From NCBI GenBank assembly GCA_000991135.1, contig LBST01000012.1, positions 1-48,884 on the forward strand: 48,884 nucleotides of DNA. Direction: 5' to 3'. Under the pieces are notes generated by a model. The model ran no database searches, had not been told where the DNA came from, and worked only from the letters and a program-made list of their open reading frames with translations. The DNA comes from Candidatus Roizmanbacteria bacterium GW2011_GWC1_37_12 (GTDB lineage Bacteria > Patescibacteriota > Microgenomatia > UBA1406 > GWC2-37-13). The position numbers and the translations under genes were made by a program. This document shows, piece by piece, positions 1-48,884 of the stretch (the stretch's first letter is position 1; every line of letters starts with the position of its first letter).

Positions 1-1
1 A

Positions 2-307
2 CTAATTATGGGAGGTGACTTCAACTATCTGCCTTATCAGAGAAGAAGACTGGAAATAATTATGAAGAAATACGGCTTGGTCGAGGCAACAAAAAATATA
101 AGACAAACAGTTGACTTCTCAATCATCGGGGAAAAAGAACATATGACACCGTTCCAGCGCTCTTTTATCAAATTCTTAGACAAATTATTTCTCCATAAAA
201 TGAAAAACGACTATCTATTCTATCGAGGTGTAAAGCTCAAAAAAACTGAAAGAATCAATCTCCAATTCTCCGATCATTACCCAATCCTCTCAACCTTTTC
301 TATTTAA
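2..307 (+). CDS. Endonuclease/exonuclease/phosphatase family protein, C-terminal part
   Basis: This is the 3' end of a gene that begins left of the window; the frame is open from base 2 and reads LIMGGDFN, so the ATG at 8 is internal. The GGDFN motif and the terminal SDHYPILSTF motif are the last metal-binding and catalytic signatures of the DNase I-like EEP fold, which cleaves phosphodiesters in nucleic acids or lipids. About 100 residues remain of a usual 250-300. The substrate cannot be told. The gene converges on the downstream glycosyltransferase with a 4-nt overlap. Confidence 0.8.
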   Translation, partial: LIMGGDFNYLPYQRRRLEIIMKKYGLVEATKNIRQTVDFSIIGEKEHMTPFQRSFIKFLDKLFLHKMKNDYLFYRGVKLKKTERINLQFSDHYPILSTFSI

Positions 308-1128
308 GAAGAAAGCAGTTTACTAAAAAATTCTTTTATTATTTTAGAATAATTGTTCATATTATCGGTAAATGAAATTTTATTTTTAAGTTTCTTATAT
401 TCTGCTCCACCCATTTGATAATCAAAAATCTCTTTTTTAATATCTCCCTTTATAAGGATATAAGCCGTAGCAACTAAATATTTATAAAATGCTTCTAATT
501 TACCTTCTTTCTTCATTCTTCTCAACGAGAATTTAATTTTTAAATGATTTAAAAATTTCGCTCTAACGCCCCAAAGTTGCGCTCTTTGAATTAAATTATG
601 ATCTTCTGCCAAAAATAGTTTTTCATCAAATCTACCTATACGATTAAAAAAATTTTTTTCCACTACCATCGATCCGCCATTTGAAAACGGTTTACCAACA
701 TATTGAGACATTTCAGTTAAAAAGCTTACGATTCTAAAAATTACTTCCATCTGTTGGTCTTTTTCATCAGGGACAGTGCGAGGAATAAATAATAAGCCCT
801 TATTATTATTGACCGCCTTATTAAGATTCTTAATAAAAGAAGAGTAAATCTGAACATCGGCATCCAAAAATACCAAATATTCTCCTTTAGCTTTTTCTGC
901 GCCAAAGTTTCTGGAAAAAGAAACGTTATGCCTTTTGGCTTTAAAAATGCGTAATGGTAAAGTTTGCTTAAATCTTAAAATATTTTTTATAGTATTATCT
1001 GAAGAACAAGCATCAATCACAATTATTTCAAAGTTCTTTAGTTTTTGATTCTGTAAATCTGAAAGCAATCTTGGTAAAAATTTTTCTTCGTTTAAGCTTG
1101 GTATAATCACTGAAAAAAGGGGTTTCAT
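304..1128 (-). CDS. Family 2 glycosyltransferase
   Basis: A 274-residue GT-A fold glycosyltransferase, expected to move a sugar from a nucleotide donor onto a surface glycan or lipid. The N-terminus has FSVIIPSLNEE, then DACSSDNT at the nucleotide-binding loop and FLDADV as the DxD metal site (about residue 90); AEDHNL near residue 175 fits the usual ED catalytic-base motif. The C-terminal 60 residues are Lys-rich and may touch the membrane. A TATAAT lies 11 nt before the start codon on this strand (1140-1145). It is divergent from the GT4 gene at 1166, so both probably use the same short intergenic region. Confidence 0.85.
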   Translation of the reverse strand: MKPLFSVIIPSLNEEKFLPRLLSDLQNQKLKNFEIIVIDACSSDNTIKNILRFKQTLPLRIFKAKRHNVSFSRNFGAEKAKGEYLVFLDADVQIYSSFIKNLNKAVNNNKGLLFIPRTVPDEKDQQMEVIFRIVSFLTEMSQYVGKPFSNGGSMVVEKNFFNRIGRFDEKLFLAEDHNLIQRAQLWGVRAKFLNHLKIKFSLRRMKKEGKLEAFYKYLVATAYILIKGDIKKEIFDYQMGGAEYKKLKNKISFTDNMNNYSKIIKEFFSKLLSS

Positions 1129-1165
1129 AGCTTTATTTAATTATATCATTTGTTACAATTAACTA

Positions 1166-2230
1166 ATGAAAATAGCTGTCTTTACCGACACTTTTTTACC
1201 TCAAGTCAACGGAGTAGTTACTAACGTAATCGACCTCATTAAAGAACTCTCCAAAAAAAATCACCAACTTCTAGTTTTTGCACCAAAACCGAGTAAAAAA
1301 ATCAGCTTTATTTTAAAAGGAGTAAAAATTGATCATATAGGAGGACTTCCTGCTGTTTTTTATCCTGAATTTTACTTTACCAATCCTATTAGCTTTCAGA
1401 TATTGAAAACCACAGAAAAATTCAACCCTGATATTATTCATTTTCATACGCCGATTACCATCGGTTTTAATGCTATTATTACCGCCAAATATTTAAAAAA
1501 ACCCTTGGTTTCAACTTTTAATACTTATTTCATGGAGCCTGAATATTTACGGGTAGTCGGACTTGATAGATTTGGATTAGACAAAAACAGATTTATTAAT
1601 AGATTCAGTTGGCAGTTTGCCCGTTTTTTTTATGACCAATCAGACATTATAATTACACCTTCACAGTTTACCAAAGATGATTTAATTAAACATGGTTTTA
1701 TTAAACCGGTAATAAAAATCAGTAATGGGATTAATTTACCAAAAAAATTAAAAAAGCCAATAAAAAACCATTTTGGTCAATACTTTCTTTATGTGGGAAG
1801 ACTTAGTAAAGAAAAAAATATAAGTTTATTAATCACTTCTTTCAAAAAATTTTCTTTATTTGATCAAAAAACCAAACTGTTAATCATTGGAGAAGGTCCG
1901 GAAAAAAACGATTTAAAAAAATTGGTAATTAATTTTCACCTAAATAATCGCGTTCTTTTTCTAGGATCAATTACCCACGACACTTTAATGGAATCAAATT
2001 ATTATTCCAATGCTTTAGCTTTTATCAGTGCTAGCACAAGTGAAACTCAAGGTTTAAGCATCCTTGAAGCTTGTTCTTTCAAACTCCCAATTATTGCAGT
2101 TAAGGCAAGAGCTGTAACAGAGTTATTTAATAATAATGGAATACTATGTCAACCCAATAATATAGGAGAATTGGCTGATGCTTTAAGTGTCTGTTATTAT
2201 CCCTGTTTTCAACGAAGAAAAATATATTAA
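1166..2230 (+). CDS. Family 4 glycosyltransferase, C-terminally shortened
   Basis: A GT-B glycosyltransferase of the MgdA/PimB type (N-terminus MKIAVFTDTFLPQVNGVV). The N-terminal acceptor domain carries HFHTPITIGF; the C-terminal donor domain has YVGRLSKEKN and the E-x7-E region SETQGLSILEA. Family members normally run another 30-40 residues after the GELADAL helix; here the frame continues only into SVCYYPCFQRRKIY, which is out-of-frame translation of the next gene's start. The last about 14 residues are therefore probably not native. TACAAT stands 6 nt before the ATG, implying a leaderless mRNA. Confidence 0.8.
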   Translation: MKIAVFTDTFLPQVNGVVTNVIDLIKELSKKNHQLLVFAPKPSKKISFILKGVKIDHIGGLPAVFYPEFYFTNPISFQILKTTEKFNPDIIHFHTPITIGFNAIITAKYLKKPLVSTFNTYFMEPEYLRVVGLDRFGLDKNRFINRFSWQFARFFYDQSDIIITPSQFTKDDLIKHGFIKPVIKISNGINLPKKLKKPIKNHFGQYFLYVGRLSKEKNISLLITSFKKFSLFDQKTKLLIIGEGPEKNDLKKLVINFHLNNRVLFLGSITHDTLMESNYYSNALAFISASTSETQGLSILEACSFKLPIIAVKARAVTELFNNNGILCQPNNIGELADALSVCYYPCFQRRKIY

Positions 2231-2858
2231 AAGCTGTCTTGATTCTCTAATCAGCCAGGAAGAAAAACCAGACGAAATCATTGTTATTGACAACAACTCT
2301 ACTGATAGAACTATTGATATTGTCAAAAAATACCCCCAGGTAAAAGTCATCAACGAAAAAAAACAAGGAATTGCATACGCGAGAAATGCCGGATTCAATG
2401 CGGCAACTGGTGACATTCTGGTTAAATGCGACGCCGACTCTAGATTCCCTATTAACTTTATAAAGAACATCAAAAAAAAATTCTCTGACAGTAATTCAAT
2501 TGTTGGTCTGTCGATGCCGCTTCTTGTCTATGATTTGCCAGGCGCCAGTAAATCTCTTTTCCCTTTTTACCTTTATGTATTGATACCAAGACTTATTATG
2601 GGATTTTACCCGTTGTTGACATGTTATGCGATAAAAAAGAATGCTTGGGAAAAAATTAAGAAAGAAGTCTGCCTTGACGATAAAAAGATTCATGAAGATA
2701 TTGACCTTTCTTTTCATATAAAAAAGGTCGGAAAAATATTGCACGATTCAAAAACTATTCTTATGACTTCTGGAAGGCGGATAAAATACAATCCTAAATC
2801 TTTCTTTATCGAATATACGCTGATATTCTTTAAGATGTTGAAAAATCACTCATCTTGA
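2187..2858 (+). CDS. Family 2 glycosyltransferase
   Basis: A 223-residue GT-A glycosyltransferase. It starts at GTG 2187 directly with SVIIPVFNEE, without the few residues that usually precede this strand. DNNSTDRT is the donor loop, CDADSR the metal site and HEDIDLSFHIKK the catalytic-base region. A hydrophobic stretch (about 118-150) may bind membrane. It overlaps the GT4 gene by 44 nt in another frame and overlaps the ligase gene convergently by 29 nt. No good Shine-Dalgarno site precedes the GTG, so translation may depend on coupling to the GT4. The junction looks like a deletion that fused two genes. Confidence 0.75.
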   Translation: MSVIIPVFNEEKYIKSCLDSLISQEEKPDEIIVIDNNSTDRTIDIVKKYPQVKVINEKKQGIAYARNAGFNAATGDILVKCDADSRFPINFIKNIKKKFSDSNSIVGLSMPLLVYDLPGASKSLFPFYLYVLIPRLIMGFYPLLTCYAIKKNAWEKIKKEVCLDDKKIHEDIDLSFHIKKVGKILHDSKTILMTSGRRIKYNPKSFFIEYTLIFFKMLKNHSS

Positions 2859-4596
2859 TAAGTTCTTTTAGAGTCGTTACCTCTTGAGGATTTTTGTCGT
2901 CACGAAATCTTTCTAATCTTGGAAAACGAAGGGCTAAGCCGGCCGTATGAACAGGAGATTTGGTAATTTCGTCGGCTCGAATCTCAACTATTATTTTTGG
3001 TTCGATCCAAACATCACACTCCATCATTTTATCAACAAAATAATCCTTTGGTTTGTTTTTAATTCTTAATTCTAAACTCTTGATTCTTAATTCTTTCCAC
3101 TCTTCATCAGTTAACCCTGTCCCAATTTTAGCAATAGTAACAAACCTATCTTCTTTTTCATCCCTCAATCCGACCAAAAACGCCCCCATCCCAAAAACAG
3201 TTCTTTTACCCTTACCAAAATCGTACCCCATCACCAAACAGTCGATCGTGTCTTTAATTTTTGAAGAATAACTCCTCTTATACTTGATCCAGTTCCATTC
3301 GCGGGCGCCAGGCTTGTAAATTCCGGTGATTTTCTTTGCCAAAACTCCCTCCAACCCTTTTTCCAAGGCCTCGTCGAATAGTTTTTCTAATTTTTCTTGA
3401 TTTTCAACCTCTTCCTCGTCGGCAATGACAACTGTTTCTTTTAATAAATCTCTTTTTGTGGCAATCGAGCTCTCGAGGGCTTTTCTTCTTTCAATAAAAG
3501 GTCTGTTGATAAAATTTTCTCCGTCTTTGTAGAGAAGTTCAAAGGAAAACAACCTCAAAGGAATCTCTTTAGCCATTTTTTCAATATCATATTTTCTCTT
3601 TCTCTGGACCGTTTCTTGAAAAGGCAAGAATTCTTTCCTTTTTACGTTATAGCCTACCGCCTCTCCTTCAAAAATGATTTCCTTTGCTTTGACTTGCTTT
3701 TTTACTCCCTCGACGATGTCCGGATAGATATAAGTAACATCTTCTAAGCTGCGAGAAAAAAGCTTGACTTCAGGGACTGTCCTTAAAGGGTCTGTCCTTA
3801 AAAGGACAGAACCTTTTTTAAAATGAACCTGAAGACGAAAACCATCGAATTTTGGTTCAACTAAACATTTCCCAATTTGTTTTAATATTTCTGCGGCCGA
3901 CGACAAACGCTCCGCCCTCATCATGATTATTGGAGTAAAAACCTTTGGGCCGATCTTGTCTAAAGATTTTATTCCTTTTTCTTTGATAACTCGTCCAATA
4001 AATCCGAGTTCGGGACGGACGTGATAGGCTTTTTCAATCGTCGGCCGGAGGCTTTTATCGCCTTTAAGCATCCATGAATAAGCATCAAGGACTGTCATGT
4101 CGGAAAATCCCATTCTAATATTCCCTGTTGGTAGGCGGACCAAGAAACGGGAAGATAAAGAATCAAGCTGGCGGAGCAGTTGAGATAATAAGCCTTTTTT
4201 AATGTCTTGGCTCCCGACGCCTGACGACGTTGCCAGTCTGTAAAAGATCTCATAGACCTCAACTATTTCTAAATCTTTTTCTTCAAAAGAAGAATATTGT
4301 TTTTTAAAATTCTCAACCGTCTCCCCCAGATCGCCCCTTTTTTTAAACTCTTTTTCAAAATAGCTTTTTTCTATATTGAGAGCTGATATAATGGCTTTAA
4401 TAATCGTTTTCTCGGCCATACCAAAATCGATACCCTCGTACGCGGGTCTCACCCGCCCTTGGAGTAAATAAACTACTTTTTCGATTTCTTCGGGAGTTAA
4501 TTTTTTAAAAAGATCGGCCAAAATTCGAGTGATTTCCAGCCGTGAAGAAACCTGGCTGATTTTGTCAAAATATATTGCTAATTCTGAAAATTTCAT
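2830..4596 (-). CDS. lig: ATP-dependent DNA ligase, archaeal type
   Basis: A 588-residue ligase that seals nicks using ATP. Residues 1-200 form the DNA-binding domain seen in archaeal and eukaryotic ligase I. The adenylated lysine is K249 in motif I (EPKFDGFR); downstream lie the nucleotidyltransferase and OB domains, ending with the typical TAGLALRFPRLERFRDDK. Between motif I and VKLFSRSLEDVT there is an extra stretch (about 263-275, SVLLRTDPLRTVP) encoded by a palindromic repeat at 3774-3816. A Leu/Lys/Ile-rich stretch near the C-terminal end is encoded by an AT-rich repeat at 3061-3095. Bacteria normally use NAD ligase LigA; ATP ligases of this type occur in CPR lineages. Confidence 0.93.
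   Translation of the reverse strand: MKFSELAIYFDKISQVSSRLEITRILADLFKKLTPEEIEKVVYLLQGRVRPAYEGIDFGMAEKTIIKAIISALNIEKSYFEKEFKKRGDLGETVENFKKQYSSFEEKDLEIVEVYEIFYRLATSSGVGSQDIKKGLLSQLLRQLDSLSSRFLVRLPTGNIRMGFSDMTVLDAYSWMLKGDKSLRPTIEKAYHVRPELGFIGRVIKEKGIKSLDKIGPKVFTPIIMMRAERLSSAAEILKQIGKCLVEPKFDGFRLQVHFKKGSVLLRTDPLRTVPEVKLFSRSLEDVTYIYPDIVEGVKKQVKAKEIIFEGEAVGYNVKRKEFLPFQETVQRKRKYDIEKMAKEIPLRLFSFELLYKDGENFINRPFIERRKALESSIATKRDLLKETVVIADEEEVENQEKLEKLFDEALEKGLEGVLAKKITGIYKPGAREWNWIKYKRSYSSKIKDTIDCLVMGYDFGKGKRTVFGMGAFLVGLRDEKEDRFVTIAKIGTGLTDEEWKELRIKSLELRIKNKPKDYFVDKMMECDVWIEPKIIVEIRADEITKSPVHTAGLALRFPRLERFRDDKNPQEVTTLKELIKMSDFSTS
3774..3816. repeat. Palindromic element inside the ligase gene
   Basis: Positions 3785-3816 form a hairpin with 15-bp arms (one mismatch, g3790/a3811) and a 2-nt loop; the core is TCTGTCCTT / AAGGACAGA. 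A partial direct copy (CTGTCCTTAAA) precedes it at 3777-3787. The same core occurs in gltX at 22629-22654. The insert codes for about 13 residues absent from the ligase family pattern I know between motif I and VKLFSR. Confidence 0.75.
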
Positions 4597-4602
4597 AAGA
4601 GA

Positions 4603-4720
4603 TTAGTCACATTGTTGTTAGAAATTAGTAGCATAGTTTTTGAAATTAGAAAGTCGAAAATTGAATTTTTTTCTAATTTCTATCCTCTATCATCTATAAC
4701 TATGTGACTATTTTCTATTA
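4603..4720. repeat. Interspersed intergenic repeat, copy A
   Basis: This 140-nt AT-rich gap between the Fic gene and the ligase start holds a repeat that recurs at 11353-11475. Shared blocks include TTGTTGTTAGAAATT, CATAGTT and GAAATTAGAAAGT, in the same order. The element is an imperfect inverted repeat: TAGTCACA pairs with TGTGACTA, CATAGTT with AACTATG, and GAAATTAGAAA with TTTCTAATTTC. Both copies lie directly upstream of a minus-strand start codon. No ORF is visible in it. Confidence 0.65.
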
Positions 4721-4736
4721 ACTATGTTTCTATTTT

Positions 4737-5780
4737 CTAAACAATAACATATCTTGCAGCTTTAGTACTTCCAACTTTCTTAATCAACCCTTTTTTTATC
4801 AAATCCTGAAGGTCGCGAAGCACCGTGTCTTCGGAAACTTCAGGAAAAACCTCGCCGAATGTCTGATTCTGAATGTAGCCAACTTGCTGAAGATACTCGA
4901 CCAATTTCATCTGCCTTTCTGTCAAATATATCTGCTGGCCGCCAAATTTCTCTTTTAACTTAACGTCTTTTGATAATTTCAAAATCTTTTCTTTAATTTT
5001 GTCAAACTCGATAGACGCTCCATATGTAAAATATTCTAGCCAGCTGGTCAAGTCTCCCGCGGAGGCTTTTTGTAGATTTTGATAGTATGTCACAGCGTCT
5101 TTGTCATAATATTCCTCAAGAGAGAAAAATCGCCTAATGTCGTAGCCTCCTAAAAGTAAAATCAAAGTCGCCACCACCCGGGCGACCCGGCCGTTGCCGT
5201 CGATAAAGGGGTGGATGCGGACGAGTTCGTGGTGGGTGATCCCGGCTTTTAAAACCGGGTGGATTCTATCACGGTCATCGCGATTTAACCAATAAACAAA
5301 CTCTCTCATCAAAAATGGCACTTCAAGAGGCGGCGGCGGCCTAAAAGTTACCTCGCCGGTTGAAGAGTTTTTAATAATTACCTGCTTAGCGCGATACTCG
5401 CCCATCTGGTCGGAAGTCAAGATTTTGTCGGTGATAGTCCGATGAAGTTTTTTGATTAAAAGCTCGGTAATTTTGTCGATCTTCCTCTTGGCTTCTTCAT
5501 CGATAAATTCAATCACTTTACGATAATTGATAATCTCTTGGATATCTCTTGGCCGGCCGATCACCTGACGGCCTTCAAGGATGTCTTTGGCGTCGTCTTT
5601 ATGGAGAGCGTTGCCTTCAATATGAGTTCCGTGGTAGGCCGACCTGATGATCGCGTCTTCTTTAAACTGCTTTTCCCACAAAGGTAAAAGAGGTGAGTGC
5701 TTGATGACTTCTTCGGCGGCTTCGATTTTGGCAATATTGGTTAGGGTCTTATTGGTAATAGAAAAAGAAGGGTTGAACAT
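4737..5780 (-). CDS. Fic family protein with C-terminal winged helix
   Basis: A 347-residue Fic protein, expected to AMPylate (or otherwise nucleotidylate) a protein hydroxyl. The active-site motif HPFIDGNGR is at 190-198 with the catalytic His first. The N-terminal inhibitory helix motif THIEGN (52-57) is present, so this is a self-inhibited class II-like Fic. The last 65 residues (TERQMKLVEYLQQ...) form a DeoR-like winged helix, suggesting DNA binding. A TATAAT lies 7 nt before the ATG. It is transcribed divergently from two VirB2-like genes across only 23 nt. The target is unknown. Confidence 0.88.
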   Translation of the reverse strand: MFNPSFSITNKTLTNIAKIEAAEEVIKHSPLLPLWEKQFKEDAIIRSAYHGTHIEGNALHKDDAKDILEGRQVIGRPRDIQEIINYRKVIEFIDEEAKRKIDKITELLIKKLHRTITDKILTSDQMGEYRAKQVIIKNSSTGEVTFRPPPPLEVPFLMREFVYWLNRDDRDRIHPVLKAGITHHELVRIHPFIDGNGRVARVVATLILLLGGYDIRRFFSLEEYYDKDAVTYYQNLQKASAGDLTSWLEYFTYGASIEFDKIKEKILKLSKDVKLKEKFGGQQIYLTERQMKLVEYLQQVGYIQNQTFGEVFPEVSEDTVLRDLQDLIKKGLIKKVGSTKAARYVIV

Positions 5781-5787
5781 AGAAAAT

Positions 5788-5797
5788 ATTATATAAT
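5788..5797. promoter_or_regulatory. Shared palindromic -10 element for two divergent leaderless genes
   Basis: The palindrome ATTATATAAT reads as TATAAT on both strands (5792-5797 plus; 5793-5788 minus). It lies 7 nt from the Fic start at 5780 and 6 nt from the start at 5804. Both mRNAs would begin at or next to their start codons, and polymerase could bind in only one direction at a time. Confidence 0.65.
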
Positions 5798-5803
5798 TTA
5801 TCT

Positions 5804-6097
5804 ATGCTCTACGCCATAGAAATCAAAGACAAATTTGCGCCCGCTCGCCTCACGACGATCGGCCAACTTCTAAATGTCATTTTGCCTTTGATGATGAGCG
5901 GCGCCGCCTTAATATTCTTGGGGATGACCCTTTTTGGCGCTTTTAACCTTTTGACTCATGGTGATAATCCCGAAGGCATAAAAAAAGCTTACTCGACGAT
6001 TGTCTTTGCCGTCATCGGCCTTTTTATCGTAATTGCCAGTTTTGTCGGTGTAAAATTAATTGGTAAACTGTTAGGAGTTGATAATATTTTGCCATGA
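5804..6097 (+). CDS. VirB2/TrbC-like two-helix membrane protein
   Basis: A 97-residue protein with two membrane helices (about 25-50 and 68-92) separated by the short polar loop LTHGDNPEGIKKAYST. This layout, with a Gly/Lys/Ala loop, is that of TrbC/VirB2-type pilins and the many CPR pilin-like proteins, which may build a surface fibre or secretion channel. The identity rests on topology only. It overlaps the next gene by 4 nt (ATGA), so the two are translationally coupled. The promoter is the shared palindromic -10, with no room for a Shine-Dalgarno site. Confidence 0.6.
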   Translation: MLYAIEIKDKFAPARLTTIGQLLNVILPLMMSGAALIFLGMTLFGAFNLLTHGDNPEGIKKAYSTIVFAVIGLFIVIASFVGVKLIGKLLGVDNILP

Positions 6098-6459
6098 AAT
6101 TACAAGCCGCCGACGTCAATGACGCTTTCGGAACCGTCGATCCGCCAAAGGGAATGAATTTTGGCGGGTCAGACCCGGTCGCTGGTTTTGGGACTCTTAT
6201 CGGCTTTGGCATTAGAATGTTTATTATTATCGCCGGAATTTTTTTATTGGTCTATCTCTTTTGGGGCGCTTTTGACTGGATCACATCAAGCGGAGAAAAA
6301 GAAAAGGTCAGCAAGGCACAAAACAAAATCACCAATGCTCTTATTGGAATAATCTTGATCTTTGCCGTTATTGTTGTTTTTCAAGTTCTTGCCGGAAATA
6401 TTTTGAAAATTATTGTTCCCACCGATCAAGGCTGGCAGCTTAATCTTCCTACTTTGTAG
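6094..6459 (+). CDS. VirB2/TrbC-like two-helix membrane protein
   Basis: A 121-residue partner of the preceding gene. A 35-residue polar N-terminus (Gly/Pro-rich) is followed by a helix at about 38-60, the loop SSGEKEKVSKAQNKI, and a second helix at about 83-105. The loop matches the GGEKEKVEKAKKRI-type linker of VirB2-like proteins in CPR genomes. The C-terminal VPTDQGWQLNLPTL is outside or periplasm-like. It converges on the kinase gene with an 11-nt overlap. A paired pilin-like operon facing a Fic gene is notable, but a functional link is only inferred. Confidence 0.6.
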   Translation: MKLQAADVNDAFGTVDPPKGMNFGGSDPVAGFGTLIGFGIRMFIIIAGIFLLVYLFWGAFDWITSSGEKEKVSKAQNKITNALIGIILIFAVIVVFQVLAGNILKIIVPTDQGWQLNLPTL

Positions 6460-7201
6460 TGACTTTCGTTCCTTGAAGTCCCAGATCATTAGTAATATAG
6501 TTGTCTATTCCCTTATCCGCCAATCTCAAACATTGTTTTACTTTATATTTCATTCCGCCTGTCACATCGATTCCTTTTCCCTTATGAAAGACTCCTTCCA
6601 TCTTAGAAAACGTCTTTTTTGTTATAGTTTGAATTGTCATACCAGGCCGACCGGCAACCTCCGAGGTTACCCCTGGCGTGATACCAAGAAAAATGGCTTT
6701 TTCGACTTTAAATCCTCGATTTTTAAAATGAATAGCAACGTCGACCAAAAACTTATCCATTGACAGAATAGAAATTCCCAATTCTTGATCATCGACCAAA
6801 TCGGCGTGGAAAACAGGGGTAATATTATTTACCAACAATTTAGCAATATAACCATCTAACAATTTAACCATTTGCCCATTCTTATATTTGGCTACCTTAT
6901 CCGGTTCAACCGAAACTACTCTCAAACCAACATTATTTAACGAAGAAACAACTATTTTGTTTAGTTTTTTTACAGCGTTTTTTATCTCCCGTAGACCTTT
7001 TTCCAAATCATCCTTATATTTCTCCGCCAGCGGATGGCCAAATCCACCGGCGCCGGTAAAAATTATTAAAGAAAAATTTCTTTGAATTTCTTTTATTTGC
7101 TTAGATAATCTCTTAATCTCATAGTTTCTTGCTTTATTTATTTTTGTTTTATCAGAAATCAAAGAACCGCCTAACTTAATTAAAACTAGTTTTTTCATCA
7201 T
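6449..7201 (-). CDS. Isopentenyl phosphate kinase-like amino acid kinase
   Basis: A 250-residue member of the amino-acid-kinase fold. It opens with LVLIKLGGSLISDK, has GAGGFGHPLAEKY with H56 at the place of the His that marks isopentenyl phosphate kinases, and ends with GIDVTGGMKYKV. These are the IPK signatures; IPK phosphorylates isopentenyl phosphate to the diphosphate in the archaeal alternative mevalonate route. A related small-molecule kinase is possible. Its start overlaps the stop of the Fic-MerR gene (TAATG), so the two form an operon. No other mevalonate gene is in the window. Confidence 0.75.
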   Translation of the reverse strand: MMKKLVLIKLGGSLISDKTKINKARNYEIKRLSKQIKEIQRNFSLIIFTGAGGFGHPLAEKYKDDLEKGLREIKNAVKKLNKIVVSSLNNVGLRVVSVEPDKVAKYKNGQMVKLLDGYIAKLLVNNITPVFHADLVDDQELGISILSMDKFLVDVAIHFKNRGFKVEKAIFLGITPGVTSEVAGRPGMTIQTITKKTFSKMEGVFHKGKGIDVTGGMKYKVKQCLRLADKGIDNYITNDLGLQGTKVTTK

Positions 7202-8244
7202 TAATTTATTAGTTCTTTTATTTCATTTATGGTTAATCTTTTTTCTTTTTGTAATCTTCTTATCCCTTTAGCTTGTTTGATGGCATCAGGAGAATATAAT
7301 TGATATCCTCCCTCGCTGTATTTAGTAACCTTTAAAAGGCCCATCTTTGTCCAATATCTCAAAGTATGGATTGTCTCATCGGTCTCTTTTGCTAATTCGC
7401 CAATTTTAAGAAGCTCGGAAAATGTGATAAATTCTCGTTTAGATTTATATTTTGAAAAAGGTTTTTTTTCAAAAGCTGGTAAAATAGGCTTATTTAAAGC
7501 AGCATTAATATATGCTTCAAGTGAACGATCAACTGATGCTTCGATAAGATTATAATAAGAATCAAATTTTTCTTTTAATTGAGCTTCTTCTAATGAGTCT
7601 AAATATTGAATTCGTTCTTCATTTTTAATAATCGCCATCGGGTAATTGTTAATTATAAGAATCAAATTCATTAATAGTCTAGCAGTCCGTCCATTTCCAT
7701 CAACATAAGGATGAATACTTACTAGTCTATAATGGGAGTCGGCGGCAACTTTAACCGGATGAGTTGATTTTTGAGACGATAACCATTGGACAAATTCATT
7801 CATTAAATATGGAACTTTTATAGGTTGGGGTAACTCGACACTTGATCCCTTGATAAATACTTCTGTCTCTCTGTATTTTCCTGCCCATTGATCATCAATA
7901 CTAGTCAGAATAATTTTATGAATCTTATTAATATCTTCTTCTTTGATTTCGGCGTGGTTTTTTTTTCTTTTAGCCAAATCTTTTACAAATTCTATAGCTT
8001 TGGCATGGTTGATCGCTTCTATTTGATCCCTTAATGGTCTTCCAGATATGACAGTGGTAATTCCTTTTTCCAATATTTCAGCCGTTTCTTTACGGGTTAA
8101 GGTATTGCCTTCAATAGCATTTGAGGAATAAGTTAACTCAATTTTCAGCCACTCTTCTATCTCAAATAGAATTTCTTTTCTTAAAGGTAAGAGTTTATCT
8201 AATCTTTGTTTCTTTTTGATCAGATCATTAAATAAGTTTTTCAT
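7201..8244 (-). CDS. Fic family protein fused to a MerR-type DNA-binding domain
   Basis: A 347-residue Fic protein. The inhibitory motif SSNAIEGN lies at 40-47 and the active-site motif HPYVDGNGR at 178-186, so nucleotidyl transfer and self-inhibition are both expected. Residues 281-347 are a MerR-type helix-turn-helix (GELAKETDETIHTLRYW, then GLL and GGYQLYSPDAIKQ), unlike the DeoR-like tail of the other Fic. The fusion suggests a sensor-regulator. Its promoter is TTGACA-N17-TATACT, 8 nt before the ATG, and a dyad lies in the spacer. It is co-transcribed with the IPK-like gene. Confidence 0.85.
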   Translation of the reverse strand: MKNLFNDLIKKKQRLDKLLPLRKEILFEIEEWLKIELTYSSNAIEGNTLTRKETAEILEKGITTVISGRPLRDQIEAINHAKAIEFVKDLAKRKKNHAEIKEEDINKIHKIILTSIDDQWAGKYRETEVFIKGSSVELPQPIKVPYLMNEFVQWLSSQKSTHPVKVAADSHYRLVSIHPYVDGNGRTARLLMNLILIINNYPMAIIKNEERIQYLDSLEEAQLKEKFDSYYNLIEASVDRSLEAYINAALNKPILPAFEKKPFSKYKSKREFITFSELLKIGELAKETDETIHTLRYWTKMGLLKVTKYSEGGYQLYSPDAIKQAKGIRRLQKEKRLTINEIKELIN

Positions 8245-8252
8245 ATAACTAA

Positions 8253-8281
8253 AGTATAAAGCATCGCTTTATGGTTGTCAA
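8253..8281 (-). promoter_or_regulatory. Promoter with internal dyad for the Fic-MerR gene
   Basis: On the minus strand TTGACA (8281-8276) is separated by exactly 17 nt from TATACT (8258-8253), then 8 nt to the ATG. The dyad TAAAGC-GAT-GCTTTA (8257-8271) fills the spacer and touches the -10 box. MerR-family regulators bind dyads in this very place, so autoregulation by the gene's own C-terminal domain is a specific inference. Confidence 0.7.
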
Positions 8282-8300
8282 GAGCAAAATTCCAACCAAA

Positions 8301-8328
8301 AAAATACGCCCTCGTCAGGGCGTATTTT
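8301..8328 (-). terminator. Rho-independent terminator
   Basis: A perfect 12-bp stem (AAAATACGCCCT / AGGGCGTATTTT) with a CGTC loop. It follows the stop of the 8359-9519 gene by 30 nt on the minus strand and ends in T-rich sequence; the flanking A and T runs allow it to work in both directions. Confidence 0.85.
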
Positions 8329-8358
8329 ATAACACTTGATTATAAATACACAAAATTA

Positions 8359-9519
8359 TTATGGCCTTTCAACAAATGTCGGATAAGTAAGAACAGGGTC
8401 TCTTGTCTCATCACAATCACATTTCGTTTTCGTCGGTGTCCCATCCGGATTCATGATAAAATCACCATAAAAAACAGAGACTTCTGTGCCTGATCTTGTT
8501 TTATATTTACATACTGCTCTAATAGTCTCAATTTGTGGAACGCCTCCAAATGAAACCGTATAAGTTTTTACCGCATTATCTTTACATGTTTGTAGATTAA
8601 GATCGTTTGATGCGGTACCACCATTACTCTTCCAAGAGACTACGTCTGCTGCTCCATCAGCTAAAGGTATACATTGAATGGCTGTCAACTTATCATTAAT
8701 TGCTCCATTTTCTTGTTTCACGCTCTTAACTTCATCTTTTTTAACTGTGGTCGTTGTATTAACGCCATCAATATAATATTCTCCTACGGCTGGCGACTCA
8801 TCAGCAAATTTTATTACACTCGTATCATAAGTACATTTTTTAATAACTGGTGCTGGAGTGAAAGCTGTGTTTGATCCGGCCAAGTATGCTGGAAACCCTT
8901 CAAATGTTCTTTTTGTAAGAATAATCATTTTACTTGTGGATTGTATTGTACCATCCGCTACCCACCACTTACCTGTTTGACCCGCCACTGTTTGTAGTGT
9001 AGAAGTTTGTTGATAAACTTCTAAACCAAAACCGCCTGGCGGTGCATAACTATAAAATAAACCTCCATATTTAACATCTCCTAGAGTATTTACTCGTCCT
9101 CTACAATATTCATTGTATGTAAAACCTCCCCAACCACAAGCTATATAATTATATCTTATATCTCTTTGAGCATATATATATGGGTAACAATCAGTGTTTT
9201 CTTCTAATATAGTACCATTGCTCTTGAATCCTGTATAAGCATTCTCCGATAAAGTTTTTGATCCTTCCTTATATGACCTTAGCCTATATTCGCATCCACC
9301 AGCAGGCCATGTTGCTACCCCATTAGGATTAACAACTTTATTGTCAGTCCCTAAATATGGATATCTGATTTTATTTAATAAGGGAGTACCGGCCTTAGGT
9401 GTTCCGCCTAATTTTTGCGTATTCGAATAGCTAATCACATAAAAAGCGCCGACGACAGCGGCGATTAAGAGAACTAGATAGGTCAGGGTTTTGTTAAAAC
9501 AAATTCTATCTTCTTTCAT
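8359..9519 (-). CDS. Membrane-anchored extracytoplasmic protein of unknown function
   Basis: A 386-residue protein I do not recognise. One N-terminal membrane helix (about 12-30) follows a short positive cytoplasmic tail; the rest is predicted outside, rich in Gly, Thr, Tyr and Asn, with about ten cysteines that could form disulfides (pairs such as CGWGGFTYNEYC and CDCDE near the end). It has one of the best Shine-Dalgarno sites in the window (AAGGGGGTG) and its own strong terminator, so it is probably a well-expressed single gene. A surface or adhesion role is possible but not shown. Confidence 0.65.
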   Translation of the reverse strand: MKEDRICFNKTLTYLVLLIAAVVGAFYVISYSNTQKLGGTPKAGTPLLNKIRYPYLGTDNKVVNPNGVATWPAGGCEYRLRSYKEGSKTLSENAYTGFKSNGTILEENTDCYPYIYAQRDIRYNYIACGWGGFTYNEYCRGRVNTLGDVKYGGLFYSYAPPGGFGLEVYQQTSTLQTVAGQTGKWWVADGTIQSTSKMIILTKRTFEGFPAYLAGSNTAFTPAPVIKKCTYDTSVIKFADESPAVGEYYIDGVNTTTTVKKDEVKSVKQENGAINDKLTAIQCIPLADGAADVVSWKSNGGTASNDLNLQTCKDNAVKTYTVSFGGVPQIETIRAVCKYKTRSGTEVSVFYGDFIMNPDGTPTKTKCDCDETRDPVLTYPTFVERP

Positions 9520-9623
9520 ATTTTATTATTTCACCCCCTTTGCTAAAAACTTCAATAAATTATTAACGTTGGTACTTAATCTTAAGAATAACTGAAAATG
9601 TAAGTGATTGTCAAGAGATGGTT

Positions 9624-11348
9624 TTAATTTATCTCATATATCTTGCTCCCTACCAACACATATATCCCCTCTTTATAAACAACCACGTCTGTACCTTTAG
9701 ATAAAATGTCCGAATTAATCTGTTCAATATACTCGCCTGTCTTTCCTAAAACATAAACTGTCCCCTTGATTTTATCCCAAAGATAGATTTTTTCCAGGTC
9801 GCGAGATGTAAAGACTTTGTTGAAATTTGGTTGATCATCCGGCAGATCGACTCTAAATCCGTCGCGGAGCCCTGACGTGTATTTGACAATGATTGAATCG
9901 CCTGCAAGGTAAAGCGAGCCGTCTATTGCCAAAGAATTTACTTGAGAAAAATCGATCGCCTGACCGCTTGCAAAATAAGAACTTGCGCTTCCGTATTTTT
10001 CCTCACCGCTCAAATACTTCCAAACCTCATCCGTGCCTCGATCCAAAAGGTAGACGTTGCCGTTATATGTAGCGATGTCGATGATCTCTCCCCAGCTATT
10101 ACTATTATCAACTATTTTTCCTAGCTTTCCTTCGCTGTTGATCCTAAAGACGCCGCTACCTTTGGCGTAAAAAAAGCCTTCATCTCCATAACCGGCGACC
10201 AGGCTCCCAGATTTGATTTCGGAAAACTGATTTTTAGTTAGGGATTTTTTTTCAAGAGAAAGTCTGTAAATTATGCCTCTTTTTTTGTCGAGAATAAAAG
10301 AATTTTCTCCGTCAAGATACATTTTGTCACCTTTCGCATCTTTGTCATCGACTGTCAGATCAAAAAACTCACTGTATTTCTTTTGTTCTTTTTTAAGAAT
10401 TTTATTTTCAACTTGAGTAATCATAATTGTTAATTTCTCAAGTTGTCCCTCGAAGCTCGAAGAGCGAAGTGGGACATCTTTCTTTAATTTTTCTACTTCC
10501 TCCTTACTTTCCCTGATCAAAATCAAAGCTCTATCCATATTTAAAAACGCAACTTCTTCGGCTGTTGATAGCTTTTGAGAAACCAATTCTTTAGCCAGTT
10601 TTATTTTTTCGTTGGCACTCTTGCTCGTCCTTCTTTGAACACCCAAAATCACGCTCCAGAGAAAAACGAGAAATAATATAAAAACAGTAATGAAAGTAAG
10701 AGTTTTTTTGCTGGATTTCATCGAAAACCAAATCGATTTAATCCGCCCTTTTGTCATCCCGATTTCATCGGGACTTGGTCGGAATGACACTTGATCATCT
10801 TCAACAATTTGGTGCAAATTCACAAACAAGGCCACTGCCCCCTGATCATTTTTTGCCTTTAAAGATGGCGTAATTTCATCGATAATTTCGGTCGGGCTCC
10901 TATGGTCAAAAGTATTTTCTAAGCCCTGTCGTCCTCCCACTATTTCAAAAAAATTGTCTGTCGTAAAAATGAAAAAATCATTATTTTCGACTGGCCCAGA
11001 AGCAGTGGTGTTCCCTTCTATCAATAAACCCAGTTTGTTTTTTCTCCTTATAAATACTTTTCCTGTCCCGACTGTTTTCAGATATAAAATATTATCTTTG
11101 ATGAAGCCCGAGGCAATAGAAAAATCTGAAGGCAGATTATTCTCCGTAATAATTGAGGCGATAAAATCGTCAAAATTGTTTATTTTTTTTATCTTTTCCT
11201 TGACAAAGTCCAGCGTCTTATGCCCTTGATCTTCTGACATTCCGGTCCCTACCTCAAGGATAAAAAACAGATTATCCTTTTGCACAATCCCGGAAAAACC
11301 TTGCTGCTTCTGCTCTCCTAGATAGAATGCGACCTCTGGTTTATACAT
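9624..11348 (-). CDS. PP2C-like domain, membrane helix and beta-propeller protein
   Basis: A 574-residue protein. Residues 1-180 resemble a PPM/PP2C phosphatase fold (GKVFIRRKNKLGLLIEG then NNDFFIFTTDNFFEIV, like the pattern D-x-LLL-x-TDG), but the metal-binding Asp pairs are not evident, so it may be inactive. A membrane helix lies at about 216-237, a coiled coil at 244-325, and a repeated beta-propeller-like region from 330 to the end (YLDGENSFILD, NVYLLDRGTDEVW, SLYLAGDSIIVKY). Two palindromic elements lie inside the gene (10445-10475 and 10752-10789), coding for the low-conservation stretches 186-199 and about 292-302. Confidence 0.65.
   Translation of the reverse strand: MYKPEVAFYLGEQKQQGFSGIVQKDNLFFILEVGTGMSEDQGHKTLDFVKEKIKKINNFDDFIASIITENNLPSDFSIASGFIKDNILYLKTVGTGKVFIRRKNKLGLLIEGNTTASGPVENNDFFIFTTDNFFEIVGGRQGLENTFDHRSPTEIIDEITPSLKAKNDQGAVALFVNLHQIVEDDQVSFRPSPDEIGMTKGRIKSIWFSMKSSKKTLTFITVFILFLVFLWSVILGVQRRTSKSANEKIKLAKELVSQKLSTAEEVAFLNMDRALILIRESKEEVEKLKKDVPLRSSSFEGQLEKLTIMITQVENKILKKEQKKYSEFFDLTVDDKDAKGDKMYLDGENSFILDKKRGIIYRLSLEKKSLTKNQFSEIKSGSLVAGYGDEGFFYAKGSGVFRINSEGKLGKIVDNSNSWGEIIDIATYNGNVYLLDRGTDEVWKYLSGEEKYGSASSYFASGQAIDFSQVNSLAIDGSLYLAGDSIIVKYTSGLRDGFRVDLPDDQPNFNKVFTSRDLEKIYLWDKIKGTVYVLGKTGEYIEQINSDILSKGTDVVVYKEGIYVLVGSKIYEIN
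10445..10475. repeat. Palindromic element, 31-nt type, copy 1
   Basis: Outer arms GTCCC / GGGAC, inner hairpin GCTC-TTC-GAGC on the minus strand. It matches 15824-15854 at 27 of 31 positions in inverted orientation; two of the four differences are a compensating T-A to C-G change in the inner stem. It is inserted in-frame in the coiled-coil part of the PP2C-like protein. Confidence 0.75.
10752..10789. repeat. Palindromic element, GTCAT type
   Basis: Outer arms TGTCATCCCGA / TCGGAATGACA (one mismatch) enclose a second, alternative hairpin CCCGA-TTTCA-TCGGG. It codes in-frame for VSFRPSPDEIGMTK between the PP2C-like domain and the membrane helix. I see one copy in the window. Confidence 0.65.
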
Positions 11349-11352
11349 GACT

Positions 11353-11475
11353 AGAGATTAGAAATTTGTTGTTAGAAATTGGTAACATAGTTATGGAAAT
11401 TAGAAAGTTGAAAGTAGTATTTTGTATCTCTATTTTCTATTCTCTATTTTCTATAACCAGTCGCTAATCACTAGT
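11353..11475. repeat. Interspersed intergenic repeat, copy B
   Basis: This gap of about 140 nt upstream of the PP2C-like gene holds the second copy of the repeat seen at 4603-4720, by eye roughly 75-80% identical, again starting a few bases from a minus-strand start codon. It also contains runs of CTATTTTCTAT and nested CTAGTAACTAGTTACTAG. No coding potential is visible. Confidence 0.65.
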
Positions 11476-11490
11476 AACTAGTTACTAGTT

Positions 11491-11703
11491 TTAAACCAGG
11501 AATATCGCAAAAATTAACAATATTAACGCCACGGTAACCTGTAAAGAGCTGACAAAAGAAACGACAAAATTAAATTTATCTTCTAAGGTTTTGGTCATAA
11601 TATTGACTTGTTTGGCAATGACGATCGCATAAAGCAGATAGATAACGCCAAGCAAAATGGCTGAAACTTTGAAAAATATGTCGATGACATTACTGAATTC
11701 CAT
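11491..11703 (-). CDS. Small two-helix membrane protein
   Basis: A 70-residue protein with two membrane helices (about 8-30 and 47-69) joined by the amphipathic segment AKQVNIMTKTLEDKFNF. It resembles small conserved CPR membrane proteins (the DUF5657 type, from memory). It overlaps the PH-domain gene by 14 nt and is the second gene of that operon. Function unknown. Confidence 0.6.
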   Translation of the reverse strand: MEFSNVIDIFFKVSAILLGVIYLLYAIVIAKQVNIMTKTLEDKFNFVVSFVSSLQVTVALILLIFAIFLV

Positions 11704-12247
11704 GTTTTTTTCCTAACAACTGATTAATGCTCTGCGCCACAAGCGAGGGAAAAGGAATATTGATAAATTCTACGTTGGCTTCGGTACCGGCAGTCTGGAT
11801 AAATACGTTGCCGTAATCAAAAAGCGAGGCAAAATAGCCGCCGCTTTTGACAGTAATGTCTTCGATCTTATTTAGACGGGCGACCGTCACTTCTTTATAG
11901 AGGATTCCGTGAAAATCAATATCAACCACGCGGCGGTTGGTGATAATGCCGACATTAAAATACCAGTTGAGAAAACTCATCCAGATATAGCTTAAAATAA
12001 AAGCCAAGACAAAACAGTTGAGGACAAAAATCTGATTGAAAGACAGAAAAGAAGGAATGACAAAATTAATTCCAAAAAGAATGATAAAAAGGATAATTGA
12101 GTTGATTATCCAAGGCAGTTGGGTGATCGGATGAGCGCGAAGGAGGAGAATCACTTCTTCACCCGCCTCATAGCTTTCAAACTTTATTTGAGGACGAAGA
12201 AGGTAGGAAAATAAAACCCGGCTCTCTGATTTTGGATTGTTTTCCAT
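11690..12247 (-). CDS. Bacterial PH (DUF304-like) membrane protein
   Basis: A 185-residue protein. After 25 polar residues comes the Glu-rich strand GEEVILLLRAHPI, two membrane helices (about 45-65 and 72-97), then the bacterial PH domain signature ITNRRVVDIDFHGILYKEVTVARLNKIEDITV. Such proteins are membrane-bound, with unclear ligands. TATAAT lies 8 nt before the ATG (12256-12261), overlapping the promoter of the divergent 5S gene. It heads an operon with the 70-residue membrane protein. Confidence 0.75.
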   Translation of the reverse strand: MENNPKSESRVLFSYLLRPQIKFESYEAGEEVILLLRAHPITQLPWIINSIILFIILFGINFVIPSFLSFNQIFVLNCFVLAFILSYIWMSFLNWYFNVGIITNRRVVDIDFHGILYKEVTVARLNKIEDITVKSGGYFASLFDYGNVFIQTAGTEANVEFINIPFPSLVAQSINQLLGKKHGIQ

Positions 12248-12265
12248 CTGATATTATTATATACT
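12237..12265 (+). promoter_or_regulatory. Promoter of the lone 5S rRNA gene
   Basis: TTGTTT (12237-12242), 17 nt, TATACT (12260-12265), ending 9 nt before the 5S 5' end. The -35 box lies in the first codons of the divergent PH-domain gene and the -10 box overlaps that gene's own -10. Confidence 0.6.
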
Positions 12266-12274
12266 ATATAACTG

Positions 12275-12392
12275 TCCTGGTTATTAAAGCGACTTGGTAC
12301 CACCCTTTTCCATCCCGAACAAGGAAGTGAAACGAGTCAGCGCCGATGATACTAATCGCGAAAGCGTTAGGGAAAGTAGGTCATAGCCAGGA
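12275..12392 (+). rRNA. rrf: 5S ribosomal RNA
   Basis: The 118-nt gene has the 5S core (CCCATCCCGAAC-type, here CCATCCCGAACAAGGAAGTG, and CAGCGCCGATGATACT). Helix I is closed by TCCTGGTTAT at the 5' end and ATAGCCAGGA at the 3' end, all ten positions pairing. A T-run (12395-12400) follows as a terminator. No 16S or 23S gene is in the window, so this 5S copy is unlinked and has its own promoter. Confidence 0.92.
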
Positions 12393-12412
12393 TATTTTTT
12401 AGTTTGGGCGGA

Positions 12413-12817
12413 TTAATTCCTTTTACAACTATCAACTAGAGTTTTAAGATCAACTCCTTCCGGCAAATAAGGCTTTGCCATCGATTCCAACTGTGAGACA
12501 TCATAATTTATTAAATTCTCCAGCAGTCCTGAATATTGGGACAGGTCATATTTTTTTGTTTGACCAGCCGTTGTTATTTTCAAATCAATCTTCTTATTCT
12601 TAACCGAAAGATAATATTTTTGTCCGTTATTTTCGTATTGGCAATCGAACGAACCGTTGAGATCAAGATTGATTTTTTTGGCAACGGTCGGAGCGATTGT
12701 AGGAATCAAATATGCCCGATCCGTTTTTTGATTAAATTTCATCAACAAAGACAAAACAAGAATAACAATCGGAATTATTATCACTCCCTTTGAAACGACT
12801 GAAAAAAAATCATCCAT
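12413..12817 (-). CDS. Membrane-anchored protein of unknown function
   Basis: A 134-residue protein with one N-terminal membrane helix (about 10-26) and an exported domain of short beta strands (GSFDCQYENNGQKYYLSVKNKKIDL), with two cysteines. No family recognised. TATAAT lies 7 nt before the ATG on the minus strand. It is divergent from the lone OmpR-type regulator at 12902, and the palindrome at 12862-12888 lies between them. Confidence 0.55.
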   Translation of the reverse strand: MDDFFSVVSKGVIIIPIVILVLSLLMKFNQKTDRAYLIPTIAPTVAKKINLDLNGSFDCQYENNGQKYYLSVKNKKIDLKITTAGQTKKYDLSQYSGLLENLINYDVSQLESMAKPYLPEGVDLKTLVDSCKRN

Positions 12818-12861
12818 TTAGAAAATTATAACAAAATGTTTTCTTACATATTTTTTACGTT

Positions 12862-12888
12862 TAATTTATATAATACTTATATAAATTA
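12862..12888. promoter_or_regulatory. Palindromic operator-like site
   Basis: Perfect 12-bp arms TAATTTATATAA and TTATATAAATTA separated by TAC. The left arm contains TATAAT (12869-12874), a plausible -10 for the regulator gene at 12902, so binding here would block its transcription. Confidence 0.6.
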
Positions 12889-12901
12889 GGTAGTAGACAA
12901 A

Positions 12902-13198
12902 ATGAAAATGCTCTTGAGTGATCTTTACATAGATAAAAAAACTAGACTGGTGAAAAGGGCTGGTAAAGTAATCCAATTGAGCCATAAAGAGTTTGACCTT
13001 CTAGTGTGTTTAATACAAAATAAAGGCAAGGTAGTATCAAGACAAGATATTTTAAAACAGGTTTGGCAGTACTCTGAAGAAATTGGATCCCGCGTCGCCG
13101 ACGTCTATGTTGGCTATCTTAGAAAGAAAATCGACGTCAAAGGAAGAAAAAAACTCATTCAGTCTATCCGTGGTTTCGGATACTCCATTAAAAAATAA
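12902..13198 (+). CDS. Lone OmpR/PhoB-type winged-helix DNA-binding protein
   Basis: A 98-residue protein made only of the effector domain of OmpR-family regulators: LSHKEFDLLVCLIQNKGKVVS, the recognition helix region RVADVYVGYLRKKI, and IRGFGYSIKK. There is no receiver domain and no histidine kinase nearby, so it is not a usual two-component regulator. Its leader of about 20 nt has only a weak AGG motif. The palindrome overlapping its promoter suggests autoregulation and perhaps control of the divergent membrane protein. Confidence 0.88.
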   Translation: MKMLLSDLYIDKKTRLVKRAGKVIQLSHKEFDLLVCLIQNKGKVVSRQDILKQVWQYSEEIGSRVADVYVGYLRKKIDVKGRKKLIQSIRGFGYSIKK

Positions 13199-13236
13199 CT
13201 CTACCTTCTGGTAAAATATATCTGTTCTTTTATACA

Positions 13237-13309
13237 TGGGGAGTGGTGTAACGGTAACACGCCTGCCTTTGGAGCAGCGCGACTCAAGGTCCGAATCCTT
13301 GCTCCCCAA
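13237..13309 (+). tRNA. trnQ: tRNA-Gln (anticodon TTG)
   Basis: A 73-nt cloverleaf: acceptor TGGGGAG/CTCCCCA with discriminator A, D stem GTGT/ACAC, anticodon loop CTTTGGA, T arm CAAGG-TCCGAAT-CCTTG. The outermost anticodon-stem pair is C-C. CCA is not encoded. Confidence 0.95.
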
Positions 13310-13434
13310 CAAACAAAAACTTAGAGAGTTTTAGAGCTTAAAATAAAGAATGTTGAGATTATAGTCATTCAGTTTTTTTGGAAATTTCCAGCTTTAATAT
13401 AATTGTTTTTAAAACTTTTGATATACTTTTAAAA

Positions 13435-14019
13435 GTGATAAATCCGAACTTCGTAATAGTAGGTGTTATTCTACAGACTTTGGGCAGCTGGAGTTATCTA
13501 GTCGATACACTTAAAGGCAGAATTAAACCAAATAAAGTCAGTTGGCTTCTTTGGAGTATCTCTCCTTTAATTGCGTTTGTAGCGATGATTAAACAAGGAG
13601 TAGGTATTACAGCACTAGCTACTTTTATTGTAGGATTTGTACCCTTGGTTATTTTCATTGCTTCTTTCTTTAATAGAAAAGCAGAATGGAAGATAACCAC
13701 GTTGGATATTTTTTGCGGGACTCTTTCAGTATTGGGTTTGGTGTTCTGGCTGATTACAAAAGTAGGTAATATTGCAATCTTTTTCAGTATTTTGGCTGAC
13801 GGATTGGCTGCAATACCTACAATAGTAAAATCTTACCTTTACCCGAAAACTGAAAACAGCACTATTTTTATATTCGGTTTTGTTAACGCAGTAATTGCCC
13901 TTTTAGCATTAAACGAATGGAACTTTCAGAACTATGGTTTCCCTATTTATTTATTATTTGTCAATGCTTTGCTTGTAAGTTTGATTAAGTTCAAGATGGG
14001 ATTAGTTATAAAAAAATAA
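13435..14019 (+). CDS. Seven-helix membrane protein, PQ-loop-like
   Basis: I place the start at GTG 13435 because TATACT lies 7 nt upstream, the spacing seen in many genes here; an upstream TTG at 13378 has no such support and adds poorly conserved sequence. The 194 residues form about seven membrane helices. The segment SYLVDTLKGRIKPNKVSWLLW looks like the first helix-loop of PQ-loop/SWEET proteins and a similar element recurs in the second half (PTIVKSYLYPKTENST). Transport of a small solute is possible but unproven. It precedes the cyclophilin gene by 8 nt. Confidence 0.55.
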   Translation: MINPNFVIVGVILQTLGSWSYLVDTLKGRIKPNKVSWLLWSISPLIAFVAMIKQGVGITALATFIVGFVPLVIFIASFFNRKAEWKITTLDIFCGTLSVLGLVFWLITKVGNIAIFFSILADGLAAIPTIVKSYLYPKTENSTIFIFGFVNAVIALLALNEWNFQNYGFPIYLLFVNALLVSLIKFKMGLVIKK

Positions 14020-14027
14020 GATAATCT

Positions 14028-14636
14028 ATGTTTAAAAAAATATTTCTTTATATTTTTATCGTTATCGCCGCGGTAAGCTTATATGTTATCATTACTAATC
14101 CTCAACCGAAACCAACCGACTCTATGAAAGACAAATATCCTTTTCCATTAATAAACAGCAAAAAAAAATATACCGCAGTTATGGAAGCTAGCGAGGGAAA
14201 GATCACGATCCAGCTAAACGCCAAACAAACTCCTATTACTGTCAGTAACTTCGTCTCGCTGGCTAAAAAAGGATTTTACAATAAAACGATTTTCCACCGG
14301 GTCATAAAAGGATTCATGATCCAGGGCGGCGATCCAAATGGAAATGGAACCGGAGGACCGGGATATAAATTTGATGATGAACCATTCACTGGCGAATATA
14401 CGAGAGGTACAATCGCCATGGCGAATGCCGGACCTAATACCAACGGCAGCCAGTTTTTTATCATGCATGCCGACTATCCCCTGCCAAAAAATTATGTCAT
14501 CTTTGGAAAAGTTATTGGAGGGATGGAAGTTGTCGATAAGATTGCCTCCGCCGAAGTAAAACCTTCGGTGTCCGGGGAAAACTCAACGCCAGTTAATCCG
14601 GTTGTCATAAAATCAATATTAATCGAAGAAAAATAA
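14028..14636 (+). CDS. Membrane-anchored peptidyl-prolyl isomerase, cyclophilin type
   Basis: A 202-residue enzyme that isomerises X-Pro bonds. A membrane helix at about 5-22 anchors it, with the catalytic domain outside. The cyclophilin core is clear: FHRVIKGFMIQGGD, GTIAMANAGPNTNGSQFFI and YVIFGKVIGGMEVVDKI, with the catalytic Arg in FHRV. It probably helps fold exported proteins. The 8-nt gap to the upstream seven-helix gene suggests one operon. Confidence 0.93.
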   Translation: MFKKIFLYIFIVIAAVSLYVIITNPQPKPTDSMKDKYPFPLINSKKKYTAVMEASEGKITIQLNAKQTPITVSNFVSLAKKGFYNKTIFHRVIKGFMIQGGDPNGNGTGGPGYKFDDEPFTGEYTRGTIAMANAGPNTNGSQFFIMHADYPLPKNYVIFGKVIGGMEVVDKIASAEVKPSVSGENSTPVNPVVIKSILIEEK

Positions 14637-14643
14637 CCTTCTA

Positions 14644-14672
14644 TTGACAAACTATTACAAAAACAGTATAAA
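14644..14672 (+). promoter_or_regulatory. Consensus promoter of the FTR1 remnant
   Basis: TTGACA (14644-14649), 17-nt spacer, TATAAA (14667-14672), 7 nt to the ATG at 14680. The promoter is intact although the gene behind it is broken. Confidence 0.7.
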
Positions 14673-14679
14673 TTAGAAA

Positions 14680-15029
14680 ATGTTAGCGACTGCCGTAATT
14701 GCCTTTAGAGAGTTTTTGGAAGCTTTTTTGATCGTCGGAGTTTTTTTGGGAATCTCAAAAAAATTGAAGATAAAAAAAGAGGTTGAAATCGCGATTGCGG
14801 CTATTATAGGAATCATTCTTTCTGTTCTATTGGCGACCGCAACTTTCATTTACGGCGATAGTGCTCGCGGCGTCTTGACGGAAAAAGCACGGTTGTTGGG
14901 CACTTCATTTCCAGCTTTTTCGGCCTCGACCAGGAATTCAGCCTAGTCCGCCTTTCAATAATGTTAGTTTATGTAGGAATAATTTATCTACTTTTTATAA
15001 AAAGAAAAAAGGCTACAAAATTTTTATAG
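14680..15029 (+). pseudogene. FTR1-family iron permease remnant
   Basis: The first frame gives 88 residues with REFLEAFLIVG, the REXXE motif of FTR1 high-affinity iron permeases, and two membrane helices, then stops at 14946 after an unrelated tail. In another frame the same stretch reads GHFISSFFGLDQEFSLVRLS followed by a last membrane helix and KRKK to a stop at 15027-15029, which fits the FTR1 C-terminus. About 150 central residues, including the second REXXE helix, are missing. An internal deletion plus frameshift explains both halves. Confidence 0.7.
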
Positions 15030-15093
15030 GTGTCACGAAATGAAAAGTGTCTTCGAGAAATGGATTCATGAGTGGCAGAATCTATAAAAATTT
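15018..15093. repeat. 76-nt stem-loop with 12-bp arms
   Basis: AAATTTTTATAG (15018-15029) pairs perfectly with CTATAAAAATTT (15082-15093) across a 52-nt interior. The left arm contains the stop codon of the FTR1 remnant. The interior holds two related halves (CGAAATGAAAAGTGTC and CGAGAAATGG...GAGTGGC). It could be a small transposon remnant or an RNA structure. Confidence 0.5.
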
Positions 15094-15107
15094 AAGTATG
15101 GAACTTT

Positions 15108-16163
15108 CTACTTCAGATATTTATCAAAAAACTCTACTGATCTTTGCATCGCTATATTAAAATTATTACCAATATTATGATCATCGCCTTCATATTTGTA
15201 TAATTCAACTGTTTTCCCAGCCGCTTTTATCTGTTCTTCCAGTTTTTCCGAAAACAAAACGGGCACCGATGAGTCTTCTGTTCCGTGGTGAAGTTGAAGC
15301 GGTCCAGAAATGTCTTTGAGGAATGAATTGGCGGAAATCGAATTCCAAAATTCCGGATTCTCTTCAGGCGAACCATATTGATTAATTAACTGATTCCTCC
15401 AAGACAGAGCTCTGGAAGGAATTCCCGGAGGCGGAGAAAAATTTCGCCTTCTCCAGTTATTAATCAAGTCTGGATAAGAAGCAACAACACCTGCCCAGAT
15501 AACCCCGGCTTTTATATCTTTGGAAACAACCATATTTCTCAAAGTGATAAACCCACCCATCGAGTGGCCCCACATACCAATTCTGTTTGGATCTGCGTCT
15601 TTGTATTTTTTCATCGATTCAACGGCATTTAAAATATCAATTGTATAGTTGTTTGATCCATAACCGCCAGTCGCCTCTCCCTCCGATGAACCATGACCTC
15701 GGTAGTCTGAACGAAAAACAATGTAGCCGTTTCTTGAAAAACCGTCGGTATAGGCGATGTATCTTTCTGTTGTTTGGTATTCTGCTGGCGGGATATATCC
15801 GTGATTAAAAATAACCACCGGCCATCCCACTTCGCCCTTCGGGCTTCGCGGGACAGGGCCGTTTGGTACCGTCAATAAAGCATATATTTTCAGGCCTTCT
15901 GATTTATAACTAGCAATATATCTTTTATAGTTTGATCCAGACTCTAGTTTTTGTTCGATAACAATGTCACTACCAGAATAGTTGCCCTTCATTAAATTCT
16001 TTATCGATAGTTCATGAGCCTGCTCAACCATTCCTCTTTCGTTTTCCTGAAGATTCATCTGGTCAGTCAATAGGTTAACAATCCTAGCTTGTTTTCTATT
16101 AAAAATTAAAAAGCCAGTTATTGATAAAACCACTATTAGCATTACTACTACAAATCTTCTCAT
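15108..16163 (-). CDS. Membrane-anchored alpha/beta hydrolase (S9 peptidase-like)
   Basis: A 351-residue hydrolase with an N-terminal membrane helix (5-21) and an exported catalytic domain. The nucleophile is S201 in GHSMGG; the acid is in HHGTEDSSVP (near 297) and the His in GDDHNIG (near 327). VIFNHGYIPP is the oxyanion-hole region. The fold matches prolyl oligopeptidase-like/acyl hydrolases; the substrate is unknown. Residues 104-113 (VPRSPKGEVG) are encoded by a palindromic element and interrupt the normal PNG-to-WPVVIFNHG transition. TATAAT lies 6 nt before the ATG. Confidence 0.85.
   Translation of the reverse strand: MRRFVVVMLIVVLSITGFLIFNRKQARIVNLLTDQMNLQENERGMVEQAHELSIKNLMKGNYSGSDIVIEQKLESGSNYKRYIASYKSEGLKIYALLTVPNGPVPRSPKGEVGWPVVIFNHGYIPPAEYQTTERYIAYTDGFSRNGYIVFRSDYRGHGSSEGEATGGYGSNNYTIDILNAVESMKKYKDADPNRIGMWGHSMGGFITLRNMVVSKDIKAGVIWAGVVASYPDLINNWRRRNFSPPPGIPSRALSWRNQLINQYGSPEENPEFWNSISANSFLKDISGPLQLHHGTEDSSVPVLFSEKLEEQIKAAGKTVELYKYEGDDHNIGNNFNIAMQRSVEFFDKYLK
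15824..15854. repeat. Palindromic element, 31-nt type, copy 2
   Basis: Outer TCCC/GGGA arms and inner hairpin GCCC-TTC-GGGC. Related to copy 1 at 10445-10475, in the opposite orientation relative to the host gene, so the two copies code for different peptides. Confidence 0.75.
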
Positions 16164-16185
16164 AGTTCAATTATAACTGTTTTAT

Positions 16186-16214
16186 TTGACTCTTATTGAA
16201 AAATTTTTTATCAT
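16186..16214 (+). promoter_or_regulatory. Leaderless promoter
   Basis: TTGACT (16186-16191), 17 nt, TATCAT (16209-16214), then 7 nt to GTG 16222. The TTG at 16186, which could be mistaken for a start codon, is the -35 box. Confidence 0.65.
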
Positions 16215-16221
16215 ATTTTCA

Positions 16222-16701
16222 GTGAAAATACCTTTAGCGATTATTTTTGGGTCATTAATTATCGGCGTCTTTATCTTTTTGTCTCAAAATCCTAACCTTC
16301 TTTCTCAATCTTTTAATAAAAGTCAGATTTCGCCAAAGCCAACCAGTCAACAAAATATTCCAACAGAATTCGAACCAGAAATATCTCCTTCGATAACACC
16401 TGCTCCAACCGTGAGCGATGAAGAATTGATAAAAGAAGTTTTAATCGCCAAAACCGGCATCAGCAAAGATGGGATCGAAATTTCAATGAGTTATAACGAC
16501 GGTAAGATAGCGCGGGGAAGCGTAAAAAACAAAAATGAGATGAGCGGCGCTGCCTGGTTTGCTGGTAAGCAAAATGGAATTTGGGTGATCGCCTATGCCG
16601 GCCAGGGCGTCCCCGAATGCAGTGAAATCGCCGGCTTTGACTTCCCCACTACCTGGCTATCCCACTGCGTCGACAGCAACGGAACCACGATCCAAAGATA
16701 A
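16222..16701 (+). CDS. Membrane-anchored extracytoplasmic protein of unknown function
   Basis: Start GTG 16222 is chosen from the promoter just upstream. The 159 residues comprise a membrane helix (about 3-20), a Ser/Pro/Thr-rich linker (to about 60) and a small globular domain with EELIKEVLIAKTG, SGAAWFAGKQNGIWVIAYAG and two cysteines (PECSEI, SHCVD) likely joined by a disulfide. Similar anchored domains occur in CPR genomes but I know no function. Confidence 0.6.
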   Translation: MKIPLAIIFGSLIIGVFIFLSQNPNLLSQSFNKSQISPKPTSQQNIPTEFEPEISPSITPAPTVSDEELIKEVLIAKTGISKDGIEISMSYNDGKIARGSVKNKNEMSGAAWFAGKQNGIWVIAYAGQGVPECSEIAGFDFPTTWLSHCVDSNGTTIQR

Positions 16702-16743
16702 AAACATGACGCTTTAAGGTATAATAATCAGCATAATTAAAAT

Positions 16744-17499
16744 ATGCTTCTAACTATTATTGCAGCCAATATCGTCATTAGCCTTCTTTCTTTATCAGGT
16801 GGTATTATGCTTTTGCGCAAGAATCTAATCAGCAAAAAAATAATTCCTTATATGGTAGCTTTTGCTGCTGGCGTTATTCTTACGACGGTATTTTTTGACT
16901 TGCTTCCGGAAGCATTGGAACTAGCTGAAAAAACCGGGACGGATATATTCTTACCGGTATTTTTAGGAATTATTATTTCTTTTTTTATCGAAAGATTCCA
17001 AGTATGGTTTCACCATCACGGCACTACTCACGGTATAAAAACTTGGATAAAACCTTCTTTGTCTTTAATTTTATTTGGCGACGGTATACATAATTTTATA
17101 GACGGCGTAGTAATAGCTACCGCGTTTCTTACTAGTCCGACGTTGGGCGTTGTCACTTCAATCGCCATTGCCGCTCATGAAATTCCCCAGGAAATAGCCG
17201 ATTTTACAATTATTATTCATTCCGGATTAAATAAAATGCAAGCATTAACTACTAATCTTCTCTCTGCAATTCCAGCTATTATAGGTGGTATTATGGGATT
17301 TTATTTTCTTCAAGGTCTTGAAACGGGCCTACCAATTCTTCTTTCCTTTTCATCAGGAATTTTTATTTATATTGCCGGGTCAGATCTAATACCCCACCTT
17401 CATATAGATTACAAAAAACAAAAAAAATGGGCGCAGGTCCTACCTTTTATTGCCGGGATAATTTTAATGTACTTAATGATCTTTCTACTTAAGGAGTAA
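16744..17499 (+). CDS. ZIP family metal transporter
   Basis: A 251-residue transporter, likely moving Zn2+ or Fe2+ into the cell. It has about eight membrane helices. The metal-binding signature is in helices 4 and 5: FGDGIHNFIDGVVIA and AAHEIPQEIADF. The loop before helix 4 is His-rich (FHHHGTTHG). TATAAT (16722-16727) and CATAAT (6 nt before the ATG) are possible -10 boxes. It converges with typA, leaving 3 nt between stops. Confidence 0.92.
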   Translation: MLLTIIAANIVISLLSLSGGIMLLRKNLISKKIIPYMVAFAAGVILTTVFFDLLPEALELAEKTGTDIFLPVFLGIIISFFIERFQVWFHHHGTTHGIKTWIKPSLSLILFGDGIHNFIDGVVIATAFLTSPTLGVVTSIAIAAHEIPQEIADFTIIIHSGLNKMQALTTNLLSAIPAIIGGIMGFYFLQGLETGLPILLSFSSGIFIYIAGSDLIPHLHIDYKKQKKWAQVLPFIAGIILMYLMIFLLKE

Positions 17500-17502
17500 G
17501 AC

Positions 17503-19347
17503 TTAATTTCCTTGTCTATTGAAAACCCGCCTTTGGGTCAAAGAAAGAACTTTTTTTCTGATTCTTAAATTAAGAGGTGTTACTTCTAAATATTCATCAT
17601 CAATAATAAAATCTAAGGCCTGCTCCAGAGTTAAAACAGTTGCCGGCGTCAACGGAATCGAAGTGCCTTCTCCGGCCGAGCGGTTATTAGTTAGTTTTTT
17701 TTCCTTACAGACATTTATCTCAACATCGAACTCTCTCGTTCCTACACCAACAACCATTCCTTCATATATCTTTTCTCCAGGTGAAACAAAAAGCACTCCT
17801 CGATCCTGAGCATTGACTAATCCATAGGTCATTGCCTCTCCGGGCTTAACGGCAACCAATGCTCCATTCCTAATTGAATCAAGCTTTCCACCCCTCAAGT
17901 GATACCCTAAAAAATAATTGCTCATAATCGCTGTTCCTCGAGTTTTTGTCATAAGAATACTTCTTATTCCCAGTAAATTATTATCTGATATTTTGTACTT
18001 TAATCTTATGTTATTACCAGAAGTGACCATATCAAGCATCTCTCCTTTTCTTTTTCCAAACTCTTCTGTCAACTCTCCCATAAATTTTTTGTCGCAATCT
18101 ATCGTTACTTCCTCGTATGGTTCACTCACTACTCCTTTTATTTTTTTATAAATCACCTGGGGTTTAGAAACTTGAAGCTCAAAGCCTTCCCTCCGCATCG
18201 TTTCAATTAATACGGCGAGATGTAGCTCGCCCCGTCCCGAAACTATAAAATTGGCGCCTGCTTGATCTTGTTCGATTTTGAGACCAAGGTTGGTTTCTTT
18301 TTCTTTTAGGAGTCTTTCTTTGATCTGACGAGACGTCCCTAATTTCCCTTCTTTTCCTGCAAATGGCGAGGTGTTTGGCCCGATGGTGATTTTGATCGTC
18401 GGCTCCTCGACTTTAATCGCCGGCAGGCTTGTCGGCGCAGCCGGATCGGTAACGGTTTGTCCAATGTTTAATTCAGGAATTCCAGCGATAGCAATGACGT
18501 CCCCAGATGTTACCTTATCAACTTCTTTTTTTTGAAGTCCTTCATAAGTATAAAGTTTTTGCACCTTGAAATTTCCCAAAACCTTGTTTTCTTCAACCAA
18601 AGAAACCGTCTGGTTTTTCCCTAAAACTCCTTGAGTGATTTTACCTATGCAGAGGCGTCCGACATAGTTATCCCAATCTAAAGTTGAGATTAACAATTGA
18701 AAAGGTTTGTCTTTATCTGTAGCAACATTAGGAATTTCTTTAATAACAGTTTCAAAAAGAGGAGTCAAATCACCCGGCACATCTGAAGAATATTTTTCTG
18801 GAAGATTAGAAAAAACTTTACCATCTCGACCAACAGCGTAAAGAGTAGTAAAGTGAAGATGCTTTTCGTGCTCTGCCAGTTCAAGAAATAAATTTTCAAT
18901 ATCATTCAAGACTTCTTTTGGTCTGGCGTCTTTTTTGTCAATCTTGTTAATGATGAGAATGATTTTTAGGTGAGCCTGGAGAGCTTTTTTCAAAACAAAC
19001 TTTGTCTGGGGTAAAGGCCCTTCGGCTGCGTCGACCAGCAAAATCGCGCCGCTTGCCATATTAATGGTTCGCTCTACTTCTCCGCCGAAGTCGGCGTGGC
19101 CTGGAGTATCAATAATGTTAATTTTTGTTCTTACCTGCTTGCCTACAGGTAAGTAGAAAACAGAGGTGTTTTTCGCCAAGATCGTGATTCCTTTTTCCCT
19201 TTCTAAATCGTTGGAATCCATTATAAGAGTTTCACCCATTTCCTTTTGGTTATCTCTGAAAGTATGAGTCTGCTTTAACATGGCGTCGACCAAGGTGGTT
19301 TTCCCATGGTCAACGTGGGCAATAATGGCAATATTACGGATTTCCAT
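17503..19347 (-). CDS. typA: Translational GTPase TypA/BipA
   Basis: A 614-residue ribosome-binding GTPase of the EF-G family, used in stress and ribosome assembly. P-loop AHVDHGKT (10-17), switch II DTPGHADFGGE (80-90), NKID, then domains II, III, V and the BipA-specific C-terminal region (YLEVTPLNLRIRKK). Between NTSVFY and TKINIIDTPGHADF it carries about eight extra residues (LPVGKQVR, 66-73) encoded by a palindrome at 19130-19153. TATAAT lies 9 nt before the ATG. Confidence 0.95.
   Translation of the reverse strand: MEIRNIAIIAHVDHGKTTLVDAMLKQTHTFRDNQKEMGETLIMDSNDLEREKGITILAKNTSVFYLPVGKQVRTKINIIDTPGHADFGGEVERTINMASGAILLVDAAEGPLPQTKFVLKKALQAHLKIILIINKIDKKDARPKEVLNDIENLFLELAEHEKHLHFTTLYAVGRDGKVFSNLPEKYSSDVPGDLTPLFETVIKEIPNVATDKDKPFQLLISTLDWDNYVGRLCIGKITQGVLGKNQTVSLVEENKVLGNFKVQKLYTYEGLQKKEVDKVTSGDVIAIAGIPELNIGQTVTDPAAPTSLPAIKVEEPTIKITIGPNTSPFAGKEGKLGTSRQIKERLLKEKETNLGLKIEQDQAGANFIVSGRGELHLAVLIETMRREGFELQVSKPQVIYKKIKGVVSEPYEEVTIDCDKKFMGELTEEFGKRKGEMLDMVTSGNNIRLKYKISDNNLLGIRSILMTKTRGTAIMSNYFLGYHLRGGKLDSIRNGALVAVKPGEAMTYGLVNAQDRGVLFVSPGEKIYEGMVVGVGTREFDVEINVCKEKKLTNNRSAGEGTSIPLTPATVLTLEQALDFIIDDEYLEVTPLNLRIRKKVLSLTQRRVFNRQGN
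19130..19153. repeat. Palindromic element inside typA
   Basis: Arms CTTACCTG and CAGGTAAG (8 bp, perfect) with an 8-nt loop. It accounts for the extra LPVGKQVR segment before switch II. Related by eye to the palindrome in GAPDH at 28899-28914 (TACCTG and GCAGG cores). Confidence 0.65.
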
Positions 19348-19362
19348 GAAGCGTTAATTATA

Positions 19363-20121
19363 TCATGGAGTTGGCGTTGGTCTTTGAGGAAATAATCTTA
19401 CCTCTTCTACTTCTGTAATCTTATTCAAACTCCTGTCCCACATGCCTTTGACCCTAACACGATTACCAATCTGTAGGTCGGCATAACTTATTGTTTCTTT
19501 TTTGTGATTTAGAAATTCTGTTTCGCTTCCAAAATAAACAGCTTGGTCTCCTCTCTCGATAGTCTTCATGACGAAATTATCGCCATTCTTTACCGTCACT
19601 TCTCCGAAAAACACTCCCCATCTTTTTTGGATAGAAAGATTTCTTATCAACCTTGCGTCAATTGTCGTTTTTTCCTCATCTGTAAATTTGCCAATGACGT
19701 TGATTTCGTTGCCAACGGAAAATTCCGAGAGTTCACTTCTTCCGCCGAATCTCCTCACAAGTTTTGTTTCGCTGTTTATATTAACGGTGTAGGTTTTTCC
19801 GTCATTAGCATTAACTGTCATTGTATTTTCCCCAATTGAAGAAATTGTGCCAGTAATGCGAGCGGCAAATCTCAAATTTCTCCTGACTAGATTTTTTACC
19901 TTATCTAGTAATCCTTCTTTTCTCTCTTGAATTTGCTCTCTAATATTTCCTTTTACTTCCCGCCTGATTTCTTTGGGACTCAAGCTGGCCTCTCTACCTT
20001 CTTCAACCGTCTCCCTAATCGTCTTTTTAACTTCTCCTCCGAAATTAGTCTCGGCAGACAATGGAAAAGCAACAGTTAAAAAAGTAAACAAAATAATTAG
20101 GCCGAAAATAGTTTTTTTCAT
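19363..20121 (-). CDS. Exported DUF5666-like protein
   Basis: A 252-residue protein with a signal peptide (MKKTIFGLIILFTFLTVAFPLSAET). A charged helical stretch (28-80, rich in RE and KE) is followed by two OB-like repeats of the DUF5666 type (ITGTISSIGENTMTVNANDG and GEVTVKNGDNFVMKT, each ending in a VGN/IGNRVRVKG turn). Function unknown; the family is common in envelope proteins. It follows the sigma operon but a terminator at 20160-20197 separates them. Confidence 0.7.
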   Translation of the reverse strand: MKKTIFGLIILFTFLTVAFPLSAETNFGGEVKKTIRETVEEGREASLSPKEIRREVKGNIREQIQERKEGLLDKVKNLVRRNLRFAARITGTISSIGENTMTVNANDGKTYTVNINSETKLVRRFGGRSELSEFSVGNEINVIGKFTDEEKTTIDARLIRNLSIQKRWGVFFGEVTVKNGDNFVMKTIERGDQAVYFGSETEFLNHKKETISYADLQIGNRVRVKGMWDRSLNKITEVEEVRLFPQRPTPTP

Positions 20122-20159
20122 ACTTTATAAACTTACAATAATATATATGCGCAATTTTT

Positions 20160-20197
20160 AAAAAAGTTTCACCGAGTCTGACTTGGTTTCACTCGGT
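20160..20197 (-). terminator. Terminator of the sigma-factor operon
   Basis: On the minus strand ACCGAGT (20197-20191) pairs with ACTCGGT (20177-20171) across a 13-nt loop, followed by GAAAC and a T-run. The stem starts inside the last codons of the Ig-like gene. Confidence 0.65.
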
Positions 20198-20596
20198 CGT
20201 TTCGAGATAAACAGTCACCGATCTTTCTGCATAATTTCCAAAAATATCATTCGCGGCAACAAAGATATTGTTTTCGCCTTCAAATAACTCGTAGTTAATG
20301 GAGAAATTTCCTGACGAGTCAGCTTTTAATTCTTTCTCGTTGATAAAGACATCAACTCCCGGACTTGTTTTTCCGGAGACGATCACCGTTGAAACGTTGA
20401 TAGTGGTTTTGTCTTTTGGCGATGTCAACTCAAGAGTTAACCCCTGTTCGACTGACTCTTCCTCTGATTGTTCTGTGATTGAAACATTAGCAATCCAACC
20501 TCGCTGATTTATATTTGCTTTATTTTTGTTAAAAATATTAAACAGTCCAAAAACCACTAATAAAATTAAAACGATAGTAAAAAAATAGTTTTTCAT
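20189..20596 (-). CDS. Membrane-anchored single Ig-like domain protein
   Basis: A 135-residue protein: membrane helix (4-22), short linker, then one bacterial Ig-like/glucodextranase-type domain (LTSPKDKTTINVSTVIVSGK, then FEGENNIFVAANDIFGN). Such domains serve as exported binding or spacer modules. Its start overlaps the stop of the upstream membrane gene (4 nt), placing it in the ECF-sigma operon, perhaps as the exported sensor or output. Confidence 0.7.
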   Translation of the reverse strand: MKNYFFTIVLILLVVFGLFNIFNKNKANINQRGWIANVSITEQSEEESVEQGLTLELTSPKDKTTINVSTVIVSGKTSPGVDVFINEKELKADSSGNFSINYELFEGENNIFVAANDIFGNYAERSVTVYLETTE

Positions 20597-20991
20597 TTTG
20601 TTTTGTCCTTCGAGGACTGGAACTTATAAATAGCTACTAACTTATTTTTTATTTTTTTGAAGTTCTTGACCAAAATAAAAACAGTTGCCAATACTAATAG
20701 TATACTAATTACGGAAACATAAAATAATGGTTGCGGTATTTCTTGAAAAAAGTCGATAAGATTTTCGAAAAGATATTTTTTTATCACTTCAAAGTCATCG
20801 CGGAAAAAATCCAAAAGATCAAAAGAGTTCTGTTCGTTTAGAATATCGATTGTCACTGAAGCGAAGACGAAAGTAGACAATAAAAATAATAATCCGAAAA
20901 ATACTCTTATGAGAAGATAGGTCGTCGTTCTTTTAGTTTCGAGTCGATAAACTCCTTTTAAAATTTTTTTTTCTAGATTTTTATCTTTCAT
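20593..20991 (-). CDS. Two-helix membrane protein, possible anti-sigma factor
   Basis: A 132-residue protein with a Lys-rich cytoplasmic N-terminus (1-22), a membrane helix (about 25-48), an acidic 45-residue loop, and a second helix (about 89-110) with a basic tail. It lies 6 nt after the sigma-factor gene, where anti-sigma factors normally sit. I see no zinc anti-sigma motif, so the role is inferred from position only. Confidence 0.5.
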   Translation of the reverse strand: MKDKNLEKKILKGVYRLETKRTTTYLLIRVFFGLLFLLSTFVFASVTIDILNEQNSFDLLDFFRDDFEVIKKYLFENLIDFFQEIPQPLFYVSVISILLVLATVFILVKNFKKIKNKLVAIYKFQSSKDKTK

Positions 20992-20997
20992 AATTCT

Positions 20998-21498
20998 TTA
21001 TTCTTGGTTCTTAATTCTCAGTTTGACCCTTGCTCGTCTTATTATAGATTTTACCGTATTTAAAGGTTTATTAATCTTTCTAGAAATTTCTTCATAATTA
21101 TAACCCTCGTCTATATATATGAAAATTTCTTTCTCTTGGTTGCTTAAGAGTTTTAAATAACTCTCTTTATCCTCTATCTCTAAATTATTATCGTCACTGA
21201 TATAGATTTCTTCTTTTAACGGCAGCACTGGTTTTCTCGACCGGTAAAACATCTTGAGTTCATTTTTGACTATTTGATACAGATAAGGTTTAATTGGTTT
21301 TTCCTCGTCAAATCTTTCGATAGCTCTATAAAAAGATGTAAAAACATTCTGGACAAGATCTTCAACGTCTTCGTGCTTTTTTATTTTGGTTTTGATGTAT
21401 CGGTAAATTGAATTTGTGTATTCGCCTACTATGAAAGAATAATAATCAATCTCGCCGTTCTTGATTTTTAGAATTATTTCTTTATCCGTAAGCTTCAT
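20998..21498 (-). CDS. ECF-type sigma-70 family factor
   Basis: A 166-residue sigma factor. I choose ATG 21498; an upstream in-frame TTG at 21510 lies in the promoter region. Region 2 is VEDLVQNVFTSFYRAIERF, and region 4 is LSNQEKEIFIYIDEGYNYEE followed by ISRKINKPLNTVKSIIRRAR. There is no sigma 1.1 or region 3. It heads an operon with a two-helix membrane protein and an Ig-like protein, the usual layout for envelope-stress signalling. It is divergent from era with 19 nt between start codons. Confidence 0.9.
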   Translation of the reverse strand: MKLTDKEIILKIKNGEIDYYSFIVGEYTNSIYRYIKTKIKKHEDVEDLVQNVFTSFYRAIERFDEEKPIKPYLYQIVKNELKMFYRSRKPVLPLKEEIYISDDNNLEIEDKESYLKLLSNQEKEIFIYIDEGYNYEEISRKINKPLNTVKSIIRRARVKLRIKNQE

Positions 21499-21517
21499 AT
21501 TCTGATACAATTATCCC

Positions 21518-22384
21518 ATGAAAAACGGTAAAGTTCTATTATTGGGTAGGCCAAATGTCGGCAAGTCGACTTTCGTCAATAATCTTATTGGTCAAAAAGT
21601 CGCCATCACTTCACCTAAACCGCAAACCACCAGATTTGCGATCAAAGCAGTTTATAGCGACGATCGCGGACAGATAATTTTTGTCGATACGCCAGGCATC
21701 ATGGGCAAAACCGAAGACCGCCTCTCGGAAAACATCAATAAAAAAACCCTCCAAGCCTTAAACGAAGAAGTCGACCTGGTTATTTATATGATCGACCACA
21801 CGAGAAAACGAGATTTTGAAGAAGCTCGAGTTTTGGGCATGGTTAGGAAAATTGACAAACCAAAGATATTAGTGATTAATAAAGTTGACTTGCAGGAAAA
21901 ATCTTATTTACCTCAATATAAATTTTTGGAAGACGAATTCTCATCTGTTTTTCAAATATCTGGTTTAAACAAAACACATGTTAAACCCTTACTTGATAAA
22001 ATGTTTGAACTTATTCCTGAAGGAAAAGGTATTGAAGAAATCCCTAGTGATTTAAAATATCCTGTTTTGAATTTTGACAGCAAAATTTTTGTCAGCGAGT
22101 TAATCCGGGAAAAAGTTTTTTTAATGATGGGTGAAGAGATTCCTTATCGAACAACAGCGATAGTTGACGAAATCTCCGAAAGAAAAAATGGGATTACCTA
22201 TATTAAAGCAAGAATTTTGACGACTGACGATCGATACAAAAAAATGCTCATTGGTGCTGCCGGAAGAAAAATAAAAGAAATCGGAAGTTATGCCCGCAAA
22301 GAAATCGCCCTAGCAATCAACAAAAAGGTCTATCTTGATCTCACCATCGAAACCGATCCACATTGGCAGGAAACCTATTATTAA
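21518..22384 (+). CDS. era: GTPase Era
   Basis: A 288-residue GTPase that binds 16S rRNA during 30S assembly. G1 is GRPNVGKS, G2 region SPKPQTTR, G3 DTPG, G4 NKVD; the C-terminal KH domain has GAAGRKIKEIGSYAR. TACAAT lies 6 nt before the ATG, so the mRNA is probably leaderless. Confidence 0.95.
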   Translation: MKNGKVLLLGRPNVGKSTFVNNLIGQKVAITSPKPQTTRFAIKAVYSDDRGQIIFVDTPGIMGKTEDRLSENINKKTLQALNEEVDLVIYMIDHTRKRDFEEARVLGMVRKIDKPKILVINKVDLQEKSYLPQYKFLEDEFSSVFQISGLNKTHVKPLLDKMFELIPEGKGIEEIPSDLKYPVLNFDSKIFVSELIREKVFLMMGEEIPYRTTAIVDEISERKNGITYIKARILTTDDRYKKMLIGAAGRKIKEIGSYARKEIALAINKKVYLDLTIETDPHWQETYY

Positions 22385-22399
22385 ATTTCTAATTTCTAA

Positions 22400-23788
22400 T
22401 TAACCTAATTGACCTAATCTCTTAAGACATTCTTCTTTCCCTAAAATTTCCATTGATTTATTAAGAGGAGGAGAGATTTTTTTGCCGGTGATAGCAACGC
22501 GGAGAGTCATAAAAAATTCTCCTGTTTTAACGTTAAGTTTTTTTACAAGAGCTTGCATCGATTCTCCAATAATGTCTGCTTTCCAATCAGATACTTTTTC
22601 TAACTCTTTATGTATCTCTTTTATATAGGATCTGTCCTTGATCAAGGACAGATCATGAATTGGCTTAAAGAAAAATTCGCAAAGAGGAAGATAGTCGGAA
22701 AGTTTTTTAATTCTTTCTTTTATTAAGGGTATTGTTTTTTCTATCAACTCTACTGGATATTTTTTTTGATAAAAATTATAGATTTGAGTCTTGAGATTTG
22801 AGTCTTGAGATTCTCTTATATGTACCCCGTTCATCCATTCAAGTTTATTAAGATCAAATACCGGTCCAACAGGACTGATATCTTTAAAATCAAATAGTTT
22901 AATAAATTCATCTAAAGTAAAAATTTCTTTTCCTTGAGGATGACTCCAACCCATTAGTGCTAAATAGTTTAAGATTACTTCTGGGAAAAAACCCTGTTCT
23001 TGATACCAGGAGACGTTTGTGTGACCTTGTCTTTTGGAAAATTTTGATCGATCTGGATTTCTAATAATCGGGGTGTGAACAAAAACCGGTTTTTCCCAAC
23101 CAAAATATTCGTAAAGTAAGACAATTTTTGCTGATGAGGTTAACCATTCTTCACCCCTAACCATATGGCTAATTTCCATAAGATGATCGTCAACAACAAC
23201 CGCTAGAAAGTACGTTGGGTATCCATCCGATTTCAAAAGTACCTGATCATCTACTGAATTAGAATCAAAAATAACCTCACCTCTCAATTCGTCTTTTATT
23301 TTTATTTTTATATCTTTCGGAACATATAATCTTATTATGTAAGATTCTTTATTTGTTAATTTTTGATCAATGGTTTTTTTATCGAGATTGAGACAGTGTT
23401 TGTCATACATTGGAGGTTTACCTTCTTTTTGCAGTTTTTGCCTTATTTCATCAAGACGATCTTTTGAGCAAAAACAGTAATATGCTTTATTTTTATTTAT
23501 TAATTCTTGAGCATATTTTTTATAAATATCAAGTCTGTCTGATTGACGATATGGTCCGTAAGGACCTGTTTTTCTGACGCTTTCGTCTTCGACTAATTTG
23601 AACCAATCAAGAGCTTTAAAAACTTTTTCTTCAGCATCAGCAACGGTTCTCTCTTTATCAGTATCTTCTATTCTGACAATAAACTTTCCTTTATGTTTAT
23701 GGGCAAAAGCATAATCAAAAAGTACTTGGTAAATAGTACCAATATGGGGATAGCCTGTAGGTGAAATGGCTGCTCTAGTTCTAATCAT
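22400..23788 (-). CDS. gltX: Glutamyl-tRNA synthetase
   Basis: A 462-residue class I synthetase that charges tRNA with glutamate. The HIGH motif is SPTGYPHIGT and the KMSKS motif KFSKRQG. Cys-containing YCFCSKDRLDEI fits the insertion of bacterial GltX. Two repeats lie in the C-terminal anticodon-binding half: a 14-mer tandem repeat at 22781-22813 (RESQDSNLKTQ) and a perfect 26-nt palindrome at 22629-22654 (HDLSLIKDRS). TATAAT lies 7 nt before the ATG, inside the end of the SOD gene. No GatCAB gene is in the window. Confidence 0.95.
   Translation of the reverse strand: MIRTRAAISPTGYPHIGTIYQVLFDYAFAHKHKGKFIVRIEDTDKERTVADAEEKVFKALDWFKLVEDESVRKTGPYGPYRQSDRLDIYKKYAQELINKNKAYYCFCSKDRLDEIRQKLQKEGKPPMYDKHCLNLDKKTIDQKLTNKESYIIRLYVPKDIKIKIKDELRGEVIFDSNSVDDQVLLKSDGYPTYFLAVVVDDHLMEISHMVRGEEWLTSSAKIVLLYEYFGWEKPVFVHTPIIRNPDRSKFSKRQGHTNVSWYQEQGFFPEVILNYLALMGWSHPQGKEIFTLDEFIKLFDFKDISPVGPVFDLNKLEWMNGVHIRESQDSNLKTQIYNFYQKKYPVELIEKTIPLIKERIKKLSDYLPLCEFFFKPIHDLSLIKDRSYIKEIHKELEKVSDWKADIIGESMQALVKKLNVKTGEFFMTLRVAITGKKISPPLNKSMEILGKEECLKRLGQLG
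22629..22654. repeat. Perfect palindrome inside gltX
   Basis: GATCTGTCCTTGA followed immediately by its reverse complement, 13-bp arms without a loop. It shares TCTGTCCTT / AAGGACAGA with the ligase element at 3785-3816. Confidence 0.8.
22781..22813. repeat. 14-nt tandem repeat inside gltX
   Basis: GATTTGAGTCTTGA occurs twice and then starts a third time, 33 nt in all, so the reading frame is kept (11 codons). A matching 33-nt, 14-mer array lies in trmD. Confidence 0.75.
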
Positions 23789-23796
23789 GAATCAAA

Positions 23797-24411
23797 TTAT
23801 ACCCGATTTTTGGAAGAAAAATTTTCCTCGACTTTTTTCCAATCGAGGTTTTCAAAAAAAGCATCAATATAACTCCCACGGTTGACTCCATAATCGATAA
23901 AATAAGCGTGTTCATAAGTATCAAGAGCTAGTATCGGATAAGCGTGCCAGACCGGAAAAGTATTCTGGGCATCACCAAGATAGTTAAATAATCTCTCCTC
24001 TTTATAATTCCATGCCGTCCAAACCCAACCGCGGGCAGAGATTCCGGTTGCCTTTAGATCTTTTTTGTAAGCGTCAAAACTGCCAAAATCTTTCTCAATC
24101 TGCTTCAACAAGGTACCGTCTGGTACCTTGCCTCCTCTGCCTCCGAGGTGAGAAAAATAGATTTCATGATTAATCACTCCACCCCAGGCAAAAGATAGTT
24201 CCATTTTAAGCTCTCGAAACTGTGAATAGGTTTGATTAGCTTTTGTCAAATCATCGTCAGTCAACCCTATAAGTTTTTCCTGAATCTCATTATATTTATT
24301 GACATATCCTTGATAGAGCTTTAAGTGTTCATCAACTGTTTTTTTGGAAATCCCTTTCATGGAAAATATCGAATCGGAAAATTTTTTTGCCTCCCATTTT
24401 ATAATTTTCAT
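23797..24411 (-). CDS. Fe/Mn superoxide dismutase
   Basis: A 204-residue enzyme that turns superoxide into O2 and H2O2. Metal ligands are H29, H82, D164 and H168 (DEHL, NHEIYF, ALDTYEHAY). A strong Shine-Dalgarno site (AAGGAGG) precedes the ATG. It follows the cupredoxin gene by 21 nt, suggesting one redox-defence operon. A hairpin with 9-bp arms lies inside at 24109-24130. Whether Fe or Mn is used cannot be told. Confidence 0.92.
   Translation of the reverse strand: MKIIKWEAKKFSDSIFSMKGISKKTVDEHLKLYQGYVNKYNEIQEKLIGLTDDDLTKANQTYSQFRELKMELSFAWGGVINHEIYFSHLGGRGGKVPDGTLLKQIEKDFGSFDAYKKDLKATGISARGWVWTAWNYKEERLFNYLGDAQNTFPVWHAYPILALDTYEHAYFIDYGVNRGSYIDAFFENLDWKKVEENFSSKNRV
24109..24130. repeat. 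Hairpin inside the SOD gene
   Basis: Arms CAAGGTACC and GGTACCTTG (9 bp, perfect) with a GTCT loop. It codes for part of GGKVPDGTLLK. Unlike the other elements, the protein is at most about one residue longer than the family pattern, so it may be chance. Confidence 0.45.
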
Positions 24412-24432
24412 ATTTCCTCCTTTTCAACCAAT

Positions 24433-24846
24433 TTATAATACAATCAATTTCCCCTTCATGTCATTGTGTCCTGTGCCGCACACAACCGAGCAGAAAAATG
24501 TAAACTCACCGGTTTTATCTGCGGTGAATTCAACAACAGTTTCAGCATTAGGATTGAGATCGACTTTGACATTAAAATCAGGAAGGGAAAAACCATGGGT
24601 GACGTCTAGACTGGTAATTTTTAGTCTAACCTTATCTCCTTGTTTGACCGTGATCGTCGCCGGATCAAAAGCCCATTGTTTAGCAGTCAGGGTGAATTCT
24701 TTTACCGAAACAGATGATGCTGGAGAAGATATTACTTCTGTTGAATTAGCCTCTTGACTCGTCACAGATCGATTCTGATTAAAAATATAAAGGCCGCCAA
24801 CGCCCAAAGTCGCTACCAATAAACCTATTAAAAGATAATTTTTCAT
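24433..24846 (-). CDS. Membrane-anchored cupredoxin with CuA-like ligands
   Basis: A 137-residue protein: membrane helix (4-22), Ser-rich linker, then a cupredoxin domain exported from the cell. H84, C119, C123, H127 and M130 (FFCSVVCGTGHNDM) match the CuA ligand set of cytochrome oxidase subunit II, including C-x3-C-x3-H-x2-M; the usual Glu between the cysteines is Val. No oxidase gene is visible. It may pass electrons or hold copper next to the SOD. TATAAT lies 6 nt before the ATG. Confidence 0.85.
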   Translation of the reverse strand: MKNYLLIGLLVATLGVGGLYIFNQNRSVTSQEANSTEVISSPASSVSVKEFTLTAKQWAFDPATITVKQGDKVRLKITSLDVTHGFSLPDFNVKVDLNPNAETVVEFTADKTGEFTFFCSVVCGTGHNDMKGKLIVL

Positions 24847-24906
24847 ATAACTATTATAAAATTAGTAATAGTCAAATTATGATACTTTTTCTTACAATTG
24901 TCAATA

Positions 24907-25602
24907 TTATTTTTGAATAAGGTCAGGGCGCCTCTTTTTTGTTTCTTGAAGAGATTTATCTAATCGCCACTTCTCGATTTCTTTATGATTCCCTCCCATT
25001 AAAACCTTTGGAACTTTAATACCCTTAAACTCCTCGGGCCTAGTATATTGAGGATATTCTAAAAGCTTTTTGCCTTTTATATTAAAACTTTCCTGTTTAA
25101 TCGCTTCGTCTTTCTTTAGAACTCCCGGAAGCAATCTGACGACAGAGTCAACTATGGCCGCTGCGGGAATCTCTCCGCCTGTTAAAACGTAGTCACCAAT
25201 AGATACCTCTTCATCGATAAACTCATTAACTCTTTCATCCACTCCCTCATAATGTCCGGCGATGATTATTAGCTGGTCAATTTTAGAATACTCTTCTGCT
25301 TTTCTTTGATTAAATAATCTTCCCCTTGGTGAAGTAAGTAAGATTTTAGTTTTGACTTTTGGATTTGAGATTTTGGATTTGAGATTTTGGATTGCTTTAT
25401 AAACAACATCTACTCGAATCACCATCCCCACTCCTCCTCCATACGGTCGATCATCAACTGTTCCGTAATCATCAATAGCAAAATCGCGAAGATTAACTAC
25501 TTTAATTTCCACAAGCTTTTTCTCAACTGCCCGCTTAATAATACTCTCCTCAAAGAACCCTGAAATCATTTTTGGAAAAAGGGTGATAATTGATATTTTC
25601 AT
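24907..25602 (-). CDS. trmD: tRNA (guanine-37-N1)-methyltransferase
   Basis: A 231-residue SPOUT enzyme that methylates G37 of tRNAs to prevent frameshifting. ATG 25602 (MKISIITLFPKM) is the start; TATAAT lies 6 nt upstream, so the in-frame ATG at 25629 is outside the transcript. Motifs: DDRPYGGGVGMV, TSPRGRLFNQ, AGHYEGVDERV and SIGDYVLTGGE. Residues NLKSKISNPKVK are encoded by a 14-mer tandem repeat (25361-25393). It is divergent from yidD. Confidence 0.95.
   Translation of the reverse strand: MKISIITLFPKMISGFFEESIIKRAVEKKLVEIKVVNLRDFAIDDYGTVDDRPYGGGVGMVIRVDVVYKAIQNLKSKISNPKVKTKILLTSPRGRLFNQRKAEEYSKIDQLIIIAGHYEGVDERVNEFIDEEVSIGDYVLTGGEIPAAAIVDSVVRLLPGVLKKDEAIKQESFNIKGKKLLEYPQYTRPEEFKGIKVPKVLMGGNHKEIEKWRLDKSLQETKKRRPDLIQK
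25361..25393. repeat. 14-nt tandem repeat inside trmD
   Basis: GGATTTGAGATTTT occurs twice and begins a third time; total 33 nt, frame-neutral, in the linker before the SAM-site loop. Shares GATTTGAG with the gltX array. Confidence 0.75.
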
Positions 25603-25705
25603 AGTAAAATTATACCCCTTCGCTTTCAAAAAGTTAGTATAATGCCTAACGTAGCTTTGAAAGCTTCGGTAGGTATTAATTTAATCAAAGCGAAGTGGCA
25701 TAGCA

Positions 25706-25942
25706 ATGAAAAAGCTGGTTTTATCACTAATAAAGCTCTACCAAAGAACCGAATTTTTTCGGGCTCCGCTTTTAAAGCAACTTTTTTTGTCAGACGCCAG
25801 CTGTCGGTTCACACCCACTTGCTCTGATTACACTTATCAAACCATAAATAAATATGGAGTTAGTAAAGGAATATATATAGGATTAAAAAGAATCATCCGC
25901 TGCCACCCTTGGAATAAAGGCGGCTATGACCCTATTCCCTAG
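25706..25942 (+). CDS. yidD: Membrane protein insertion efficiency factor YidD
   Basis: A 78-residue YidD-family protein with the family signature CRFTPTCSDYTYQTINKYG and IIRCHPWNKGGYDPIP. It assists membrane insertion with YidC. Here it is away from rnpA-yidC, its usual neighbours. TATAAT at 25638-25643 leaves a leader of about 55 nt, longer than most here, with short complementary segments (CTTTG/CAAAG and CTTCG/CGAAG) in pseudoknot order. It overlaps the aldolase gene by 11 nt, convergently. Confidence 0.92.
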   Translation: MKKLVLSLIKLYQRTEFFRAPLLKQLFLSDASCRFTPTCSDYTYQTINKYGVSKGIYIGLKRIIRCHPWNKGGYDPIP

Positions 25943-26921
25943 CATCAGATACTTTTTTAGCTCTAGTCAAAAATGCCTCTTGGGCTGCTTTTACATTTTC
26001 TTTTTTCCCAGCCCAAGCTTTTAGACCTTCCTGCTGAAGAGCTCGTCCAAAGGAATAGCTCAACTGCCATGGAAGATCTTTATAGGCGCTGTTCATTGCT
26101 TTTAAATAATCTGTCGATTCATCCGGTGTAAGTCCTCCCGACAGGAAAACAATTCCCGGAACTTCTTTTGGAACCGTTTTTCTTAATACTTTAACGGTTT
26201 TTTCAGCGATCTCTTGTGCTGATGATTTTTTTTCAGAGTTTTTACCGGGTAAAATCATGTTTGGTTTTAAAAGCATTCCGGAAAATTCTACTCCAAATCT
26301 CTCTAACCATTTAAAAACATCCTCCAAAATTTCTTCCGTCGCTTCTTCGCTTGTATCAATATCATGGCTTCCTTCCAAAACCAAAACTTCTGGTTCAACA
26401 ATCGGAACTAATCCTGATTTTTGAGTAATCAAAGCATATTGAGCTAAACCAATTGCATTTGAAGCTCTTGCTGCCTTTGACGGCATATCTTCTCCAACTT
26501 TATATGCTGCTCTCCATTTGGCAAAAACCGCTCCCATCTGTCTATATTCTTCATATCTTTTTTGTAATTTATCTAAACCCAAAGTAAAGGTTTCTTCGCC
26601 ACTATTAAATTTATAGGTTCCTTCATCGGTTTTGATCCCTGGCAAAACTCCTTTTTCTTTTAAAATATCAGCGATCATCTTGCCGTTAGGAAGCGGGTTT
26701 CTTAAAGTTTCGTCAAATAAAATAATTCCTGAAACATAATTTTCTATTCCTTCGGTCTCGACCATAATCTGACGCCACATCGACCTATTTTCTAAGGTCG
26801 ATTCGACGCCAATTGATGATAGTCTTTTAGTCATCGTGTTTAAACTTTCATCAGCGGCAAGAATTCCTTTTTTAGGAGCAACCATTTGTTTAGCTGTCTG
26901 AGCTAATGTTTGATCTGTCAT
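25932..26921 (-). CDS. Class I fructose-bisphosphate aldolase
   Basis: A 329-residue aldolase of the eukaryote-like class I type, which uses a lysine Schiff base to cleave fructose 1,6-bisphosphate. GILAADES, FDETLRN, VEPEVLVLEGSHD and MLLKPNMILPG (with the Schiff-base lysine region) and IVFLSGGL identify it. It is divergent from the FBPase-GAPDH-PGK genes, using a promoter back to back with theirs. Its leader is about 25 nt without an obvious Shine-Dalgarno site. Confidence 0.94.
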   Translation of the reverse strand: MTDQTLAQTAKQMVAPKKGILAADESLNTMTKRLSSIGVESTLENRSMWRQIMVETEGIENYVSGIILFDETLRNPLPNGKMIADILKEKGVLPGIKTDEGTYKFNSGEETFTLGLDKLQKRYEEYRQMGAVFAKWRAAYKVGEDMPSKAARASNAIGLAQYALITQKSGLVPIVEPEVLVLEGSHDIDTSEEATEEILEDVFKWLERFGVEFSGMLLKPNMILPGKNSEKKSSAQEIAEKTVKVLRKTVPKEVPGIVFLSGGLTPDESTDYLKAMNSAYKDLPWQLSYSFGRALQQEGLKAWAGKKENVKAAQEAFLTRAKKVSDARE

Positions 26922-26948
26922 ATTTTTTTATTAACAAATAACTAAAAC

Positions 26949-27007
26949 ATTCTATAATTATCAAAAAACAAATGCAAGTTGACAAAAGATTCTTAAGTTT
27001 GTACATT
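26949..27007. promoter_or_regulatory. Back-to-back promoters of aldolase and FBPase operons
   Basis: Minus strand: TTGCAT (26977-26972), 17 nt, TAGAAT (26954-26949). Plus strand: TTGACA (26979-26984), 17 nt, TACATT (27002-27007). The two -35 boxes are 1 nt apart, so polymerase binding on one side should hinder the other. Confidence 0.6.
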
Positions 27008-27020
27008 ATAGACAATCATT

Positions 27021-27971
27021 ATGGACCGAAACCTTGCCCTTGAATTCGTTCGTGTTACTGAAGCGGCTGCTATTGCGGCCGCTCACTGGGTCGGAAGAGG
27101 AGAAAAAAATAAAGCCGATGGCGCTGCCGTTGACGAGATGAGAAAAAGATTTAATAATGTTGATTTTAAAGGCACGGTCGTCATCGGAGAAGGAGAAAAA
27201 GACGAAGCACCGATGCTCTATACCGGTGAAAAAGTAGGAACTGGTCTCGGCCCGGAAATGGATCTGGCAATTGATCCTTTGGAATGTACTGACAGCGTCG
27301 CTCATGGAAGATTTAATGCTTTAGCAGTTATTGCCGCTGGTCCACCTAAAAGCCTTCTCCACGCCCCAGATACCTACATGGATAAATTGGCGACCGGCCC
27401 AGAAGCCGCAAAAGTGATCGACTTAGACAATTCTGTCACTAATAATATTAAAAAAGTCGCCAAAGCGATCGGTAAAGATATCCGGGAAATCACCATTATG
27501 ATGCTCGATCGCGAAAGAAACTATCCGATCATGAACGAAGCCAGATCAGTAGGCGCCAGAGTCAGATTGATCACAGACGGAGACGTGGCCGCCGCGATCG
27601 CCACCTGCATCCCCGAATCAGGCATTGATCTTTTGATGGGGTCGGGCGGGTCGACAGAATCGGTCTTGGCCGCCGTCGCTTTAAAGATTTTAGGCGGAGA
27701 AATGCTTAGCCGTTTCCGTCCCAAAAAAGAAGCAGACATCGAAAAAATTAAAGCCATGGGGATAAAAAACCTGAAAAAAATCTTCACCGCTTCAGACCTG
27801 GCCCGCGGCGACGAGCTGACTTTTACGGCGACCGGAGTCATCGACGGCCCACTCTTGCAAGGGATAATTTTTAGAAAAAACAGAATTATTACTCATTCAA
27901 TCGTCATGAGAGCCAAATCAAAAACCATCCGCTATATCACTACTCACCACCATTTGCATCAGGTAAAATAA
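27021..27971 (+). CDS. glpX: Class II fructose-1,6-bisphosphatase, GlpX type
   Basis: A 316-residue phosphatase of gluconeogenesis. VVIGEGEKDEAPML and LAIDPLECTD hold the metal-binding acids; the usual DPLEGT is DPLECT here. GGSTESVLAAVALK and ITTHHH also fit GlpX. It leads a GlpX-GAPDH-PGK operon with 6-nt and overlapping spacings, which is unusual because FBPase is normally separate from lower glycolysis. Confidence 0.94.
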   Translation: MDRNLALEFVRVTEAAAIAAAHWVGRGEKNKADGAAVDEMRKRFNNVDFKGTVVIGEGEKDEAPMLYTGEKVGTGLGPEMDLAIDPLECTDSVAHGRFNALAVIAAGPPKSLLHAPDTYMDKLATGPEAAKVIDLDNSVTNNIKKVAKAIGKDIREITIMMLDRERNYPIMNEARSVGARVRLITDGDVAAAIATCIPESGIDLLMGSGGSTESVLAAVALKILGGEMLSRFRPKKEADIEKIKAMGIKNLKKIFTASDLARGDELTFTATGVIDGPLLQGIIFRKNRIITHSIVMRAKSKTIRYITTHHHLHQVK

Positions 27972-27977
27972 ATTTAT

Positions 27978-29009
27978 ATGAAAAAAATAAAAGTTGGCTT
28001 AAACGGTTTTGGACGGATTGGTAGAGCTTTTGCTAGGATTGCTTTATCGCGTGATACTTTTGATTTAGTTGTTATTAATACAAGAAAAACCCAAAATTCG
28101 ATGATGTCGTATCTTCTTCAATACGATTCGGTCTATAGAACTTTTGGAAAAGTTGTCAAGGAAGAAACTGACGGAATTTCCATTGAAGGAAAAAAAATCT
28201 TGACGCTTCTCAATGACAAACCGGAAAATATTCCTTGGAATAAATACCAGGTTGATGTAGTTGTTGATGCTACGGGGGCTTTTCCTAAAAAACCAGATTT
28301 GGAAAAACACTTAAAAGGAAGTGTCAAAAAAGTGATTTTGTCAGCCCCGGCTAAAGACGAAGAAACTCCGTTTGTCGTCCAGGGAGTAAACGACAGTAAA
28401 TTTGATTTTAAAAAAGAATCAATTATCTCTATGGCCTCGTGCACGACAAACTGCGCCGCACCGATGTTTAAAGTCATTAATGACAATTTTAAAGTCGTCT
28501 CGGGATTCCTCACGACCGTTCACGCCATCACCATCAGTCAAAGCATGCTTGACGACGCCAATAAAAACGAGGGCCGATCAAGAGCCGCTTTTACTAACAT
28601 AATTCCTTCAACGACCGGCGCTGCCAAAGCCGTCGCCCGAGTCATTCCCGAATTAAAAGGAAAAGTTGACGGAATGGCGCTTCGGGTACCGATCGCTACA
28701 GGATCTATTACTGATATATCAGCGATCGTTGAAAAACATGTAACGGCCGAAGAGGTCAATAAAGTTTTCAAAGAGGCATCATTGGGCGCGATGAAGGAAG
28801 TCTTGCGTTATGAAAATAAAATACTAGTTTCTTCCGACTACATCGGCTCCCCATTCTCTTGTATCTTCGACGCCAATTACACTAAAGTCATCAATGGCCT
28901 ACCTGCGCAGGCAGGCAACTTGGTAAAAATCTTTGGCTGGTACGACAACGAGTGGGGTTATTCGACAAGATTAGTTGATTTGGTAGAAAAATTGACAAAT
29001 TATGTCTAA
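27978..29009 (+). CDS. gap: Glyceraldehyde-3-phosphate dehydrogenase
   Basis: A 343-residue enzyme. Nucleotide motif GFGRIGRAFAR, catalytic Cys C155 in SMASCTTNCAAP, and WYDNEWGYS near the end. After the second beta strand it reads INTRK where NAD enzymes have IND: the Asp that binds the ribose is Thr35, next to Arg36, which suggests NADP use. Residues 308-313 (LPAQAG) are an extra segment from a palindrome (28899-28914). It overlaps pgk by 8 nt. Confidence 0.95.
   Translation: MKKIKVGLNGFGRIGRAFARIALSRDTFDLVVINTRKTQNSMMSYLLQYDSVYRTFGKVVKEETDGISIEGKKILTLLNDKPENIPWNKYQVDVVVDATGAFPKKPDLEKHLKGSVKKVILSAPAKDEETPFVVQGVNDSKFDFKKESIISMASCTTNCAAPMFKVINDNFKVVSGFLTTVHAITISQSMLDDANKNEGRSRAAFTNIIPSTTGAAKAVARVIPELKGKVDGMALRVPIATGSITDISAIVEKHVTAEEVNKVFKEASLGAMKEVLRYENKILVSSDYIGSPFSCIFDANYTKVINGLPAQAGNLVKIFGWYDNEWGYSTRLVDLVEKLTNYV
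28899..28914. repeat. Palindromic element inside the GAPDH gene
   Basis: CTACCTGC followed by GCAGGCAG; seven of eight positions pair. It codes for LPAQAG, six residues more than the usual NG-NLVK turn before WYDNEWGYS. Confidence 0.6.
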
Positions 29010-30183
29010 AGTCACCTACATCGACGAAACAGAAATTAAAAACAAAACCATTCTTGTCCGTGTAGACTTTGATGTTTCTTTAAATCCAGACCATTCTATC
29101 GCAAATGATATAAGAATTCAACAAAATCTTCCTACTCTAAAATATTTATTGAAAAAGAATAATCGCCTTATCTGCGTCGCCAAATTAAACAGACCAAAGA
29201 CAAGAGATCCAAAACATTCGCTCAAACCAGTAGTAAAAAGACTTCAAGAATATTTACCCGATTACAAAATAACTTTGGTCGACGACTTTCTTACGTGTGA
29301 CCAAAAGATATTTAAAGAACAAAAACCCAAAGAAATTTTGGTTCTGGAAAATATTCGTTTCTACCCAAAAGAAAAAGACTACTCGACAATTTTTGCAAGA
29401 AAACTCGCTTCCCTAGCTGAGGTTTACGTCAACGACGGTTTTGCCGTCAGCCACCGGACAGAAACTTCGGTCATTGGCCCGCCAAAATTTATTCCCGGCT
29501 ACGGCGGATTGCTTTTGAAAAAAGAACTATCAATGATTGATCAGGCGATAAAAGATCCTAAAAAACCAATTGTTGCCATAATCGGCGGAGCCAAAGTATC
29601 GACAAAAATCGGATTGGTTAACAAGCTGATAAAAATCGTCGATTATCTGATAATCGGCGGAGGTCTTGCAAATACCTTTGTCTGTGCCCAAGGTCTAGAA
29701 ATCGGCACCAGTTTCTGCGAATATGAAGCAGTCCAACTAGCAAGAAGGTTACTTTCTTTGGCAAAAAAGAATCGGGCTCTGATAATTCTTCCCGTCGATG
29801 CCGTCGTTGCCGAAAGTAAAGATAATCATACGAGTGAAGTCGTTAAAATCGAAAGTATTCCTCCAAAAAAATCCATCTTTGACATCGGCCCGGAAACAAA
29901 AGCTCAAATCGGCGGCATCATCGCCAAAGCAAAAACAATTATCTGGAACGGGCCTGTCGGCTATTTTGAAAACCCTGTTTTCAGACAAGGAACTGATTTT
30001 GTCTATTATTCAATCGCCCACAATCCTGATGCTATTTCGATAGTTGGTGGCGGTGATACGTTGGCGGCGATTTCAAAAAAAGAATACCTTGATAAAATTA
30101 CTCACATTTCTACAGGAGGCGGCGCGATGCTTGAATATATTGAAAAAGGAACTCTTCCCGGAATTGAAGCACTAAAAAGATAG
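29002..30183 (+). CDS. pgk: Phosphoglycerate kinase
   Basis: A 393-residue kinase making ATP from 1,3-bisphosphoglycerate. RVDFDVSLN, LENIRFYPKE, VNDGFAVSHR, GGAKVSTKIG, WNGPVGYFE and GGGDTLAAI are the conserved blocks; one usual residue pattern (SHLGRP) is replaced by AKLNRPK. It starts inside the end of the GAPDH gene, so translation is coupled. Its stop abuts the convergent DUF192 gene with no gap. Confidence 0.95.
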   Translation: MSKVTYIDETEIKNKTILVRVDFDVSLNPDHSIANDIRIQQNLPTLKYLLKKNNRLICVAKLNRPKTRDPKHSLKPVVKRLQEYLPDYKITLVDDFLTCDQKIFKEQKPKEILVLENIRFYPKEKDYSTIFARKLASLAEVYVNDGFAVSHRTETSVIGPPKFIPGYGGLLLKKELSMIDQAIKDPKKPIVAIIGGAKVSTKIGLVNKLIKIVDYLIIGGGLANTFVCAQGLEIGTSFCEYEAVQLARRLLSLAKKNRALIILPVDAVVAESKDNHTSEVVKIESIPPKKSIFDIGPETKAQIGGIIAKAKTIIWNGPVGYFENPVFRQGTDFVYYSIAHNPDAISIVGGGDTLAAISKKEYLDKITHISTGGGAMLEYIEKGTLPGIEALKR

Positions 30184-30576
30184 TCATTTAATAATCTCAA
30201 TTACTTTATCAACTTCTTCTTTAGAATTAATCGTATAGGGCTCTTTCGTTTTTAAAATACTTGGTAAATAATCTTTACCAACTACTCTATCATCATCTAA
30301 CCAGTAAACATCTAAATCCAAATAAGTATTTTCATTCCAGAAGCTCCTTATCTCTTTATTAGGAAAAATGAAAATCATTCCGTCGGCGCCTTTAAGTTCT
30401 TTTTTGCTTTTGTAAAACATTAGTCCTTTTTGCCACTCAACAGAGTTTTTTGCAGTTAAGAGTTTGTAGGTTTTGTTGTTTAGTTTGTATTCTATAAACG
30501 GAGATTTTTCGATTGCAAAAAAATATAAAATAAAAAAAAGAATAATTAAAAAAGACGTAATTAAGTATTTTTTCAT
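30184..30576 (-). CDS. DUF192 family protein, membrane-anchored
   Basis: I take ATG 30576 (MKKYLITSF) as the start, since the upstream frame runs through tRNA-Pro. The 130-residue product has a membrane helix (5-24) and the DUF192 domain: WQKGLMFYKSKKELKGADGM, FIFPNKEIRSFWNENTYLDL and DVYWLDDDRVV. The family's function is unknown. Only 9 nt separate the tRNA 3' end from the ATG, so tRNA 3' processing would create the mRNA 5' end. Confidence 0.85.
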   Translation of the reverse strand: MKKYLITSFLIILFFILYFFAIEKSPFIEYKLNNKTYKLLTAKNSVEWQKGLMFYKSKKELKGADGMIFIFPNKEIRSFWNENTYLDLDVYWLDDDRVVGKDYLPSILKTKEPYTINSKEEVDKVIEIIK

Positions 30577-30585
30577 GAAGAGCAG

Positions 30586-30659
30586 TCGGAGTGGCGAGAC
30601 TTGAACTCGCGACCTTACGCTCCCAAAGCGTACGTTCTGGCCATCTGAACTACACTCCG
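30586..30659 (-). tRNA. trnP: tRNA-Pro (anticodon TGG)
   Basis: A 74-nt cloverleaf on the minus strand: acceptor CGGAGTG/CACTCCG with discriminator A, D arm GTTC/GAAC, anticodon loop TTTGGGA, T arm GCGAG-TTCAAGT-CTCGC. CCA is not encoded. TAGAAT lies 10 nt upstream. Confidence 0.95.
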
Positions 30660-30706
30660 TGTAATTCATATTCTATCAGAAAATATTGCTATAATTGTAG
30701 TTTCCT

Positions 30707-31864
30707 ATGAGAAACAATAAATCATTAATGACGATATTTTTGATTGTTTTCATTGACCTCTTGGGGTTTGGAATCATCCTTCCCCTTCTCCCTTATATTG
30801 CTGAAAAATACCAAGCAACGCCCGCTCAAATCGGGATTCTTACGGCAACTTATTCTTTTTTTCAGTTAATCGCTTCACCAATATTTGGCAGACTGTCTGA
30901 CCGCTACGGAAGAAAGAAACTTTTAATTATCTCCCAACTTGGAAGTGCTGTCGGATATCTTATTCTCGGCTTAGCGGGAAATCTACCTCTTTTATTTCTA
31001 TCTAGAATTATTGATGGAATAACAGGAGGAAATATCTCAATCGCTCAAGCATATATTGCTGATGTCACGACAAAAGAAAACCGTGCTCGAGGAATGGGTT
31101 TGATCGGAGCAGCTTTCGGACTCGGATTTATTTTTGGTCCGGCTATCGGCGGCGCCCTGTCAAAAATTTCTTATTCGACCCCAGCTTATTTCGCTACAGC
31201 AGTTTCTTTGATTACTGTTTTAACTACAATCTTCTTCTTAAAAGAAACCGTCAACGAAGACAAAGCTAGTCATTCACCTCGGACTAAATTTTCTTTAACC
31301 GAGTTTAAAAGAGTCCTCTCTCTTTATCCTATTGGGCTTTTAATTAGTGTATTTTTTTTACTAAATACGGCTTTTTCTATTATGCAAGGAAATTTTGCTC
31401 TTTGGACACAAAAAACTTTTAACTTTGAACCGAGTCAAAACGGATGGCTATTTACTTATGTGGGGATTCTGGCTGTTTTAATTCAGATGCAGGTTTTACC
31501 AAGAGTGATAAAAAAATTTCACGAAAATAATATTCTTCTTATTTCTCTTCTTTCTATGTTTATCGGTTTGACGCTTATTCCTTTATCAAAACATCCAAAC
31601 TTTCTGTATGTTGCCTTATTTTTTATTCCCCTAGGAAACGGTTTGGCTAACCCGACTATCCAAGCACTAGCATCAGAAAACGTCCCAAAGGAAGAGTATG
31701 GAGAGACGCTCGGGATCATGCAATCGGCCGGATCTATGGGAAGAATTCTGGGCCCGATTATTGGCGGAGAAATTTTCCAAGCTCTTGGAAAAGACATCGC
31801 TTTTTATTTTGCCGGATTAATCATATTTTTCACTTTTGTATACTTAAAGTTGAAACTTAAATGA
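30707..31864 (+). CDS. MFS drug-efflux-like transporter
   Basis: A 385-residue, 12-helix transporter of the TetA-like drug:H+ antiporter branch. Motif A is GRLSDRYGRKK in loop 2-3, and FGLGFIFGPAIGG is the motif C-like helix 5. GFGIILPLLPYIAEK near the N-terminus is typical of the Tet group. The substrate is unknown. TATAAT lies 11 nt before the ATG. It overlaps the PAP2 gene by 4 nt. Confidence 0.9.
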   Translation: MRNNKSLMTIFLIVFIDLLGFGIILPLLPYIAEKYQATPAQIGILTATYSFFQLIASPIFGRLSDRYGRKKLLIISQLGSAVGYLILGLAGNLPLLFLSRIIDGITGGNISIAQAYIADVTTKENRARGMGLIGAAFGLGFIFGPAIGGALSKISYSTPAYFATAVSLITVLTTIFFLKETVNEDKASHSPRTKFSLTEFKRVLSLYPIGLLISVFFLLNTAFSIMQGNFALWTQKTFNFEPSQNGWLFTYVGILAVLIQMQVLPRVIKKFHENNILLISLLSMFIGLTLIPLSKHPNFLYVALFFIPLGNGLANPTIQALASENVPKEEYGETLGIMQSAGSMGRILGPIIGGEIFQALGKDIAFYFAGLIIFFTFVYLKLKLK

Positions 31865-32484
31865 AAAAAAAATTACTTTGGGTCGTCATCAGTTTATTAT
31901 TCTTGTTCGCTTTTGCTGTTTTTACTTTTTTAGTTAAAGAGGATATTCTCAACAACATTGATTTTGACACTACTGTCAGACTGCAGGACAACCTGCCGGA
32001 AAGATTTGATTCATTCTTGTCAAGCTTTAGTTTGATCGGCAGTTTCGAAATCCTCGCCGGGTTGATTTTTCTCGTCGCACTTTTGAGCAGAAAAATAATT
32101 TCTTTTTTTGTTTTTATTCCTTTCGTCGGCGCCCACGTCATCGAAATAATCGGCAAAGCTTTTGTCCACCATCCTGGACCGTCTTTCATGTTCTTTCGTT
32201 ATAATCTTGATTTTCTTTTTCCCTCGAGTTATGTCCAAACAGGTTCATCTTATCCATCGGGCCATAGTATGAGAACTGTTTTTGTCACTTTTATTTTCTT
32301 CTATCTAATAATGAAATCTAAATTAAAAATGCCTTTTAAGTTTCTTTTAATCGGCCTGTTGGTTTTGTTCAACGGAGTAATGTTGGTTTCCCGCGTCAGT
32401 TTGGGAGAGCACTGGACGTCAGACGTCGTCGGCGGCGCTTTACTCGGAACTTCCGCTGCCTTTTTTTCTTATTTGTTCTTATAA
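31861..32484 (+). CDS. PAP2 family membrane phosphatase
   Basis: A 207-residue membrane phosphatase, about six helices. The three motifs are KAFVHHPGP, YPSGHS and SRVSLGEHWTSDVVGG, with the catalytic His in the third. It likely removes phosphate from lipid phosphates such as undecaprenyl diphosphate. It overlaps the MFS gene (ATGA), so the two are co-translated. Confidence 0.9.
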   Translation: MKKKLLWVVISLLFLFAFAVFTFLVKEDILNNIDFDTTVRLQDNLPERFDSFLSSFSLIGSFEILAGLIFLVALLSRKIISFFVFIPFVGAHVIEIIGKAFVHHPGPSFMFFRYNLDFLFPSSYVQTGSSYPSGHSMRTVFVTFIFFYLIMKSKLKMPFKFLLIGLLVLFNGVMLVSRVSLGEHWTSDVVGGALLGTSAAFFSYLFL

Positions 32485-32511
32485 CATTTATTTTGTATTT
32501 TTTAGCCTCAA

Positions 32512-32528
32512 TTAACCTACGAGGTTAA
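32512..32528. repeat. REP-like hairpin, left of the transposase
   Basis: TTAACCT-ACG-AGGTTAA, a 7-bp stem with a 3-nt loop, embedded in a longer direct repeat (AGCCTCAATTAACCTACGAG...) whose partner lies right of the transposase at 33279-33308. Confidence 0.7.
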
Positions 32529-32634
32529 ATAGGTAGCATATCGATAGTTTTTTATTGCTCTAATACTCCGTATGTATATTGATGTTGCGTATTGTCTACA
32601 GACAAACGTTGTTAAATATTATAGAAATAAAAAC

Positions 32635-33276
32635 ATGAGTAATAGATTTGTTCAAGGTTATTTTTACCATATTTTTAATAAAAGCATTTCTAATTTTCAA
32701 ATATTTGGAAGAAATGAAAATAAGCAAAGATTTTTAAATGTTCTTGACTACTATGATAAAGAAAAAATCAATCTAAGTTTCTCTGCTTTTTTAAAAGATA
32801 ATGAGAAATTTAAAGCTAATATTTTATCACCTAAAAATAATTCCTTTGTTAAATTTATCTCTTATTCTATAATGCCTGACCATTATCATCTTTTAGTAAA
32901 AATATTAGATGATAATAAGGTGTCAAAATACATTAGTGATGTTGAGAATAGCTACTCTAGATTTTTTAACTTAAAGCTTGAAAGAAAAGGACCCTTATGG
33001 CAATCGAGATTTAAAGCAGTAAAGATAGAAACAGAAGAACAATTGTTGCATGTTTCAAGGTATATTCATTTAAATCCAACAACCGCTAGTTTAGTAGAAA
33101 AACCTGAAGATTGGGAATTTTCCTCTTATAGACAAATAATTACCGATCCATTTATATTAAAAGAGTATCTAAAAGAAATACCGATATCTAATAATTTTAC
33201 CTATAAAAGATTCGTAGAAAGAAACAAGGATTATCAAAGAAAGTTAAAATTAATTAAAAAGTTAATTCTTGAATAA
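32635..33276 (+). CDS. REP-associated tyrosine transposase (RAYT)
   Basis: A 213-residue Y1 transposase, starting at ATG 32635 (MSNRFVQGYFYHIFN). The HUH motif is MPDHYHLLVK; the catalytic Tyr lies in SYSRFFNLK; GPLWQSRFKAV and VSRYIHLNP complete the IS200-like/RAYT pattern. Such enzymes cut and move REP hairpins. It is flanked on both sides by near-identical REP-like hairpins, so enzyme and targets form one unit between the PAP2 and LD-carboxypeptidase genes. About 150 nt upstream of it holds only the left repeat. Confidence 0.9.
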   Translation: MSNRFVQGYFYHIFNKSISNFQIFGRNENKQRFLNVLDYYDKEKINLSFSAFLKDNEKFKANILSPKNNSFVKFISYSIMPDHYHLLVKILDDNKVSKYISDVENSYSRFFNLKLERKGPLWQSRFKAVKIETEEQLLHVSRYIHLNPTTASLVEKPEDWEFSSYRQIITDPFILKEYLKEIPISNNFTYKRFVERNKDYQRKLKLIKKLILE

Positions 33277-33287
33277 TCTAGCTTCAA

Positions 33288-33304
33288 TCAACCTACGAGG
33301 TTAA
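33288..33304. repeat. REP-like hairpin, right of the transposase
   Basis: Same element as 32512-32528 with one stem mismatch (TCAACCT-ACG-AGGTTAA), direct orientation. The surrounding direct repeat spans about 33279-33308. Confidence 0.7.
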
Positions 33305-33318
33305 ATGGGCATAAATCG

Positions 33319-34305
33319 TTAATGTTTTACAATTTTTATTGAGGATAGGTTTTTTTTAGAAATTATCTTTACTTTTCCTCCAATAGGAAAAGTGATCTTT
33401 GGATCGGTGTGGCCGAAGTCGACATTGACGACGACAGGAATATTGTTTAATTCTTTTTTTGTTTTAATAATCTTTATTAATAAATCATCAGTCATTTTGC
33501 TTTTCTTTTGAAACCGACCAATTACTAACCCCTTAACTTTATTGAAGTTCGGTAAATAGATTAATGATTGGAGATCACGATCAAAAGTATGGGGCGCGGA
33601 CTCATAATCATCTTCCAAAAATAAAATCGAGTCGGTCAGGTCGGGAAAATATTCTGTCGCCTGGAGAAGATTAAATGTACACAGATTGGCTCCAAGAATC
33701 GTTCCAGATGCTTCTCCTTCATTAATTATCAAGTGTCCCGAATTTTTTATCAATTCTCTTTTGTTTTGATCCAGATACCATTGATCGTCGCTCCAGTTTT
33801 CGCTGGCAACAATTTCAAATTGATCATCAGACATTAAACATTTTTTAAAATATTCTAAAGTATAGTCAAAAAATAATTTTTGTCCGAATGTGGAATAATG
33901 AGGTCCGGAATAAGTAACCAATCCGGTCTTGGTAAATATGGAATTATTCAACGCGGTGATGTCCGAATAGCCCAAAAAAATCTTCGGATTGTTTTTGACT
34001 AACTCCCAGTCTATATATTTTAATAGCTGATTGGAATTAAATCCGCCGATAACGGTAATAACAGCTTTGACATTTTTATCGGAAAACGCTTCATGTAAAT
34101 CTTCAGCTCTTGATTGGATTGAGGATGAATTAAATTCATCGATTTCATTAACGTGCTTACCAAATGAAAGCTTCAAACCCAACTCTTTAAATCTTTTATT
34201 GGCAGTTTCTTGGATTTCTTTCCCAATGATTGACAACGACCTCGAAGGCGCGATCACCCTTACTTCATTACCCGATTTTAGTTTTTGCGGATAGATTTTG
34301 TTCAT
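33319..34305 (-). CDS. LD-carboxypeptidase, S66 family
   Basis: A 328-residue serine peptidase that cuts the L,D bond of muropeptide tetrapeptides in cell-wall recycling, or a MccF-like relative. RVIAPSRS, GGFNSNQLL and the nucleophile S114 in LGYSDITAL are clear; the acid-His part includes FGHTDPK. TATAAT (34312-34317) lies 6 nt before the ATG, back to back with the promoter of 34333. Confidence 0.9.
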   Translation of the reverse strand: MNKIYPQKLKSGNEVRVIAPSRSLSIIGKEIQETANKRFKELGLKLSFGKHVNEIDEFNSSSIQSRAEDLHEAFSDKNVKAVITVIGGFNSNQLLKYIDWELVKNNPKIFLGYSDITALNNSIFTKTGLVTYSGPHYSTFGQKLFFDYTLEYFKKCLMSDDQFEIVASENWSDDQWYLDQNKRELIKNSGHLIINEGEASGTILGANLCTFNLLQATEYFPDLTDSILFLEDDYESAPHTFDRDLQSLIYLPNFNKVKGLVIGRFQKKSKMTDDLLIKIIKTKKELNNIPVVVNVDFGHTDPKITFPIGGKVKIISKKNLSSIKIVKH

Positions 34306-34311
34306 TTTATA

Positions 34312-34326
34312 ATTATACGGTATAAT
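34312..34326. promoter_or_regulatory. Two adjacent leaderless promoters
   Basis: Minus TATAAT (34317-34312) and plus TATAAT (34321-34326) are 3 nt apart and each lies 6 nt from its start codon. The plus -35 (TTGTTC, 34298-34303, 17-nt spacer) lies in the first codons of the LD-carboxypeptidase gene. Confidence 0.7.
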
Positions 34327-34332
34327 TTACGC

Positions 34333-34812
34333 ATGAAGAAAAAGCTTGCTCTTACCAAAAAAGACGTCCTTGAATTTTTGGCTGACAAGAAACTGATGGT
34401 TTTGGCAACATATGGAGATCATCCTTGGATTGCCAGCGTTTATTATTCTTTCGACAAATATCTTAATCTATATTTCATCACCACTCCTTCGACAATCCAT
34501 GGGCGCCAGATGGAAAAAAATAAAAAAGTAGCCGCCGCCATCGTTGACTCTCACCAGAAACCATCGGACGTGAAAAGAGGGTTACAGATCTATGGAGTTG
34601 TTGAACGTGTTTCCGGGATTAATAAAATTAACTATGCGCTAAGACTTTGGAAAGATTTTTTAAATGTCCAGAGACCGGATATTAGTTTTGAAAATATGAA
34701 AAAAGGATTGTATAAAGGTAGGATGTATAAATTGAGACCGCTTAAAATCAAGCTCTTCGATCAGGAAAAATTCAAAGTCCCTGACGGCGAAGAACCGATT
34801 TTAGAATTATGA
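34333..34812 (+). CDS. Pyridoxamine 5'-phosphate oxidase-like flavoprotein
   Basis: A 159-residue split-barrel protein starting at ATG 34333, chosen from the TATAAT 6 nt upstream. LVLATYGDHPWIASVYY-type sequence (MVLATYGDHPWIASVYYSFD), FITTPSTIHGRQM and VAAAIVD are typical of PNPOx-like FMN- or F420-binding proteins. The substrate is unknown. It overlaps the SemiSWEET gene by 4 nt. Confidence 0.85.
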   Translation: MKKKLALTKKDVLEFLADKKLMVLATYGDHPWIASVYYSFDKYLNLYFITTPSTIHGRQMEKNKKVAAAIVDSHQKPSDVKRGLQIYGVVERVSGINKINYALRLWKDFLNVQRPDISFENMKKGLYKGRMYKLRPLKIKLFDQEKFKVPDGEEPILEL

Positions 34813-35066
34813 GAAATTTTGAATTATTGTTTGGATATTTAGGATCAACTTTTGCCGCCTTTTTATTTTTTCCTCAAGTTTTAACTTCTTTTAAGACTAA
34901 AAAAACCAAAGACCTTTCTTGGATGGGAATCATAATCGGAATGTTAAACGGAATCTCCTGGGTATTTTATGGATTATTAAAAGGCGATCCTTTTATCTGG
35001 GTGACAAACTCTATTCTTTTCGTAGGCGCATTTCTTCTGATGATACTTAAAAAGAAGTACGGCTAA
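34809..35066 (+). CDS. SemiSWEET sugar transporter
   Basis: An 85-residue, three-helix protein. YLGSTFAAFLFFPQVLTSFK holds the PQ motif, then KDLSWMGIIIGMLNGISWVFYG and a third helix: one SWEET half, which works as a dimer to move small sugars. It overlaps both neighbours by 4 nt, coupled upstream and convergent with NUDIX downstream. Confidence 0.9.
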   Translation: MRNFELLFGYLGSTFAAFLFFPQVLTSFKTKKTKDLSWMGIIIGMLNGISWVFYGLLKGDPFIWVTNSILFVGAFLLMILKKKYG

Positions 35067-35500
35067 AAATATTTTTTAAATTCTTCTTTGTAATGACTTA
35101 GGGTATATTGGGCGCCGGTGTGAAGAGGGTGTGGAAGATTGTTTAATTTGAACCACCCAAGTTCGGCAATTTTTTCCGGATCATTATTCTTTACTTTTTC
35201 TCTGTCTACTTTGACTAAAAAAGTGATAATGAGCCAATGGGTTTTTGTTCCGTTTTCTTCCCTCAAAAGCGAATGGGCTGGTAGTTGTTTTTCGATTTTT
35301 CCTGTGACTCCATATTCTTCTTTAACTTCTCGAACAACCGCCTGTTCTAATCTTTCTCCTATCTCCAACTGTCCGCCGCCAAAATCCCAATGACCTATTT
35401 CGTCCCGGCATTCATTACTCCGTTTATGAAGAAGAAAATATTTACCATCGTGGCAAAAAAAGGAAACGGAAACGCCGATAAAATCTACTCCTAGTTTCAT
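35063..35500 (-). CDS. NUDIX hydrolase
   Basis: A 145-residue pyrophosphohydrolase. The Nudix box GGGQLEIGERLEQAVVREVK followed by EEYGV holds the catalytic Glu residues. FFCHDGKYFLLHKRSNECRD precedes it. Likely cleans a nucleotide or nucleotide sugar. It overlaps the TPI gene by 4 nt and is its downstream partner. Confidence 0.92.
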   Translation of the reverse strand: MKLGVDFIGVSVSFFCHDGKYFLLHKRSNECRDEIGHWDFGGGQLEIGERLEQAVVREVKEEYGVTGKIEKQLPAHSLLREENGTKTHWLIITFLVKVDREKVKNNDPEKIAELGWFKLNNLPHPLHTGAQYTLSHYKEEFKKYF

Positions 35501-36144
35501 ACTTTAAATCCACTCGCTAACTCTCTAAGCTTTGCTTCAGGGTCTGGAGCGGTAACAAAGTACGTTGCCAAAAGGACTCCTTTCGCTCCGGCCATAACCG
35601 ATTTTTTTACGTCCTCGCCGTCGTTAATCCCGGCGCCGATTATCAACGGATGCTTTAGTTTTTTTATCAATTCTTTGATCGCTTCTTCCTGCTGATCGAT
35701 CATCGAAGTCGTGCTGGCGATCAAGTCCTCTTTCTCATATGAAATAAAATTAATATCAAACGAGTTAAATTTTTCCACCATTTCTACTGTATGTCCGATT
35801 AACATCGTTTTTAATCCATATTGCTTGGCTTTTTCTACTGTTTTTATAATCGCTTCTTCCGGGATTTTATGCTCCGAATGATTGATGAGAACGCCTGTTG
35901 CTCCGGCTTGCCTGATGCTATATGGAGAGATCCAGCCGGTATTTTTGCCCGGGTCGATTGGGTCGATGTGCTGGGCCCAGACTTCAATATCCAGTTCTTT
36001 TTTTATACGATAGACGTCTGTTGCTTGAGCACAGGCAATGATTGAAACGCCTGTTTCTTCTTGTACTTTTTTAACTGGTGAAAGAATTTTAATAACTTCA
36101 TCGCCGGTAGTCTGTTTATAGGTCTTTAAAGCTAAGAAGATCAT
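35497..36144 (-). CDS. tpiA: Triosephosphate isomerase, archaeal type
   Basis: A 215-residue TIM of the short archaeal type. FLALKTYKQTTG, WAQHIDPIDPGKNTGWISP, GVLINHSEHK (catalytic His), FISYEKEDLIAS (catalytic Glu) and IIGAGINDGEDV match that branch rather than the 250-residue bacterial one. It supplies the step missing between the aldolase and GAPDH genes but lies 5 kb away. It follows the 47-residue membrane protein by 12 nt. Confidence 0.88.
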   Translation of the reverse strand: MIFLALKTYKQTTGDEVIKILSPVKKVQEETGVSIIACAQATDVYRIKKELDIEVWAQHIDPIDPGKNTGWISPYSIRQAGATGVLINHSEHKIPEEAIIKTVEKAKQYGLKTMLIGHTVEMVEKFNSFDINFISYEKEDLIASTTSMIDQQEEAIKELIKKLKHPLIIGAGINDGEDVKKSVMAGAKGVLLATYFVTAPDPEAKLRELASGFKV

Positions 36145-36156
36145 TTATTAATTTTA

Positions 36157-36300
36157 TCACTTATTCTTTTTTATTTGTTTCCAAAAATATACGCTTCCTA
36201 AAACTAGAAATACCAATAAGGCTACCCAAGTCAAAAGCCCCCAAAATTGAAACCCCGCCATCATCCCGCCGTAATTTCCATAAGCCCAATTTTTCATCAT
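36157..36300 (-). CDS. Small single-helix membrane protein
   Basis: Start ATG 36300 is 8 nt after the strong Shine-Dalgarno site AGGAGG (36314-36309); further upstream in-frame ATGs lie on or before the site. The 47 residues (MMKNWAYGNYGGMMAGF...) have one membrane helix (about 18-38) and a basic tail. Similar short Gly/Met/Trp-rich proteins are common in CPR genomes. A stable hairpin lies in the leader just upstream of the Shine-Dalgarno site. Confidence 0.7.
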   Translation of the reverse strand: MMKNWAYGNYGGMMAGFQFWGLLTWVALLVFLVLGSVYFWKQIKKNK

Positions 36301-36319
36301 ATTCATCACCTCCTTTTTC

Positions 36320-36349
36320 TCGGGACAAAACCTATTGGTTTTTTCCCGA
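36320..36349 (-). promoter_or_regulatory. 5' leader hairpin
   Basis: TCGGGA/TCCCGA and AAAACC/GGTTTT arms with one internal mismatch and a 4-nt loop, ending 5 nt before AGGAGG on the minus strand. It is followed by A's, not T's, so it is not a terminator for this strand; it may tune translation. Confidence 0.5.
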
Positions 36350-36394
36350 CGATTTTCTGTCAAGTTTTATTAATTACAATTTTACCTTTAATAG

Positions 36395-36423
36395 TTGACA
36401 AATGTAAAGTAAAAAGATATTAT
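36395..36423 (+). promoter_or_regulatory. Promoter of the 36453 gene
   Basis: TTGACA (36395-36400), 17 nt, TATTAT (36418-36423). The leader of about 23 nt contains the dyad ACTATT-TTCAT-AATAGT (36433-36449), and a second possible -10, CATAAT, lies 6 nt before the ATG. Confidence 0.6.
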
Positions 36424-36452
36424 TTTTCTATTACTATTTTCATAATAGTTCT

Positions 36453-37010
36453 ATGAAAAATACATTGGTCGTCATAGTTCTTTTAGCTCTCTTAGGTGTT
36501 GGTGGATATTTTTATCTCTCCTCTCGCGGAATGATGCCGAAAGCTCCTGTCGGTACAGGTGGAGCCCAGTCTGGAGGAAATGTTTTTACTTCAATTAAAG
36601 ACGCTCTGTCAAAATCTTTGAGCTTAAAGTGTGTATATAAAGACGAAAATGGGGTGGAAACAACCACTTATATTAAAGGTGGAGCCGTCCGCGTCATGAT
36701 GCAGTCTGGAGGCGATCCCAATCAACCGAATAATATCATCATGAAGGATATGAGAATGCACATGTGGTCAGACGCCAGTAAAACCGGATTTGTCTATACC
36801 TTGGAAAAATCGGGAACAGACGAAACAACTTCTGGACAAGCAAATAACGAGCAACAAGAATCAGTCCTAGCTCAAATTGAAAAATATAAAGACGCTTGTA
36901 AGACAGAGATCATTGCTGATTCGATGTTTAGTGTCCCGACCGACGTCAATTTTCAGGACATGCAAGCTTTGCAGGAACAGATGATGCAAGGTCTACCACA
37001 GGGACAGTAA
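36453..37010 (+). CDS. Membrane-anchored protein of unknown function
   Basis: A 185-residue protein: membrane helix (5-22), Gly-rich linker, and an exported domain with SLKCVYKDENGVETTTYIKG, MKDMRMHMWSDASKTGFVYT and a second Cys (YKDACKTE) for a likely disulfide. The C-terminus is Met/Gln-rich (MQALQEQMMQGLPQGQ). It resembles exported CPR proteins but I know no function. Confidence 0.6.
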   Translation: MKNTLVVIVLLALLGVGGYFYLSSRGMMPKAPVGTGGAQSGGNVFTSIKDALSKSLSLKCVYKDENGVETTTYIKGGAVRVMMQSGGDPNQPNNIIMKDMRMHMWSDASKTGFVYTLEKSGTDETTSGQANNEQQESVLAQIEKYKDACKTEIIADSMFSVPTDVNFQDMQALQEQMMQGLPQGQ

Positions 37011-37017
37011 ATTAGAC

Positions 37018-37046
37018 TTGCAAAGTAAACAAACGTTCACTAGAAT
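37018..37046 (+). promoter_or_regulatory. Promoter with LexA-like box for the Y-polymerase operon
   Basis: TTGCAA (37018-37023), 17-nt spacer, TAGAAT (37041-37046), 8 nt to ATG 37055. The spacer holds GTAAAC-AAAC-GTTCAC, a dyad with one mismatch that differs by one base from the Gram-positive SOS box core GAAC-N4-GTTC. Confidence 0.6.
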
Positions 37047-37054
37047 AGTTTTAT

Positions 37055-37315
37055 ATGTTGGAAAAAGTCAATGAAAAAGTGAGCGTCTTAAGTTTATACA
37101 ATCACGAGAAGAATCACTTTATCCCTTATAAGATGCGTTGGCGCTTACGCGACTATTTTATAAAACGCCTCGCCTACTATCATAAAATCAGAGAGGGTAG
37201 AAATATTTTCCACATATTCCACGTCACCGACGGCAACCTCGACTTTAAAATCCGCCTGGATGCGGAAAATTTAAATTGGATTCTCGAGGAAATTTCCGAT
37301 GGATCTTCAAATTAA
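37055..37315 (+). CDS. Small protein upstream of a Y-family polymerase
   Basis: An 86-residue basic, aromatic-rich protein with no recognised domain (YKMRWRLRDYFIKRLAYYHK; then FHVTDGNLDFKIRLDAENLN). Its last 17 nt overlap the polymerase gene, so both come from one mRNA under the LexA-like box. Its place is like that of YolD before UvrX in Bacillus, but I cannot show homology. Confidence 0.55.
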   Translation: MLEKVNEKVSVLSLYNHEKNHFIPYKMRWRLRDYFIKRLAYYHKIREGRNIFHIFHVTDGNLDFKIRLDAENLNWILEEISDGSSN

Positions 37316-38528
37316 TCACGATCCGCCGACTATCATGCATATTGATTTGAACTCCTGTTTTGCGACAGTCGCCCAACAAGCCCACCCGCGACTTCGGGAA
37401 AAACCTCTCGTAATTGCGGCTTATTCTACGCCAAGCGGGTGTGTTTTGGCATCGTCAATAGAAGCAAAAAGATTGGGGATCAAAACTGGCATGAGAGTTA
37501 AAGACGCTAAAAAAATTTGCCCTAACGTCATTGTTAGAGAAAACGACCCTGAACTCGTCCGCGACGTCAGCGATAAATTTATGAAAATATGCAGCGGTTA
37601 TTCACCCAGAGTCACACCCAAGTCTGTAGACGAGATCGTTATTAATTTTTCCGAAGCCAAAAATTACTGGAAAAAATCATTGACACAAATAGGGCTCGAA
37701 ATCAAAAAACGTTTTCTTCAAGAAATCGGCGAATGGATTTTCTGCAACGTCGGCATCTCAACTAATAGAACTCTTGCCAAACTTGCCTCTTCTCTCCATA
37801 AACCAGACGGGCTGGATGTTATAGATTATAAAAACATAAAACAAGTTTATTCGTCGATAAAACTAGTTGATTTTCCGGGAATTAACTTCCGTTACCAGGC
37901 CCGTTTAAATGCCGCCGGTATTTTCTCGCCTTTGGAATTTTTAGCCGCTGATGACAATTTTTTAAGAAAGATTGTCTTTCAAAGCATCGTCGGACATTAT
38001 TGGTATCTTAGACTGCGGGGGTATGAAGTCGACGACTATGAAACGACGAGAAAAAGCTTTGGTCAGGAATATTCTCTCGGCCAAAAAACCGCTGACCGAG
38101 AGAAACTATCTCAACTATTGATGATGCTGACGGAAAAAATGGGACGCCGCCTCCGGGCGTCATGCCAGACTGCCCAAGGAATCTATCTTGGTATTCTTTA
38201 TGACGACTGGACTTTTTGGCATAAAGGAAAAAAATTTAATGAATCTTTATATACTACCCAAGAACTTTTTAAAAAAGCACTGATAATTTTTTCCCAACAG
38301 CCAGTCAAGAAAACCGTCAGAAAAATTTCCATTTCCTGTTTCGGCTTGAGTCCGGTCGGCAATCAAAATTTGACTTTGTTTGAGATGGATCTTGAGAAAA
38401 AGAGAAGAATCTCTTCGGCTGTCGATGACATCAATGATCGTTGGGGAGAGTATGCGGTCGCCCCCGCCTTGATGTTGGAATCTAAAAAAATCATCCTCGA
38501 CCGGATCGCTTTTGGGAACCGCGACTAA
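37299..38528 (+). CDS. Y-family (translesion) DNA polymerase
   Basis: A 409-residue DinB/UmuC-like polymerase for bypass of damaged bases. HIDLNSCFATV holds the first metal Asp and the aromatic steric gate; the S-V-D-E signature is in PKSVDEIVINF; VGISTNRTLAKLAS and DFPGINFRYQARL are the fingers/thumb HhH parts; the little-finger domain follows. GAGGAA lies 9 nt before the ATG at 37299, supporting that start. It lacks a clear C-terminal clamp-binding motif. Confidence 0.9.
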   Translation: MDLQINHDPPTIMHIDLNSCFATVAQQAHPRLREKPLVIAAYSTPSGCVLASSIEAKRLGIKTGMRVKDAKKICPNVIVRENDPELVRDVSDKFMKICSGYSPRVTPKSVDEIVINFSEAKNYWKKSLTQIGLEIKKRFLQEIGEWIFCNVGISTNRTLAKLASSLHKPDGLDVIDYKNIKQVYSSIKLVDFPGINFRYQARLNAAGIFSPLEFLAADDNFLRKIVFQSIVGHYWYLRLRGYEVDDYETTRKSFGQEYSLGQKTADREKLSQLLMMLTEKMGRRLRASCQTAQGIYLGILYDDWTFWHKGKKFNESLYTTQELFKKALIIFSQQPVKKTVRKISISCFGLSPVGNQNLTLFEMDLEKKRRISSAVDDINDRWGEYAVAPALMLESKKIILDRIAFGNRD

Positions 38529-38531
38529 AAA

Positions 38532-38789
38532 CTATCTATAAATAGCGTGCGTCCCAACCGAATGGAACCAAACAATATTTGTATCAGCAAATTCAAATAT
38601 TATTCTGTAATGAATATCTATTGAAAAAGCGTAGAATTCACTCAACTTGCCTTTAAGTTTATGAATTTTTAATTGAGAATCAAAAGGATTTTCTCTGAAG
38701 ATTTTTTCTTTTTTCTCAGCTAATAACTTAATTTTAATAGGTAATCGCCTATATTCTTTTTCAAACTTACTCGAGTAATAAATCTTCAT
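38532..38789 (-). CDS. RelE/ParE superfamily toxin
   Basis: An 85-residue toxin (KIYYSSKFEKEYRRLPIKIK, then HKLKGKLSEFYAFSIDIHYR, then VWFHSVGTHAIYR). The YafQ/RelE-like ending with His before Tyr fits an mRNA-cleaving enzyme, though ParE-like action is not excluded. It lies 10 nt after its antitoxin gene. Confidence 0.85.
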   Translation of the reverse strand: MKIYYSSKFEKEYRRLPIKIKLLAEKKEKIFRENPFDSQLKIHKLKGKLSEFYAFSIDIHYRIIFEFADTNIVWFHSVGTHAIYR

Positions 38790-38799
38790 CTTTCTTACA

Positions 38800-39015
38800 T
38801 TATCTCAAATCCGAAAGAGTTTTCAAAAATTTACCTTTGCCTTTTCTGAGTTCATCACGACTTCTCTCAAGATCAACTGATAATCTTCCCTCCATCCACA
38901 TCCTTAAAAGATTTCTAAAAAATTCGCTCTTACTGGCGAATCTGCCGCTTTTGACTTCGCGGTCAACGACTTTAGTTAAAGGAATAGGCAATGAAATATT
39001 GATAATATTTCTCAT
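38800..39015 (-). CDS. Ribbon-helix-helix antitoxin
   Basis: A 71-residue ParD/CopG-like antitoxin: NIISLPIPL-type strand (INISLPIPLTKVVDREVKSG) then FASKSEFFRNLLRMWMEG. The C-terminal basic part would bind the toxin. Its promoter is covered by a 31-nt palindrome that it should bind. Confidence 0.88.
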   Translation of the reverse strand: MRNIINISLPIPLTKVVDREVKSGRFASKSEFFRNLLRMWMEGRLSVDLERSRDELRKGKGKFLKTLSDLR

Positions 39016-39022
39016 GTTTTGT

Positions 39023-39081
39023 TTGTAATAATTTGTAATATAAATTATTACAAGTATAATCTGTCATCTTAGTTTTGTCAA
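39023..39081 (-). promoter_or_regulatory. Toxin-antitoxin promoter and operator
   Basis: Minus strand TTGACA (39081-39076), 17 nt, TATACT (39058-39053). Directly downstream lies a perfect inverted repeat, TTGTAATAATTT-N7-AAATTATTACAA (39023-39053), over the start of transcription. Confidence 0.78.
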
Positions 39082-39096
39082 CTCTTAAAATAAGCA

Positions 39097-40050
39097 TTAA
39101 GCAACCCTGTTTATTGGAGTTCTTTTCACCCAAGAAGTTATATTATTAAAAGCAATATCAGTTCGTTTAAGAAGAGCCTCTTTTGTAGCAAAAGCAACAT
39201 GTGGCGTTAAAACGGTATTTTTTGCTGTCAGCAAAGGATTGGTTGCATCAACTGGTGGTTCTTGAACAAAAACGTCAATTCCGGCTCCAGCGATTTTCCC
39301 AGAATTTAACGCTTCAGCAAAAGCCCGTTCATTAATAGTTCCACCTCTTGATGTTTGAATAACAATCGTTGTAGACTTCATTAAATCAAATTCTTCTTTG
39401 CCTATTATATTTTCAGTTTCTTTATTAAAAGGCGTATGGACTGTAATTATATCGCTCTCTTTAAGGAGAGTTTTTAGATCAACATAATTTAATCCGAGCT
39501 TAACTGCTTCTGGTTTTTCAGAACGATTGTATCCTAATAATTTACAACCAAAGGTCTTTCCGATTTCAGCCACTCTCAATCCAATCGTTCCTGTTCCGAC
39601 TATCCCCAAAGTTTTACCATTGAGTTCATTACCAATTAATCCTTGTCTTGTTCCTTGTTTTCTAATAACATCATTACAAGAAATAATATTTCTCATTACA
39701 GAAATAATTAATCCAAAAGTTAATTCTGCTACAGAATGAGTCGCATAACCAGCAGAATTACAAACAATAATGCCTTTTTTCTCGCAAGTTTCTGTATCAA
39801 TATGATCAAAACCAGTAAAAGCAACTGAAATCATCTTTAAATTTGGAGAAGATTCGATTGTTTTACCGGAAATCGGGTAATTTACAGCAATAACTATCTC
39901 TGCGTCTTTTATTCGAAAGATAGCATCGTCTTGATCTTTAGGTAATGAATCGAAATAAATAACAGAATGCCCTGCATTAATTAAAGCTTGCTTATGTTTT
40001 TCTAAAACATCACTACTAATTGCAAGAGGTTGAAGAATGACAATTTTCAT
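39097..40050 (-). CDS. D-isomer 2-hydroxyacid dehydrogenase
   Basis: A 317-residue NAD-dependent enzyme reducing a 2-oxo acid. The Rossmann motif is GTGTIG (152-157); catalytic R235 (QTSRGG), E264 (FVQEPP) and H284 (LTPHVAF) are present. The substrate (glyoxylate, hydroxypyruvate, or other) cannot be told. No serine-pathway genes are nearby. Confidence 0.88.
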   Translation of the reverse strand: MKIVILQPLAISSDVLEKHKQALINAGHSVIYFDSLPKDQDDAIFRIKDAEIVIAVNYPISGKTIESSPNLKMISVAFTGFDHIDTETCEKKGIIVCNSAGYATHSVAELTFGLIISVMRNIISCNDVIRKQGTRQGLIGNELNGKTLGIVGTGTIGLRVAEIGKTFGCKLLGYNRSEKPEAVKLGLNYVDLKTLLKESDIITVHTPFNKETENIIGKEEFDLMKSTTIVIQTSRGGTINERAFAEALNSGKIAGAGIDVFVQEPPVDATNPLLTAKNTVLTPHVAFATKEALLKRTDIAFNNITSWVKRTPINRVA

Positions 40051-40062
40051 ATAAAAATCATT

Positions 40063-40377
40063 TTACCAAATATTTTTTTGAATATATTGTGAATTGTTGA
40101 GAGCGACTTTTACTCCTTTAAATTTTACCCCTTCTTTTATAAGCATCTGTCTTTTCTTTTTTATTCCTCCAGCGCCCGAATATCCTGTCAAAGAACCATC
40201 CGAAGCAACGACCCGATGACAAGGAGTATCGGGCGCGTCAGGATTGATCCTCATAAAATAACCAACTGCTCGGGCCGCTTTTGGTTTTCCCGCCAATTTG
40301 GCTATCTGACCATAAGTGGCAACTTTTCCTCTCGGAATCGACCAGCAGATCTTATAAACCTTATCTTTAAAATTCAT
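40063..40377 (-). CDS. Methylated-DNA-cysteine methyltransferase, single domain
   Basis: A 104-residue MGMT made of the DNA-binding/active-site domain only. IPRGKVATYGQIA, KAARAVG with the finger Arg R36, and the acceptor C53 in TPCHRV are present, so it can take the alkyl group from O6-alkylguanine; it is not a Trp-type ATL protein. It overlaps the oxidoreductase gene by 4 nt. Confidence 0.9.
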   Translation of the reverse strand: MNFKDKVYKICWSIPRGKVATYGQIAKLAGKPKAARAVGYFMRINPDAPDTPCHRVVASDGSLTGYSGAGGIKKKRQMLIKEGVKFKGVKVALNNSQYIQKNIW

Positions 40378-41312
40378 TTTATTTTTATAACAACTTTTCC
40401 TCTCGGATGGTTTTGCATTTTATATGTAAAAGCTTCTTTTGTTTGATCTAATGGAAAAACCTTATCTACCTGCGGTTTGATAATATTTTTTTCAACAAGT
40501 TCCCTGACCCGGCTAAGATGTACAGTATTAGTTTTAGTATTTATGGCAATCCCGGTAACGCCATATTGACTTGCTAATTCAGGACTAGGTTGTCCTTTCA
40601 TCGAAACGATGACTCCGCCTTTTTTTAAAATTTTAAAAGACCTCTCCATTACATCTCCACCGATCGTATCAAAAACCGCGTCAAAATCTTTTAAAATTTC
40701 TTCAAACTTTTCCACTTTATAATCAATAATTTCATCTGCTCCTAGATTTTTTGCGAAGTCTTTGTCTTTTTCCGAAACAGTAGTCGCCACATAAGCGCCC
40801 AAATACTTGGCTAACTGAATAGCAATGCTCCCAATTCCGCCGGCTCCTCCATGGATCAAAATTTTTTGCTTTGGTCTTAATTTTATCTCGTCTTCTAAAG
40901 TCTGTACCGCGCTTGATCCAACCAAAGGCAAAGAGGCCGCCTGAACAAAGTCAATATTCTTCGGCTTAAGCGCCATCCTTTCAGGATTGACACTGGCAAA
41001 TTCAGCAAAAGCACCTGATCCGCCAGATAAAATTATTGCCGTCCCGTAAACTTCATCATCTGCCTTAAAGTCTGTAACTCCTTCACTGACTTTTTTAATA
41101 ATCCCGGAAAAATCACCACCCATGGTAAAAGGAAAAGGAGATTTTATCATATCTTTTACATAACCAGCTAAAATAAATGAGTCAAAGGGATTGATGCTGG
41201 CGGCATGAATTTCTATTAATACTTGGTTTTCTTTCAAAGTCGGTTCGGCAATATTATCATTTAATTTGAGGACTTCTGGCCCTCCGTATTGTGAGATTTG
41301 CACCGCTTTCAT
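40374..41312 (-). CDS. Zinc-free medium-chain (quinone-type) oxidoreductase
   Basis: A 312-residue NADP-dependent MDR enzyme. GGDFSGII, the cofactor motif ILIHGGAGGIGSIAIQLA and MGGDFSG near the start fit the QOR group; there are no structural or catalytic zinc cysteines. It likely reduces quinones or unsaturated carbonyls. It is co-transcribed with the MGMT gene. Confidence 0.88.
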   Translation of the reverse strand: MKAVQISQYGGPEVLKLNDNIAEPTLKENQVLIEIHAASINPFDSFILAGYVKDMIKSPFPFTMGGDFSGIIKKVSEGVTDFKADDEVYGTAIILSGGSGAFAEFASVNPERMALKPKNIDFVQAASLPLVGSSAVQTLEDEIKLRPKQKILIHGGAGGIGSIAIQLAKYLGAYVATTVSEKDKDFAKNLGADEIIDYKVEKFEEILKDFDAVFDTIGGDVMERSFKILKKGGVIVSMKGQPSPELASQYGVTGIAINTKTNTVHLSRVRELVEKNIIKPQVDKVFPLDQTKEAFTYKMQNHPRGKVVIKIK

Positions 41313-41389
41313 ATAAATAAATTAAACTCTTAACTATTACATAACCAGTATAAATTACTAATAGTAAAAGTCAATATATAATTAAACAT

Positions 41390-42097
41390 ATGAAAGATAT
41401 TGTTTTAGAAATTCGCCGAGTCTTGAAAGATCAGGCGGATGAAAAATATAAAATAGGCGCGACGAGATATTTTAAAGAACAGGTAAGGTTTTATGGGTTG
41501 ACTATGCCGAAGACGGGAAAAATCGCCAAAGAATATTTCAAAAAAATTAAGCACTTAAATAAAAAAGAAATCTTTGCCCTTTGCGAAGAACTTTTCAAAT
41601 CAGGTTATATGGAAGAATCAATGATCGCTGCCAACTGGACGTATTGGATCAACAAACTGTTTGAAGAAAAAGACTTCGACGTTTTTGAAAAATGCATAAA
41701 CAGATATATTGACAACTGGGCTGAATGCGATACTTTATGTAACCACGCCGTTGCCGCCTATATTGAAAAGTTTCCTAAATATATTAAACGATTAAAAGCC
41801 TGGGCGAAGTCGAAAAATCTCTGGATGCGCCGGGCGTCGGCAGTCACTTTAATAGTCCCGGCCGCTCGCGGAAAGTTTCTTAAAGACATCTTTCAAATTG
41901 CCGATATTCTCCTTTTGGATAAAGAAGATTTGGTCCAGAAAGGTTATGGTTGGATGTTAAAATCGGCGAGCCGAATGCATCAAAAAGAAGTCTTCGACTA
42001 CGTGATGAAAAACAAAAAAGTCATGCCGCGGACCGCCCTCCGTTATGCCATCGAAAAAATGCCAAAAGAATTAAAAACAAAAGCGATGGCTAAATAA
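41390..42097 (+). CDS. DNA alkylation repair protein, AlkD-like
   Basis: A 235-residue HEAT-repeat glycosylase-like protein. RYFKEQVRFYGLTMPKTGKI, NWAECDTLCNHAV and MRRASAVTLIVPA are the AlkD pattern; the W and D of NWAECD are the DNA-facing residues. It excises bulky or cationic alkylated bases. TATAAT lies 7 nt before the ATG. It faces away from the MGMT operon, so two alkyl-damage genes flank one intergenic region. Confidence 0.9.
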   Translation: MKDIVLEIRRVLKDQADEKYKIGATRYFKEQVRFYGLTMPKTGKIAKEYFKKIKHLNKKEIFALCEELFKSGYMEESMIAANWTYWINKLFEEKDFDVFEKCINRYIDNWAECDTLCNHAVAAYIEKFPKYIKRLKAWAKSKNLWMRRASAVTLIVPAARGKFLKDIFQIADILLLDKEDLVQKGYGWMLKSASRMHQKEVFDYVMKNKKVMPRTALRYAIEKMPKELKTKAMAK

Positions 42098-42100
42098 AAT

Positions 42101-42961
42101 TTACAGGGAAATCAGAATCAACCCGGCGAGGATGCCGGCGATGCCAAAATACTGGTTGGGTTTGATTTTCTCTTTCAAAAATATTTTCGCCAAGACGATT
42201 GTTACTAAAGCGTAAGCGCTGCCTATAGGAGCGACTATTGACGCGAATGAGCCAGAAGTCCCTAATGAAAAAGTGAAAAACGCGCCCATGTCGAAAATCC
42301 CTATAAGTAATAATAGTCCCCAGGGAAACTTTATTTTTTCAGGAACAAACTTCTTTTTTGAAAATAAAATAAGTAACGACAAAAAGATCAAAAGGAAAAA
42401 TCTAAAAAGAAATGCCGGTAGAAACCAACCGAGATTCTTTGTCAAAGACGCCAATAAAAATAAAGCCACTCCCCAACACGCCATTGCCATTAAACCTTCT
42501 TTCACGCCGACTAATAATTTGAGTTTTCTATTATTAATTAATTCTTTTACATTTACCGAAACCAAGATTATGCCTATGGCAATAAAAATAATCGCGACCA
42601 GCTGATTAACCTTTAAAATTTCTTTAAGAAAAACTACTCCGAGGATCGCGGTTAACAAACCCCAAGAAGCGCCGATCGAGCTAACCATCGATACCTGACC
42701 TTTGGATAAGCCTTTATAAAAAGAGAGGTACGCGCCGATCTGTAAAACGGCAATAGCAACTAACTGCGGTAGATATGGATAAACCGAAGTAAGATCAAAT
42801 GAATTGAGTTTATAAAAAAAGTAAACAATTCCAAGCAAGAATCCAAAAGCCTGCATCCAAAAGAGAACGACAACGTTCTCTAGTTTTCGATTAGCAATCG
42901 CTGCCAAAAATATCGCGACTCCCCAAAGTCCCATCGTCGCCAAACCCATCAAGATTCCCAT
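42101..42961 (-). CDS. EamA/DMT family transporter
   Basis: A 286-residue, ten-helix transporter of two EamA halves (WGVAIFLAAIANRKLENVVV; then second repeat from about 150, MACWGVALFLLASL). The end ILAGLILISL is typical. The substrate is unknown. It converges with the AlkD-like gene with 3 nt between stops. Confidence 0.85.
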   Translation of the reverse strand: MGILMGLATMGLWGVAIFLAAIANRKLENVVVLFWMQAFGFLLGIVYFFYKLNSFDLTSVYPYLPQLVAIAVLQIGAYLSFYKGLSKGQVSMVSSIGASWGLLTAILGVVFLKEILKVNQLVAIIFIAIGIILVSVNVKELINNRKLKLLVGVKEGLMAMACWGVALFLLASLTKNLGWFLPAFLFRFFLLIFLSLLILFSKKKFVPEKIKFPWGLLLLIGIFDMGAFFTFSLGTSGSFASIVAPIGSAYALVTIVLAKIFLKEKIKPNQYFGIAGILAGLILISL

Positions 42962-43041
42962 AAATTAAGGATAATATAGTCCTTTATGTAAATGAATTCA
43001 AGAACCATACAATCTATCAACTCATACTGAAAAAGTAATAT

Positions 43042-43087
43042 TTGAAAGACAAAAAAATGACAGTTAGAATAAGGCAATTAATAATTG
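43042..43087 (+). promoter_or_regulatory. Promoter and dyad upstream of 43098
   Basis: TTGAAA (43042-43047), 17 nt, TAGAAT (43065-43070), followed by the dyad CAATTA-A-TAATTG (43075-43087). The leader lacks a Shine-Dalgarno site. Confidence 0.5.
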
Positions 43088-43097
43088 GGTTAAATTT

Positions 43098-43697
43098 ATG
43101 AAAAAGATATTTTCTATTTTATTGTTGATTGTTGGTTTTAGTTTTTTTGCAGTAAACTCATCAGCAGAGGAAAAAATGGTTTTTGACTCGACAGACAACT
43201 ATCTAGGAGGCTGTCAGCTAACAAACAAGTCAGAATGGGAGCTCAAAGAAGATTTGGACATCGCTAAATTTCAGCTCTGGTACAGATGGGATGACGGTGA
43301 AACGACTTTGCCAGTGACCGTAAAAAAGGATGGAGAGAAGTTTGCCGAGTTTGCAGCTGAAAGAGCTGCTTGCGACCCTTACCAAAAGATGTGGTGCAAC
43401 GCCGATTATCAGATAAACAAACTTTTTTCTAAAGGAAGCTATGCCGTAGAAATTAAAGACAGCCGGATGTGTCTCAAACCAGGCGGTACTGGTACTGTCC
43501 GATTATACAGCGGTGAAACTGTCAAGAAAGACGAGCCGACTCCGACGAAAGAGGTCCAACCGACCGCCTTTGTTCCGGCTAAGTCAACTACTACCTGCTC
43601 ATGCAATCAAAATCAAACAACCATTATTGTTACGGCAGTCGTGTCATCGATCATAACGTCACTTTTGGTTTCTATGTTGATGAAAAAAATCAGATAG
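43098..43697 (+). CDS. Exported protein with C-terminal membrane anchor
   Basis: A 199-residue protein: signal peptide (1-23, ending NSSAEE), an exported domain with seven cysteines by eye (GGCQL, AACDPYQKMWC, RMCLKPGG, TCSCNQ), a Thr/Pro linker and a C-terminal membrane helix (about 174-193) with a KKIR tail. No family recognised. It converges on the nuclease gene with an 8-nt overlap. Confidence 0.6.
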   Translation: MKKIFSILLLIVGFSFFAVNSSAEEKMVFDSTDNYLGGCQLTNKSEWELKEDLDIAKFQLWYRWDDGETTLPVTVKKDGEKFAEFAAERAACDPYQKMWCNADYQINKLFSKGSYAVEIKDSRMCLKPGGTGTVRLYSGETVKKDEPTPTKEVQPTAFVPAKSTTTCSCNQNQTTIIVTAVVSSIITSLLVSMLMKKIR

Positions 43698-44223
43698 AAA
43701 GCAGGGTCCACTCATCAAACCAGACGCCGTCGTGATGGTCACGCGCCCAATCTTCGGCTTTTTTCAAACGGTCTAGATGTTTTGGTTTTGCTTCGCCTTT
43801 TATCAAATTAACTTTGGCATAGCCTCTCTCAACTAACGCTTCGTTTACCAAGATATCGCCTATCCAGACATAACCTAAGATTCTTCCGTATTTATCAAGT
43901 TTAACCCGATCGAGCTCGATCCTTGCTTTTTTTCCCAAAACCATTTCCTCATTAAATTTTTTTGCCTCTTCTCTCCAGCGGTCATTCCACTCTGGAGCAT
44001 CGATCCCAAGATATCGGAGTTTTTCACCCGTTTCCAAAACAATCGTATCCCCATCCAACACTTTCGTCACCTTATATATCCCCTCTTTTGGATTTGGGAG
44101 AAGAATATTATTTGTAGGATTTTGATCCGTTTTATTAAATAAGTTTCGAAAAGAAAAACCAAAAAAGAAAATAATTATTCCCAAAAATCCTATCAATAAG
44201 TTTTTTCCGAAGTTTTTCTTCAC
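43690..44223 (-). CDS. Membrane-anchored thermonuclease (SNase family)
   Basis: A 177-residue nuclease with a membrane helix (8-25) and exported SNase domain. KVLDGDTIVLETG, KLRYLGIDAPE (first catalytic Arg) and DKYGRILGYVW (second Arg) are present. It may degrade environmental DNA or RNA for nucleotide uptake, which CPR cells need. About 140 nt between it and tRNA-Asn hold AT-rich sequence only. Confidence 0.9.
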   Translation of the reverse strand: MKKNFGKNLLIGFLGIIIFFFGFSFRNLFNKTDQNPTNNILLPNPKEGIYKVTKVLDGDTIVLETGEKLRYLGIDAPEWNDRWREEAKKFNEEMVLGKKARIELDRVKLDKYGRILGYVWIGDILVNEALVERGYAKVNLIKGEAKPKHLDRLKKAEDWARDHHDGVWFDEWTLLSI

Positions 44224-44366
44224 TAAGATGATTTTAACAAAAAAAGCACTTTAATTAATTAAAGTAATTGTCAGCCTGAAAAATCGAGATTTTTTTGATA
44301 TCATATACTTGTTCTTTTACATTTATTTTCTTATTTGATTATTTGTAATATTTGTTTATTTAATAA

Positions 44367-44439
44367 TCCCCTGTAGCTCAATTGGTAGAGCAGATTCCTG
44401 TTAAGAATAAGGTTGCGCGTTCGAGTCGCGCCGGGGGAG
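44367..44439 (+). tRNA. trnN: tRNA-Asn (anticodon GTT), integration target
   Basis: A 73-nt cloverleaf: acceptor TCCCCTG/CGGGGGA with discriminator G, D stem GCTC/GAGC, anticodon loop CTGTTAA, T arm GCGCG-TTCGAGT-CGCGC. The top anticodon-stem pair is G-A. The 3' half (44401-44439) is shared with the end of the integrase gene on the other strand. Confidence 0.94.
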
Positions 44440-45918
44440 CTCAACATTCGAACCGTTAGTGGCTGAGACCGCTTCTGAGAGGATTTTGAAGGTTTTGGAA
44501 TAGATGTAGCTTAGTTTTCCCTCGTCTAATCGTAAGTCTGCAAATACCAGCCTGATAAGGCTTCGTTGCTCATCCAACATATCCTTTGCTTTGGCTTTGA
44601 GGTAAATCTCTTTGGCTCTTTGGGAGAGTTCGTAAATGTTAATGCCGAGATTCAGGTAACCTGTGCTTGCCTGGGAATGTCTTTTTATCGACTCGACGAC
44701 TTCGTCCTTTTCCTCCGAATACTGCTTGAATTTCCTGTTGTAAAAGTCTGGGGTAATCTTCTCGTCCAGCTTATCGTCGTATAGTTTGTCCAACCGCTTC
44801 TGAACTGCCTCATAGCGGGCTTGTAGCTCGCCAACGGTGCTGTTGTGGTAGGCGATCTCGTCCTGGTGACTCTCTTTAAGTGCCTTTTTGAGCCAGTCAA
44901 CTATACGGCTATTTTTGATCTTCAGGTTGTCAAGTCCGCCCAACAGCTGTTCTTCGACCTCTGGCTCTTTTGCCCAGGTCTTTTGGCTGCAGTTGTGGTA
45001 GTGGTTGCAATGCCCGTAATTATGCCCTTTGGCGGTTTCCCAGGTGATTGACTTGCCACATTCGGCGCATTTGATAAGTCCCTTGAAGAGGAATAAGTGC
45101 TTGCGATATTTGGGAGTAGTTTTGCTTTTAAGCATTGCTTGAACTTTATCAAAAAGCTCTTTGCTTATCAAAGGCTCATGTTTGCCTTCGTAGATCTCAT
45201 CGTTCCACCTGATTTTACCAATGTAGAAGGGGTCTTGTAAGAGTGAGTGGATACGGCTGTTTGCCAGCCTGTTACCCATCGGAGAGCGCAAACCTTCTTC
45301 GTGGATGGTTTTTGCCAACTTCTTTATGGAGTAATCTCCCGTAGCATAAAATTCAAACATCTTTCTGATCAGTGGAGCTACTCCTTCGTCTACAAGATGG
45401 ATTTTATGTCCAGTCTCGCCGACGGTCTTGTAACCATTTGGTGGTTTGGTTGGTATCCAGCCCTGGGCGATTTTCTCCTTTTGCCCCTTCTTCACATTCT
45501 CCGAGAGGAGTCGGACATAATACTCGGCTGTTGCCACCTTTACCCGCCACATAAACCATTCGTGGGATCGTGACGAGTTGTGGAGGACACAACCCTCTTT
45601 TGCCAGGTGGACTTGGTGGTTTTCGTTCTCTGTAATCCACAAATCGATAGTAGGGACATCGGAGAAATTCCTGGTTAGGCGGTCGGTTGTTTCTACGATG
45701 ATGGTGGGGATGTCGTGCTTGCGGACATAAGCGACCATCTCTATGAAGATTTTTCGCTGAACCTTGCCTGCTGCGGACTCGGAGACGGCGAAGACTTTGG
45801 CGACTTCCAATCCTTGCTTGTTGGCATACTCTCTCAAAAACTTCTCCTGGGCTGGCAGTGAGTAGCCTGTTTCTTCCTGTTCTTTGCTGCTTACTCGGCA
45901 GAATATGGCAGTTTTCAT
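44401..45918 (-). CDS. Large serine recombinase (integrase)
   Basis: A 505-residue serine integrase; start ATG 45918 (MKTAIFCRVSSKEQ). Catalytic S10 in CRVSS, resolvase domain to about 150, recombinase domain (KPPNGYKTV...), zinc ribbon with CAECGKS and a later Cys pair, and a coiled coil. The last residues RDSNAQPYS and the stop are encoded by the complement of tRNA-Asn, the stop codon falling at 44401-44403 in the anticodon loop. It has its own promoter (45940-45968). Confidence 0.95.
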   Translation of the reverse strand: MKTAIFCRVSSKEQEETGYSLPAQEKFLREYANKQGLEVAKVFAVSESAAGKVQRKIFIEMVAYVRKHDIPTIIVETTDRLTRNFSDVPTIDLWITENENHQVHLAKEGCVLHNSSRSHEWFMWRVKVATAEYYVRLLSENVKKGQKEKIAQGWIPTKPPNGYKTVGETGHKIHLVDEGVAPLIRKMFEFYATGDYSIKKLAKTIHEEGLRSPMGNRLANSRIHSLLQDPFYIGKIRWNDEIYEGKHEPLISKELFDKVQAMLKSKTTPKYRKHLFLFKGLIKCAECGKSITWETAKGHNYGHCNHYHNCSQKTWAKEPEVEEQLLGGLDNLKIKNSRIVDWLKKALKESHQDEIAYHNSTVGELQARYEAVQKRLDKLYDDKLDEKITPDFYNRKFKQYSEEKDEVVESIKRHSQASTGYLNLGINIYELSQRAKEIYLKAKAKDMLDEQRSLIRLVFADLRLDEGKLSYIYSKTFKILSEAVSATNGSNVELPRRDSNAQPYS

Positions 45919-45939
45919 AGTAATTTTTGTCCAACACAG

Positions 45940-45968
45940 AATATAAACAAATTGTTTGGCAATATCAA
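45940..45968 (-). promoter_or_regulatory. Integrase promoter
   Basis: Minus strand TTGATA (45968-45963), 17 nt, TATATT (45945-45940), 21 nt before the integrase ATG. This excludes the longer in-frame start at 46002. Confidence 0.6.
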
Positions 45969-45982
45969 GCAATGGTAGGTTA

Positions 45983-46318
45983 TCATGGTAATTTAGCCTC
46001 AATCATTCCTTTATATTTTCTGCTTCGGTATTCAAGACTCAGGCAGTTTCGACAACCAACTTTTCCAGTAATGGGGTGTTTATAAAGAACGGCTATTCTT
46101 GCCTGACAGCCTGGACATTTGAACCAGAACCTGATGCCGTTATTGTATGTTTTGGAAGTTGTTAGCCCGACCTTTACACCCGATGTCTCAATTTCAGCCT
46201 CAAGAAGTGCTTCCTTAAGTTTTTCTCTAGAAGACCTCAAAATATCCTGCATTCGAATCCGTTGACAGCTCTCGACTAAAAATTTGTTTCCTGAATAATT
46301 TGGCTTAAATGGTTTCAT
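45983..46318 (-). CDS. Zinc-ribbon protein
   Basis: A 111-residue protein starting at ATG 46318, which follows GGAGG by 9 nt. The C-terminal half has a zinc ribbon, FKCPGCQARI ... VGCRNC, the N-terminal half a charged helix (SSREKLKEALLEAEIE). Such proteins accompany serine recombinases in CPR elements; it may bind DNA with the integrase. It overlaps the upstream gene by 14 nt. Confidence 0.7.
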   Translation of the reverse strand: MKPFKPNYSGNKFLVESCQRIRMQDILRSSREKLKEALLEAEIETSGVKVGLTTSKTYNNGIRFWFKCPGCQARIAVLYKHPITGKVGCRNCLSLEYRSRKYKGMIEAKLP

Positions 46319-46958
46319 TTTGCTTTTCCTCCTCTCCTTTGCCTGGCTTGTTTTCAACATTAAATTGTTGGTTTTGAGCTACAAAGGCGGTTTTGGTTTT
46401 AACATTGACCTCCAGCTGTGGGGCTTTGATTTGTTTAAGTGTTTGCAGCGCTGTCAGAAATTGTCTGTTTGCACGATCTAGCTCTAAGCCGATAATTTGT
46501 ATCCGCTTCAAAATAAGCGGATAGGTTTTTATATCCATAACCTGCATACGACCTGTGGTTTCCAACATGGCGTGGAGTCTTCTTGAGTAGTCGAGAATAT
46601 GCTCGAAGGCGATTACAACCGTTTGAGCGAGCGCTTTCTCTGATGCGGTTTGACAGTTGTATTCTTTATAAAGTTGGATACCAAATTCGGTTGCCCTACC
46701 ATTACTCCAATCAGTTACAAGCTCCCGAAGACAAGAAAAATTATCGAGGTTAAACAAAGACCCCATGTCCATAACAAGTTTTCTTGCCTTCTTTTTAGTG
46801 GGATTACCTTCAAGATGACGATCTAGTTGCGCTTCTGCTCCGTTGACAGGTTTGCTAAGGAGATCTTTAATTGCGGTTTTTAATTCAGTAGAATTTTCAG
46901 GCGCAAGCGCCCGTTTTTGAGTAACTTGCAACTTACTATCTTTCTTCTTCATGTTCAT
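46305..46958 (-). CDS. Helical protein of unknown function
   Basis: A 217-residue mostly helical protein. The part RANRQFLTALQTLKQIKAPQ followed by a VAQNQQFNV tail resembles phage and plasmid accessory proteins with a short Gln/Asn-rich tail, but I know no function. It contains a Lys/Ala-rich N-terminus and SEKALAQTVVIAFEHILDYS. The repeat-rich gap at 46959-47062 is its likely control region. Confidence 0.5.
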   Translation of the reverse strand: MNMKKKDSKLQVTQKRALAPENSTELKTAIKDLLSKPVNGAEAQLDRHLEGNPTKKKARKLVMDMGSLFNLDNFSCLRELVTDWSNGRATEFGIQLYKEYNCQTASEKALAQTVVIAFEHILDYSRRLHAMLETTGRMQVMDIKTYPLILKRIQIIGLELDRANRQFLTALQTLKQIKAPQLEVNVKTKTAFVAQNQQFNVENKPGKGEEEKQNETI

Positions 46959-47062
46959 AGATAAAAATGACTATAGTAACTTATAAATACATTTCCTCTT
47001 AAAGGGAAAAAAGTGTTACTATAAATGTCCCTTTATAAGTCATTCTATAGTTACTATTGGTT
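46959..47062. promoter_or_regulatory. Repeat-rich control region of the element
   Basis: Three copies of a 9-mer: TATAGTAAC at 46972-46980, its complement GTTACTATA at 47015-47023, and GTTACTATT at 47050-47058. TAAAGGGA and TCCCTTTA flank the middle copy and can form an 8-bp stem. It is the largest gap in the element. Confidence 0.5.
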
Positions 47063-47416
47063 TTATAAATCAATATCATCTAAGCTAACCTCCTCGGTTA
47101 TGGTTTCTTCTTTCTCGTTTTGGGTTGGGTTTTTACTTCTGGCTAAACAGTAAGCATCGTAAATTTTCTCTATGACAGCCTCGTATAGCTTATTATCATC
47201 GATAAAAACGATCTCCCAATACTTCCCCATAAACTTGTAGCTGGGAGCTTGAAACCAAAGGTATTCCTGAAACTTTGGGTGCAATCGATCAGATTTTAGG
47301 ACTTTCCAACCATGCTCTTTCCAGACATCAGATAGTATGATTGTTGCCTGGGCAAGTATGGTTTCTGATTTCAAGAGCTTTATTTTTACTGTTATATCGT
47401 CAATTGTGATTGTCAT
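47063..47416 (-). CDS. SpoVG-like protein
   Basis: A 117-residue protein. Strand-rich ITIDDITVKIK ... LAQATIILSDVWKEHGWKVLKS and LWFQAPSYKFMGKYWEIVFID followed by VIEKIYDAY match the SpoVG pattern of a DNA-binding protein, with an acidic tail (VSLDDIDL). The match is by eye. It overlaps the 83-residue gene by 17 nt. Confidence 0.55.
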   Translation of the reverse strand: MTITIDDITVKIKLLKSETILAQATIILSDVWKEHGWKVLKSDRLHPKFQEYLWFQAPSYKFMGKYWEIVFIDDNKLYEAVIEKIYDAYCLARSKNPTQNEKEETITEEVSLDDIDL

Positions 47417-47651
47417 GGTTATTTATGGTCATATTAATTTTTCTTTTGCCGCCCCATTTTTGTTTTAAGAATTTTTCAAGCTCATCTTTCTTTGGACAGT
47501 TCTTCTTATGGTCAATCAATGCAAGCACTTCGAAAAAATCTTTCAGCGTGTTTGCCAATATTAATGCTTCGTCTTGGCTTAACTTGATGCCAAATTCTGC
47601 CTGCAAAATTACTTTCAATGCACTCATTAATTTGTCACTTACTGTTTCCAT
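47400..47651 (-). CDS. Small helical protein, paralog 1
   Basis: An 83-residue protein. Its first 50 residues (LMSALKVILQAEFGIKLSQD, then ILANTLKDFFEVLALID) align with the 59-residue product encoded just upstream. The tail is basic (KQKWGGKRK). No known domain. It overlaps both neighbours by 17 nt, so translation is coupled. Confidence 0.6.
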   Translation of the reverse strand: METVSDKLMSALKVILQAEFGIKLSQDEALILANTLKDFFEVLALIDHKKNCPKKDELEKFLKQKWGGKRKINMTINNHDNHN

Positions 47652-47814
47652 TTTGTTTACCTCCCTGGATTTCGATTGATTCGACTTTTAATAAGGTTTC
47701 AACGAATACCAACAAATTAGTGCCTATTTCTGTTACTTCTTGAAGGGATAACTTCAGATGGAAGTCTTCTTCAAGTATTTGTTTTAGTTCTAGTAATAAA
47801 TTTCTGCTTATCAT
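47635..47814 (-). CDS. Small helical protein, paralog 2 (59 residues)
   Basis: A 59-residue ORF (MISRNLLLELKQILEEDFHL...) with ATG 47814 and TGA 47635-47637. It resembles the following 83-residue protein: LLELKQILEEDFHLKLS versus LMSALKVILQAEFGIKLS, both continuing to a hydrophobic LxxFxExLL helix. It starts 5 nt after the DUF5659-like stop and overlaps the next gene by 17 nt. The spacing argues that it is real. Confidence 0.7.
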   Translation of the reverse strand: MISRNLLLELKQILEEDFHLKLSLQEVTEIGTNLLVFVETLLKVESIEIQGGKQNGNSK

Positions 47815-47819
47815 GATTG

Positions 47820-48068
47820 TTATTCGTTCGCATACAGGCGTGCCTTCACGGCGCGCAACTGATTAAAATAGGTTTGTGGCGAGATTTTGATTTCGTTTCG
47901 GAAATACTGGTCAATCAGCTTTTCCAGTTCAGGAGTTTTGCGGAAGATAAATACAGCCTTGCGAGGATTGGAACGGTCAATGTCCTCAATTGGGCTGAAT
48001 AAGGAAATTGTTGTGGCAAGAGACAAGTCGCTTGTCTGATAGTAATGCTTGTTTAATTGCTGGTTCAT
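47820..48068 (-). CDS. DUF5659-like protein
   Basis: An 82-residue protein that I recall as DUF5659: HYYQTSDLSLATTISLFSPI, DRSNPRKAVFIFRKTPELEK, YFNQLRAVKARLY. The family occurs in CPR elements and probably binds nucleic acid or protein. It starts the block of four overlapping small genes. Confidence 0.7.
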   Translation of the reverse strand: MNQQLNKHYYQTSDLSLATTISLFSPIEDIDRSNPRKAVFIFRKTPELEKLIDQYFRNEIKISPQTYFNQLRAVKARLYANE

Positions 48069-48080
48069 AGTTATAAAATT

Positions 48081-48104
48081 GGCTAGAACTTTTTTGTCCT
48101 AGCC
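48081..48104. terminator. Hairpin upstream of the DUF5659-like gene
   Basis: GGCTAGGAC / GTTCTAGCC arms (minus strand, one G-T pair) with an A6 loop, followed by AATTTTA. It lies 12 nt before the 48068 start and after the 48195 gene, so it could end that transcript or act as attenuator. Confidence 0.5.
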
Positions 48105-48194
48105 ATATCCTACGGGATGAGATTAAAAGCAAGTCAATTGAAGAAAACTAACGCCGATTGATGCTATTTGCCAGCAAATGGAGGTTTTTGAAAC

Positions 48195-48752
48195 TTAGCC
48201 TATTGTTAGAATGAAACCCTTTGAGATTTGAATGTGTATCGGTAAATTCTCAAATTCGCCTTTTAGTTTTGTGAGCGTATCTCTAATCCTTCTGTTAACC
48301 ACCCAAATCTTTTCTCTACCAGGATAAGTAAGACCAGACTCAAACTCATAAAGTGTTTTGTAGTCAACTTTCTGTCCGTAATTTTTCCAAAGACACATAA
48401 AGTATCGGTATTTATTTGACCAGTTGTTTGGGAAGGTAAAAACCACTTGATTGAAGTTTGTTATGTTTGGTTGGCGCTCATCCGCTTTTAGTCTCCAACC
48501 ATTGGGTAGTTGAGCTAGAGTGGGAGTTCTTCTTGGAGAAATGACAGATTGCTTGATAAGGTCGTTCACCTTAATAGTAATCATCGCCAAAGGATAGGTC
48601 ACTTGCGTTTTTTTATCTGGGAAGACAAACCCTGCAACTTCGTAAGGTTCTGATTCTGCTATACCCATTCTGGTTATTGTTATGATGCCCTCTCGCTCTA
48701 ACAATAGAAGTGTTTCTAAAAAAGTTGTTCTATGATCTTCCTCCCCAAACAA
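48195..48752 (-). CDS. OmpR-like winged-helix protein of the element
   Basis: A 185-residue protein with TTG start at 48752 (the open frame extends 15 codons further, to an in-frame TGA). The C-terminus FMCLWKNYGQKVDYKTLYEF, then VVNRRIRDTLTKLKGEF and GFILTIG follow the OmpR-type winged helix order (helix, wing, GFGY-like end). The middle has prolines and aromatic strands. It is probably the element's regulator. The 132 nt to the window end hold no further gene I can support. Confidence 0.6.
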   Translation of the reverse strand: MFGEEDHRTTFLETLLLLEREGIITITRMGIAESEPYEVAGFVFPDKKTQVTYPLAMITIKVNDLIKQSVISPRRTPTLAQLPNGWRLKADERQPNITNFNQVVFTFPNNWSNKYRYFMCLWKNYGQKVDYKTLYEFESGLTYPGREKIWVVNRRIRDTLTKLKGEFENLPIHIQISKGFILTIG

Positions 48753-48884
48753 GTTTCCATTTCTTCCTTCAAGTAAGTTGATTTCATAGTTTATGTTTCA
48801 AATAATGGGTCTATAAACGGCAAATTTTGTTTTTTAGACTATCCCATAATCTTTTAAGATCTTGACGTTTTTTTACTCTCCTAA

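Follow-up and report, generated by a model that had tools for sequence, protein, structure and literature searches.

Palindromes in the DNA ligase gene and other genes of a Candidatus Roizmanbacteria genome as probable REP-like elements of a RAYT-type transposase

Introduction

The GTAG tetranucleotide is essential for the REPs of Escherichia coli. For the palindromes of Rickettsia the mobiliser is, to our knowledge, unknown, and discussion of in-frame insertion into essential genes has centred on that genus. RAYT genes are flanked by inverted REPs (Nunvar et al. 2010, PMC2817692), and the importance of GTAG varies in degree between systems (PMC8266576). REPs also occur inside genes, including a DNA ligase gene of Opitutus terrae and tRNA synthetase genes, and in recB the REPs of two Xanthomonas species differ although they sit at about the same place (PMC3733652). 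Rickettsia palindromic elements (RPE) are about 150 bp long, according to a review (PMC10969869). A narrow literature search for REPs in Patescibacteria found no paper.

Here we describe a family of palindromes in Candidatus Roizmanbacteria bacterium GW2011_GWC1_37_12 (genome G000; 0.99 Mb in 18 contigs). The window, that is the whole stretch of DNA analysed, is contig 12 and comprises 48,884 nucleotides. All genomes compared are probably MAGs. We conclude, with a probability of roughly 0.85, that the palindromes found in the window's DNA ligase and gltX genes are copies of a REP-like element belonging to a RAYT-type Y1/HuH transposase of the same genome.

Results

Palindromes in the ligase and gltX genes

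The two genes and their elements are positioned as follows.

2830..4596, minus strand: ATP-dependent DNA ligase, 588 aa (TIGR00574, 399 bits; Pfam), with the insert at residues ~262-278
3771..3816, plus strand: REP-like element in the DNA ligase gene, with head GGGACTGTCCTT followed by the hairpin; the minus strand encodes GSVLLRTDPLRTVPE
22400..23788, minus strand: glutamate--tRNA ligase gltX (TIGR00464, 474 bits)
22622..22667, minus strand: shorter family member in gltX, GATCTGTCCTTGATCAAGGACAGATC plus tail CTATATAAAA, encoding DLSLIKDRSYIK

The ligase hairpin is formed by two 15-nt arms (3785-3799 and 3802-3816) that are separated by 2 nt and are 93% complementary, with one mismatch. The gltX palindrome (22629-22654) is a perfect one of 26 nt, with 13-nt arms that are 100% complementary. 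An earlier sequence-only reading of the window had described both structures in this form, and the common core that it proposed was recovered as well: CTGTCCTT is present five times in the window, and every copy lies inside the ligase or the gltX palindrome site. A direct repeat, AGGGACTGTCCTTAA / AGGGTCTGTCCTTAA, at 3772-3801 lengthens the ligase element to 3771-3816. The window contains five perfect GC-containing palindromes with arms of at least 9 nt, compared with 0-1 in first-order Markov simulations. A palindrome in the superoxide dismutase gene (24109-24130) was considered as an insert and rejected, as it encodes the ordinary SOD residues GGKVPDGTLL. A further perfect palindrome with 12-bp arms, AAAATACGCCCT-CGTC-AGGGCGTATTTT, is located between two genes at 8301-8328 and is terminator-like.

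Anatomy and copy number of the family

The full unit is about 46 nt long (46-48 nt) and reads roughly TAGGGACnGTCCTTTTAGGwwCTGTCCTTAAAAGGACAGwwCCTTT; in it, a short T/A spacer separates the head GGGACnGTCC from a 12-bp hairpin. Copies in the opposite phase, AAGGACAGAACC...GGTTCTGTCCTT, and of a shorter form, AAGGACTGTCCTT-n-AAGGACAGTCCTTATATAAAA, were also found. The two arms carry TT/AA or AA/TT at the ww position, and pairing is thus kept. When folded as DNA, the unit exceeded all of 200 shuffles in stability (z = -4.8). Only two of its six reading frames are free of stop codons.

The pattern CTGTCCTT-N0-8-AAGGACAG gave eight exact matches in the window's genome, against none for the backwards control. 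It was found in 7 of 116 genomes (this one and relatives), six of them within the window's genus, with single matches of the controls in three. The composite pattern marked 7 loci in this genome, 10 in G011 and 5 in G001. A covariance model of 47 positions (R1), built from 12 copies, was searched against 20 genomes and gave 33 strand-wise matches in the window's genome and 38 in G011, with none in 12 of the 20. The ligase element, itself part of the training set, scored 65 bits, and the gltX site, which had been left out of training, was still recovered with E ~1e-4 within the window. When half-sites are included, about 23 loci are counted in each of the two genomes, those of the window's genome coming from pattern, model and half-site searches plus selected stretches; this is a low copy number for REPs. 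The genome-wide search thus yielded more than 20 copies beyond the two from which the sequence-only reading had started.

The ligase loop and the gltX site in relatives

The best PDB relative of the ligase is the crystallised Sulfolobus enzyme 2hiv. The insert amounts to 13 residues both against 2hiv and against the empty sister G010, and the earlier claim of about 13 extra residues is thereby borne out. Between GFRLQVH and KLFSR, the closest sisters G010, G009 and G004 (83% identical) and several others have only a short loop, and most related ligases are without these residues. The loop of G000 and G011 holds a GGACnGTCC-type sequence, of which G005 has a degenerate version. In another sister clade its occupant is a palindrome of different sequence, GGGTCnGACCC, with AGGGTCTGACCCTCGACGAGGGTCAGACCCT-type sequence seen in G002, G008 and G014; G007, G020 and G025 have A-rich arrays. 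In a ligase tree computed without the loop, the G000, G011 and G005 rows require at least two changes, the tree leaving the number of gains and losses unfixed. Ligase loops of other species (L060, L074, L076) are filled by A-rich short repeats resembling AAATCCAAAATCC, and TTGATTCTTAATTC-like runs are seen in coding parts of the window's own ligase and gltX (3061-3096 and 22784-22815).

In gltX, the palindrome adds no residues, and in relatives GltX is longer by about 2 aa at this site. The idea of a residue-adding insertion was consequently rejected for this gene: there is no net gain, and the palindrome occupies existing residues. G005 also has a palindrome at this position of the protein, and the differences between the two are paired (GATCTGTCC/GGACAGATC vs AGACTGTCC/GGACAGTCT). 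By its identity windows the gene looks like a mosaic, in which residues 1 to about 300 resemble another genus, with ~0.8 identity outside a divergent stretch, and the rest resembles its own genus. The tail CTATATAAAA of the gltX copy is common to copies in unrelated genes; the tail TATATAAAA recurs in the copies of a sortase-like gene, def and rpe, which identifies the gltX palindrome as a member of the family. A family palindrome is also present at an identical site of a sortase-like gene in G008, G015 and G014 (L046, L051, L053).

The lack of a net gain in GltX and the shared position in G005 would suit palindromes that are ancestral in these proteins and vertically inherited, with a common core due to coincidence or codon convergence. 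For the ligase this is refuted, because the residues are missing in the nearest sisters. As a general account it is very unlikely, given the exact copies found where the control had none, the presence of the same DNA at intergenic sites and transposase ends, and the TATATAAAA tail shared by unrelated genes. The REP-like element remains the reading that we prefer for both sites.

Copies inside genes and at gene junctions

In the window's genome, ten copies lie in-frame within genes confirmed by family models. These genes encode DNA ligase, GltX, peptide deformylase (def), ribulose-phosphate epimerase (rpe), MiaA, prepilin peptidase (pilD), a NAD-dependent epimerase, a DUF359/nucleotidyltransferase protein, a glycosyltransferase and a PMT-type transferase. 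In G011 there are four (ligase, enolase, MiaA and PMT-type transferase). The enolase insert is restricted to G011, and G001 (75% identical) has an empty loop there. A palindromic deformylase loop, of differing sequence, was seen in both G000 and G011, and the MiaA copies of these genomes occupy two different loops; an empty site was seen for the MiaA loop. The miaA gene of G000 also carries in-frame, at G000:C2 ~23300-23425 (L356), a second dispersed element of ~95 nt with ends ACGGG...CCCGT, which occurs as well in G009, G010, G004, G006 and G005 (L357-L372), with many copies in G009 on both strands.

The remaining family copies are located at gene ends and junctions, often immediately 5' of a start codon. 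Since copies are shifted towards intergenic sites despite a gene-dense genome, insertions that inactivated genes have probably been purged. The copies at junctions, some of them right before a start codon, together with the preservation of palindromicity by compensatory changes, could also be expected of hairpins kept for an RNA function (terminator, attenuator or mRNA stabiliser) and spread by selection instead of transposition. We regard this as very improbable, because copies lie within the coding sequence of unrelated genes, where they are read in several frames, and because they flank transposase genes, with a species-specific sequence that tracks the transposase. The latter association is what a REP-like element of a RAYT-type transposase would show.

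Y1 transposases and their flanking palindromes

Six genes of the window's genome belong to PF01797 (Y1_Tnp), one of which lies in the window.

32514..32526, no strand: palindrome AACCTACGAGGTT, upstream of the window's transposase
32572..33276, plus strand: Y1 (IS200-like) RAYT-type transposase (PF01797 above cut-off; REP_Tyr_transpos 71.1 bits, cut-off 80)
33290..33302, no strand: palindrome AACCTACGAGGTT, directly 3' of the transposase's stop
6642..6668, minus strand: in-frame REP of a second family, CCGACCGGCAACCTCCGAGGTT, inside an isopentenyl-phosphate-kinase-like gene (6449-7201, minus strand)

The AACCTACGAGGTT palindromes represent a REP class different from the ligase/gltX family. A sequence nearly identical to the CCGACCGGCAACCTCCGAGGTT REP adjoins, on the 3' side, another Y1 transposase of this genome (L040).

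The ligase/gltX family is found at two other Y1 genes. At one of them, the TAG stop codon coincides with the first base of a full unit, TAGGGACGGTCCTTTTAGGAACTGTCCTTAAAAGGACAGTTCCTTTT, whose 46 nt are identical to a stand-alone copy at C6:116993; at the second, GGGACTGTCCC palindromes are found both before the start and after the stop. The other four Y1 genes have palindromes of other sequence. L041 and L043 carry the HuH motif HFH and the catalytic Tyr in KYSQYF, and the palindrome of L041 is seen downstream only because the contig ends upstream. The NCBIfam model REP_Tyr_transpos gave 41.2 and 71.1 bits, both below its cut-off of 80. A GTAG or similar tetranucleotide is absent 5' of the palindrome, where TTTAGG or AGGGAC precedes the stem. 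The named relatives of the transposase are mostly from Gottesman-, Davies-, Levy- and Nomurabacteria.

L043-like Y1 genes (at least 48% identity) are carried by eight genomes of the genus, including this one. In the sisters, each such gene examined has palindromes at one or both ends; they lie on both gene sides at L141, L142, L143, L144, L145 and L146, and on one clear side at L147 and L148. These flanking palindromes are genome-specific and match the ligase-loop palindrome of their own genome in five of six cases. Accordingly, many 8-mers are common to the ligase insert and the transposase flanks of the same genome in G000, G011, G002, G008 and G014, and hardly any 8-mers of these inserts recur in flanks of the other type. 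G005 is the exception, with a ligase insert like the G000/G011 type and unlike the flanks of its own transposase. The exact palindrome occurs in six genomes of the genus, all six with an L043-like transposase (6/0/2/12, Fisher p = 7e-4; p = 0.004 with G001), p-values that are only indicative as the genomes are related. In G001, several family copies were found, yet no transposase of the L043-like class was detected.

In-frame palindromes in housekeeping genes are a hallmark of RPE (PMC10969869, PMC3733652), and an RPE-like system with an unrelated, unknown mobiliser would make the nearness of the Y1 transposases incidental. The chance of this is very slight, since palindromes of genome-specific, matching sequence flank every L043-like gene examined in the genus. 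There is good support for pairing the family palindromes, as REPs, with a RAYT-type transposase: the copies are dispersed, bracket transposase genes and have identical stand-alone copies, their sites are empty in sisters, and the type of palindrome changes with the transposase between species.

Discussion

By analogy with its family (PMC8266576), the RAYT-type transposase would recognise the hairpin as single-stranded DNA, then cut and rejoin it, and thereby copy or move it elsewhere. Candidate single-stranded substrates are TAGGGACGGTCC... hairpins for the L041/L043-type transposase and TAGGGACGGTCCTTTTAGGAACTGTCCTTAAAAGGACAGTTCC for the L043-type encoded at C10:25342-26046. Insertions that break genes would be lost, and those in flexible loops would persist if translation can pass through them in either of the two stop-free frames, leaving short foreign peptides in ligase, GltX, peptide deformylase, Rpe, MiaA and other proteins. 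Where the inserts lie suggests that such protein loops are tolerant. Mobility is read here from the comparison of relatives that are only 74-83% identical, among which no transposition event was observed; insertion boundaries are blurred at this distance, and no target site or target duplication can therefore be defined.

More tentatively, the loops of DNA ligase, peptide deformylase, MiaA and the PMT-type glycosyltransferase might be recurrent landing pads in this lineage, invaded repeatedly and independently by whatever repeat is currently mobilised in a genome. The RAYT palindromes might further be adapted to remain open in coding frames, and the transposase would then routinely add short peptides to essential proteins. 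We hold this extension to be possible, at somewhat less than even odds.

Empty sites, rival occupants of one protein loop, the palindromes and their candidate transposase are all open to comparison in a single genus, which makes the mechanism directly testable in vitro. The system illustrates how proteins encoded by very small genomes could be reshaped by single-strand transposases.

The sequence-only reading had proposed a mobile or spreading element like the Rickettsia palindromes. Its first part stands, the element being dispersed, spreading, in-frame in essential genes and empty in sisters. Membership among RPE is not supported, and the likeness to them is a functional analogy only. RPE share with the present family the in-frame position in housekeeping genes at sites that the protein tolerates, but by their reviewed description they measure ~150 bp and belong to Rickettsia, whereas the units described here are of ~46 nt and have a candidate transposase. 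This length, together with the flanking IS200-like Y1 genes, makes REP/RAYT the closest known kind.

As in REP/RAYT systems (TnpA-REP; PMC2817692, PMC8266576), a Y1/HuH gene is bracketed by short palindromes, the palindromes are dispersed singly or in pairs of opposite orientation, palindromicity is kept through paired changes, and each transposase class has a palindrome of its own. Unlike them, the present family has no GTAG tag, ~23 copies instead of the often more than 100, a large intragenic share and a host in a Patescibacteria lineage. IS200/IS605 elements have a transposase of the same family, PF01797, whereas the dispersed copies here consist of the palindrome alone, without the transposase gene. 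The intragenic GTAG/CGTC REPs (PMC3733652) likewise lie in coding regions, including those of DNA ligase and tRNA synthetases, with different REPs at one recB site; they are of another tag class and phylum, and here, within one genus, a single ligase loop is either empty or filled by arrays or by differing palindromes. Since both flanking REPs (PMC2817692) and intragenic REPs (PMC3733652) have already been described, the present case is a variant, with untagged REPs, transposases below the NCBIfam cut-off and a Patescibacteria host. It is new in its lineage, in its type of REP, which is untagged, and in that the same protein loops are used repeatedly.
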